NCBI GenBank assembly: GCA_030750665.1 | Contig: JASMHR010000004.1 | Location: forward strand, 1-46,207 | Reading direction: 5' to 3' | DNA: 46,207 nt | Origin: Candidatus Poseidoniaceae archaeon | GTDB lineage: Archaea; Thermoplasmatota; Poseidoniia; Poseidoniales; Poseidoniaceae | Shown: positions 1 to 46,207 of the stretch, in pieces | Numbering within the stretch: the first letter of the stretch is position 1 | Layout: each line of letters opens with the position of its first letter | The notes under the pieces: generated by a model | The model's database searches: none | What the model was told of the DNA's origin: nothing | What the model saw: the letters and a program-made list of their open reading frames with translations, nothing else | Translations under genes and position numbers: made by a program

Positions 1-134
1 TAGAAACATGAAGAAATTCTACGCTGGAGAAGGCTGGAAGAAGTGACAATGATTGGGTTCATATACGGTCATGGCCGAGTCCACTCTGCATTAATTAATC
101 AGATAACGATAACAACGACACCCCATTCGATGCC

Positions 135-1463
135 ATGGACTGGTGGATATGGATACTTGCCGCGGCGGCTTCGTATCTGCTTGTCATCATATCTCTGAAC
201 TGGCGATACCTAGAACCACATTTGGCGTGGGAAACAATCGACCACAAACAATTGACATTCCCGCCGGAATTCCGCTGGGGCACTGCGACAGCTGCGCACC
301 AGATTGAAGGAAATAACGAGAACAATTGGTCTTCCTTTGAAGAAAGAAATGGGATTGAGAGGAGCGGAGAAGCCTGTGAACATTGGAAACGCTGGCATCA
401 AGATTTCGAACTTCTAGAAGAATTAGGAGTAGACTGTTATCGATTCTCGATTGAATGGAGCCGCCTTGAGCCCGAACGTGGCACATGGGATGAATCGGCT
501 CTCTCGATATACTCTGAGATGGTGAATGACCTGATACACAGGGGGATCAGGCCAATGATAACCTTGCATCATTTCACTCACCCGAAATGGTTCGAGGAAC
601 TTGGGGGATTCGCCAAGCGCGAAAATCTCGGATACTGGGTCAACTATTGCGAACGCATCTTTGATGTACTCAGTGACAGAGTAAAGGATTGGTGTACCAT
701 CAATGAGCCAGAAGTCTTCTCGATAATGGGGTATACGATGGGAATGTTCCCCCCCGGAAAGCGTTCTATTCGCAAAACTCTCAGAGTTATGCACAATATG
801 ATGTCAGCACATGCTCTGGTATATCGGTCTCTCAAATCGCGACGCTCAGAAGTAAGAATCGGTATAGCGAAGAACATCACTCTATTCGATCCACTTCGGC
901 GCTGGAATCTACTGCATTGGTTGACTGCGAGAGTATTGAACCATCTATGGAATGGCGCTTGGATTGCAGCCATTAGACGCGGACGAATGCTGGGGCGTCG
1001 CATTGAACATGCCAAGGGTTCAATTGATTTCATTGGACTGAACTACTACACCCATGTTCTCACCAGTCCCTTCATGCCTAGAACCATTGAGGTGGGACTC
1101 CCAAAACGAGAACATGAAGTAATGACTGAATTCGGTTACCCAATGTATGCAGAAGGATTACGACGAGCCATCGAGATGGTGGCATTTCTCCAAGTACCCA
1201 TCGAAATAACCGAGAATGGTGTCGCAGACGAGGATGATGACATTCGTCCAGAGCACATCCGCCGCCATCTCTGGATACTCTCACAAGCAATATCTGATGG
1301 CCATGATATTCGCTCATATCACCACTGGTCGTTGATGGATAATTTCGAGTGGGCCGAAGGCTACAAACTGAGATTTGGACTATACCATGTTGACTACAAG
1401 ACTCAGAAGAGAACATTGAGAGACAGTGGAAGAATATTCCAAGAAATCATCCGGAACCATTGA
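135..1463 (+). CDS. Glycoside hydrolase family 1 (beta-glycosidase-like) with N-terminal transmembrane anchor
   Basis: FRWGTATAAHQIEG N-terminal GH1 signature, acid/base motif TINEP, nucleophile motif ITENG, YHHWSLMDNFEWAEGY; hydrophobic N-terminal helix WWIWILAAAASYLLVIISL. Confidence 0.93.
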   Translation: MDWWIWILAAAASYLLVIISLNWRYLEPHLAWETIDHKQLTFPPEFRWGTATAAHQIEGNNENNWSSFEERNGIERSGEACEHWKRWHQDFELLEELGVDCYRFSIEWSRLEPERGTWDESALSIYSEMVNDLIHRGIRPMITLHHFTHPKWFEELGGFAKRENLGYWVNYCERIFDVLSDRVKDWCTINEPEVFSIMGYTMGMFPPGKRSIRKTLRVMHNMMSAHALVYRSLKSRRSEVRIGIAKNITLFDPLRRWNLLHWLTARVLNHLWNGAWIAAIRRGRMLGRRIEHAKGSIDFIGLNYYTHVLTSPFMPRTIEVGLPKREHEVMTEFGYPMYAEGLRRAIEMVAFLQVPIEITENGVADEDDDIRPEHIRRHLWILSQAISDGHDIRSYHHWSLMDNFEWAEGYKLRFGLYHVDYKTQKRTLRDSGRIFQEIIRNH

Positions 1464-1543
1464 CTCGGAAGTGACATCTGCAATTACAGAATAGAATTGG
1501 GATATGATAGACAACGCCAATCTCATAGCAGTCATGGCCGGAC

Positions 1544-1586
1544 CTAGACTCCCATACTTGGCCCAGGGTCTGGAAGCACAAGCGTC
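1544..1586. repeat. Imperfect direct repeat copy 1 (43 bp)
   Basis: ctagactcccatacttggcccagggtctggaagcacaagcgtc matches 2192..2234 at 39/43 positions. Confidence 0.85.
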
Positions 1587-1694
1587 CATAGTTCAGTTGG
1601 TAGCCTCTAGTTCAGACGCACAAGCCTTCAAACTCAGCCCTGAGTCATGTCATCGAGCCTTGAGCTGCCGATTTCTGAAAGCGACACTGATCAA

Positions 1695-2129
1695 TCAAGC
1701 CCCTTTTTCCTGTTTTGCGCTCCACACTCGTGCTGCATCATCAAGTTCGCTGCGTTTTAGGTAACCATTCTCATCCTCATCAAAGGACTTCGCGAATTCC
1801 CTGAAGGCTTCGGCATCCTCAATGTTATTTGAATCGACTATGGCAGTAAACACAGCCTCACTCATCTTCATTCGGTCGGAGGCCTTACGAACTGAAGCCC
1901 TAGCAAGGATGAACCTGACCGCATGAAATGACATGAGCAGAAGGAGAATAAAACCTCCTAGACTGTAGAGCCCATCCAACATTACCCCTAGAATCCCTGC
2001 TATCGCCCCGAGGATGGTGACACCTATGATTCGTTCAGTCAATCCCCACTCGCCGTGTTCACCCACTGTGGCTGAATAGCCGGAAAGCGTGATGTAATCG
2101 CTGGTCCATGCCCCGCCAGGATTCCCCAT
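1695..2129 (-). CDS. Small membrane protein with C-terminal EF-hand
   Basis: Two hydrophobic segments, then FDEDENGYLKRSEL, a good 12-residue EF-hand loop. Confidence 0.7.
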   Translation of the reverse strand: MGNPGGAWTSDYITLSGYSATVGEHGEWGLTERIIGVTILGAIAGILGVMLDGLYSLGGFILLLLMSFHAVRFILARASVRKASDRMKMSEAVFTAIVDSNNIEDAEAFREFAKSFDEDENGYLKRSELDDAARVWSAKQEKGA

Positions 2130-2191
2130 CAGTAACTAGGAGGAGAACATTTGAATGATAACATTTTGCTCAGCGTCAGACGCACGAGGGT

Positions 2192-2234
2192 CTAGACTCC
2201 CATACTTGGCCCATGGTCCGGACTCACAAGCGTC
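2192..2234. repeat. Imperfect direct repeat copy 2 (43 bp), followed by a diverged 22-bp partial copy at 2236..2257
   Basis: ctagactcccatacttggcccatggtccggactcacaagcgtc; then actcccggacttgacccaaggg resembling actcccatacttggcccatggt. Confidence 0.8.
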
Positions 2235-2291
2235 AACTCCCGGACTTGACCCAAGGGACAAACTCAAGGGTATTGAACGAATGCTTGGGCC

Positions 2292-2684
2292 ATGAAGGGA
2301 GAAGTGCGCTGGACTGGAGCGACCTCAATGATTGGCATCAATGACGCTGAACAAGAGTTGCTTCTTGATTGGGAAAATGGCCCGAACCCCATGCAGGTAT
2401 GCCTACAGATGGCCGGCGCTTGTAGCATGGTTGATGTGGTTCATGCATTGGATAGACGAGACTTACGTACAGCGAGTGTCCATCTTGATGCTGAACGCTC
2501 CGAGGATTATCCTCGAGTCTTCACCAAGATTCACATGATCTACCGCATAAGTGGAAATGGGATTCCAAAGGAATTGGTCGAACGGCTGGTAACTAGTTCT
2601 CATGAGAAATATTGCTCAGTCTCGGCGATGCTCAAAGATTCTGCAGAGATAACATGGAGTCTGGAATTAACTGAAGTTGATTGA
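2292..2684 (+). CDS. OsmC family protein
   Basis: OsmC-like layout with both expected cysteines: GACSMVDVV and HEKYCSVSAML. Confidence 0.85.
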   Translation: MKGEVRWTGATSMIGINDAEQELLLDWENGPNPMQVCLQMAGACSMVDVVHALDRRDLRTASVHLDAERSEDYPRVFTKIHMIYRISGNGIPKELVERLVTSSHEKYCSVSAMLKDSAEITWSLELTEVD

Positions 2685-3377
2685 TCAAATACCTTTCAAG
2701 ACATCATCTACATCATCATGACCGGATAGCATTCTAGTCTTGTCAGCAGCGCCCTTGGAACGTTCACCAATCGGTTGCCACAACACTTCTTCACCACCGA
2801 TTCGATTGGTCAACCATCTTGCAAGAACGAAACACCAGTCTGATAATCGATTGAAATAAACTTTGACGAACGAACGAACTGATTCGATGCTATCGAGTTC
2901 AACCAATCTTCTTTCCAGACGTCTGACTACTGTTCTTGCTAGTTGCAACCATGCCACTGGGCCCTCTCCGGTTGGCAGAATGAAAGATGTGAGTGGTTCA
3001 AGTTCCTCCAACCAAGCGTCCATTTCCTCAACCAATGTTTCAGCTACATCTTCATCAAGTAGAACAATTCCTTCAGGAATATTATCCGGTGGACATGACA
3101 ATTCCGCTCCTAGATCGAATAACTCCTGTTGCACTCTGGAAACCGCTTCTCCACCGAGATGTCCAGCGCGCTTCACACTCGTACGCACTCTGCCATCAGG
3201 ATGAACTTCTGGTAACCTACCAAGTTCCATTCTCACCACACCAAGGAATGAATTCAATTCGTCTATGGTCCCAACCACCTCTAATCGCAGCTCACATTTG
3301 CGAACTCTTGAACCGTCGACTAGCGAGGTTTCGCCCTTGTCACCGCCACCGGTGTGGACCCTGTTGATACGGACCAT
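2685..3377 (-). CDS. PduO-type ATP:cob(I)alamin adenosyltransferase
   Basis: TGGGDKGETSLVDGSRVRK, VGTIDELNSFLGVVR, FILPTGEGPVAWLQLARTVVRRLER, YFNRLSDWCFVLAR. Confidence 0.93.
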   Translation of the reverse strand: MVRINRVHTGGGDKGETSLVDGSRVRKCELRLEVVGTIDELNSFLGVVRMELGRLPEVHPDGRVRTSVKRAGHLGGEAVSRVQQELFDLGAELSCPPDNIPEGIVLLDEDVAETLVEEMDAWLEELEPLTSFILPTGEGPVAWLQLARTVVRRLERRLVELDSIESVRSFVKVYFNRLSDWCFVLARWLTNRIGGEEVLWQPIGERSKGAADKTRMLSGHDDVDDVLKGI

Positions 3378-3419
3378 CGATATTTCACAGAGGGCTTCTG
3401 AACATCAGTCTTCGCACTG

Positions 3420-3743
3420 TCAAGAAACCGTTGGAGGAGCGTGAATACCCAACTTGCTACTGAGAAACCTGTTGACCACCATCAATCCAATCATCGCCCA
3501 AATCAATAGTTCGATGACGATTATCAGAGCGTAATATGGCCCCATTATCTCAAGTAACAACATCGAATCGTAGGGTATTCCATAGAATCCCATATACAAC
3601 GCCTGTGAAAGAAGGCTGGCTCCAAACCATATTGCAGCAATTGAAATCACTAGACGCGTGGCCAAGGGTGATGATAGTGCATTTGATGCCTTGCTGAATG
3701 TTCCATTTCTCACCATTTTCTTCAGTAACTGAGTGCCCTTCAA
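3420..3743 (-). CDS. Small membrane protein of unknown function
   Basis: 107 aa ORF in minus-strand order with hydrophobic segments; no recognised family. Confidence 0.55.
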   Translation of the reverse strand: MKGTQLLKKMVRNGTFSKASNALSSPLATRLVISIAAIWFGASLLSQALYMGFYGIPYDSMLLLEIMGPYYALIIVIELLIWAMIGLMVVNRFLSSKLGIHAPPTVS

Positions 3744-3806
3744 GGTTTATCAAATTAAGGTATCAATGCTCAAAAAACACCGTTTTTCAGCACGTATTCG
3801 ATATTT

Positions 3807-4556
3807 TCATTCCCCTTCATGTACCTTGATTCCACTGCTTGACAAAGCCCTTTCTATCGCCTTTATCCAGGCTTCATCAACCGCTTTTTCGCCACCTTGT
3901 TCAATCAATCGTTCTGCCCATTTGTTTGATTGATGAATATCCCCTTTAGCAGCATAGATTCTCTGTAACGCAAGATACGCCATCGGATTGAGATGTTCCT
4001 TCTCCACATCCCACGCTTTCTCGAAACAAGCCAAGGCCCCATTTGGCCCATCTATCAAACCACGTTGCAGATTTCTCAATCCTGCCTGAGACCAAGCCTG
4101 TGGAAGGCGACCGATCAACAATCCTCTGAAAACCAGATATACCTCTCCAATACAAAGAAACGAAGAGAGAATAAAGGAGGCTATCTGCTCAAATTCAGAA
4201 AGTACGCTCCATTCATCCCAGAGTAATCCAATAGAACCTGCACATAGCAGAATACCTGAGAATGGAGCGATCAAAACATCCATTCTGGTATATGTCAGAT
4301 GTCTCATCCCAACTACGACTCCGATTCCTCCAACAAAGGTCAAACCGTATTGCCATGACCTGTCTGAGGGAGGAGTTGGGGCATTCTGAGCAACTATTCC
4401 AATCGCACCTATGAGCAACAACATGGCGCCAAATCGTTTTGATACCTCGGGAAATGGTTGTCGTTTACTCATCCCGATTACAGTTACTCCAGTAATACAT
4501 ACCAACAAGATATGCTCCAGTCCCATCGGTTGACGGGTGGATGACTCATGTTTCAA
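3807..4556 (-). CDS. Membrane protein with C-terminal TPR-like segment
   Basis: Several N-terminal hydrophobic helices; C-terminus ALACFEKAWDVEKEHLNPMAYLALQRIYAAKGDIHQSNKWAERLI resembles TPR. Confidence 0.65.
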   Translation of the reverse strand: MKHESSTRQPMGLEHILLVCITGVTVIGMSKRQPFPEVSKRFGAMLLLIGAIGIVAQNAPTPPSDRSWQYGLTFVGGIGVVVGMRHLTYTRMDVLIAPFSGILLCAGSIGLLWDEWSVLSEFEQIASFILSSFLCIGEVYLVFRGLLIGRLPQAWSQAGLRNLQRGLIDGPNGALACFEKAWDVEKEHLNPMAYLALQRIYAAKGDIHQSNKWAERLIEQGGEKAVDEAWIKAIERALSSSGIKVHEGE

Positions 4557-4639
4557 GCCTGTGTATCAGGACGTCTGTGAAATCTGCAACTAATTTGCAC
4601 AACCATGAAAGATGACAGCCGGTGGCCATATCGAGAATC

Positions 4640-4972
4640 ATGAGGTGGTGGCCATTCTCTCGAAAGTCTTCAGATAGTGGAGATAATCTCCACATCAAAG
4701 GTACGAGAGTATGGCTAGATGAACTGAGGGAAATCTGCGAAATGAATCATGACAACCCCGAATCTGGAAGAATGCAGGTCCGTGAAATGCAGATTGAATG
4801 GAAGGATGCTCAAGCGCGTGAAGAACTCGGAAGCACTCTGTTTGAGGGCTTAGAGCGCCGTGCTTTCCAACTTATTCGGGCTACAGATGAAGAATGGTTG
4901 GGCTGGCTCGATGATGATGAATTCTGGAAACCTGGATGGAGAACCATGAAAATCGAAGATAACGAACCATGA
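4640..4972 (+). CDS. Hypothetical protein (ORF track starts at GTG 4622; ATG 4640 is in frame)
   Basis: Stop overlaps the next gene's start by ATGA at 4969. Confidence 0.6.
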   Translation: MRWWPFSRKSSDSGDNLHIKGTRVWLDELREICEMNHDNPESGRMQVREMQIEWKDAQAREELGSTLFEGLERRAFQLIRATDEEWLGWLDDDEFWKPGWRTMKIEDNEP

Positions 4973-5694
4973 AGAAGGGGAATCCGCCGCCCGCACTCAT
5001 GGGCGATAAACCTGAATTGTTCCTCCTGCACACTTGCCCTTTCTCATGGAAAGTCAAGAGTTTGTTGCAACATCTGGGAATTGAATACGATGAAGTGCAA
5101 GTTAACCCTCTGAAGACAAAGAAGCAACTCTCCTTCACCAATGGTTGGAACAAGGTTCCTGTTTGGAGAGAGACTGACGGTGAAGTATTGGTTGATTCAA
5201 CTCCAATGATGAAGGAGATAGATTCCCGTTACAATAACGGTGAATTATGGATGGTTGGTGACTCAGAAAGGAGAGATAAATGGATTGAATGGGTCGATGA
5301 ACACTTCAAACGTGCCACTATTCCAATCCTGTATGGTGGATTGGTCTCTGCACTGAAAACGACAATCAGAGTCTCAAAATTGGAGAAATTTGGATTCATC
5401 TCAAAAAGGCTCTATGCATGGGCTGGATTCCCAATAATGTGGGGGATAATTGCCAAAAAGCGCATAAAGAAAGATGGTAGAAAACCAAAGCAATTGTGGC
5501 ACGATCTTTTGGATGACTGGTGTGATGAAATCGGCGATAAGGAATTCTTTGGAGGAGAGGCACCATCTCTCGTTGATATGGCCGCCTTCGGGTACATGCG
5601 TTCAATCTCTCCATTTTCTCAATTCTCTCAACTGGAAGAGCATGCGCGCGGGATGGCGTGGTATAGGCGAGTTGAAACAACTCTGAAAATTTAG
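4969..5694 (+). CDS. GST-superfamily protein, prostaglandin E synthase 2-like (glutaredoxin-like N-domain plus helical C-domain)
   Basis: LHTCPFSWKVKSLLQHLGIEYDEVQVNPLKTKKQLSFTNGWNKVPVW...LVDSTPMMKEID; C-terminal FFGGEAPSLVDMAAFGYMRSI. Confidence 0.82.
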   Translation: MKKGNPPPALMGDKPELFLLHTCPFSWKVKSLLQHLGIEYDEVQVNPLKTKKQLSFTNGWNKVPVWRETDGEVLVDSTPMMKEIDSRYNNGELWMVGDSERRDKWIEWVDEHFKRATIPILYGGLVSALKTTIRVSKLEKFGFISKRLYAWAGFPIMWGIIAKKRIKKDGRKPKQLWHDLLDDWCDEIGDKEFFGGEAPSLVDMAAFGYMRSISPFSQFSQLEEHARGMAWYRRVETTLKI

Positions 5695-5705
5695 GAGGAG
5701 TTTCT

Positions 5706-6548
5706 CTGGGTGATTCAAAAAATCTGTTCGAATTACCCTTCGTTGATATCCCAGAAGGAAATGTTCTGATAGGTAGCAACAAAGGTGGATTGATCCATGG
5801 TTCTGAAAGACCTCGTTATCAGGCCCATATTCAATCCTTCAAAATCATGGACTCATTGTTGACTCGCAAACAATTCGCCAGAATCAAGGGTCGGGAACAT
5901 GATGGCGATAAGACGAATGTGGATAACTTGTCTTGGGATGAAATAGAGGACATGATTGCAATTGTACAAGAAGAGGTCGGAACAGAACACGAAGTCAGGT
6001 TGCCTAGCCATGCTGAATGGGTGAGGAGCAAATCCCATCTTGGATTCGAATTACCTCTAGCCTGTGAAGAAATATTGTGGGATCATCCTCACAACAATAA
6101 CAGAGGGGCACCGATAGATGGACGGCCAAGAATTGACGATAGAATAGAGAGCATGATGCGAAGATACAGAGTTTGTATGAAATCACATCCAAAGAAATCT
6201 GGACTTGTCTTCAAATCTCAAACACCGATATTCTCAGCCCAGAAAGATGCGCATCTCAGATTACTGATACGCAGAAAATCCGAAAATGAGTCAATCAAAA
6301 TTCCTGAAGAAGCGGACTTCAGTGCAATTTTGAAGCAAGAAGCACTATTTGCACTGTTGATTGGAATTATTCCTTCATTCCTCATACCCGTCTTCAGGGG
6401 CTATTCTAACTATGCATTCGAAGGCTGGGCCAATCTCTTGTTCGGAGGGATATGTTTCTCTTTGGTCAGTGCAACGATTTGGCGACCGAGAAGACCAACC
6501 TGGTATCTGAATGAAGAGGGAAATGAATTGACTCCAATCAAAGAGTGA
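5706..6548 (+). CDS. Compact formylglycine-generating-enzyme (FGE-sulfatase)-like domain fused to a C-terminal pair of TM helices; start codon uncertain (CTG?)
   Basis: Frame open upstream of TTG 5790: FELPFVDIPEGNVLIGSNKGGLIHGSERPRYQAHIQSFKIMDSLLTRKQF; RLPSHAEW; two hydrophobic helices at the C-terminus. Confidence 0.7.
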   Translation: MGDSKNLFELPFVDIPEGNVLIGSNKGGLIHGSERPRYQAHIQSFKIMDSLLTRKQFARIKGREHDGDKTNVDNLSWDEIEDMIAIVQEEVGTEHEVRLPSHAEWVRSKSHLGFELPLACEEILWDHPHNNNRGAPIDGRPRIDDRIESMMRRYRVCMKSHPKKSGLVFKSQTPIFSAQKDAHLRLLIRRKSENESIKIPEEADFSAILKQEALFALLIGIIPSFLIPVFRGYSNYAFEGWANLLFGGICFSLVSATIWRPRRPTWYLNEEGNELTPIKE

Positions 6549-6553
6549 ATATT

Positions 6554-8887
6554 TCATTCATTCTTTTTACTGATACCTTCTTTACGGAATACGTCCATGA
6601 CACAGATTGCAGACATGTTGATGATATGCCTGACTCCATCTGCCTTGGCAACTACTTGTACAGGTTTAGCCATTCCAGAAAGTATGGGGCCTGTCATATC
6701 GGCTTCCCCGAGTTGTTCTAGCAATTTGTAAGAGATATTCGCAGATGCGAGATTCGGGCATATCAATACATTTGCAGGTCCATCAAACTCCATGAATGGA
6801 TAATCCATCTGAATTACAGGGTTTAATGCAGTATCCGCCTGCATCGGGCCCTCGATGACGATTTCGGGGTCCATCTCTCTAGCAATAGCCATCGCTCCCT
6901 CGATTCGGTCTGTTCGCTGAGCCTTGCTGCTACCGAAATTTGAGAAGGACAGCATTGCCACCTTCGGATCCACGCCAAAACGTCTCGCAACCTTTGCTGT
7001 TTGAACGGCAATTTCAGCCAATGTCCTACTATCTGGATAGACATTGACTGTTGCGTCTGCAAGGAAAATCACCTTTCCTTTCACCGCCATCATATAACAC
7101 CCAATGATGCGATGTGCATTAGGGTCTGCACCAATCACTTCCAATGCCGGTTTAAGCACATCCGGATAGGCTCTGGTGACTCCTCCAACCATTCCATCTG
7201 CATCACCACTCGCCACCATTTGAGAGGCGAAATAAGGTCTACTCTTCAACAAACTCTGAGCATTATTGAAAGACAAACCTTTGCGGTGGCGTTTATCGAA
7301 CATCGCCTGCGCATATTTGTCCTCACGCCTCTTATCCTTGCGTGGATCGATGATAGTACATTCAAAGTTCAGTTCAAGGTCATCCAACATCTGCTGAATC
7401 TTGGTCTGACTACCCAGTAGAATTGGATGACAGATGCTTTCCTGTACCAATTCTGCTGCTGCTCTGATGACTTTCTCATTGTCACCTTCTGGAAATACCA
7501 GTTTCTTGCCACTACCCTTGACCTTGTTGATCACATTTCTCATCACACTCCACGTCAATCCCAAACGAGCTTCCAACTCCTCTCGATATTCCTCATGGTC
7601 GTATTCCTCCTTGCTGAGTTTGGCTACTCCTTCATTAACCGCAGCCTGAGCCACAGCACTGGCTTCCCAAATCAATACACGTCTGTCAAATGGTTTAGGA
7701 ATGATGTATTCCTTACCAAATTGAAGAGTTTCTCCACCATATGCATTAATCACATCTTCAGGAACTGGTTCTTTTGCCAATTCAGCCAATGCTTTGGTTG
7801 CAGCCATCTTCATCCCCTGCGTTATGTCCTTGGCACGAACATCCAAGGCTCCTCTGAAGATATATGGAAATCCGAGCACATTATTCACCTGATTAGGAAA
7901 ATCAGAACGACCTGTAGCGATAATAGCATCAGGTCTGGCTTTACGTGCAACATTTGGCATAATCTCAGGTTCAGGATTTGCTAGAGCAAAAATAATTGGA
8001 TTTGGAGCCATTTTCTCTACCATGGGTGCATCGACAAGCCCTCCTTTTGATAGTCCAAGAAGGACATCGGCGTCGACCAGTGCAGAAGCGAGATCACCTT
8101 CTACGATATCCTTGGCGAACAATGCTTTGTATTCATTCAATTCACCTGATTCCAAACGTTTCTTGGTCATGATTCCCTTAGAATCGCACATGGTGATATT
8201 CTCCATTTGAACTCCCAAAGCGATGTAATGATTGGCACACGCAATTGCACTGGCGCCTGCCCCAGCGATGACCACTTTGAGATTGGATAATTCCTTCCCT
8301 TGCAACTCTGCAGCATTGAGTAGTGCCGCACCAGTGATTATCGCTGTACCGTGTTGATCATCATGCATGACTGGAATATCGGTCCCCTCTGATATTCGTC
8401 GTTCGATTTCAAAACATTCAGGCGCTTTAATATCCTCTAAATTGATTCCTCCAAATGTTGGTGAAATGGCGCAGACTGTTCGAATGAATTCCTCCGGATC
8501 CGAAAGGTCCACTTCGATATCGAACACATCGATTCCTGCAAAAGTCTTCAACAACAACCCTTTTCCTTCCATAACCGGTTTTGAAGCCAAAGCCCCAATA
8601 TCTCCTAATCCAAGGACAGCGGTTCCATTAGTTATGACCGCCACTAGGTTTCCTTTTGTCGTATATCTGTATACATCCTCAGGATTCTTCTCAATCTCAA
8701 GACAGGGATAGGCAACTCCTGGTGAATATGCAAGTGACAACTCTTTCGCAGTTGAATGAGGCTTGGTTGGTTCAACAGTGACTTTTCCCCGTGGTTCCAT
8801 CTCATGATAATCAAGAGCATCTTTTTTGAAACGTTTTTCCGTTGGGCTGGGAACCATTGAAATCAATCGGGCATTGGGGCACTTCAA
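6554..8887 (-). CDS. maeB: NADP-type malic enzyme with C-terminal phosphotransacetylase-like domain (MaeB type)
   Basis: AYSPGVAYPCLEI, GLGDIGALASKPVMEGKGLLLKTFAGIDVFDIEV, MHDDQHGTAI, VIAGAGASAIA; C-terminal PTA-like VFPEGDNEKVIRAA, DADGMVGGVTRAYPDVLKPALEVIG. Confidence 0.95.
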   Translation of the reverse strand: MKCPNARLISMVPSPTEKRFKKDALDYHEMEPRGKVTVEPTKPHSTAKELSLAYSPGVAYPCLEIEKNPEDVYRYTTKGNLVAVITNGTAVLGLGDIGALASKPVMEGKGLLLKTFAGIDVFDIEVDLSDPEEFIRTVCAISPTFGGINLEDIKAPECFEIERRISEGTDIPVMHDDQHGTAIITGAALLNAAELQGKELSNLKVVIAGAGASAIACANHYIALGVQMENITMCDSKGIMTKKRLESGELNEYKALFAKDIVEGDLASALVDADVLLGLSKGGLVDAPMVEKMAPNPIIFALANPEPEIMPNVARKARPDAIIATGRSDFPNQVNNVLGFPYIFRGALDVRAKDITQGMKMAATKALAELAKEPVPEDVINAYGGETLQFGKEYIIPKPFDRRVLIWEASAVAQAAVNEGVAKLSKEEYDHEEYREELEARLGLTWSVMRNVINKVKGSGKKLVFPEGDNEKVIRAAAELVQESICHPILLGSQTKIQQMLDDLELNFECTIIDPRKDKRREDKYAQAMFDKRHRKGLSFNNAQSLLKSRPYFASQMVASGDADGMVGGVTRAYPDVLKPALEVIGADPNAHRIIGCYMMAVKGKVIFLADATVNVYPDSRTLAEIAVQTAKVARRFGVDPKVAMLSFSNFGSSKAQRTDRIEGAMAIAREMDPEIVIEGPMQADTALNPVIQMDYPFMEFDGPANVLICPNLASANISYKLLEQLGEADMTGPILSGMAKPVQVVAKADGVRHIINMSAICVMDVFRKEGISKKNE

Positions 8888-8977
8888 TTGGTTTTCCTCT
8901 TGATTATCTCTATTTTCATCGAATAATCCCTCCTTGACAGTTGCGAACCATGATTATTCAGGAAATTTTCCGATACA

Positions 8978-10468
8978 ATGTTTCATTTCATTGAAGGTAT
9001 ACCGGCAGGTATGCGACGAACCCGAATCATAGGTACAATCGGTCCAGCAAGCGACGACCCAGAGACTCTAGTAACACTACTCAGGGATGGATTAGACATC
9101 ACCAGATTGAATTACAGCCATGGCGATTTAGAGGGGAAAACCAAATTGTTCGCTAAAGTAAGAGCTGCAGAAAAAGAAGTTGGAAAATATGTTGGAATCT
9201 TGGCAGATCTGCCGGGTCCAAAATTGCGACTTGGACAGTTTGAAGGCACTGTCAGCCTTGAAGATGGGCAGATGATAACCCTAGATTGTGGTGTTCATGA
9301 AGCCGATGAAGTCATCATCGATGGCGAAGTAATTCTGCCGGTTCCTTACGGTGGACTTTCACAGAATCTACGCGTTGATGACCCAATCCTTCTCGCAGAT
9401 GGTTTGGTTCGATTGAAAGTAGTAGATGCTCCGCATGAAGAAGCCACGAAAGTTGGATGTGTTGTCATCGATTCTGGTCCGCTTTCATCAAGAAAGGGTA
9501 TCAATGTTCCAGCTACTATCGTAGACTTGCCTTCCGTAGGCCCCAAGGACCAAGCAGCAATCGCACATGCATTGGAACACGATGTAGATTTCATTGCAGT
9601 TTCCTATGTCAGAACAGCAGACGATCTCAAACCTGCGAGAGAAGCGATTGATGCAGCGGGACTGAGAACTCCAATCATCGCAAAAATCGAGCACCCTGCT
9701 GCATTGAAGGACCTTGAAGCAATAGTTGAATCCGCAGATATCCTGATGGTTGCCAGAGGGGATCTAGGAGTTGAGATTCCGCTTGAGAGAGTACCTGCTG
9801 CTCAAGAAAGAATTCTTGCAGCCGGGATGGCCCGAGGTAAACCGGTCATTATCGCTACGCAAATGCTTGAATCGATGTGTGACAATCCTAGGCCAACTAG
9901 AGCCGAAGTCACTGATGTGGCGACTGCTATTCGCCAAGGTGCTAGCGCAGTCATGCTCTCTGGAGAAACTGCCAGTGGAAAACATCCAGTTGCGGCGATC
10001 AGGACAATGGCAAAAATTGCAACAGCCATGGATGAAGAGGTCAAAGAACTCGGTGAAGCGCCGGCATTGGCTCGATTCCAATCTACGCGCGCTGTTTCAA
10101 CCGCAGCCATTTCTTTGGCCACAGGAAGCAATGCCGACCACCTGATGTTTGCCACGGAACACGGAACTGCACCAAGACTGGCTGCTGCAATTCGCCCCCC
10201 GCAACGTATCTTTGCCGTTACCAATCGAATAAGAGCCTGCAGAAGGGTCACAATCCTTCCTGGAGTGATTGGAGTTCATGTCGAAGAACTGCCAGATGCT
10301 GTGGAAACTCTCGCTTCAGCCTCGGTGAAGATGCTGGCAAATGGAGATGTAAAGGCTGGAGAAACAGTAGTTGCCGTGACTGGTTCTCCATTAGCGATGA
10401 CTGGAAGAACCAACACCATCAGATTACTTGAGATTGGCAATGATGGTTCCTTGATGGATTTAGAATGA
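8978..10468 (+). CDS. pyk: Pyruvate kinase (start may be ATG 9011)
   Basis: RRTRIIGTIGPASDDPETL, RLNYSHGD, GILADLPGPKLRLG, IAKIEHPAALKDLEAI, MVARGDLGVEIPLERVP, IATQMLESM, RAEVTDVATAIRQGASAVMLSGETASG. Confidence 0.97.
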   Translation: MFHFIEGIPAGMRRTRIIGTIGPASDDPETLVTLLRDGLDITRLNYSHGDLEGKTKLFAKVRAAEKEVGKYVGILADLPGPKLRLGQFEGTVSLEDGQMITLDCGVHEADEVIIDGEVILPVPYGGLSQNLRVDDPILLADGLVRLKVVDAPHEEATKVGCVVIDSGPLSSRKGINVPATIVDLPSVGPKDQAAIAHALEHDVDFIAVSYVRTADDLKPAREAIDAAGLRTPIIAKIEHPAALKDLEAIVESADILMVARGDLGVEIPLERVPAAQERILAAGMARGKPVIIATQMLESMCDNPRPTRAEVTDVATAIRQGASAVMLSGETASGKHPVAAIRTMAKIATAMDEEVKELGEAPALARFQSTRAVSTAAISLATGSNADHLMFATEHGTAPRLAAAIRPPQRIFAVTNRIRACRRVTILPGVIGVHVEELPDAVETLASASVKMLANGDVKAGETVVAVTGSPLAMTGRTNTIRLLEIGNDGSLMDLE

Positions 10469-10486
10469 AACTTCGATGAAAGTCAA

Positions 10487-10506
10487 CGCCATACCTAGGT
10501 ATGGCG
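10487..10506. promoter_or_regulatory. 20-bp perfect palindrome CGCCATACCTAGGTATGGCG
   Basis: Self-complementary by direct reading; lies between pyk stop and the giant ORF start. Confidence 0.75.
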
Positions 10507-10567
10507 AGAGCATTAATGTTACATCTAGTCAAGTGCTTCATATACTGTTGAAGAACCGAGTTAATTC

Positions 10568-13500
10568 ATGTTCCCGCGCTTCAGTGACGCAAACGGTCAA
10601 CGGAAATGCATGTTTCTAGTCTCTTTGATGGTCATGTTCTCGATGGCTCCAATATTGACTTCACCCTTGGTATCATCCCATGGAAACAGTTCAATCACCA
10701 GTTGGCCGCTCAACGGTTCGAACGATACCGGCTGGATAACACTCGATGCTGTTGGAGGCAATCCCGACACTGGAATCAGCGCCTATACCGATTTGGTTCT
10801 CGAGTTCCCTCCAGGTGCTGAATTGTCCAATGTCAGCCTCGGCATCAGAGCCGATGGTGCCTCTGGACTTGCGATTGACGAACCTCGATTATTTGGTTTG
10901 GACAACAATGAGAATCTGCTTGATTGGAATGGGTGGGGTTCATTTGGAAAGGCTGATCAATTCGCTGGTAATAATCCACATATCTCTCGATTAGCACCAT
11001 TCAGCGACAATGGAGCATCTTGGGAACTACCCGCTGGCGCCACCGTCACTGACCTCATCTTTGAGACATTGGCACCTTTGGACCCTGTTGTTTCCTTCAC
11101 ACCATACTCTCTTGATATCTCAAGGACTGCGATACATCCTGAGGATGGACGCATGTTCATGGCCATTTCAGATATTATTCTGCAGATAGATGCAAATGCT
11201 GACCCACTCGTGATTGATGTTCTTGACCTCAAGGGCGCCGATGAGATATTTGATCTCGATATTGATCTGGTCAATGACCGCCTCATCGTAGTCACCAGAG
11301 ACATGGGGCTGCACACTTTCTCTCTCTCCAATAGTGCAGATCTAGGCCAAATGCCGCAGAGTCCTGTTCCAGATGATGCAATTACGCAGATATTGGTTGA
11401 TGGTGCCAATATCTACGCTGCCAGCCCTGAGGGTTTCTTCAGCCTCAACAGTGCTGGTACTGGTTGGACCATGGAAAGAATGTCTGATACCAGCAACTGG
11501 CCATCAGGAGTACCGGCTAGTATGCTGAAAATAGGTACGACTCTATTCGTAAGCATCTGGGATGGAGGAATCGCTCGGTGGGACCTTTTCAACGGCCAAC
11601 CATTGCCCGTATGGAATACGGCAAACGATCTGCAGAGTGACACCATCCACATTCTCCATGATACAGGTACTCAACTCCTGATGGGCTCGCCCGATCAAGG
11701 AGTAGCCAGATTCAATCATCAAAGCAATTTCTGGATGGCTACTTGGAACGATGGTAACTGGTTATCGACGAATAATATCGCTGGAATTGTGGAGATGTCA
11801 GGAAATATTGGAATTCTGACAGACCAATCCTTGCATTTGTACGATACCTCAGTCGGTTCATTCAGTAGCACTCTCTCAATCTCCTCGCTCGGGCTTCCCA
11901 GAGAGGGGCTCAATCTCATACACTGGCCTTCAGGAGGGCAAAGAGCACCTGCGGCCGACCAGATGATGGTCAGCGATGGCAGTGGTAGGTTGGCTGTTAT
12001 TGAGCCATCAAGCAGCCCTATGCAGCAGAGTGACATCATAATTGCAAGTGGACCCAGTGGCTATTCAATGCAAGATGTGATTCAGGTTGGAAATATAGTA
12101 TGGGTTGCAGTCGATGAATATGTAGACCGCTTCGATACAAGTTCTCAGTTGTGGCTGGATCCAGTGAACATTGGCTCAGATACAATGGCTCTTGCACATG
12201 ATAGCAATCAGGTTTACGTTGGAACAAAAGATAGTGGAGTGGTTGCTCTGGATATCAACAATGCATCATTCATCACAAATTGGAATGCAAGTCTAAACGT
12301 TCCCTTGAATGGTAATCTCAACGATGACGTTGTCAATTCTCTGGCTACAGATGGCGATTGGTTGGTGGTAGGTCACCCCGATGGTGGAGCATCTGTCATC
12401 GATCTTTCCACCAGTAGTGTCGAACAGACATGGGGCAGCGATAACGGCCTTGAGAATGATCGGGTCAACGATGTTGCCATCCTCGATGGCATTGCATATC
12501 TTGCATTGGATGAAGGAGGAATTGAACGTGTCGAATTGATCAATGCCAGCAGACTCACTCCATGGCGTTCAACAGGTGTTGACTCTGTTCAGGAAGCCCC
12601 GATTGCTGTTGCAGGAAACATCCTGCATATCGGTCTCTATGGTTATGGTGTAGTCAGAAAGAATCTACAAACTGGAGAATTCCTTGATACTTGGTTTGGT
12701 GGGAGAAATGGAATGCCAAGTTCCAATGTTCACGCACTTCATGCTGATTCAAATGGAAATATATGGCTTGGAACACAAGAAGGCGCCAAAGTTTGGGATG
12801 GTCAGAATTTCAATAATCTAAATACTGGGAATAATGTACCTGGATCACCAAATCCAACTGTCTACTATGATTTCGATTCAGATTCCACCAGAGCATACGC
12901 CGCTACAAACGCAGGAATATGTGCTTTCTTTCTCTCCAGCAGGAACCTTGACCGGTGCTGGGACAGTGGAGATGACATGGTTTCCAATTGGATGAAATCT
13001 GTTAAAGTGAATGGAAATAATCTATTCGGTGGTTCATGGTATGGTGCTAACCTCATCGACCTTAGTACAGAAGAAGTCGTGCAAAGTTGGGAAGCCGGAG
13101 AACAGACTGGGAACGCGGTGACTGTGGTCATCGGAGATATTGCATACATTGCACTCAGGAACATGGGTATTGCTCGGTTCGACCTGACAACAAATTCTTG
13201 GTTAACGATGTGGGAAAGTGGTTCTGGTGGATTACTGGATACTGACATTGTCACCAGCATGGCTGCCGATCGCAACCCAAACCGGATATGGATTGGTGGA
13301 GATGATGGTTTCCAGTGCCTTGATTGGGTCAACGAAACAGAAGAAATTGACATTGAGAAGAGTTCTAGTGCTTTCAGTGGAAATGGAGACCCAATAGAAA
13401 TCGTCATCGAAGGTAATGTCATGTATTATTCGACATACTACTACTATGGTGATAACGTCCATAGGATAAATCTGGACACTATCACTGCACTTTCCAGTCT

Positions 13501-16500
13501 AGACGCTGGACAACGCGCTGGACTCAGTGGATATGTGCATGGCATTGGTATGGTTGGAGACTATCTGAACATCGGTGTCGGCCCAAACTGGAACGGAAAT
13601 TCTGAAGGTGCAGTTGTTCGTTGGAACACCAGTTCCTCAAGTTGGGGACCTGACTGGGAAGTCACCGGCTCCGTAGAAAGAGTCGAGATGTATCTTTCAT
13701 CCAGTGGAGACACCTGGGTTGCTTGGGGTTCTGTATTTCTAAGGCGCTATGATAGCAGTGGCCTTGTAACTGGAGAATGGGATGATTCAGATATTGAATT
13801 CCCTGTCAGAGAAATTCTCGAGTTTGATGGTGAATTACTATTCGCCACAGGCGATGGAATCGAAAGATATGATGAAGTCAATGGACAATGGTTGAGCACT
13901 TGGACACCTGGTAGTGGAATGCCTTCTGCAGCAGCGGACATGATCATGGACATCCATGTCGACGGCACCGACCTTTGGGTTGGAACTTCAGATACTAACT
14001 GGTGGGGCAACCCTCAGAACCCAACTATCTTGAAATTGGATAACACTGGGAACTGGGATGACTGGGGTGGAGGCAGTAATGGTATCTCAAATGGTTTCCC
14101 AATCTCGTTTGCTCGTTGTGATGACTATGTGCATGTAGCGATGTCCAACAACCAAAATGGGGGGGTTGCGCGTTACAATGTGAATACTGGTCAATGGAAC
14201 TCATGGACCCAAAGTGGAGGTTCTCTTGCTGATGATTCTCCTTCTGCAGTTACCTGCGATAATCAAGATACACTATACATTGGTTATTTCAACCCTGACC
14301 AAGGTATTGACAGGTATAGTTACTCACAATCGAAATTTATTCGTCAGATAGATGAAAGCAAAAATGGCATCTCTGGGGACAGTGTCTGGTGGGATTCCAT
14401 GGCATGGTCAAATGGTGTTTTGGTGATTGGGCACGAATCCGGTACAAGCGGTCAAGGAGGAAATACTGTTATACAATATGGTGGATTTTCAATGCTGGCT
14501 GCTTCTGGGAACAATGCTGGCCAAGCAAGCGTCATGTCAATTGGCACTGCGGTCACTTCTTTCTTCAGTGATGGTGGTGATTGGCTGATTGGACAAGCAG
14601 GTGCCGATAGTGGTTACTCGCATGTCGATCGGTTCAATTACCAACTGGGACTTAACACTGAATTTGACCTCCCTGGACTGATGAATGGAAATGTTGTGGA
14701 ATTCACTTCCAATTCTACTCATGTCTGGGTTGTGACTGGAACCTCGCAAGGATTGGGCAGCGGAGTCCTCCAAGGCTTGATTCTCCCAAATGAAAGTGTA
14801 GAATGGGAATTCGGCTGGAGTGGTCAAGGTGGAGAGGTAGAAGAGATCGTCTATCACAATGGATATGTCTGGGCCTCTGTCAATGGCAGAGGAATTGCAA
14901 GATTGGACCCTAGCAATGGTCGAGCCATGTGGATGCCGCAAGGGTTGCACAGCGTGGTTGATGGCCTAGTCATTAATGGAGATGATTTGGTTGTCGGACT
15001 CCAAGGAACATGGTACTCCGGACCCGGAGTGAGTATTCTCAACACTACTCAGCAACAATGGACTGGGGGGCGGCTGATTTCAGGTCTGCCCAGCAATATC
15101 GTCAATGATTTCCTTATCGATGGTTCGATTGCATACATAGCCACTGAAGGAGGAATAGGGCGATGGAACCTGAGCAGTGAAGAATGGGAGGACTCTCTAA
15201 CCAGTCTTGATGGCCTACCAACCAACAATATCTATTCACTGAACCTCTGGCAATCCACTTCATCAGGTACAGTAAGTGAAAGTACTCTCTATATCGGAAC
15301 TTCGGGCGGTCTTGCTCGATTTGATTTATTGGCTGGTTCTGCATTATCCACTATGACGCTGGCACACGGGCTGATTGGAACCAAGAGTGGAGCTGCTGAA
15401 CTTTGGAGTGCCAACAGTGGCTCAACCCCAAATTTGTTTGTTGCCCATGATGGTTCAGGTTCCACTCGCCCCGGAGTCTCTGAAATCAGTCTGAATGGGA
15501 ATGATTCCGTAGTGGATATTCATCGTATCGACCAGTTACCAAGCAACAATGTGTTTGCATTAGCAAGCGATTGGTGGGGCCTTCACATCGCCACTAACAA
15601 GGAACCATTGGTGCATTGGAATCTGACAACAAGAGAATTCGAAGATGGGGCCACATCATGGCAGACGATAGGTTGGCCTGTTAGAGGAATGAATAGTGAC
15701 GGCACTAATCTGATTGCAACAACTCCGATGGGATTCACCCGCATCGATGCCAGCGGAAATGGACATTATGTGTTGGACACTGAGATATTACAAGGTGCAA
15801 CAAATGGATTCATCAGTTCTTCAGGAATATGGGTGACCACAAACAACGGAGATGGATTGTTTGGATGGGGGCCTGCTCCATCTTTCACTAAATACGAACA
15901 GTTCACCATGAGAAGAGCGGCGCCCCTGAGTGCCTCCTTCCTCTCTACTTCAATGAATGTGACTGACAAGACTCATCCTGGAATGACCATTACTCTGGTC
16001 GATTCCAGCAACCCGCAATCAGTTCCAAGTGTTGGTGGAAATTCTGGCCCTGGAGGCATCAAGATGTTGTTGATGCCCCTGATTCTATCTTCGCCCACTG
16101 CAGGAGCAGCAACCTATGCCATTAGTCACGGACTGAATTACAGTGGGACATGGTGGTTGAATGAATCCGACTCTGGACTTGATGATAAATTACAGAGAAT
16201 TGTTGATGGTGGTAAATTGCTCAATGGAAGTAGATTCGTCACCCTCCGATTACAGAGTCCGAACAATGGCTCTATGGATATCAAACTCTCATATGATTGG
16301 CTTCGAACCGATAGCCCAGTCGAGATTACCGACCTGTATGATAGACCAAATGACGGTGGTTCAACACTGACTGCAAATTGGAGTCTAGTGCATGATGTCG
16401 ATTTCGCAAGATACCTGCTATTCCTCAATGAAGGCCCATGGGCAACCCCTCCAATGAAGTCTGATTTGACTGCTCTAACACCCGATGCTTCGATCAGCAT

Positions 16501-18904
16501 TCATAGCAGGACCTCGACAGATATAGTCACTGCTGGCGGTTCACCATTGATTGATGGTGTCGAATACTGGGGCGTTGTGGTTGTCGAATATTCCGATGGT
16601 CGCTGGGGTGCCGTTAGTCAACCATTTGGATCTGCTACTTCCAGTGATGAGATACCTGCCTCACCTGAATGGGTGGAGGCTGGACCGAATGAAGGTGGAG
16701 AACGTGGCGAATTATTTGTTGAATGGAAGAGATGCGATGCATTGGATCTTGCTGGAACCAATCTCTATCACAGTTCTACAGCCATCACAGATGTTGTTGG
16801 GATGACTGAATCATCATCGGTGCCAACAACTCAAGGAAACTCAACCATCATAGATCTTGAAGCAGGAATACCATATTGGATTGGTTTGACCTGCTATGAT
16901 GAGGCAGGACAAGAAGACCAGATGAATGCCACTATTATTGGCCCAGTGGTTCCTACTGGTGGGATAAATGACGGCATTCCTCCATCCAGAATCGAGGGTG
17001 TCTGGGCAGATGATGTGCCTGATGATGAGGGTGGGCGAATAGAAGTAGGTTGGATTCCATCAACTGCCGATGATTGTGCTTTCTATACCATTTACATCAT
17101 GGAATTGAATGTCGATATTCCAGTCAACGAAGATGGTGTTCCATCCAATGTCGTTGATTTCCTGGTTTCTCAAGTGGTCACTGATTGTGCTCAGAATTCT
17201 ACCATCATCTCAGAAATTGATGGAATGCCCCTTGTTGATGGTAGAGCGTATTGGATTGCTGTTGTCGCTTCAGATGATTGGTTGAATGAAGACTTGGGTA
17301 ATGTCAATATTGTTGAAGCAACTCCGCTGAGGAATCTGATCAACGTCAATATCGCCCCTGAACGCATTGATACACTGAACGCGTGGGATCTTCCTGATGA
17401 CGATGGAACCGCCATTGAAGTCCTATGGGAGCCAGATGTATCAGATGATTTCGATTATTATGTCGTATGGGCATCTAACTCAGATATCACTGACTTGACC
17501 ATTTCTGATGCGCTATACAACCCCGATTACTCGATGTGTGGATGCCGGAAGGTGTCAAATCAGAAGAATGGCGATTCGGGTGAAGCACTGACAGTGGTCA
17601 TGCACAATGCGAGATATGATGGCTATGAACAGGGCATCATTCCTGATGTGGAATTGAATGTAGCAGTCACAGTTTATGATATCAAAGGTAATGTCCATCT
17701 CGATGGATTGAACACCGTCTCAGTGACTCCCATCAACAACAGCCTCGATGAAACTGCTCCTGAGCGACTTGATCTTATTCTCCTTTCAGATTATAGCGGC
17801 GATGCTGGAGACAAATTGGTACTTGACTTCGATCTTTCTGATGCCAGCGATGTGGATGAATATCATGTCTACGCAGCGACATGGGACTTCGAGGGTGAAG
17901 TCGGAATTGGGCAAAAAGGCCCTGATAATTACATCATGAAACTCGATAGAAATCCAACCCTTCCTCTTGTTATCAATGAGTTGTTCGATGATCCGCTCAT
18001 CCCTGGACAGACTGTCTATGTAACCGTCGTAGTGGTGGACACCAATGGAAATGCACACATGACCGGCCTGACCATGGCAGCAGCAGCCCCAATGGATGAT
18101 CTTGGAGATGACCCCGGCTCACACCTGCCAACCATTGCAGACCTCAATGTCGAATGGGTATCAGCAGGAAGTAGAATTCTTGTTTCGTGGAGCCCAACAG
18201 GTGATGCAGTGGTCCAATCGTTCAAGATATACATCTCCGATGAACAATTCGATAATGTGGAGGATGCAGTTCTGGTCGATACTGTATTCGCTTCGAACTC
18301 ATTATTCATCTCAACTGACAACCATGAAAGTCTGGACAATGAAACCACTTGGTGGGTTGGAGTTTCGGCTTCAGAATGCGGAGAAGGTTGGCCAGATTGC
18401 CCCATATACCGCAGGGCAATCACCCCTCTCCATCTCTCAGCACCTAGTAGCAGCGGTTCAACAGAGAGTGATGCAACTAGTGCAAAAGACGACTTCAGTC
18501 TATCCGATTACGCTACTCCACAGAATATGCTTGCAGCAGCCTTGGGTATTGCAATACTGTTGTTGTTGTTCGTGATGATACGAGACAAGAAACCGAGGAA
18601 AGGAAAGAGCCATTGGGACCTAGAATCCACGTGGGGAATCGATATACAACCGCGTAATGATTGGGATGATGACTTCGATGTTCTTTCAACGCCGAAATCA
18701 GAAATGACAACTGGCATCATGTCGGCTGCTCAGAACATTGAGCAACAAAGAGGTGCTATCCCAATGCCCGATATGGGGGCACAAGTCCCTATACAGAATC
18801 AATCAGTCTCAAATCTCAGTGGACTGACCGATGACCTACTCGATGAACCCGGCAAGAAGAGTGGAAGTAGCATCGATACCTCCTTCCTCGATGACCTGTT
18901 GTGA
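10568..18904 (+). CDS. Giant secreted/surface multi-beta-propeller protein with FN3-like C-terminal region, single TM and cytoplasmic tail
   Basis: 2778 aa; N-terminal hydrophobic signal, dozens of propeller-like blades (e.g. SSNVHALHADSNGNIWLGTQEGAKVWDG, DDVVNSLATDGDWLVVGHPDGGASVID), FN3-like repeats near the C-terminus, TM NMLAAALGIAILLLLFVMIRDKK, tail ending TDDLLDEPGKKSGSSIDTSFLDDLL. Confidence 0.9.
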   Translation: MFPRFSDANGQRKCMFLVSLMVMFSMAPILTSPLVSSHGNSSITSWPLNGSNDTGWITLDAVGGNPDTGISAYTDLVLEFPPGAELSNVSLGIRADGASGLAIDEPRLFGLDNNENLLDWNGWGSFGKADQFAGNNPHISRLAPFSDNGASWELPAGATVTDLIFETLAPLDPVVSFTPYSLDISRTAIHPEDGRMFMAISDIILQIDANADPLVIDVLDLKGADEIFDLDIDLVNDRLIVVTRDMGLHTFSLSNSADLGQMPQSPVPDDAITQILVDGANIYAASPEGFFSLNSAGTGWTMERMSDTSNWPSGVPASMLKIGTTLFVSIWDGGIARWDLFNGQPLPVWNTANDLQSDTIHILHDTGTQLLMGSPDQGVARFNHQSNFWMATWNDGNWLSTNNIAGIVEMSGNIGILTDQSLHLYDTSVGSFSSTLSISSLGLPREGLNLIHWPSGGQRAPAADQMMVSDGSGRLAVIEPSSSPMQQSDIIIASGPSGYSMQDVIQVGNIVWVAVDEYVDRFDTSSQLWLDPVNIGSDTMALAHDSNQVYVGTKDSGVVALDINNASFITNWNASLNVPLNGNLNDDVVNSLATDGDWLVVGHPDGGASVIDLSTSSVEQTWGSDNGLENDRVNDVAILDGIAYLALDEGGIERVELINASRLTPWRSTGVDSVQEAPIAVAGNILHIGLYGYGVVRKNLQTGEFLDTWFGGRNGMPSSNVHALHADSNGNIWLGTQEGAKVWDGQNFNNLNTGNNVPGSPNPTVYYDFDSDSTRAYAATNAGICAFFLSSRNLDRCWDSGDDMVSNWMKSVKVNGNNLFGGSWYGANLIDLSTEEVVQSWEAGEQTGNAVTVVIGDIAYIALRNMGIARFDLTTNSWLTMWESGSGGLLDTDIVTSMAADRNPNRIWIGGDDGFQCLDWVNETEEIDIEKSSSAFSGNGDPIEIVIEGNVMYYSTYYYYGDNVHRINLDTITALSSLDAGQRAGLSGYVHGIGMVGDYLNIGVGPNWNGNSEGAVVRWNTSSSSWGPDWEVTGSVERVEMYLSSSGDTWVAWGSVFLRRYDSSGLVTGEWDDSDIEFPVREILEFDGELLFATGDGIERYDEVNGQWLSTWTPGSGMPSAAADMIMDIHVDGTDLWVGTSDTNWWGNPQNPTILKLDNTGNWDDWGGGSNGISNGFPISFARCDDYVHVAMSNNQNGGVARYNVNTGQWNSWTQSGGSLADDSPSAVTCDNQDTLYIGYFNPDQGIDRYSYSQSKFIRQIDESKNGISGDSVWWDSMAWSNGVLVIGHESGTSGQGGNTVIQYGGFSMLAASGNNAGQASVMSIGTAVTSFFSDGGDWLIGQAGADSGYSHVDRFNYQLGLNTEFDLPGLMNGNVVEFTSNSTHVWVVTGTSQGLGSGVLQGLILPNESVEWEFGWSGQGGEVEEIVYHNGYVWASVNGRGIARLDPSNGRAMWMPQGLHSVVDGLVINGDDLVVGLQGTWYSGPGVSILNTTQQQWTGGRLISGLPSNIVNDFLIDGSIAYIATEGGIGRWNLSSEEWEDSLTSLDGLPTNNIYSLNLWQSTSSGTVSESTLYIGTSGGLARFDLLAGSALSTMTLAHGLIGTKSGAAELWSANSGSTPNLFVAHDGSGSTRPGVSEISLNGNDSVVDIHRIDQLPSNNVFALASDWWGLHIATNKEPLVHWNLTTREFEDGATSWQTIGWPVRGMNSDGTNLIATTPMGFTRIDASGNGHYVLDTEILQGATNGFISSSGIWVTTNNGDGLFGWGPAPSFTKYEQFTMRRAAPLSASFLSTSMNVTDKTHPGMTITLVDSSNPQSVPSVGGNSGPGGIKMLLMPLILSSPTAGAATYAISHGLNYSGTWWLNESDSGLDDKLQRIVDGGKLLNGSRFVTLRLQSPNNGSMDIKLSYDWLRTDSPVEITDLYDRPNDGGSTLTANWSLVHDVDFARYLLFLNEGPWATPPMKSDLTALTPDASISIHSRTSTDIVTAGGSPLIDGVEYWGVVVVEYSDGRWGAVSQPFGSATSSDEIPASPEWVEAGPNEGGERGELFVEWKRCDALDLAGTNLYHSSTAITDVVGMTESSSVPTTQGNSTIIDLEAGIPYWIGLTCYDEAGQEDQMNATIIGPVVPTGGINDGIPPSRIEGVWADDVPDDEGGRIEVGWIPSTADDCAFYTIYIMELNVDIPVNEDGVPSNVVDFLVSQVVTDCAQNSTIISEIDGMPLVDGRAYWIAVVASDDWLNEDLGNVNIVEATPLRNLINVNIAPERIDTLNAWDLPDDDGTAIEVLWEPDVSDDFDYYVVWASNSDITDLTISDALYNPDYSMCGCRKVSNQKNGDSGEALTVVMHNARYDGYEQGIIPDVELNVAVTVYDIKGNVHLDGLNTVSVTPINNSLDETAPERLDLILLSDYSGDAGDKLVLDFDLSDASDVDEYHVYAATWDFEGEVGIGQKGPDNYIMKLDRNPTLPLVINELFDDPLIPGQTVYVTVVVVDTNGNAHMTGLTMAAAAPMDDLGDDPGSHLPTIADLNVEWVSAGSRILVSWSPTGDAVVQSFKIYISDEQFDNVEDAVLVDTVFASNSLFISTDNHESLDNETTWWVGVSASECGEGWPDCPIYRRAITPLHLSAPSSSGSTESDATSAKDDFSLSDYATPQNMLAAALGIAILLLLFVMIRDKKPRKGKSHWDLESTWGIDIQPRNDWDDDFDVLSTPKSEMTTGIMSAAQNIEQQRGAIPMPDMGAQVPIQNQSVSNLSGLTDDLLDEPGKKSGSSIDTSFLDDLL

Positions 18905-19689
18905 GACGATGGGGCGCTATCATGGAAGGAGATCCATTCTCCAGTGTGTTCACCACAATGCCATGTGATGAATATGGAAATATCGCTTTCCTTGATGCTC
19001 ACTTGAAGCGTTTGAAAAGTCATGCTGGACGTTTGAATCTCGATATCCCGGATGACTTTCCTGAACGCGTTTCAACTGCAATCAATGAACTACAAGGGAT
19101 GGTTGAAAATTCTGCGATGCCCTCCAATCTGGCTACTCTCCGATTGACAAGAGAAGGCGATGTTTCAATATCTCTTAGAGCCAATGAAAACAATACATCT
19201 CCAATGAAAGCAATATCTGTTCCAGACCCACAGTGGGGGGACGAAATAAAAGGAACAAAACACGGTGATTGGGCACCTTACAAGAAGGCCAAACAAAGTG
19301 CGATTGAAGCTGGGGCCCACATCGCACTGTTCGTGGATGATGAAGCCGTTACTGATGCCGATAGAGCAACCCCCATATTGCTGGATAATGATGGTACTGC
19401 TTGGATTGCAGATGCACGGAATGGGGGTGTCGAATCAGTCACTGCTTCAATTATTATTCCCGCTATTGAGAAGGCTGGAATACCGATTAACAAAGGAAGG
19501 TTGCACCAGAATCTGATAGGCAGGGCCAAGGAATTGATTGTGGTTGGCTCTGGAATCGGTGTTGTCAGGATAAATGATATCGATGGACAGAGCGTCGGAG
19601 TGAATATGGATGGAATACTCACAAAGACGGCCGTGAAGGCACTTGACAAGGCGCTTAGAGAATCTTGGGAGGGGGAGTTGAATGAGTAG
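18901..19689 (+). CDS. pabC: Class IV aminotransferase family, likely 4-amino-4-deoxychorismate lyase
   Basis: FTTMPCDEYGNIAFLDAHLKRLKSHAGRL; GVESVTASIIIPAIEKAGIPINKGRL; adjacent to pabB-pabA; GTG start overlaps previous TGA. Confidence 0.8.
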   Translation: MRRWGAIMEGDPFSSVFTTMPCDEYGNIAFLDAHLKRLKSHAGRLNLDIPDDFPERVSTAINELQGMVENSAMPSNLATLRLTREGDVSISLRANENNTSPMKAISVPDPQWGDEIKGTKHGDWAPYKKAKQSAIEAGAHIALFVDDEAVTDADRATPILLDNDGTAWIADARNGGVESVTASIIIPAIEKAGIPINKGRLHQNLIGRAKELIVVGSGIGVVRINDIDGQSVGVNMDGILTKTAVKALDKALRESWEGELNE

Positions 19690-21964
19690 ACATCACATCT
19701 GGCCGTGCGAAGGTGATGAAAACCTATTGCTTGGAGTCACCGAATTATTGCGTTCTAAATCACTGCTTGGAGGAAAAGAGTGGGGCGGAAGCGATGAATT
19801 ACTTCTGATCTCAGGGGGGCCATTCAGTGAATTCTCCTCAAATAGTATGCTGATGGGGCCTGCAAATATCAGGGTCATCGCTAGACAACCTGAGAAGAAA
19901 TTCCTTCCCCCTAGGGATGATGACCCATCCCCACTACAGGGAGAAATTCCACTTGGGCCACCTCCACCAGCACTACAACTGGATATTCAAGAATGGAATG
20001 GAAAAACATGGGCCACTATTGCATATCATATGGGAACTGACCTAGCTGAATCATTGAGAACGTTGAACTCCTTGCAACCTGAATTAAGTGGCCATGAAAC
20101 ACCTGTTAAACCAGGCTCTTGGGTTGGAGGGTTAGCATATGAACTGGTTCAATGGACACAACCTTGGAGGCTCTTTCATCCACCAAAAGAAGGTGAGATT
20201 CTGATGATACTATATCGCGCTGATCGGTGGTTGATTCAAGATAGGAGTAGTTCAACACTCCATCTCGTCGCTGAAACAAATGATGAATGGGCAAATGAGG
20301 TGGAGGAACTTCTCTCAAGTCTCTCTGTTCCATTGAATGTTGAATGCCAAATACCTGAAATGGATGCGATGATGAATACTGAATCGTCTAGTCATGATGC
20401 ACAACAACATTCTGATATTGTGAAGTGTGTGAAGAATTCGATTGAAGATGGAGAATTATATCAATTGAATTTCGGCCGACGTTGGTTTGGAGATCTTGCC
20501 GAACATCCATGGTTCACGATGATGAGATTGGCTGAAAAAAATCCTGCTCCAATGTCAACTTGGCTTCTTGCGGAAGACCTCGGTCTTGCTCTTTGCTCAT
20601 GTTCCCCAGAGTTGCTGCTAGCCAGTGATAATAGAATCGTCAGGACACGACCAATCAAAGGAACTCGTCCAAGAGGCGGAGATATTCTAGAGGATGAAGC
20701 ACTACGCAATGAATTGCTTGATTGTCAAAAAGAATTGGCAGAACATCGGATGCTGGTTGACCTTGAGCGGAATGATATCGGTATGGTCAGCAAACCTGGT
20801 TCGGTAAAGCAGAGCCGTTTTCAGATTGAGGCATATTCTCAGGTTCAACATCTGGTCAGCGAAGTGAGAGGAGAACTCGAAGATCAAGAAGATGTGTGGA
20901 GCGTACTGCAAGCCATGTTCCCAGGGGGTAGTATTACAGGTTGTCCGAAGACAGTTACTATTGCGTCCATAGATGAGTTAGAAGAACAGCCAAGATCATT
21001 CTGGACAGGCTCTATCGGCGTGGTTGACCCAAGAACCGGATACTCGATGTGGAATATTCTCATCCGCACCTTGGAAGGTAAATTGCTGAACGAACAATGG
21101 ACAGCCACAGTACAAGCTGGCGGTGGGTTAGTGATGGATTCTGTACCAGCACTAGAGGTGGAGGAGGCTGAATGGAAGGCACAAGCCTTGCGCAAAGCAG
21201 CTGGTTGGATTGCTCAAGACGAAGACCCATTGGTTTCCGCAACCCATTCCATTCATCCCTTGGAGGTCAGAGGGAAGCCACATGCTTCGCGTTCAACTAT
21301 GGGTTCGATTCAATATTGGGATAATGATGAAATTGTTCCTAGTAAGGGTTCTCGAATTCTATTTATCGATAATCTGGATTCGTTTTCGTGGAACATCATG
21401 CACGCCTTCTGTGAATTAGGAGCTAATGTGAAATATTGCCATGGTAGATTGGATGGCGTTGATAGGATTGAGGAGATTATTGCGCGTTCAAACCCGTCGC
21501 ATATTGTAATAGGACCAGGACCGGGAAAGCCTCAACAGAGTCCAATCAGCATGGAAATAGCAAGAAGAGCACTCCTTGGAGAGACAGTCCCCCTACTCGG
21601 AATCTGTCTCGGCCATCAAGCAATAGGAATGGCTGCTGGGTTGACTTTGATTCATTGTCCAAGTGGAGCGGTTCATGGAAGAAGTGTTGACATTCACCAC
21701 GATTCCACCAATCTATTCAGTGGATTCTCCACACCCATGAATATGGCGAGATACAACAGCCTGATTGTGGTTGGAGATGAAGTATCAACAATGAACATAA
21801 CCGCATGGGATCAGAATGGGAACATCATGGCACTCAGTCACCCTCAATTTCCAGTTCATGGCATCCAGTTCCACCCTGAATCCTGTGCTTCGATTCTCGG
21901 TATGGAATTGTTGTCCACATTCCTTTCATCGCCAACTGGGCTTCAGCAAAAGACGAATGCTTGA
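19682..21964 (+). CDS. pabBA: Aminodeoxychorismate synthase, component I fused to glutamine amidotransferase (PabB-PabA)
   Basis: RTRPIKGTRPRG, EHRMLVDLERNDIGMVS, MFPGGSITGCPKTVTIASIDELE; C-terminal IDNLDSFSWNIMHAF, IGPGPGKPQQS, LLGICLGHQAIG, GIQFHPES. Confidence 0.93.
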   Translation: MSRHHIWPCEGDENLLLGVTELLRSKSLLGGKEWGGSDELLLISGGPFSEFSSNSMLMGPANIRVIARQPEKKFLPPRDDDPSPLQGEIPLGPPPPALQLDIQEWNGKTWATIAYHMGTDLAESLRTLNSLQPELSGHETPVKPGSWVGGLAYELVQWTQPWRLFHPPKEGEILMILYRADRWLIQDRSSSTLHLVAETNDEWANEVEELLSSLSVPLNVECQIPEMDAMMNTESSSHDAQQHSDIVKCVKNSIEDGELYQLNFGRRWFGDLAEHPWFTMMRLAEKNPAPMSTWLLAEDLGLALCSCSPELLLASDNRIVRTRPIKGTRPRGGDILEDEALRNELLDCQKELAEHRMLVDLERNDIGMVSKPGSVKQSRFQIEAYSQVQHLVSEVRGELEDQEDVWSVLQAMFPGGSITGCPKTVTIASIDELEEQPRSFWTGSIGVVDPRTGYSMWNILIRTLEGKLLNEQWTATVQAGGGLVMDSVPALEVEEAEWKAQALRKAAGWIAQDEDPLVSATHSIHPLEVRGKPHASRSTMGSIQYWDNDEIVPSKGSRILFIDNLDSFSWNIMHAFCELGANVKYCHGRLDGVDRIEEIIARSNPSHIVIGPGPGKPQQSPISMEIARRALLGETVPLLGICLGHQAIGMAAGLTLIHCPSGAVHGRSVDIHHDSTNLFSGFSTPMNMARYNSLIVVGDEVSTMNITAWDQNGNIMALSHPQFPVHGIQFHPESCASILGMELLSTFLSSPTGLQQKTNA

Positions 21965-22048
21965 ATTGTTTCGACGGAGATGATTCACTTGATTGCGCGA
22001 CGCGATGTTGAAGAACGGGTTCACTGTCGAAGGGGTTGAGGAAGCCGG

Positions 22049-22429
22049 ATGCCCACTTGCAGATCCTGCCATGGCACTTATCCACGCGAGTACTTCATCC
22101 ATGGAAATGGACCTCGAAAGGATATCTGTCAACGCTGTGGCGTGGAGAAAGGAATGATTGAACAATCGGAGGCAACAATGATTTTTGATTCCAGTCTTGC
22201 GAACTCACGATTGACTCTGCTTTCCAGAAGAATGTCGATATGGTTGTGGATAATGGCGGTATGGATATTCTGGTTCGCCTTGTTCTCCAACATCTCGATT
22301 TGGATATCATTGCCCGTTTTGACCGTGCTCACCATTGCAATGTTGATTTATCATCTGTCTGGCAGAGCAAAATATTCTGCAATGCTATCAAGATTGACAC
22401 CTGAACATGAGCGCCCCCCCGGCCACTGA
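22049..22429 (+). CDS. Zinc-ribbon membrane protein
   Basis: CRSCHGTYPREYFIHGNGPRKDICQRCG (CxxC...CxxC) followed by two hydrophobic segments. Confidence 0.65.
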   Translation: MPTCRSCHGTYPREYFIHGNGPRKDICQRCGVEKGMIEQSEATMIFDSSLANSRLTLLSRRMSIWLWIMAVWIFWFALFSNISIWISLPVLTVLTIAMLIYHLSGRAKYSAMLSRLTPEHERPPGH

Positions 22430-22434
22430 TCATG

Positions 22435-23739
22435 TCAAGTCTTGGCGTGAATCTTGATGACATCACCATCTGACAATTCATGCTCTGCCCCGATAACTCT
22501 CTTGCTCTTGCCATCGATTGCTTTGATGAATCCATCTCCAAGGTCGCTATGAACCGCATATGCAAGTTCCTTTACGGTTGAATCATCTGGTACGACAAGT
22601 GCATCAGGTAGGATTCTGCCGTCGCCATCTGTCCAATGTGTTTCGTCTTGAACTGGATATGTAACGATATGAGCGAGGGATTCATGAAGAACCCGTGATA
22701 TCAATATTGAGACACCAGTTCCGCCAAATCCATCCATTGTCACCTTCATCTTTTCAAGTGCTTCAATCTGAACTGACTTGAGGCGCTGTTGTCCTTGTTC
22801 AGTAAACTCGAAATCAATTTCTCCGGGCCCATATTCAATGAAACCCATGGTGGCGGCTCTTCGTAATCCTAATTCTGCATCAGCCATTGTTGGCATCAAT
22901 ATCGCCCCCTCCTCCGCAAGTCTACTTTGCAGAACCTTCCATGATTCGCCTGGAGCAAGTTCGGCCTTGTTAGCAGCCACGTGAATTGGAAACATAGCGC
23001 GACGAAGTTGCTTTGCGAGGGCTCTTTTCAAACCAATACCCCAATCCCATGGCTGATCACTTGCATCTTCATTCTCTCGGAATGCTTCTAATGCAAATTT
23101 CACCTGCTGCGATGTGGCTCCCAACCCACTGAGTTTCTCATGCAGAAATGTGACCATTCCCTTATCACCTTCAGCCTGCGTTCTTCGGGCTCCTCTCAAC
23201 CAACCATCTGCGATGATCCCATGAATCCAAGCACTCAATTCCTCAACCAGAAACTCGTGTTCTTCCATTATCGAATCCTGACATGCTTGAAGATCTTCGT
23301 TGACCCCGATAGGGTTGCCCTCGATATCTGTGGTTCCAGCAGCATCGACCACCTGAATCAAAGCATCACAACGAGCGAGGTCCGAAAGAAATTCATTCCC
23401 CCGCCCGCGACCACTATGAGCACCCGGAACAAGCCCTGCCACATCGACCATGAAAACTGGAACAAGGCGCTTATGAGCAATACATGAACCTGTACGTGGT
23501 TGACATATGCTGCCTTTTCTCTCATCGATTTCTAAAACTGGTTCCAAGCGACCTTCCGCCTCTTTGGTTATTCTCAAATCGCTACATGGACAGGGTAGTG
23601 GGGCAGGCAGAAATGCAACTCCAACATTCGGCTCGATGGTACAGAATGGGTAATTGGCGATTGCCACTTTCGATTGAGTAGCCGCAGAGAAGAATGTCGA
23701 TTTGCCCACATTGGGCTTACCCACCAATCCGATACGCAT
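22435..23739 (-). CDS. Archaeal Obg/YchF-like GTPase with C-terminal TGS-like domain
   Basis: MRIGLVGKPNVGKSTFFSAATQ, ANYPFCTIEPNVGV, VDVAGLVPGAHSGRGRGNEFLSDLARCDALIQVVD, C-terminal ELSDGDVIKIHAKT. Confidence 0.93.
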   Translation of the reverse strand: MRIGLVGKPNVGKSTFFSAATQSKVAIANYPFCTIEPNVGVAFLPAPLPCPCSDLRITKEAEGRLEPVLEIDERKGSICQPRTGSCIAHKRLVPVFMVDVAGLVPGAHSGRGRGNEFLSDLARCDALIQVVDAAGTTDIEGNPIGVNEDLQACQDSIMEEHEFLVEELSAWIHGIIADGWLRGARRTQAEGDKGMVTFLHEKLSGLGATSQQVKFALEAFRENEDASDQPWDWGIGLKRALAKQLRRAMFPIHVAANKAELAPGESWKVLQSRLAEEGAILMPTMADAELGLRRAATMGFIEYGPGEIDFEFTEQGQQRLKSVQIEALEKMKVTMDGFGGTGVSILISRVLHESLAHIVTYPVQDETHWTDGDGRILPDALVVPDDSTVKELAYAVHSDLGDGFIKAIDGKSKRVIGAEHELSDGDVIKIHAKT

Positions 23740-23833
23740 TGAATCAGCCTCATTCCTTCACAAGAGCCACTGAACTTAGTTGCGTCTATGGTGGGGTTCA
23801 GGTATTCCTGTACTCAGAACAGGTGATTCTCGG

Positions 23834-25984
23834 CTAGAGTAAGCGTGCGATGATGTCACTCTTGGTGCCACTTGATGAAACACCTCGCTCGTCAGCCAGA
23901 GAAACCAGTTCCGCCTTCTTCATCTTGTTGAGTTCTCCTCCGTCGAGCGATTCTGAGGTTTCTTCCCCACCATCGTTGCTGAATTCCTTGGAAAGTGAAT
24001 TCATTATCTTCAGCATGTGGATATCCAATTCAGGGATGTTGACCTTTCCATCACCATCGAGATCCATTGCTGATACCATCTTCTCAACATCCCATGGAGG
24101 CAGGTCAGCGATATCAAGAGAGGCCAAGCCTTCTCGTATCTCGAATGGGGAAATTAGTCCATCACTATTTAGATCCATCTTCATGAATAAATCGATAGTG
24201 GTCGTTCCAGTTTCATGCAACCAGCGAGCAAGGTCTACAAGTTCTGACTGGAAGGAAGAAAGTGGGTCGACTGGGGCCGCCTCAGGTACTGGCATTACCA
24301 CGCCATCATCTGTATGAAGTGCTGCTGATACTCCGACATCTGTAGAACTCGGCTCTTCAGTTTCTTCTTCAGGGGCTGAAACTACGATTTCTGTGTCGAC
24401 TCCAACTCCTCTGGAAACGAGGTTCCTGATACTGGTGGTTCCAGAATGTAAGTGGAAGGAGTCCATGCCTACGCTGGCTGGTGCCTCATCCTCCTCTACC
24501 TCATCGGAGAATAGAGTCGCAACCATATTGATAGAACCGATGAAGGTAGCGATAACAACACCGTAGAATAAAGCAGCAGAAGTAAGATAGTAACCGCCTA
24601 GATGACTACTGGCATCTTCAACACCAGCATCACTCAGGGTATTGGAAGCGAAATTCGCCATCAATAGAGCCACAGTGGAGCCAATACCACCCAACAACAT
24701 CAACCAGAAAGCCCATCGAGCCTTGGAAAGACTGGATAGCCGACGGCCGACAACTTCTGGAAACAGGCTGCCCCAGATAGCCAAGGCGACCAAGCCGCCA
24801 ACGGTCCACAATATTCCATGATCAACTGTACTCTGAACACCGCCCATATTGTGCGAACCATTCAGAGCATCGAGAGCGGAAAAGAACCCAAATAGCGCAA
24901 AAATTGGCAGCAGAAGAGTTGCACTTGCTGATGTAACACCACCTGGATTTGCAACAACCATTTCCCAACGTCCCTGCATTGTGGATATCAGATTTGAAGA
25001 AGCTGCCAGCAGAGGAATCAATCCAACCACTGTCAATACCGCAGTGAATGTCAGCATTACATCTCCTGAAACCGCAGTTTCCGACATCCCTAGTACTGGA
25101 ACACTGGCGAAGACAAGTGAATAGGAAATCAAAGTCAAGGAACGACTCCATATTGGTGCACCACTGACTTTAGGAATCACGTGATATAGAACTGCCAAGA
25201 ACATCGCTAGAGGGAACCAGCCAAACACTACTCTGTCAGCAAACCAAGCGAGGTCTGCAAGTTCCATCTCTGAAGCAAGGTCGCCGCTGATGAGCAGATT
25301 GCATGTGCGGATCAACAAGGCCCAAAACATCGATAGATGAGCCATGATGATGAACCATGATGAAACCTGAATCGGGGAATCTCCTCTTCCACCAAGAGCA
25401 AGTAAATGGTTGAGGAGCAAAGCACCTATCATACCGGCATATGCCAGTTCAATCACTGCATGGAACATATCAGTGAAATCGATGAACATTGGAAGTATCA
25501 TCGAAGCCAAAGTCAGTCCGAACCAACCAAATGCTACCAGAGAAGCATTCGCCTCACTACCTAATCCCCCACCATTAGCACGGGCATTGATATGAAGACC
25601 TGCTCCAATCAAAGTCATACCAAGGAAACCCCAGATGAGGCTTTGTTCTGCCAATCTGTCCATAACAGCAGCGTCATAACTCCATCCAATACCGGATAAC
25701 GAGTCAAGGGCCTTGGCATCATAACTAAGCCAAATTGAAAGGAATGTCACTGTAGAAGCGATAGTTGCCCATATCGCTCCAAACAATAACCAATTCTTGG
25801 CTCCGGCCCCTTTCTCTTTGGAGAACATATCGATTACTCCAGCAGGGGCCTTATCCAACAGGAATACTGATAATTGGCGCAATGGGCGACGCAACTCTCC
25901 TAATCCGTTGTTTGCCCAATGGGCAGTCAACAGCATCGCTAATATCAGCAAAATAAGTTCAGGAAGTAGAATTGAAAACATCAT
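23834..25984 (-). CDS. Heme-copper oxidase subunit I-like polytopic membrane protein, apparently ligand-degenerate, with C-terminal EF-hand pair and SAP-like motif
   Basis: About 12 hydrophobic helices; VLYHVIPKVSGAPIWSRSL and STVDHGILWTVGGLVALAIWGSLFPEVVGRRL resemble HCO subunit I segments; EF loops DLNSDGLISPFE and DLDGDGKVNIPE; tail LNKMKKAELVSLADERGVSSSGTKSDIIARLL. Confidence 0.65.
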   Translation of the reverse strand: MMFSILLPELILLILAMLLTAHWANNGLGELRRPLRQLSVFLLDKAPAGVIDMFSKEKGAGAKNWLLFGAIWATIASTVTFLSIWLSYDAKALDSLSGIGWSYDAAVMDRLAEQSLIWGFLGMTLIGAGLHINARANGGGLGSEANASLVAFGWFGLTLASMILPMFIDFTDMFHAVIELAYAGMIGALLLNHLLALGGRGDSPIQVSSWFIIMAHLSMFWALLIRTCNLLISGDLASEMELADLAWFADRVVFGWFPLAMFLAVLYHVIPKVSGAPIWSRSLTLISYSLVFASVPVLGMSETAVSGDVMLTFTAVLTVVGLIPLLAASSNLISTMQGRWEMVVANPGGVTSASATLLLPIFALFGFFSALDALNGSHNMGGVQSTVDHGILWTVGGLVALAIWGSLFPEVVGRRLSSLSKARWAFWLMLLGGIGSTVALLMANFASNTLSDAGVEDASSHLGGYYLTSAALFYGVVIATFIGSINMVATLFSDEVEEDEAPASVGMDSFHLHSGTTSIRNLVSRGVGVDTEIVVSAPEEETEEPSSTDVGVSAALHTDDGVVMPVPEAAPVDPLSSFQSELVDLARWLHETGTTTIDLFMKMDLNSDGLISPFEIREGLASLDIADLPPWDVEKMVSAMDLDGDGKVNIPELDIHMLKIMNSLSKEFSNDGGEETSESLDGGELNKMKKAELVSLADERGVSSSGTKSDIIARLL

Positions 25985-25990
25985 ATCACC

Positions 25991-26263
25991 TCAGTCCCGG
26001 AAAACCTCTCCTAATAGATTCAAGACCAGAAAGGCAAACCCAAGAATGATTCCTATGAGATAATACCAGATTCCACTCGACCCCAATGCATCGAAAAGAG
26101 GTATCATCTCAGAAAGAAGCGGGAAGCCATCCCATCCGAAAATTACTGAAAACATTCCGACTAAACCAAGCACTCCAAGGCCTAGTAATGCCATCACAAT
26201 TCGACTCGCCTCTGGCTCAGCAATGCCTTGTGTCACTTCGGGTAGATTTTCGGCGGCAGTCAT
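25991..26263 (-). CDS. Small two-TM membrane protein, probably co-transcribed with the downstream HCO-like gene
   Basis: 90 aa, two hydrophobic helices, 6-bp gap to the downstream gene. Confidence 0.6.
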   Translation of the reverse strand: MTAAENLPEVTQGIAEPEASRIVMALLGLGVLGLVGMFSVIFGWDGFPLLSEMIPLFDALGSSGIWYYLIGIILGFAFLVLNLLGEVFRD

Positions 26264-26274
26264 TCAATCAACTC

Positions 26275-26293
26275 TGACCCCATAGGGGTCAGT
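26275..26293. promoter_or_regulatory. Perfect inverted repeat CTGACCCC-ATA-GGGGTCAG
   Basis: 8-bp arms, 3-nt loop, 12 bp upstream of the start codon of the 25991..26263 gene. Confidence 0.75.
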
Positions 26294-26367
26294 CCGTCCA
26301 CCTGCGGGCCGATGATAAACATTGACCAACTCAATTCACCTTGACAACCCACTATGGCACCTTATTT

Positions 26368-27534
26368 TCATGGTGAACGCAGATTCAATAGGATATCTCC
26401 GCGCCTTGCAATTCCAGTACCAAGAACTGCTGGAAATGAGGTATCAATCTTCACCTCATTCATCCATATCCTCTTACAGTCACAATCCAATCCCTCAAAC
26501 TCCAGAAGGTCTCCGCTGACAGAATATCGCTCAATAGCTGCAACCACATGTTTGTCACAAGAGCCGCAGTTATGAGATCCTCTTACCCTTCCACCTGCTG
26601 TAGGGTGGATGATGAGTCGAGAAACTTGATCGTCGCCCCCATTAATACCCCCTTCGGGGTGAATGAGTGGATGTGCTCTTTCAATCAATGATACCAATGA
26701 CCACAACCATGGAGGGCGATATTCTCTCGCTCTGAACAGTCGATCGATAATCGTGCCTCGTTGAATATTCATTGGGTTGACAGATATCTCATCACTCTGT
26801 TCAGCAACAGCAGTTATCCATTTTACACATTGTTCCAGTGAATCGCCTTCACTCATGAATGGTGGTTTGAACATGAGATAAGTCTTGACTCTTAGACCTG
26901 CACTCTGGAGATTTGAAACGGCTCGGTTCCAGGAATTCACTGTGAATCCTTTGTTGATATGAAAACGTAGAACTTCGTCATCATATGCTTCAAGACCTAT
27001 CGCTACTGTGAAATCTGGGTTGATTGAAGCGGCCCATTCTAATTTCTCTTCATTACATTGTTCAGTTCTACTTTCAATAATCAGATGTTTTCCCATTTCA
27101 TGACATTCGCGCAACACTGTTTCTTGAAAATCAACAGGTATCTCACGGTCCTCCAATAATGAGCCTGAGGTGTATACCTTGATCATTCCCATATCCTTGA
27201 AACCGGATAACTTCTGCTTGGAGTATTCCCATTGTGCATGCAAGTCTTCACTTTCGACATCGTCTCTAGTGTCATTGAAATATCCACAGAATGTACAACC
27301 ACTGCTCCACCACCAATGACACCCTTTGGTACGAAGAATAACTGTCGCTGCAGTTGTATGTGTCCCGTCCGGCATCATCTCCGGAGTGTGATAGACTGTT
27401 GCTGGCTCAGTTGCATCCCAGGAATTTTTCTTCTCTTGAGCCCATTCTGTATTCTCGGGTGCCTTGATCATATCATGAAGACGAACTGCAGAACTGCTGT
27501 CGCCGACAAGATTCAATCTCTGAGCATCGGACAT
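26368..27534 (-). CDS. Archaeosine biosynthesis radical SAM protein (RaSEA-like)
   Basis: RTKGCHWWWSSGCTFCGYFND cluster motif with long first spacing; KVYTSGSLLEDREIP; IIESRTEQCNEEKLEW; AIGLEAYDDEVL. Confidence 0.85.
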   Translation of the reverse strand: MSDAQRLNLVGDSSSAVRLHDMIKAPENTEWAQEKKNSWDATEPATVYHTPEMMPDGTHTTAATVILRTKGCHWWWSSGCTFCGYFNDTRDDVESEDLHAQWEYSKQKLSGFKDMGMIKVYTSGSLLEDREIPVDFQETVLRECHEMGKHLIIESRTEQCNEEKLEWAASINPDFTVAIGLEAYDDEVLRFHINKGFTVNSWNRAVSNLQSAGLRVKTYLMFKPPFMSEGDSLEQCVKWITAVAEQSDEISVNPMNIQRGTIIDRLFRAREYRPPWLWSLVSLIERAHPLIHPEGGINGGDDQVSRLIIHPTAGGRVRGSHNCGSCDKHVVAAIERYSVSGDLLEFEGLDCDCKRIWMNEVKIDTSFPAVLGTGIARRGDILLNLRSP

Positions 27535-27619
27535 GACCTCACCTGATTCGCCGGCTGGACCCGCATTGATGAAAGCAACGCATACCCACGTGCTGGTGAA
27601 ATCCTATCACAGAACTGAT

Positions 27620-28483
27620 TCATTCCTCTTCGGCGGAATTGATGCTTCGGAATAAGATGGATACGGCTGCAGAAACGAATTGCCCCTTGGGATAAGATGG
27701 ATTCTTTGAATCCGCCCCAATCACCATCGGTTCATAGATTGCGGCAGGAACTCGTAAATCGACACGACTACCCACTCTTATCATTCCATATCTTTCACCC
27801 CGGCGGAGGACATCTCCTTCCCTCTTCCATGGAATGATGGTTCTAGCCAATGCACCTGATATCTGGGTTATTTCAAGCACCTCTCCATTATCGCTCTTGA
27901 ACTGGGTTCGAACCCGTTCATTGTATTCGCTTTCCTTCTTGAATGCAGGAAGAAAAGGTCCTTTTCTCCTCCCTTTACCAGTTCTATGTTCCATCTTGAT
28001 GATGGTCCCTGCTTCTGGTACTCTATTCACGTGGACATCAAGTGGAGACATGAAGACTGCAACTCTCCATACATCCTCATTTGATTCCTGGCCGACAACA
28101 ACCTTCTCCCAACGCTGTTCGGTATCAAAGGACAGGGGAGTGGATAATGGTTCAGGAAACCAATCTCCAGTCAATGAATCATTTTCACATTCTCCAGATT
28201 CAAGTTCCATTTTGGAAGGGCGGCGACCAGTTGAATGTTCTCTGACAACAAACATCACGTGACCATCGGCTGGTGAAACCAACACCCCAACATCCTTTGG
28301 AACGGGACGGTCGGGGTCGCGGAAGAAATTGGCAAGAAATGCCGAGAACATCAAACAAAGTACGCCTGTCAATGTAACAAGGTGCATGACAGGATCAACA
28401 AAGGTTGCTATCAACAAAGATGCAATGCCCATCACTGAAGACAAGACCACAGGAGTGGTGCCGCCACGGGCGAACAGCCCCAT
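27620..28483 (-). CDS. Phosphatidylserine/archaetidylserine decarboxylase
   Basis: FFRDPDRPVP, LVSPADGHV, FMSPLDVHVNRVPEAGTI, GALARTIIPW, processing-site-like RVGSRVDLRVP. Confidence 0.88.
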   Translation of the reverse strand: MGLFARGGTTPVVLSSVMGIASLLIATFVDPVMHLVTLTGVLCLMFSAFLANFFRDPDRPVPKDVGVLVSPADGHVMFVVREHSTGRRPSKMELESGECENDSLTGDWFPEPLSTPLSFDTEQRWEKVVVGQESNEDVWRVAVFMSPLDVHVNRVPEAGTIIKMEHRTGKGRRKGPFLPAFKKESEYNERVRTQFKSDNGEVLEITQISGALARTIIPWKREGDVLRRGERYGMIRVGSRVDLRVPAAIYEPMVIGADSKNPSYPKGQFVSAAVSILFRSINSAEEE

Positions 28484-28492
28484 AGGCTCACC

Positions 28493-29377
28493 TCACTCTT
28501 TCTTGTCATGGTCAGCCCATGGATCAGCGTCGTCATCCCATGTTGCTGCTTCCTTGACATCTCGAGGCTCTGCCGGTTCTTCAGGCTCTTCTTCAGGCTC
28601 CTCCTCAGGCTCCTCCTCAGACGCTTCTTCTTCGGATTCTTCTGACTCTTCAACATCGTCTTCGGTTTCTTCCTCAGATACTTCATCTTCCTCTACTTCT
28701 TCAGGCTCTTCAGCCTCTTCTTCAGATGATTGAGACGTATCAACTGCCTCCGCCTCTTCAAGTGTCATCTCCGCAGCTCGTGCTTCGATAAGGTCATCCA
28801 TTCGGTCGGTGATTGCCCTCTGCATATGCTGACTCTGCCTTTCGGTTTCAACCGCCCTCTCTATCATTTCGTATCGGGCTTTAATCGCCTTGTTCAAATC
28901 CTCAAACAATGCCATGTGATCAACATACCAATCATCTCTGGCCTTCATCTCAGTCACTGCCAGTTTCAAATCATTATCCAATTCCTCTGCAATACCGAAG
29001 ACCTTGCCTAATCGATCCTTCTCACGACTGTACTTCTCTTCCATCTTCTGAAGTTCAGGTTCAAGGAAATCGACTTGTTTGGTGGACTTAGCAGCTTTCA
29101 ACTCAAGGTCACGGATACGATTATCCTTCTCAGAAAGTAATGATTCGAGACTTTCTTTCTCAATCTCCCTCTCGACAATCTCCTTCTCAAGTACCTCGAT
29201 CTCAGCCTTCATGTTCACGAGTTCTTTCTCTTGGGCTTCGTACGCATCGTACAATTTCAGAAGCCTTTCAGTCTCTTCTCCCAATCTGTCTTCCAAGTCG
29301 CCTACGCGAACGACTGGGGTCTTCACACTGTCTTCGTCATCTCCCGACATGGATAGCACCGGAGGCTGAGCCTCCAA
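28493..29377 (-). CDS. Coiled-coil protein with Glu-rich low-complexity C-terminal region
   Basis: Long heptad-like region EEKEILEKEIVEREIEKESLESLLSEKDNRIRDLE-type; C-terminal EEEAEEPEEVEEDEVSEEETEDD...EEEPEEEPEEEPEEPAEP. Confidence 0.75.
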   Translation of the reverse strand: MEAQPPVLSMSGDDEDSVKTPVVRVGDLEDRLGEETERLLKLYDAYEAQEKELVNMKAEIEVLEKEIVEREIEKESLESLLSEKDNRIRDLELKAAKSTKQVDFLEPELQKMEEKYSREKDRLGKVFGIAEELDNDLKLAVTEMKARDDWYVDHMALFEDLNKAIKARYEMIERAVETERQSQHMQRAITDRMDDLIEARAAEMTLEEAEAVDTSQSSEEEAEEPEEVEEDEVSEEETEDDVEESEESEEEASEEEPEEEPEEEPEEPAEPRDVKEAATWDDDADPWADHDKKE

Positions 29378-29483
29378 CTCGACCCACCCGCCTAGGCATT
29401 ATCAAGCCGACGCATCCTTTCTCAGTATTCAGGGAGTTGTGTCGATGGCTGAAGAGGTCCCAAAACATGGTCACCGTAGGTGT

Positions 29484-30914
29484 TCAGGGCAAATAGTGGG
29501 CTGCATGTGCTGCAAGAACCTGTGCTACACAGGCTGTCACGGCCTTACCGCAAGGAATGTGAGTGAATTCATTCGGGCCGTGAGCATTTGATTGCGGCCC
29601 AAGAAGTCCGGTAATCATGAATTCTGCCTGTGGATATTTAGTCTGTAACATCGGCATGAACGGTATCGTTCCGCCTTCTCCCATGAAACGTAATGGGTTG
29701 CCAAAATAGGCCTTGCTGGCCCCATCCAAGGCTTCAGAAATCCACGCTGACAATGGTTTGGCATGGAAACCATCCGCTGGCATCTCAATCTTGAAATTGA
29801 CTTCTGCATCGTGCGGAGGTTCCGACTCCAGAATACGCTTCATCACTTCAGCAGCCTTTGTGGAATCAACCCCTGCTGGAATTCTGCATGACAATTTGAG
29901 ATCGGTATTTGTACGAAGCACATTTCCTGCCTTTGACATATCTGGAATGCCTTCAACACCAGTGACTTCCAATGATGGCCTCCAGGTCCTGTTCAAAATC
30001 AATTCTGCCAGATCTTCACTGGGTGGCTTTGTCCCTTCCTTGAATGGGAACTTCTTCCATACTTCTTCACCTACAACCCGCGCTGCTTCCTTGGCCTGCT
30101 CGATTCGTTGTTCGGGAATTTCAACATTGAATTCCGGTATCAATATCTCTCCAGTGGAACTGTCTTCTATCCTCTCTAGAAGAGCCCTGGCAATTCTAAA
30201 GGAAGATGGAATGATTCCTCCGGCATCGCCAGAATGCACTCCTTGTTCACTCACCTCGATACTCAATGTGCCAATGACCAGACCTCTCAATGAAGTAGTG
30301 AGCCACAGATGTTCCCAATCTCCAGCCCCTGAATCCAGACAGACCACCAATGAAGGGATGCCAATCGTCTCCTCAAGGTGATCCAGATATGCGGGAAGAT
30401 CGGGAGAACCCGATTCCTCACTGGCTTCAACGATAATATGCAGATTCCCGTGTGGAATGCCCTGTCTTTGTAAGCCCCGAATGGCAGTAAGACTGGCGTA
30501 TGCTCCATAACCATCGTCAGCGCCACCGCGGCCGTACAATTTGTCTCCTCTACGTACAGGTTCCCATGGTCCAAGCCCTTCGAACCAACCAACGAACTCT
30601 GGTTGTTTGTCAGCATGTTGGTAGAGCAGTACAGTATCGTTAACCTGTCCTGGAACATGCATATGAATCAATGGTGTGCGCCCTTCCAGCCTGATTATCT
30701 GTAACTTCAAACCATTGATTGGTTGCTCATTACACCATGATGCAATGTGTTGAATTGCATCTTCAATATATCCATTAGCCTCCCAATCAGAATCAAAAGC
30801 AGGGGAAAGAGCGGGTATCCGAATGTACTCACTCAAACTAGGGATAATACTCCCTTCCCATTCCGAATCGCAGAAGTCCACTAATTCCTCGGCATCTACT
30901 CCAGCGCCCACCAT
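29484..30914 (-). CDS. M20 family metallopeptidase/dipeptidase (ORF extends to 31094, but start is probably ATG at 30914)
   Basis: VLLYQHADKQPEF, LYGRGGADDGYGAYASL, VEASEESGSPDL, MGEGGTIPF; upstream part antisense to the methyltransferase. Confidence 0.88.
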   Translation of the reverse strand: MVGAGVDAEELVDFCDSEWEGSIIPSLSEYIRIPALSPAFDSDWEANGYIEDAIQHIASWCNEQPINGLKLQIIRLEGRTPLIHMHVPGQVNDTVLLYQHADKQPEFVGWFEGLGPWEPVRRGDKLYGRGGADDGYGAYASLTAIRGLQRQGIPHGNLHIIVEASEESGSPDLPAYLDHLEETIGIPSLVVCLDSGAGDWEHLWLTTSLRGLVIGTLSIEVSEQGVHSGDAGGIIPSSFRIARALLERIEDSSTGEILIPEFNVEIPEQRIEQAKEAARVVGEEVWKKFPFKEGTKPPSEDLAELILNRTWRPSLEVTGVEGIPDMSKAGNVLRTNTDLKLSCRIPAGVDSTKAAEVMKRILESEPPHDAEVNFKIEMPADGFHAKPLSAWISEALDGASKAYFGNPLRFMGEGGTIPFMPMLQTKYPQAEFMITGLLGPQSNAHGPNEFTHIPCGKAVTACVAQVLAAHAAHYLP

Positions 30915-30964
30915 GTCAAAGCCACAACGGGGAAGTTGAAAGGCGATTCGCTCCACCGACCTCC

Positions 30965-31603
30965 ATGCCCAGCGACGAATCTGGAGATTGGAGAACGGCT
31001 GCCGAGGTCTTTCACGAGTGGGCTTTGATGGGCAAGGATGTTGGAATGGAAAAGGGACATGAGGCGGCTGTTGATGAGATGTTGGCCTTTGCAATCTCAG
31101 AGATTGCTACCCTTGGGAAAAGGTTCCATGCACTAGATGTCGGTTGTGGAAATGGATGGGTGGTCAGAAGATTAGCATCTCATCCACATTGTTCTAGAGC
31201 GGTGGGGATAGATGCAGCACCAGCGATGATCGATAAAGCAAGAGAACTGGATACAGATGGAGAATATCATCTCGTCAATCTACTGGAATGGTCGAGCGAG
31301 CCCTGTTTTGATCTGATTCATAGCATGGAAACCATGTATTATCTAGAGGATCCCGGAGAAGGTATCAAACATCTGACTAGTCTATTAACAGATAATGGAC
31401 TACTACTGATTGGTGTTGACCACTATGCAGAAAACGAATCAAGCCTTGATTGGCCACATCAGGTGAAGACAAAGATGACTACAATGTCTTCGCAACAATG
31501 GATTTCATGCTTTGAGATGGCGGGTCTAAATATCGTCAGAATCTGGAAAGCAGCCCCTCGAGAAGATTGGCTCGGTACTCTGGTCATAGCTGGAAGGAAA
31601 TGA
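30965..31603 (+). CDS. Class I SAM-dependent methyltransferase
   Basis: FHALDVGCGNGWVVRRLA, VGIDAAPAMIDKARE, FDLIHSMETMYYLEDPG. Confidence 0.9.
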   Translation: MPSDESGDWRTAAEVFHEWALMGKDVGMEKGHEAAVDEMLAFAISEIATLGKRFHALDVGCGNGWVVRRLASHPHCSRAVGIDAAPAMIDKARELDTDGEYHLVNLLEWSSEPCFDLIHSMETMYYLEDPGEGIKHLTSLLTDNGLLLIGVDHYAENESSLDWPHQVKTKMTTMSSQQWISCFEMAGLNIVRIWKAAPREDWLGTLVIAGRK

Positions 31604-34600
31604 TCACGATTCTGAGACCTTACCAAGAACTTGGCCCTTTGGACCACATAATCTGACTCGGCCACGATAATGTGGACAACTTCTGCATGCCTCTGCTGCA
31701 CTACCTGAAAGACGTTCTACAATATCCTCTGATATTTCTGTTACCTTCATCAATGATAGTATTGACAACAACTCAATCAATTTTTCTCTCTCTAACGCGA
31801 TGGAGCCTTCTTCGGAGACAAGTCTGCCATTTGCTGCAACATACAGTGCCGGAGGAAGTATGGTGCGTCGTTGCTCCTCTGGTTTTGCCAACTCCTGACT
31901 TTCCAATGCAAGAGCATACAACGCTAATTGCATCCGATGCTCCTGCAATAATTCTTGTTCTGCAACACTCATTTTCTCAGTTCCGGAAACTGTTTGTAAC
32001 GGGTCTCCAGAATCAGGATCAGTGACATTGAACTTCCCTCCGCAGCCTCTTGTCTTCAAATCGACCACAAGATATGCAGAACTTCCATCATCCTTACCAA
32101 GAGCGAGAACAAGATCGATTCTTCCCGTCATACTGGCAATAACGGTCTCGATATCTGCAATCGTCTTCGAACCAGATGGCGTCCAAGAGGAAAGAGCAAG
32201 GTTCCTTGCTGTACATAGACCAAGGTCGAATGGCATCTCGGTTCTCAATCCTTCAACCTTCCAACCGCGATACTCGCCTGTAATGCAGGCTTGCCCCAAT
32301 TCACCTCCAATCAATAATCCAGATAGAATTCGCATTCTTTCCTCAGTTTCAACCACATCGATATCAGGCGTCGAATATTCTTCAATCACCTGTTTCAAGA
32401 CCGAATCATCCAACATCCGCTGAGCAGAAGCGATGGTCCAATCGCGTGGAAGGGGAGGGGTTTCTTCCAATTCAATGACTGGATTCGGCAACCCAACCTC
32501 TACCAATCGGTGAAACAATGTTCCTAATGTTGCGGGGTCGGGTAATCCATGAACTGCAGTCTCAATATGAATCGAACCTAATGGCTCACTTGGCCATCCA
32601 TGATGAGATTCCAACCAATGCCGCCTAAGACAAGTGGCTGCAGTATCAACCGAAGAAGGAGCAAGTCTGATTCTTCTTCTTCTTTTCATTACGCCTCTGA
32701 CGCGAGGATTAGCAGAATTGTTTGCCAAGCCTTGTTCATGAATTCTTACTTGTTGCAATAGACTTCTGGCTTCTACACCCTCTATCATGAAACAGTCTGG
32801 ATCATGATACAGTGTCAATCGTGGCCCATTGGCAACTCCAATTCCAGAATCTGACCTTAGGGATGCTGGATTGAGAAATAATGTCCTATCTGGCGAGCCA
32901 TCCACAGGGAACGCCAAACTATCATCAACAGGCTTGATCAACCATGGGGAGTTCTCTTGTTGGGTAGAGATGGCTGCTGCCCTCAGGGCGTCCAACCACA
33001 TTGTACCCATATTTCTGCGACTACCTGGTTTGTGCTGAACTTGTATTGCGCCGCTCTGGTTCTGAGAAACTGTTCCAGGGCTACCAACTAGAATGAGATG
33101 ACTCTTGACACGGGTCATCGATACATACAGCAAACGTCGAGTCTCTGCTTCACTCTGGGCCTCAAGTAATGATTCGGCCAGCATCCACAACCCATGCGGA
33201 GACAGTTTGCCTGTTTTCCATGGTTTCACCCTACCTGCAATCAACTCAGGGGTTACGATGAGGTGATCTCGGGTGGTATTTGCCACCGAACGACGTCCTG
33301 CTTGGAACAATCCGGCAATAACCACTACCTTGGCTTGTAGACCCTTTGCAGCGTGAATTGTCATCAATCGAACACAACCACCCAATGCTGGAGCCTTGGC
33401 AGCAGGACCATCCTTGCCAAGAGCACTCAATTTCTCCAAACGCTCATGAATCCTGACTGCATTCCCGCCATTGGAACTAACCATGCCCCTGAGAATGTTG
33501 ATGAACATTTCAATCTCATTCCGTGCTGAAGGTTCGGACCAAGTCAACAACAAATCAGAATGGTTCACGGCATCTTCCACCGCTCTCAATAAGTCACCAT
33601 TCAGGGAATGTTGATACCATCTCTCCAATAACCTCCGTTCCATTTCGGTTCGAGCATTTCTGATCAATGCCTGGAATGGTTCTGTAGTACTCGCGGCAAA
33701 TGTCTGAGAAACCAATGCATCTTGCCAACCCAACAAACTGGAACGGGCAAGAGAAATCACCAGATCCGTTCTCGATGGATTAGATATCGCCCCAACCAAG
33801 GTACGTAATGCACGAGTAGCTGGCCTTTGGAGCAGTGGACCCATTTTATCTGCTGTTGATGGTATCCTCCATGCTTCCAGCCTTTTCATCAAGTCATCAA
33901 TATGCGTTCTGGTTGGTAACAACACCATGATATCCTCAGGGGCGACTCGTTCCATGGTGGGCAACTGCACCCATGTACTTCCCTCTTCTTGAGGAGAAGA
34001 AATTCGGGTCGATATTCCATTGATTAAACAATACAGGCGCCGCGCTATCATCTCATTCTCAAGATGGGCTCCTTTGGCCCTTGGAGATGAAAATGGGTCA
34101 AGAACTTCATTCAGATCCGAGCCGGGATCATCTGCAGCCCTTGGTACTGGTAGCAGCCATTCCAGACTACCGCGCTTGTCAATATGATGCGGACGTAGAG
34201 GTTGAGGATAGGCATACCATGGCCCTTCCAATCCATGATGCCGTTCAGAGAACACATCATCGCACAGGATGTTGATGGTCTGCAACAACCCCTCATCGGT
34301 TCGATGGTTGGTCGAGAGGTCGATATGCCCCTGCGCCCTTGCTTCTGCAACATCATGATTCGAGATACTTCCATCATCCTCAAGGTCGAATCTCCACCAC
34401 GAATACTTCTGTTCATATTTCGTGGGTTCAAATCTATCTGCTTGTACAAATGTCGAATGCACTCCGCTCCCTCCTTCTGGAGGACGGGGATCTCTGCTCA
34501 CTTCATTTGAATGAATATCTTGAATTCTGTGTTCATTCAATCCCTCTTCACGGTTGATTCCTCTGATAGTAGAAATCGCATTCCGCATGACTGTCACTTG

Positions 34601-36460
34601 AGCCTGCCTGAATCTGTAGATACTTTGTTTGACATCGCCCACGAGACAAATAGTGGGATCCCAAGGGCCTGAAGGAGCCTCTGGTTCTCCTGGCTCGAGG
34701 TGTCTTCTCCCCCACAATCTAGCAAGTAATCGCCATTGCTGAGGATTGGTGTCTTGAAACTCGTCTATGATGAATGCCCTGAAACGTCGTCTGATATTCC
34801 TGAGCAATTGCCATCTCATCTGAAGGTCCGTCTTTGCTTTCTCATCCTCTCCTGCCATCAATGCCTGCTCGATATGATGGTCCATCCATGGTTCATTCGT
34901 TAAATCATCCAAAGCACTGACCATAGCACGTGGATACCATGAGCGACAGATATCTGGGCATCTGGCCAATAACAGATCCTCTGCCATTCTCTGCATGTCA
35001 GAATGATCATGCATTCCAGAATGGCGTTTCATCTGCACCCTGATCATATCGACTGCCCTTAATACGATGAACAAATCCTGCATCATGTCAATCTGTAGAT
35101 TTGAACCCAATCTAGGGTTTTCTTTTGGCGCTGAAATCGGAATCTCTTCCAAGACATCCGGATTCATCTTGGTACCTGTTGGGGCGGGATTGGGTAATAC
35201 TGAGTCATCATGAAGTGCTGCTGCTCTTGCAACCGTTCTCAATCTGTTTCCAGTAGGAGTGGACAAGAGAGACCTGATGCATTCCGCTTGTTCAGCAGCA
35301 TCTTCCTTGATCTCATTCCTGATTCCGGCTGCAATGCTGTTCCACTTTCCTATCCCTTCAGGCCAACCACCATTCTGGTTTCCCTTAGGAGTCAGGCCTC
35401 TTGGCAGAACATTAGGCCTAACCGCAGAATATTGTGTGACCGAGGCCATGGTGATGAGAACATGGTGACACCACAATAATCGGTGCCAAGCATCTTCTCC
35501 AGGTCCAGCATTCAATAATTCATCCAACGCTCTTGTTCTGGTATCTTCTGATAATCCAGCACTCAATTCCAAAGCCTCAAATTGAGAACGGACAATATCA
35601 AGCCAAGCAAGACCATGCTCATGTATCGCTTCACTCAATTCAACGACGTCAGGGACCATTGATAGTAGCATATCTTCCACGGAACGGGCTGCATCATTTT
35701 CGTTTCTTCGTAGACGTCGCTGCCAAACCTTCTCGGCTTCCTCGACGAACAAGGACTGTTTGATCAGTCCTTTGATGATGGTCCCCGCAGTCTTCCTCCC
35801 CCCCATTGAAGCAGCCAACCTATCTCTAGCCTGTAACATCCCAAGGACATCTCCGACCAAACCAGCATCAAGGGCATCAAGTTCACTCTGTAGACACCAC
35901 AACAGATTGATTGCAGCATCATTGAGCAATGGGCCCTCTTCTTCAGCCATGGTCTGTGATACTGGAATCTCCTTGATCAACGACATATGTGGTGCAACAA
36001 GACGCGAAAGGAAACTATCGATGGTGCCTATTGGTGCACTATCGAGTAATGATGTCAATTGCTCCACAAATCCCTGTTTTCGTAAACGAGGATCGACAGT
36101 GGAACTCGATTCACCATCCGGTGCAGAAGCAAGACTTGAGAGGATTGAGCGAATCTTCTCCTTGAGTTCAGCAGCAGCTTTGACGGTGAAGGTGATGGCA
36201 ACGCATTCAGGTGGCAGCAAGCCGTTCCATTCATCCAATTCCTGTTGTTGACGACGAGGTACCCGTAATGCACCTTGTCCAGAAACCGGTTCTCTAGGCC
36301 CCTTTGGCAAGATTCTGCTGGCTCTTTGATCCTCACAGAGGATGTGTTCAATGTATCGAATCGACATGACCGTTGTCTTTCCTGTTCCTGCGCCGGCATC
36401 CATTATCAGGTGCCTATCAAGATCAAGACCGTGGCATTGGCTGCGATTCAGAGTCGTCAA
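31604..36460 (-). CDS. addA-like: UvrD/AddA-like superfamily 1 helicase with C-terminal PD-(D/E)XK nuclease domain
   Basis: Walker A MDAGAGTGKTTVMSIRYI; FIIDEFQDTNPQQWRLL; LVGDVKQSIYRFRQAQ; LMTIHAAKGLQAKVVVIAG; RRLLYVSMTRVKSHLIL; nuclease IDLVLALGKDDGSSAYLVVDLKTRG; start re-assigned to TTG 36460 (TTGA overlap with upstream stop). Confidence 0.9.
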   Translation of the reverse strand: MTTLNRSQCHGLDLDRHLIMDAGAGTGKTTVMSIRYIEHILCEDQRASRILPKGPREPVSGQGALRVPRRQQQELDEWNGLLPPECVAITFTVKAAAELKEKIRSILSSLASAPDGESSSTVDPRLRKQGFVEQLTSLLDSAPIGTIDSFLSRLVAPHMSLIKEIPVSQTMAEEEGPLLNDAAINLLWCLQSELDALDAGLVGDVLGMLQARDRLAASMGGRKTAGTIIKGLIKQSLFVEEAEKVWQRRLRRNENDAARSVEDMLLSMVPDVVELSEAIHEHGLAWLDIVRSQFEALELSAGLSEDTRTRALDELLNAGPGEDAWHRLLWCHHVLITMASVTQYSAVRPNVLPRGLTPKGNQNGGWPEGIGKWNSIAAGIRNEIKEDAAEQAECIRSLLSTPTGNRLRTVARAAALHDDSVLPNPAPTGTKMNPDVLEEIPISAPKENPRLGSNLQIDMMQDLFIVLRAVDMIRVQMKRHSGMHDHSDMQRMAEDLLLARCPDICRSWYPRAMVSALDDLTNEPWMDHHIEQALMAGEDEKAKTDLQMRWQLLRNIRRRFRAFIIDEFQDTNPQQWRLLARLWGRRHLEPGEPEAPSGPWDPTICLVGDVKQSIYRFRQAQVTVMRNAISTIRGINREEGLNEHRIQDIHSNEVSRDPRPPEGGSGVHSTFVQADRFEPTKYEQKYSWWRFDLEDDGSISNHDVAEARAQGHIDLSTNHRTDEGLLQTINILCDDVFSERHHGLEGPWYAYPQPLRPHHIDKRGSLEWLLPVPRAADDPGSDLNEVLDPFSSPRAKGAHLENEMIARRLYCLINGISTRISSPQEEGSTWVQLPTMERVAPEDIMVLLPTRTHIDDLMKRLEAWRIPSTADKMGPLLQRPATRALRTLVGAISNPSRTDLVISLARSSLLGWQDALVSQTFAASTTEPFQALIRNARTEMERRLLERWYQHSLNGDLLRAVEDAVNHSDLLLTWSEPSARNEIEMFINILRGMVSSNGGNAVRIHERLEKLSALGKDGPAAKAPALGGCVRLMTIHAAKGLQAKVVVIAGLFQAGRRSVANTTRDHLIVTPELIAGRVKPWKTGKLSPHGLWMLAESLLEAQSEAETRRLLYVSMTRVKSHLILVGSPGTVSQNQSGAIQVQHKPGSRRNMGTMWLDALRAAAISTQQENSPWLIKPVDDSLAFPVDGSPDRTLFLNPASLRSDSGIGVANGPRLTLYHDPDCFMIEGVEARSLLQQVRIHEQGLANNSANPRVRGVMKRRRRIRLAPSSVDTAATCLRRHWLESHHGWPSEPLGSIHIETAVHGLPDPATLGTLFHRLVEVGLPNPVIELEETPPLPRDWTIASAQRMLDDSVLKQVIEEYSTPDIDVVETEERMRILSGLLIGGELGQACITGEYRGWKVEGLRTEMPFDLGLCTARNLALSSWTPSGSKTIADIETVIASMTGRIDLVLALGKDDGSSAYLVVDLKTRGCGGKFNVTDPDSGDPLQTVSGTEKMSVAEQELLQEHRMQLALYALALESQELAKPEEQRRTILPPALYVAANGRLVSEEGSIALEREKLIELLSILSLMKVTEISEDIVERLSGSAAEACRSCPHYRGRVRLCGPKGQVLGKVSES

Positions 36461-39400
36461 GAGAATCCCCCCTTGAAAGCAATATCCAACCCACAAGACA
36501 TCTTCACTGGACAGTATGAGCACATCTTTGCAGAGGGTGTTGGATTTACCTGCCCTCTGCTTGCTGCTTCAACAACCCTTCCTGAAATCTCCAATCTGTG
36601 GCGCAACCAAGCCCTGAATGGAACACTCTTTGGGTCTGAATGTGATTCACCTCGTCGGCGGTGAAGAAGACTGCTAATATCAGTTCCAATATCTGCAACT
36701 TCGTCATTGATATCTGTTAGAACAGACTCGTCCAACTCCAAAAGATGGTTTGTCCACTCGCCAACCTCGCTCACCCCGACTGCAACTACCCTATCACCAG
36801 GATTGGCTAATTCCCAAGAGCGTGCATAAAGAGCAAGTTGGACTTCATTCAAAATCGCTGCCTTGTGGCGTTTGCCAATGTCTTTCTTCTCAGGTCCTTC
36901 GATGCTCTTGACTTCACGAATCACAATGTGTCGCAAAGATGAGTCATGGTCACCAATATCCAGATCAAGAGGTACTATCTCTTCCTTACCTTCCTCTCTT
37001 ATCCAACCATGTTTCTGAGGAAGAACCTCGATTCTATCTATTCTACCTGAAGCAGAAAATCTCCACTTTTCATCTCCGGCTTCTGGGGCAGAGGGTATCT
37101 CGATAATTGCACGACCACCATCAATTGAAACCATGTCCCATTCCATACAGACTATCCCGATACCTGTCAACCCCATCTCCCGTCTCAACATCGCTCCTAA
37201 TCTCCCTCCGATGATTATCGGTGCATCTTCATCATCTTCCCACTCAATCAATTCTTCAAGGGACAAACCCAACATGCTACGGCGTCGATGTGAAGCTACT
37301 GCATCACCACGCGCCAACCATGGAGCGATATTGAGAGCATGCCTCAAGGCGATAGACATGATTTCGGCCAATGGCCGTCTAGACGCTGCAAGATTCGAAC
37401 ATTTCTCATGATCATTGATTGCTCCTATCTCAAATCCCATCACTTCAGCCAATGTCAAGGCCAATACCTCGTGTACCAAAATGCCTCGTAATCTTCCATC
37501 CATATCCTCCTCGAAGGTTTCAGGTTCAGATGCCCTGAGTTGATGTTTGAGCCAACCCTTACGTGGACAATCCAACCAATCATGCAATCTAGATGCTGAC
37601 CATCGCATCTCAATCGGTTTGACTTCTGAAAATCCAAAGCGCTGATCCAATACTTCAACACCAGTACTTGGAAGACGAATTGGTCTGATGTCCACACTTG
37701 GTGTGCGCTTCTTTTTGGGATGTGGGCGACCGATGATTGGCCAAATTTCATTGAATCTTGGAGGTTGGACATCTTCTGGAAGAGTCCATGATTTCAACAG
37801 ATCGAGATCTTGACTTGATACGAGGGATGCCATCTCATCCTGATTCAAATATTCACCTGAAGGGCGCGATGGTATTCTGCTGTTTCTCTCTTCGATGACC
37901 TGAGACTCCCAACGAGTCAAGGCTGCACCTGGCGTCACCTGTTCTGCTTGACCTCCTGAGATTGCAGATAACCCCGCAGCCTGACGCCCATCTCTGAATC
38001 TTGGACCTTTAAGTTGCATAGAGAATCCTCCATCTTTCAAGAGTTCTATCGTCAACGGTTCGGGTCCGATTCCGTGCCCGATATCTTCCACTTGCAACGA
38101 CTTCCAACCTGGCATTAATCCTTCAGCGTGCAAAAGATACGAAGGGGGATTGAGCCATGAGAATCTGGTTTCCTGACCTACTTCATCAAGAATCTCAGCC
38201 CAATGTGTTCCTGCTGGATTTGATTCAGTGACACTAGTATCCATCACGATGACTTCTTTGGCTGCATGTAATACATGCCTGATCAAATGACGAGCAGAAC
38301 GCATAGGTGAATCTGGTCGTTCTACGCCCAATGCCAATCTATCACTCAGTTCCATCCAAGGAACTGCGGGCGAAGTGACTGGCCAAGCAGTTGATGAAAC
38401 CCCTGCGAGAATGACTGTGTCCGCATCACAACCAAGAGCCTGAGAAGGTGTCAATACTCTGAGTAATGCATCCTCAACACGTAATGAAACTTGATTGATT
38501 CCATCTATCAGACAATCCAATGCCTCTAGTGCCTTCCTACCGACAAGCGGTTCGGAAGATTCACTCGTCTTCTCCAGTCTTTGAACTGCTTCGATAAGAT
38601 TTCTCAATGCTCCTATTGAAGGTGGTGAGAGATTGGTCAATTCGACCCAGTCAACCATTTCCACGAAACCATCGAACCACCCATACATGTCTCCAATCTT
38701 TTCCGGTAATGGTAATGGCGATGAACTCGAACAACCGATTGATGGAACCTTTGCCAATACATCTTGTTGTATCTCATCCAACCATGGACACAGTCTGTGG
38801 GCGGTACACAAGATCCACCATTGAGTCTCCTCTCTGGCCCTCCTTCTCTCCTCGACAGATATCCAAGGGTGCTCAAATCGAGGTTCAGCAAGTGCTCTGC
38901 ACCATTGACCCAATGCGTATGGACCACCGCGGATATGGATTCCATGAGCAACTTCCACCAGCAATTCTGAATGTGGTCTTGGACGCCATTCTGGATTCTC
39001 TGGATGTGGAGCGACATCAAGCCATTGTTGAGACAATGGAAAGCCACTGTTGACATGAGACAACAATCTCTCTGGAGACCATGATTCATCCCCAAGTCCG
39101 ATGGCAAGCATCGTTCGAAGTGAGTGAATGGCTGACAATTCAGAGATAGGTGACGGCTTTGATTGCACAGACCATCCTGCTTCAGACAGGACTTCATGCC
39201 AGATTGAAGGGTCGCGGTTCACATCACCATCGACTACCATTATACTCTCAGTTCGTCGTTCCTTGGCAGTGTGTTCTTTTGCATCGAGCAAGGAGAGGAC
39301 CGAAGATATCTCGTCGCTTCCCTCCTCGAGTAGAATTCGATGCAATGATACTGTGCGCGTATTCTCAGACTGAGGTTCATGGTCAGGAACCCATAGGGGT

Positions 39401-40185
39401 AATTCAGAGCCGCTCTTGCAAGGATGTATATCCTCAATCAATGCTCCATGATGACCCAAACGGTACGAACCCGGTCCAATCAATTGATGGATGGGTACGT
39501 GTAACGATACCCCTTTCAGGAATTCAATATCAAGTTCAGTCATGGTAGGGTCATGGTCGAGCATGATGATGCCATCGATATTGGTGAATGTGAATGGAGT
39601 GTCATCCATCTGGTTCAAGTTCCTGATCAAATGAGGCTTGATCAATCTTGGATGGGGGCGGTCATGTCGTGTTTCTATTTCCCGCAACACTTTGTCAAAT
39701 TCAATTGCTCCCGGGTCTCCATCCCACTCACCCAATACTCCCGATTGCTGCAATGATGAATGTAATGATGCCAATCTACGCGTCCTTGCTAATGGCCAAT
39801 CTCTAGTGACATCTGCATGGAGAAGTGGGAAGCCCATTGCCTTGGCATGTGTGGAAACATGTTCCTGCTCAAGGAGCAGGAGTACTCCATCGTCACTGAA
39901 TGGTCTAGATATTCGGAAATCAGCCACCAACAAATCAGCAAGGCTATTGATGGTCTGGTGATTCTCTGGATTAAGTGTGAATCCAGAATGATCTCGACCA
40001 CTTGATAAATCGAGAATGGCTTGCTTCCGTGATGCTGAAGATGGATGAAGCACAATCAGTCGTCCACCTGCCTCGTCGGCCTCGCGCAGATGATTGCTCA
40101 ACCACTCGGGAAGACATGTTCCCAGGGGTGAATGCTCGATTGACAATCGAGGCACCCTATCTTGAGGAGGCTTTTCCATACTCAT
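36457..40185 (-). CDS. addB-like: AddB-like protein with C-terminal Fe-S PD-(D/E)XK nuclease domain
   Basis: LTPSQALGCDADTVILAGVSSTAWP, RWSASRLHDWLDCPRKGWLKHQL, GRIDRIEV...HIVIREVKSIEG, CSYCPVKMSCGLD; pairs with the adjacent AddA-like gene. Confidence 0.85.
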   Translation of the reverse strand: MSMEKPPQDRVPRLSIEHSPLGTCLPEWLSNHLREADEAGGRLIVLHPSSASRKQAILDLSSGRDHSGFTLNPENHQTINSLADLLVADFRISRPFSDDGVLLLLEQEHVSTHAKAMGFPLLHADVTRDWPLARTRRLASLHSSLQQSGVLGEWDGDPGAIEFDKVLREIETRHDRPHPRLIKPHLIRNLNQMDDTPFTFTNIDGIIMLDHDPTMTELDIEFLKGVSLHVPIHQLIGPGSYRLGHHGALIEDIHPCKSGSELPLWVPDHEPQSENTRTVSLHRILLEEGSDEISSVLSLLDAKEHTAKERRTESIMVVDGDVNRDPSIWHEVLSEAGWSVQSKPSPISELSAIHSLRTMLAIGLGDESWSPERLLSHVNSGFPLSQQWLDVAPHPENPEWRPRPHSELLVEVAHGIHIRGGPYALGQWCRALAEPRFEHPWISVEERRRAREETQWWILCTAHRLCPWLDEIQQDVLAKVPSIGCSSSSPLPLPEKIGDMYGWFDGFVEMVDWVELTNLSPPSIGALRNLIEAVQRLEKTSESSEPLVGRKALEALDCLIDGINQVSLRVEDALLRVLTPSQALGCDADTVILAGVSSTAWPVTSPAVPWMELSDRLALGVERPDSPMRSARHLIRHVLHAAKEVIVMDTSVTESNPAGTHWAEILDEVGQETRFSWLNPPSYLLHAEGLMPGWKSLQVEDIGHGIGPEPLTIELLKDGGFSMQLKGPRFRDGRQAAGLSAISGGQAEQVTPGAALTRWESQVIEERNSRIPSRPSGEYLNQDEMASLVSSQDLDLLKSWTLPEDVQPPRFNEIWPIIGRPHPKKKRTPSVDIRPIRLPSTGVEVLDQRFGFSEVKPIEMRWSASRLHDWLDCPRKGWLKHQLRASEPETFEEDMDGRLRGILVHEVLALTLAEVMGFEIGAINDHEKCSNLAASRRPLAEIMSIALRHALNIAPWLARGDAVASHRRRSMLGLSLEELIEWEDDEDAPIIIGGRLGAMLRREMGLTGIGIVCMEWDMVSIDGGRAIIEIPSAPEAGDEKWRFSASGRIDRIEVLPQKHGWIREEGKEEIVPLDLDIGDHDSSLRHIVIREVKSIEGPEKKDIGKRHKAAILNEVQLALYARSWELANPGDRVVAVGVSEVGEWTNHLLELDESVLTDINDEVADIGTDISSLLHRRRGESHSDPKSVPFRAWLRHRLEISGRVVEAASRGQVNPTPSAKMCSYCPVKMSCGLDIAFKGGFS

Positions 40186-40307
40186 CGGCTCACCGGAGTC
40201 TCAGACCTGCCGGCAGGGGTTCTTGAACTATTCTCTAAACGGGTAATTTTTTTGGTAAAAAAAAATATTTTTTTTTTGCATTCTTGCCTGTTTATTGAAG
40301 TGAACGG

Positions 40308-40330
40308 CGTGTAATATTCTCAGTTACACG
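40308..40330. promoter_or_regulatory. Inverted repeat CGTGTAA-(9 nt)-TTACACG in the TFB/AddB-like divergent intergenic region
   Basis: Direct reading; just downstream of an A/T-homopolymer tract (approx. 40247..40278). Confidence 0.65.
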
Positions 40331-40373
40331 TTACGCGTATTGGGAATATTGGGATTCTGATTTTGTCCATGAG

Positions 40374-40388
40374 ACCTCCTATGGAGGT
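40374..40388. promoter_or_regulatory. Inverted repeat ACCTCC-TAT-GGAGGT
   Basis: 6-bp arms, 3-nt loop, in the same intergenic region. Confidence 0.6.
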
Positions 40389-40577
40389 AAGAAAAACGGC
40401 CTTGGGACCGAAACATTTTTAGACTACCGGCAACACGCTCTAAATCTCCGCTGGAATGAGGTACTGCGAGATGACATGATGATGAGACCCTGCGTTCAGA
40501 ACTACACCAATATCTTGGACAATTGTCTCACCATCATAACTCAAATCAATCTCATGCGGGGAAAGGAGTGTAATACA

Positions 40578-41588
40578 ATGAACGAAAAATGTGATGAATG
40601 TAATAGCGAAGTAAAAGAAGACCCGGAAACCGGTGAACTCTTGTGTAAAGATTGCGGGCTGGTGATGAACGATTCTGTTCTTGAGCAAGATGGCGGGAAT
40701 ATGCTCCATGGGGATAACGCTCAATCTGAAACTGCGAAGAACTCCCGTATTAAGGATACTGAATTGGAGGGTACAACATTCATTCCCGATGATGTCAAAG
40801 GCGGTGCGGCAAGGGGGCTTTGGAGAAGACTCATCAAGCATCAAGCCCGTGGCAGAAGAGGACGTAAAGTATTCGCCGATGATGTGATGGAACAAGTCAA
40901 GGCCCTTGGACTGGGAAGAGATGTAGAAATTGCTGTGAAGATCGTAGTGAAAGCTACGTTGGTTGCACAGACGGATGAGGCAGAATTTCAGCAAAATCTT
41001 GGAAAACTCCCCCTCAATGAAATCCGTATGGTGAAGAATGCTCAGAGAACTGATAGAGAAAGGGTCGCAGCAATCGCCGCTGTAATGACCGCTGCCAATT
41101 TCAATATGATAGTGCAATGTAGATTGACTCCCTTCATCTCACGTTGGGGCATCAAAAGGTCTGATTGCAATGAGATGGCTAAGAGGATGAAGGCTAGAAT
41201 CGTCAGGATGAGGGCGCTCGGACGCATCAACATCTCTACCTGTATGCGCCCTTCAGCACGTAGAAAGGCCAATCTCGATGAGGCGATGAAGAAGATGAGA
41301 TGCGGTCTTGTCGAGAACAGTTCTCTCAATGAAACCCAGGTCAGAGGTGTCATTTCTGGTTGTGTCAAGATGCTCATATACTTGGGTGAACCAGAATGTG
41401 ACAGTGCCACACCCAACGAAAGAGCTGACATGTTGGTGGCCTCTGTGGCAAAGGAAGTCTCCAAGCGACTTGGACTGACCGGAATCAACACTTGCATCGC
41501 TAACAGCCTAGAACTATCAACAGGAGGCGTATGTCAAAGACACAAAGTCCTCAGAAAGCTGTTCAAGAACGAAGATGATGGGCTCTGA
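40578..41588 (+). CDS. Divergent transcription initiation factor B (TFB) paralogue (ORF extends to 40476; ATG 40578 preferred)
   Basis: Zinc ribbon CDECNSEVKEDPETGELLCKDCGLVMNDS; helical cyclin-like C-terminal part ending GGVCQRHKVLRKLFK; GAAAGGAG upstream of 40578. Confidence 0.82.
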   Translation: MNEKCDECNSEVKEDPETGELLCKDCGLVMNDSVLEQDGGNMLHGDNAQSETAKNSRIKDTELEGTTFIPDDVKGGAARGLWRRLIKHQARGRRGRKVFADDVMEQVKALGLGRDVEIAVKIVVKATLVAQTDEAEFQQNLGKLPLNEIRMVKNAQRTDRERVAAIAAVMTAANFNMIVQCRLTPFISRWGIKRSDCNEMAKRMKARIVRMRALGRINISTCMRPSARRKANLDEAMKKMRCGLVENSSLNETQVRGVISGCVKMLIYLGEPECDSATPNERADMLVASVAKEVSKRLGLTGINTCIANSLELSTGGVCQRHKVLRKLFKNEDDGL

Positions 41589-41627
41589 ATCCACTCACCT
41601 TCAAGAAGTGGGTCCACTCCCCTCTGA

Positions 41628-42731
41628 ATGATGCGTGCCGCTTTCTGCTTGCTGACAATAGTGATGCTCTGCAGCCCGATGTTCTCTGCTTCAGCAGAAG
41701 AAATGGCCCCACAAGTAGAGGAGGTTGGCCCCCTGATCGTGATGGGCGGATATAATGTCACTGAATCCCATACCAATAGCATCCTCCTGCATTCTTCCAA
41801 CAACTCCATCCTTGCAGAGGATTACACAGCCACATGGTGTGAGAACTGCGTCGCTGCTGAACACGCACTCGATGAAGTCGCTGAGTCATACAACGTAACT
41901 CAATTCCACTTTCATCCAGAGATTGATGGTCAAGACCCATTTGGTACTGCAGAAGGAGATGATTGGTGGGAACGAAGATATGGTGATCGCTTAGCACCAA
42001 CCATTATTTTCCATGGAAAATCGAAACATATCGGGTCTGCGGCTAAGATTAAGAATACCTTGGTTGAAGATTATTCAATCTCTACAGATACTCAATATTC
42101 CTATGGAGAGGGTGAACTCGAATACTCATGGGCGCCACAGAATGGTGGGGGGGTGGTTCATTGGAATCTGACTCCAACAACAGATGGAGGAGGATTGTTT
42201 CCCGAACATTCTGGATATACTCATCAATTCCACGCATTCATGATCGAGGAAAGTGCCTATTTTCCTGAAGGCACCAATGGAATGGAGAATTACACAAATA
42301 TCGTAAGCCAGATTTCATTTCTTGGGAATTCAGACTCTGGCCAGTCAACCATTTCTGTGCCGACTGCCTATGATGGAAATGATATGCAGATATTTCTAGT
42401 TCTAGAACTGATTCCTCCTACTAGCGATGGCGTCTCACTGGTTGATCAAAAGGATGAGTCTCAAGTTATTCTGTACTCAAGTATTGGCGTTGGTAGCGGA
42501 GTGATTCTAGTACTTGGAGTCATTCTATTCCTTAGAAAAGGCTCAGCAGAACTGGATACTGAAATAATGAGTGCCCCGGTTAATGAGCCTACTGCCGCTG
42601 TTCTTCCTGCAGGTGCTGAAGAACGTACTGCCCAACAACTGGCTTATGAAAAGCAAATGGTGGATTCAGGTTGGGATCCTGTACAGGCTCGACAATATGC
42701 TGACCAACAGTTCACGAACAAAGCATCGTGA
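41628..42731 (+). CDS. Secreted/membrane thioredoxin-fold protein with C-terminal TM and short cytoplasmic tail
   Basis: Signal-like N-terminus, ATWCENCVAAEHALDEVAESYNV (CxxC), RLAPTIIF cis-Pro region, TM VILYSSIGVGSGVILVLGVILFL. Confidence 0.8.
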   Translation: MMRAAFCLLTIVMLCSPMFSASAEEMAPQVEEVGPLIVMGGYNVTESHTNSILLHSSNNSILAEDYTATWCENCVAAEHALDEVAESYNVTQFHFHPEIDGQDPFGTAEGDDWWERRYGDRLAPTIIFHGKSKHIGSAAKIKNTLVEDYSISTDTQYSYGEGELEYSWAPQNGGGVVHWNLTPTTDGGGLFPEHSGYTHQFHAFMIEESAYFPEGTNGMENYTNIVSQISFLGNSDSGQSTISVPTAYDGNDMQIFLVLELIPPTSDGVSLVDQKDESQVILYSSIGVGSGVILVLGVILFLRKGSAELDTEIMSAPVNEPTAAVLPAGAEERTAQQLAYEKQMVDSGWDPVQARQYADQQFTNKAS

Positions 42732-42732
42732 G

Positions 42733-43770
42733 TCAGGACTCATCCAATTCAGTAAATGCACCTATCGCTAGTTCGATTCCTGCATCATCAACATCGAGAT
42801 GAGCGACTGCCCTGAGACGATGTGAATCGGTGGCAAACATATCTACACCTCTTGCAGCCAGTGCATCTACCACTTCTGCTCCCGAAAAGCGATTCTCATC
42901 AACATCAATGTAAACCATATTGGTCTGAACTGTTTCCATTTCTACCGAGAAACTCTGCATTTCATTCAATGCAGATGCCAGTCTCTTAATCCTGGCATGG
43001 TCATCAGCCAGCCGCTCGATATTATTCTCCAATGCGAATTTTCCAGCAGCAGCTAATATTCCAGCTTGACGCATTCCCCCTCCAAACATCTTCCGCCATC
43101 GATGAGCAGTATCGATGAAATCTTGACTCCCAATCAATAGCGAACCTACCGGAGCTCCAAGGCCTTTTGATAAGCAAATCGAAATGGAGTCACAATCTCT
43201 CACCATCCTTTCAGCATCAATACCAGTATGTACCGTGGCATTGAACAATCTCGCCCCATCCATATGCACAGCACAATCTCGCTCATGAGCGACTTGGGCC
43301 ACGGCATCTATTGACTCCTGCTCCCAACAAACTCCTCCTCCCCTATTTGCAGTATTCTCAAGACAAACCAGTGAAGCATCAGGATAATGTGACTGTGAGC
43401 CTGCGGCTTTACGAATGGCTGCAGCAACTTGTCGTGAAGACATCGCCCCATTAACACCCTCTAGCAATCTGATTGAACAACCAGCCAGTGCTGCATAACC
43501 ACCGCCTTCATAGTAATAGATATGGCTCTCAGCTTCGGCAATTATCTCGTCTCCTGGACTGGTGTGTGTCTTGATGGCTACAGCATTTGACATCGTCCCA
43601 CTAGGGACAAATAGTGCTGCTTCCTTACCCAGTAATCTCGCACCCATTTCCTGCAATTCCAAAACTGTAGGGTCGTCTCCAAGAACATCATCGCCTACCT
43701 CGGCCACTTTCATCACTTCACGCATCGCTGCAGTTGGACGGCTGACTGTGTCGCTCCTGAGGTCGACCAT
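42733..43770 (-). CDS. ltaE: Low-specificity L-threonine aldolase
   Basis: VDLRSDTVSRPTAAMREVM, GDDVLGDDPTVLELQEMGA, LFVPSGTMSNAVAIKTH, CLENTANRGGGVCW, HMDGARLFNATV, LSKGLGAPVGSLLIG. Confidence 0.95.
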   Translation of the reverse strand: MVDLRSDTVSRPTAAMREVMKVAEVGDDVLGDDPTVLELQEMGARLLGKEAALFVPSGTMSNAVAIKTHTSPGDEIIAEAESHIYYYEGGGYAALAGCSIRLLEGVNGAMSSRQVAAAIRKAAGSQSHYPDASLVCLENTANRGGGVCWEQESIDAVAQVAHERDCAVHMDGARLFNATVHTGIDAERMVRDCDSISICLSKGLGAPVGSLLIGSQDFIDTAHRWRKMFGGGMRQAGILAAAGKFALENNIERLADDHARIKRLASALNEMQSFSVEMETVQTNMVYIDVDENRFSGAEVVDALAARGVDMFATDSHRLRAVAHLDVDDAGIELAIGAFTELDES

Positions 43771-43809
43771 GAAGAGCCCAGCAGTGTTTCAGGCATAGCC
43801 TCTTTCATC

Positions 43810-44262
43810 TCAAAGCAACTTGAGATGTCCCGTAAGAGATGCTAGTTCATCAGCCCCCGCTGGTCCAATCGCACCCACTGTCAAGGAACCTGAAGGAATC
43901 TGGGTTCTTCCTGCATCATGGACCTTGCAAACTGGAGCACCATTCTGTTCAGCCTGATGAAGAATGCCTTCAATCTCAGAAGAGTCAGTTGCTTTGAGCA
44001 CAACTTTACATTGGCCCTGGGACCGCCACATCTCAAAGAGTGCGGGTGTTTTCTCTATTGCATTCAATGCTGCGATGACCGCAGCATGACCTACCTGAGC
44101 TGCTATTTTCCCTTTGCCCATTTTCAATCCATGATTGACAATGCAGACCATTTTGACCTCTCCTATTTCACGAGTGGATTCCATTCCCGGCAAAGGAGGG
44201 GCTGTGAGCCTATGCAACCATGAACGCAAACCCATGATGGCCTCGAATGAGTGCAAGTGCAT
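43810..44262 (-). CDS. pth2: Peptidyl-tRNA hydrolase Pth2, copy 1 (N-terminal extension or internal start)
   Basis: MVCIVNHGLKMGKGKIAAQVGHAAVIA, DAGRTQIPSGSLTVGAIGPA. Confidence 0.88.
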   Translation of the reverse strand: MHLHSFEAIMGLRSWLHRLTAPPLPGMESTREIGEVKMVCIVNHGLKMGKGKIAAQVGHAAVIAALNAIEKTPALFEMWRSQGQCKVVLKATDSSEIEGILHQAEQNGAPVCKVHDAGRTQIPSGSLTVGAIGPAGADELASLTGHLKLL

Positions 44263-44341
44263 GAAAGAGGCGGTCTACATAGGGATTGAAAAAGCAAGAT
44301 TGTGGTCGCTTGATCAGTCAAGGACCTTCTGAGGTGATTTA

Positions 44342-45541
44342 GTGAAACCTAAACTGGATGCAATGATGGATGAACATCGAAAAATTGGGGTGGACAGAAG
44401 TATTGCTAGTAGCGCAGGTCGAAGAATTACTTTGGTTGGAGCATTGGTGAACCTACTATTGACGGTTGGAAAAGCAATTGTTGGAATCATCGCCAACTCG
44501 GCTGCTTTGATTGCAGATGCTGCACATTCTGCATCGGATCTTGTTTCTGATTTTGTGGTATGGATCGCTATCTTGCTGGGTAGCAGAGAGGCTGATGATA
44601 ATCATCCATACGGCCATCGAAGATTTGAGACGATTGCAACTTTGGCCGTAGCCATCTTAATCCTCGGGACCGCAATGTTTGTGATTATGGAATCTCTTAC
44701 TCGGATGGAGGCAGGGGATGTCAATACACCTACTTCATTGGCTTTGTATGTGGCATTTGGAGCAATAATCGTCAAAGAAGTTCTATTCCATATTACAATC
44801 AAAGTTGGGAAGACTCACGGCATTCCATTGATTATCGCCAATGCTCACCATCATCGCTCAGATGCACTGACTTCAGTCGCTGCCTTGATTGGAATTGCTG
44901 GTACAATGTATGGATATGCCTCATTGGACCTGATTGCTGCACTTGTCATTGGATTGATATTGTTGAGAGTAGCAGTAAGGATGGGGTGGGAATCAATTCT
45001 TGAAATCAGTGATATTGGAGTAGATGCAGAAACTTCTGCAATAATTCAAGAACTCATCATCAATGAACCCGACGTTGTTGCTCTTCACTTACTGAAAACC
45101 AGACATATCGGCGGTGAAATCCTTTGTGAGGTACATATCCAGGTTCCACCAAGAGTCACTGTCTCGGCAGGCCATCAGATGGCTGAACGGGTACGATTGG
45201 CAATAATCAGTGCCGTACCTAGAGTTGCTGAAGTCACAGTCCATGTTGACCCAGAAGATGATGAAGAGGGAACCACTATTCTAGCGACCAGGCAGGAACT
45301 GTTACAAGAAATCGATCATATCCTCAAAAAATTCCCCTCAGTCAAACTAGTCAGTGAACCTCTCTTGCACATGTTGTTTGATGGATGTGAGGTAGTATTG
45401 GCTCCCTACATCAGTGGCTCTGTAGAGGAAGTTGTTTCCACTGCCGTAGAATTGAAGCGAAGACTCGAAGAAAGAGACAATTTCGTGAAAGCAACAGTGC
45501 ATCAACGTCTATCGGTTGATGGCCTGGATTCTGAGGAATGA
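44342..45541 (+). CDS. Cation diffusion facilitator family transporter
   Basis: ADAAHSASDLVSDFVVWIAILLGSREADDNHPYGHRRFETIATL; NAHHHRSDALTSVAALIG. Confidence 0.94.
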   Translation: MKPKLDAMMDEHRKIGVDRSIASSAGRRITLVGALVNLLLTVGKAIVGIIANSAALIADAAHSASDLVSDFVVWIAILLGSREADDNHPYGHRRFETIATLAVAILILGTAMFVIMESLTRMEAGDVNTPTSLALYVAFGAIIVKEVLFHITIKVGKTHGIPLIIANAHHHRSDALTSVAALIGIAGTMYGYASLDLIAALVIGLILLRVAVRMGWESILEISDIGVDAETSAIIQELIINEPDVVALHLLKTRHIGGEILCEVHIQVPPRVTVSAGHQMAERVRLAIISAVPRVAEVTVHVDPEDDEEGTTILATRQELLQEIDHILKKFPSVKLVSEPLLHMLFDGCEVVLAPYISGSVEEVVSTAVELKRRLEERDNFVKATVHQRLSVDGLDSEE

Positions 45542-45543
45542 AA

Positions 45544-45906
45544 TCACTTCATTAAAGGTAGACTTGAAGTTAAGGCATCGATATCCTGCCGAGGACCCGG
45601 GCCTATTGCAAGACAGGTCACTGTACCTGCAGGAATCTCGGTATGACCAGCATCGGTAATCATCTCAGTAACAAGTTCCATCGCTCTCGCTTCACCATAA
45701 AGTCGCTTCAATGCATCGAGGTTGGAAACCACACAAACAATTTTCCTCGCACCAGAAGTATTCCAATTCTCCAGAAGTCTAGGTGCGACACGTTTAGCGG
45801 TAAGTGCACATTTGACTGCAGCATGTGCTGCCTGCGCTGCAAATTTCCCTTTTGACAGACTGAGGTCCGCTCTGGCCACAATGACCATCGTGGACTCGGT
45901 AGTCAT
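45544..45906 (-). CDS. pth2: Peptidyl-tRNA hydrolase Pth2-like, copy 2 (ATG 45906 preferred; ORF track starts at 45927)
   Basis: MVIVARADLSLSKGKFAAQAAHAAVKCAL, DAGHTEIPAGTVTCLAIGP. Confidence 0.88.
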   Translation of the reverse strand: MTTESTMVIVARADLSLSKGKFAAQAAHAAVKCALTAKRVAPRLLENWNTSGARKIVCVVSNLDALKRLYGEARAMELVTEMITDAGHTEIPAGTVTCLAIGPGPRQDIDALTSSLPLMK

Positions 45907-45910
45907 CGAA

Positions 45911-46094
45911 TCACACTGCCGAAACATCGCTTCGCAGATGTGACTTGGATCTGATGAAATTCAACTCCGGTGTCCTGTTCAAGATTGGTGCCAGCCACAA
46001 AGCGAAGGTGACATTACCCAAAGCATGTAGAATATCGTAAGACAATCCAGTAAACAGATATTGAAAGTAAGTGGAGAAGGAAGCCCCACCATGG
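45911..46094 (-). CDS. 3' fragment of an ECF-transporter S-component-like membrane protein (5' part missing)
   Basis: Reverse strand reads GGASFSTYFQYLFTGLSYDILHALGNVTFALWLAPILNRTPELNFIRSKSHLRSDVSAV*; stop lies 4 bp before the Pth2 copy 2 start. Confidence 0.5.
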
Positions 46095-46097
46095 AAG

Positions 46098-46207
46098 ATG
46101 TATAACGAAACCCTCGGTCAGATTCACGCCGTGTTAATGTTTGTGATGTTTAACCTTACATTCTTAGTCATGTTCTACCCTGGGACCCTCGGAATGAACC
46201 GGCGCGT
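46098..46207 (+). CDS. Fragment of cytochrome c oxidase (heme-copper oxidase) subunit I, truncated at both sides
   Basis: MYNETLGQIHAVLMFVMFNLTFLVMFYPGTLGMNRR, matching the well-known subunit I segment MYNExLGKIHFWLxFIGFNLTFFPMHFLGLxGMPRR. Confidence 0.7.
   Translation, partial: MYNETLGQIHAVLMFVMFNLTFLVMFYPGTLGMNRR

Follow-up and report, generated by a model that had tools for sequence, protein, structure and literature searches.

Which role is left to a heme-copper oxidase (HCO) subunit I-like protein that has lost its metal ligands and ends in a pair of EF-hands and a SAP motif? The question is raised by contig JASMHR010000004.1 of Candidatus Poseidoniaceae archaeon. The window, by which we mean the whole stretch of 46,207 nucleotides that was analysed, contains at positions 23834-25984 of the minus strand an intact open reading frame of 716 amino acids (aa) with an ATG start, organized as follows.

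23834-25984, minus strand: CcoN-derived ligandless membrane protein with an EF-hand pair and SAP tail, 716 aa
24512-25984, minus strand: membrane core, residues 1-491, 12 HCO-type helices and one extra N-terminal helix
24380-24439, minus strand: motif TSIRxLxxxGxGxDT, about residues 516-535, C-terminal of the last helix, predicted cytoplasmic
23969-24265, minus strand: EF-hand pair module, residues 574-672
24140-24175, minus strand: EF-hand loop 1, D604-E615, DLNSDGLISPFE, canonical
24029-24064, minus strand: EF-hand loop 2, D641-E652, DLDGDGKVNIPE, canonical
23837-23932, minus strand: SAP motif (Pfam SAP), residues 685-716, optional in the family

The tail is well defined. Scores for the 716-aa protein exceed the Pfam cut-offs for EF-hand_5 (33.3 bits versus 25.9) and EF-hand_1 (32.0 versus 25.4) and the curated Pfam cut-off for SAP (28.0 versus 23.9), and the EF-hand region consists of paired helix-loop-helix elements with canonical 12-residue DxDxDG...E loops. 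The initial annotation of this locus had located both loops and the SAP-like end correctly. Between the membrane core and the tail, the TSIRxLxxxGxGxDT motif is conserved order-wide, with R520, G526, D530 and T531 each present in at least 90% of 50 sequences.

The origin of the membrane core is less evident from single-protein searches. PF00115 (COX1) barely reaches its cut-off (34.9 bits versus 34.8), and the NCBIfam ccoN model (TIGR00780) matches residues 96-442 with E=3.8e-8 but falls far under its family cut-off. A profile of the membrane part, built from 50 homologues, recovers five CcoN chains by hmmsearch with E-values from 1.5e-12 to 7.7e-10 (9g6b, 1.5e-12; 3mk7, 1.1e-11), followed only by NorB at 0.02, and hhalign of the family against bacterial CcoN gives E=3.3e-18. 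We obtained AlphaFold2 models of the 716-aa protein (pLDDT 82 over the whole protein) and of one homologue from Thalassarchaeaceae (pLDDT 83.5). For both models, one per archaeal family, the best Foldseek matches in the PDB are CcoN chains (E=1e-11 and target TM-scores of 0.79-0.84 for the 716-aa protein), revealing the 12-helix fold of HCO subunit I in both families. These matches rule out an unrelated fold and bear out the oxidase scaffold that had been proposed for this gene. Residues W210, W247, S280, P324, N331, T335, W427 and G432 are retained from CcoN, and the Lys/Arg bias of the loops agrees with HCO topology, which would place the C-terminal tail, including the EF loops, on the cytoplasmic side. 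We conclude that the protein descends from CcoN and retains the oxidase helix bundle.

In CcoN, we take H60 and H349 to be the heme b ligands, H347 to be the heme b3 ligand, and H207, H257 and H258 to be the CuB ligands, with the active-site tyrosine cross-linked to a histidine. Two alignment methods agree on where these columns fall in the oxidase-like family.

25649-25651, minus strand: codon of A112, CcoN heme b H60 column; His in 0/50
25232-25234, minus strand: codon of R251, CcoN CuB H207 column; R in 18, H in 11 and K in 7 of 50
25100-25102, minus strand: codon of V295, CcoN active-site Tyr column; V/I/L in 46/50, Tyr in none
25079-25084, minus strand: codons of S301 and E302, CcoN CuB H257/H258 columns
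24818-24826, minus strand: codons of V387-D388-H389, CcoN H347 (b3) and H349 (b) columns

All three CuB ligands, the b3 ligand and one b ligand are therefore lost in the 716-aa protein. The CuB histidine reported missing by the initial annotation is indeed replaced, by R251 at the H207 column, and its wider impression that apparently no metal ligand remains agrees with A112, R251, S301, E302 and V387, the exception being H389 in the second heme b column. Among the 50 sequences, the V387 column never contains histidine and the H389 column does so in 11; over all six columns, 27 sequences have no ligand histidine and 23 have exactly one. The six histidines of heme-copper oxidases are thus reduced to at most one per sequence, and the cross-linked active-site tyrosine is found in none of the 50, while the CcoN controls show histidine at each ligand column covered. 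Ligands at shifted positions were considered as well: only 1/50 sequences has a histidine no more than 4 columns away from four of the ligand sites, and none does so for more sites. We reject this reading because no His, Cys or Met column of the membrane core reaches 90% across the order (50 sequences). Judged by these columns, the protein would bind neither heme nor copper at the established sites, and it may well contain no cofactor at all.

To place the gene among its relatives, family names were read from the c-ring motif of ATP synthase, which is LPESxxI in this genome, with I or L elsewhere in family f1, and LPETIxL in sampled members of f2. PMC6336850 gives the same motifs as hallmarks of MGIIa and MGIIb, respectively, so f1 is taken to be Poseidoniaceae and f2 to be Thalassarchaeaceae. 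The relatives divide between these two families within a single order, and the host is a Poseidoniales (Marine Group II) archaeon, most likely a member of Poseidoniaceae. A whole-protein search matches 59/59 relatives, two of them by the EF module alone, and the membrane profile matches 248/289 sampled genomes of class Poseidoniia, counts that argue against a chance gene. The family occurs in both Poseidoniales families. In the phylum sample outside these two, the membrane profile found nothing except one marginal 67-position match, and all six genomes of a third family of the class were negative; the 4 unmatched genomes among the 38 best are apparently three of this third family and one of Poseidoniaceae. 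A scan of genome contigs with the single protein returned two close relatives only, and one close-relative query found no viral copies. For the nearest pair, dN is 0.042 and dS 0.70 in the membrane part (dN/dS about 0.06), and dN is 0.019 and dS 0.65 in the EF module (about 0.03), which rules out a pseudogene. The gene is retained under purifying selection in nearly all members of the order, whose archaea are abundant in the ocean. CcoO (PF02433) is absent from 59/59 genomes in a search that detected its positive controls, and no ccoN above the family cut-off occurs in 246 phylum genomes; membership in a cbb3 operon is therefore rejected. In sum, the most cautious reading is that a cofactor-free CcoN descendant is maintained by selection in Poseidoniales.

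We note several further genes seen during this survey. One Thalassarchaeaceae genome encodes an unusual extra HCO-like protein of 558 aa (L140, 397-2070, G044:C12; PF00115 E=5e-38). Some genomes have a second COX1 (L147, 2075-4255; also G034 and G041); in L147 the COX1 part comes after an N-terminal domain that has a CxCH motif and a membrane helix. The contig studied here closes with a fragment, 46068-46205 on the plus strand, that resembles a short COX1 C-terminus (PF00115 positions 372-409), the rest of the gene being absent; a misjoin at the contig end or a second COX1 may account for it. The same contig encodes, at 10568-18904 on the plus strand, a predicted secreted protein of 2778 aa in which beta-propeller-like repeats, fibronectin-like domains and a membrane anchor near the C-terminus are recognizable by eye.

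The immediate neighbourhood of the oxidase-like gene is conserved.

25991-26263, minus strand: 90-aa protein with two predicted membrane helices, 6 nt upstream of the oxidase-like gene
26368-27534, minus strand: RaSEA, archaeosine radical SAM protein, conserved upstream neighbour
22435-23739, minus strand: YchF/YGR210-like GTPase, conserved downstream neighbour in 40/41 loci

The 90-aa two-helix gene accompanies the oxidase-like gene in 41/41 loci from both families, mostly at a spacing of 0-14 nt or overlapping with it. Its product has an invariant EP and an invariant Gly, and searches of Pfam and the PDB returned nothing useful for it. It is the best candidate for a partner of the oxidase-like protein, and a probable one; RaSEA and the GTPase are probably unrelated to this system.

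The tail divides the two archaeal families. The survey of relatives that had been suggested for the fusion finds the EF-hand pair in 30/50 proteins, by architecture all 30 from Poseidoniaceae and 0/20 from Thalassarchaeaceae, and almost all oxidase-like tails examined have two canonical loops. SAP, counted at E up to 0.01, occurs in 16/50 members, including two Thalassarchaeaceae proteins that lack EF-hands, and one family member has helix-hairpin-helix motifs in its place. Since the 20/20 Thalassarchaeaceae orthologues occupy the same operon position and have no EF-hands, the ligandless core is either older than the tail or independent of calcium. The calcium-responsive sensor envisaged by the initial annotation therefore stands as far as its oxidase scaffold is concerned and falls as the basic role of the family; in Poseidoniaceae, calcium responsiveness is plausible from the canonical loops, and the EF-hand tail may bind calcium. 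As separate observations, the EF-hand module is tandemly duplicated in oxidase-like proteins of genus g2 (L006, L007), and SAP motifs end or sit in other Poseidoniales proteins (L138, L137, L139), including a ribosomal-protein-S3Ae-like protein and a secreted-type protein of 2342 aa.

Related EF modules also occur in other proteins of Poseidoniaceae. They are inserted in ATP synthase subunit I (AtpI; L133, 480-2885, and L135) and in NuoL (L134, L196), fused to a NuoJ-like protein (L191, L192, L201; assigned by PF00499 at E=1e-5, under its cut-off), and found on an EF-PAS-UbiA prenyltransferase (L197). A second strong EF match is of NuoL type in 21/23 genomes of genus g9 and of AtpI type in about 24/30 genomes of genus g11; these counts were judged mostly by frame length, the NuoL/AtpI identity having been read off directly for G020, G013, G015 and G029 and from overlapping positions for G022, G027 and G033. 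A tree of the modules places the AtpI, g9 NuoL and g1 620-aa copies among the oxidase tails, and the NuoJ copies as well, for which long branches call for caution; the UbiA and f2 NuoL copies sit on long or doubtful branches. A Thalassarchaeaceae genome (G050; L193, 543-3170) has a NuoL with an EF-hand insertion in the same loop, possibly an independent event. More distant copies of the module occur in zinc-ribbon and WD40-type proteins. The module is promiscuous: we reject it as proof of a respiratory role, and its presence in zinc-ribbon, WD40-type and 620-aa non-respiratory proteins makes its sharing weak evidence for one. In the literature searched, EF-hand pairs in respiratory or energy proteins of Poseidoniaceae are apparently undescribed.

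Our tentative reading, to which we assign a probability of roughly 0.45, is that the cofactor-free pseudo-oxidase and the 90-aa protein form a structural or regulatory subunit of the energy machinery, with calcium-dependent docking or tuning in Poseidoniaceae. The pseudo-oxidase and its two-helix partner would hold or tune, for example, a respiratory complex throughout Poseidoniales, presumably in physical association with it, and in Poseidoniaceae the cytoplasmic EF-hand pair would make this docking or tuning dependent on calcium. Counting against this reading, the nearest conserved genes (archaeosine synthase and GTPase) are non-respiratory, Thalassarchaeaceae have no tail, and the NuoL and AtpI copies are confined to some genera. 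A broader version appears improbable: respiration of Poseidoniaceae would be under the control of cytoplasmic calcium, with the ligandless subunit as the hub of a respiratory assembly and with EF modules on it, NuoL, the NuoJ-like protein and AtpI coupling or tuning the complexes.

Among the alternatives, the one that survives best, while still unlikely, is an ion channel, or a carrier, that uses the oxidase bundle as its frame; protons, ions or a hydrophobic solute would pass through its cavity and former proton path, with calcium as the gate in Poseidoniaceae. Going by the sequence, nothing occupies the heme sites; the EF module is under strong constraint, and two residues of a core helix, N331 and T335, hardly vary either in the oxidase-like family or in CcoN. 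These two residues may be just structural, however, and conserved charged residues are few inside the helices; the conserved neighbours include no transporter.

Somewhat harder to sustain is a role in assembling or chaperoning the canonical cytochrome oxidase, in which the protein might hold apo-subunits or supply heme or copper. A PF00115 match is found in 57/59 genomes and a canonical COX1 in nearly all, and a ligandless COX1-like protein of Acetobacter, reported in a cluster with CtaB, is proposed to stabilize CtaB (PMC10715153). Against this, the conserved neighbours at 41 loci are neither COX nor heme genes, and the metal-binding residues that a copper or heme carrier would need are not conserved.

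A redox protein whose heme or other cofactor sits outside the classical positions is less credible again. Five histidine columns of Thalassarchaeaceae (88, 94, 131, 166 and 483), all different from the ligand columns, are filled in 15-18/20 sequences, and H389 of the 716-aa protein stays in a heme b ligand column. The paired heme b column (A112) is never histidine, however, no histidine column is conserved order-wide, and none reaches 70% in Poseidoniaceae. Lastly, relaxed selection on an oxidase gene in decay, as the loss of all catalytic residues could suggest, can hardly be reconciled with purifying selection, near-universal retention and an operon structure kept across two families.

Returning to the structural or regulatory subunit, the near-universal presence of a cofactor-free oxidase subunit together with a small linked partner suggests that the membrane machinery of Poseidoniales has a component not yet described. 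The recurrence of the EF module on subunits of complex I and ATP synthase offers a testable hint of calcium control in archaeal energy conversion.

How does this system compare with known ones? CcoN is the closest family by sequence profile and structure, sharing the fold, the helix order and several structural residues. In contrast to CcoN, the 716-aa protein is without the CuB ligands, the b3 ligand, one b ligand and the active-site tyrosine, and its system encodes no CcoO, has another partner gene and has added an EF-hand/SAP tail. By description, the loss of metal ligands resembles that of the 'deranged' COX1-like protein of Acetobacter, which has been retained with all metal-binding residues gone and is proposed to be structural (PMC10715153); a retained ligandless COX1-like protein is therefore not a new category. 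Unlike the Acetobacter gene, the Poseidoniales gene is not linked to CtaB, its conserved neighbours being RaSEA, the 90-aa protein and the GTPase, and the consulted portion of that report (PMC10715153) describes neither an EF-hand tail nor order-wide retention. Halobacterial fam02696, according to excerpts of PMC9258230, is a distant homologue of HCO subunit I that adjoins genuine oxidase or NorB genes; by description, both families are archaeal, lineage-specific and distantly related to HCO subunit I. The same excerpts (PMC9258230) list, in broad terms, lineage-specific calcium-binding-domain families in both Poseidoniales families (modules 135 and 45), with fusions to oxidase, complex I or ATP synthase going unmentioned there, and our literature searches found no EF-hand-linked heme-copper oxidase. 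As far as these searches show, the order-wide retention, the CcoN origin, the partner gene and the EF/SAP tails are new.

Follow-up and report, generated by a model that had tools for sequence, protein, structure and literature searches.

The window, i.e. the whole 46,207-nucleotide stretch of DNA analysed, is a contig of Poseidoniales (Marine Group II), which are among the most abundant marine archaeal groups. Two adjacent genes on its minus strand, addB (36457-40185) followed by addA (31604-36523), were the objects of the analysis. The original prediction had described them as an AddAB-like helicase-nuclease with cysteine-framed nuclease domains in both subunits, and both open reading frames were recovered on this strand at the predicted positions with every motif it had quoted. 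The features identified are given below, with AddA residues counted from the GTG at 36523 and not from the TTG at 36460.

31604..36523, minus strand: addA-like gene encoding a UvrD-type motor and a C-terminal PD-(D/E)XK nuclease
36371..36397, minus strand: conserved Walker A motif of AddA (AGAGTGKTT)
31607..32842, minus strand: AddA nuclease domain, modelled with AlphaFold (model A1)
32630..32632, minus strand: first framing cysteine of AddA, C1298 (TAATCLRRHW)
32510..32512, minus strand: catalytic histidine of AddA, H1338
32114..32116, minus strand: catalytic aspartate of AddA, D1470 (GRIDLVL)
32054..32062, minus strand: catalytic D1488-x-K1490 of AddA (VVDLKTRG)
31646..31687, minus strand: second to fourth framing cysteines of AddA, C1613, C1616 and C1626 (CRSC...LC; spacing CxxCx9C)
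36457..40185, minus strand: addB-like gene encoding a helicase-like N-terminal part without Walker A and a C-terminal PD-(D/E)XK nuclease with a four-cysteine frame
36460..37653, minus strand: AddB nuclease domain, modelled with AlphaFold (model A2)
37567..37569, minus strand: first framing cysteine of AddB, C873 (LDCPRKGW)
36493..36522, minus strand: second to fourth framing cysteines of AddB, C1222, C1225 and C1231 (CSYCPVKMSC; spacing CxxCx5C)

The most likely start of addA is the TTG at 36460-36458 rather than the GTG at 36523; this TTG overlaps the addB stop codon (TTGA). Domain searches assigned UvrD N- and C-terminal helicase domains and PDDEXK_1 to AddA, and only PDDEXK_1 to AddB. The SF1A motor motifs of AddA are intact, including Walker A. 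Both nuclease domains retain their catalytic residues (motifs GRIDRIEV and IREVKS in AddB), with one cysteine upstream and three downstream of the catalytic core. The NCBIfam equivalog scores were 119.9 bits for AddA against a cut-off of 707.65, and 17.6 for AddB against 486.5; since both are far under the cut-offs, the pair is a remote relative lying outside these equivalogs.

The pair shares with bacterial AddAB (Bacillus subtilis; 3u44/4cej) the addB-addA gene order, one UvrD motor, carried by AddA, PD-(D/E)XK nucleases in both subunits, and the Fe-S-type four-cysteine frame in AddB. It differs from bacterial AddAB in the missing Walker A of AddB, in sequences far below the family cut-offs, and in a frame present also in AddA, whereas the one Firmicutes AddA compared, from a Pusillibacter plasmid, has none. 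Membership in RecBCD, where RecC carries a dead nuclease, was rejected because the nuclease residues of AddB are conserved across Poseidoniales. Mycobacterial AdnAB is likewise a two-subunit motor-nuclease, and its AdnA subunit (the AddB counterpart) was matched by fold. However, in AdnAB each subunit contains a UvrD-like motor (PMC13309787), while Poseidoniales AddB has no UvrD motor; with a single motor, in AddA only, assignment to AdnAB was also rejected.

The frame expected in AddB (C873 with C1222, C1225 and C1231) was confirmed, and its four cysteines were invariant (39/39 sequences). For AddA, 151 non-redundant sequences (<95% identity) were compared, and the catalytic residues H, D, D, K, Q and Y (HDDKQY) were invariant in 151/151. 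Cysteines were counted in two regions set after a first alignment, a 19-residue upstream motif and the C-terminal tail. Four cysteines were found in 136 sequences, five in 3, three in 2, two in 4, and none in 6, while the background cysteine frequency elsewhere in the domain (0.65%) gives an expectation of about 0.4 in the two regions. The matching frame claimed for AddA is therefore real. Of the two sequences with three cysteines, one is incomplete in the aligned upstream motif and the other contains an unread residue.

The arrangement of the four cysteines is flexible. With one upstream and three in the tail, tail spacings were 2-9 in 106 sequences, 1-2 in 12, 5-2 in 8, 7-2 in 1, and 6-0 in 1; seven other sequences have a 2+2 arrangement, and one (L155) has 0+4, with serine replacing the upstream cysteine and a fourth cysteine in the tail. 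On a tree built without the cysteine columns, the arrangements take 15 changes and the "four or not" character takes 5, and at least seven branches read from the tree carry a rearrangement that keeps four cysteines. Since the AddA sequences are related, the 136 cases are not independent, and the rearrangements are the stronger evidence. An independent-pairs test of upstream against downstream cysteines yielded only three contrasts and fell short of significance; with so few contrasts, the four-cysteine claim is based on the constant total. Together, the conservation and rearrangements provide strong evidence for a predicted four-cysteine metal site in AddA, and a site that needs four thiolates and is retained or lost whole would be the simplest explanation of the pattern.

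Exceptions to the four cysteines are mostly coordinated losses. The original prediction had regarded homologues without these cysteines as evidence against the frame; about 10 of the 151 are of this kind, but six of them lost all framing cysteines together, as expected if the cysteines work as one unit. A single clade accounts for five of the six. Loss is less certain in the remaining sequence, L042, which has a long branch and whose contig contains unread bases; in its genome match (G045:C8), with unread bases and in-frame stops, the frame is gone but the sequence may be damaged. AddB retains its four cysteines in the genomes with frame-less AddA, where AddB could be read. The four two-cysteine sequences form one clade (L043, L044, L069, and L175) with one upstream and one tail cysteine and extra histidines nearby (KCRHNHW ... 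HAMSC), which may form a Cys/His metal site. The notion that only four cysteines are conserved in AddA was rejected: C1244, outside the frame, is conserved in 56/61 sequences. It stays in L042, L045, L046 and L075, the four of the six frame-less sequences aligned at this position, and thus lies outside the four-cysteine unit. Other cysteines conserved outside the frame are C522 (40/40) and C626 (41/41).

The AddA cysteines could have been kept by descent alone, as a relict of an Fe-S ancestor or as disulfides, with no metal bound. The six coordinated losses and the clade reduced to two cysteines would agree with a dispensable frame. However, inertia poorly explains four cysteines kept through at least seven rearrangements, and disulfides do not require exactly four, which makes a metal-free frame very improbable.

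Searches of PDB by sequence with the AddA nuclease profile or a cyanobacterial AddA nuclease returned no matches, and a fold search was therefore used. The AlphaFold model of the AddA nuclease (47 sequences; mean pLDDT 88.4, pTM 0.82) matched, in order, Dna2, RecB, AdnA, the Cas4-like ACE1, AddA, and AddB, with modest TM-scores (0.3-0.4) and large rmsd, values that a domain with big inserts may give. The best match of the AddB model was B. subtilis AddB. The A1 alignment had been picked for sequences with the full motif, and the conservation figures above were therefore taken from other, unselected sets. Dna2, Cas4, and AdnA, Fe-S nucleases of the RecB family with significant fold matches, share the one-plus-three cysteines around a RecB-like nuclease and differ in having other motors or none. 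The Cas4/AddB type is spaced CxxCx5C, and this spacing of Fe-S RecB-type nucleases was not found in the window AddA or most of its relatives, which have CxxCx9C. The AddB cluster has been called an Fe-S "staple" (PMC3466216), and this staple is reported to be essential for protein integrity and binding of broken DNA.

A structural zinc in AddA, with an Fe-S cluster in AddB only, is the main rival of the Fe-S reading. Zinc is held in the same kind of cysteine frame on a RecB fold by DUF3799 (3L0A; PMC3466216). The flexible spacing (CxCxxC, Cx5CxxC, 2+2) would be easier to reconcile with zinc, CxxCx9C and its variants depart from the CxxCx5C of the staple and would suit zinc too, and one lineage combines 1+1 cysteines with extra histidines close by. 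On the contrary, replacements in the other rearranged sequences are cysteines only, and the closest framed structural relatives (Dna2, AdnA, AddB, and Cas4) are Fe-S proteins. We consider zinc in AddA unlikely, though the least so of the alternatives, and we infer from these relatives that an Fe-S cluster is the favoured candidate. The conserved four-cysteine frame in both subunits of the proposed dual Fe-S enzyme is observed, while its Fe-S character is a prediction tempered by the zinc of DUF3799. The Fe-S assembly genes SufBD are present.

The dual frame extends beyond Poseidoniales. Bacterial comparison loci came from plasmids only, and a tblastn search of AddB against plasmids gave no match. 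Plasmid pairs of Picosynechococcus, Kovacikia and Deinococcus (L164, L166, L169, L171, and L173) are framed in both subunits, with an upstream cysteine, a downstream CxxC...C and intact nuclease motifs. Profile-profile alignment of Poseidoniales with Deinococcus/cyanobacterial AddA nucleases (probability 96%, E 2.6e-9) pairs all four AddA cysteines, CxxCx9C being CxxCx5C with four extra residues. Nevertheless, the Deinococcus and cyanobacterial AddAs have CxxCx5C, and the motor tree keeps them apart from Poseidoniales; in the outgroup motor tree, long branches left the origin of Poseidoniales AddA without placement. In haloarchaeal plasmids (L159-L163, L167, and L168), a framed AddB-like gene is directly followed by an AddA-like gene, but this AddA has no cysteine frame and forms a separate clade in the motor tree. 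The annotations of the haloarchaeal genes go no further than "PD-(D/E)XK nuclease family" and "UvrD-helicase domain-containing". AddA of a Thermus plasmid (L170) also has no frame. AddAB had been considered atypical for archaea; an AddAB-like pair does occur in this archaeon, and the haloarchaeal plasmids show that such pairs are found in other archaea too. The Deinococcus sp. QL22 plasmid pair adjoins BREX genes, and the Thermus pair is located near a cas3 gene.

Of 146 Poseidoniales genomes, 138 contained a relative of the AddA nuclease, and every one of the 22 sampled genera was represented; addB adjoins addA in the fetched loci, and the pair is kept across two families. Named relatives are metagenome-assembled genomes of Candidatus Poseidoniales / Marine Group II, the closest being 89% identical. 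Two Poseidoniales-type AddAs bear bacterial titles (L081, Deltaproteobacteria AH-558-G13; L096, Flavobacteriales SP80) and probably represent mislabelled bins; that of L081 shares 56% identity with the window AddA and falls in the same group of the tree. The Poseidoniales AddA profile gave no match in any of the six listed genomes of a different order in this class, and among 293 genomes of the phylum its matches were confined to Poseidoniales, although distant AddAs could escape this profile.

AddAB and RecBCD degrade foreign DNA, and the pair could mainly serve to destroy invading DNA instead of resecting host ends for recombination. The haloarchaeal, Deinococcus and Thermus relatives are plasmid-borne; BREX genes adjoin one of them, and a Cas3 gene lies close to another. 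Yet occurrence in nearly all Poseidoniales genomes with conservation across two families is what a housekeeping enzyme would show, and a mainly defensive role appears improbable.

A role in end resection is suggested by the lack of NurA, which was found in 0/97 Poseidoniales genomes by a search that was positive in 7/14 controls. HerA-type (DUF87) ATPases were found in 31/60 genomes sampled, the stronger ones mostly being open reading frames of about 700-900 codons, and none was found in the genome of the window, which is 71% complete. The Rad50 zinc-hook model gave nothing above the cut-off in Poseidoniales, this model being positive in only 3/14 controls. Since NurA was found in no sampled genome of the order, AddAB probably took over end resection and would replace HerA-NurA in Poseidoniales; with HerA-type ATPases in about half of the genomes sampled, the missing NurA is the main ground for this proposal. 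No report of such a replacement in this order was found in the CC-licensed part of PubMed Central.

Overall, we consider it about two-thirds probable that the genes encode an AddAB-type helicase-nuclease resecting double-strand break ends in place of HerA-NurA, with a four-cysteine site in each nuclease, most likely Fe-S in both. AddA would be the sole motor, and AddB a motor-dead scaffold with a nuclease. In B. subtilis AddAB, AddA unwinds the duplex and its nuclease cuts the 3'-ended strand, while the AddB nuclease cuts the 5'-ended strand. By analogy, the two Poseidoniales nucleases would share out the strands in the same way during unwinding, AddB cutting the 5'-ended one and AddA the 3'-ended one; this strand assignment is taken from B. 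subtilis, and the catalytic residues conserved in both domains are consistent with it. The predicted metal site, made up of the one cysteine that precedes the catalytic core and the three that follow it, would close each nuclease domain. It appears obligatory in AddB; in AddA it would usually be retained, and in some lineages rearranged or lost with the active site intact.

In the literature found, the Fe-S staple of AddAB was described for AddB only, and no description of a cluster in AddA or of a dual frame was found in CC-licensed PubMed Central, while Poseidoniales as a rule carry a second framed nuclease. AddAs that have no frame and retain the active site offer built-in controls for staple function. 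The further proposal of a two-cluster resection enzyme, in which AddA gained or kept an Fe-S staple of its own with a different spacing, its ligands migrating several times at constant number, is evenly balanced between acceptance and doubt. If it is true, nature provides a series of versions of one enzyme, some ligand-swapped and others cluster-free. As a variant of the AddAB kind, the Poseidoniales enzyme preserves ligand rearrangement in its natural sequences with unusual clarity.

Several other genes in the window were unusual. The divergent neighbour of addB (40476-41588, plus strand) encodes a protein of 370 aa whose only Pfam match is a TFIIB-type zinc ribbon. An open reading frame of 2778 aa (10568-18904, plus strand) gave only a weak beta-propeller match in Pfam, below the cut-off. 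A 716-aa protein (23834-25984, minus strand) combines EF-hands with a C-terminal SAP domain, an odd pairing.
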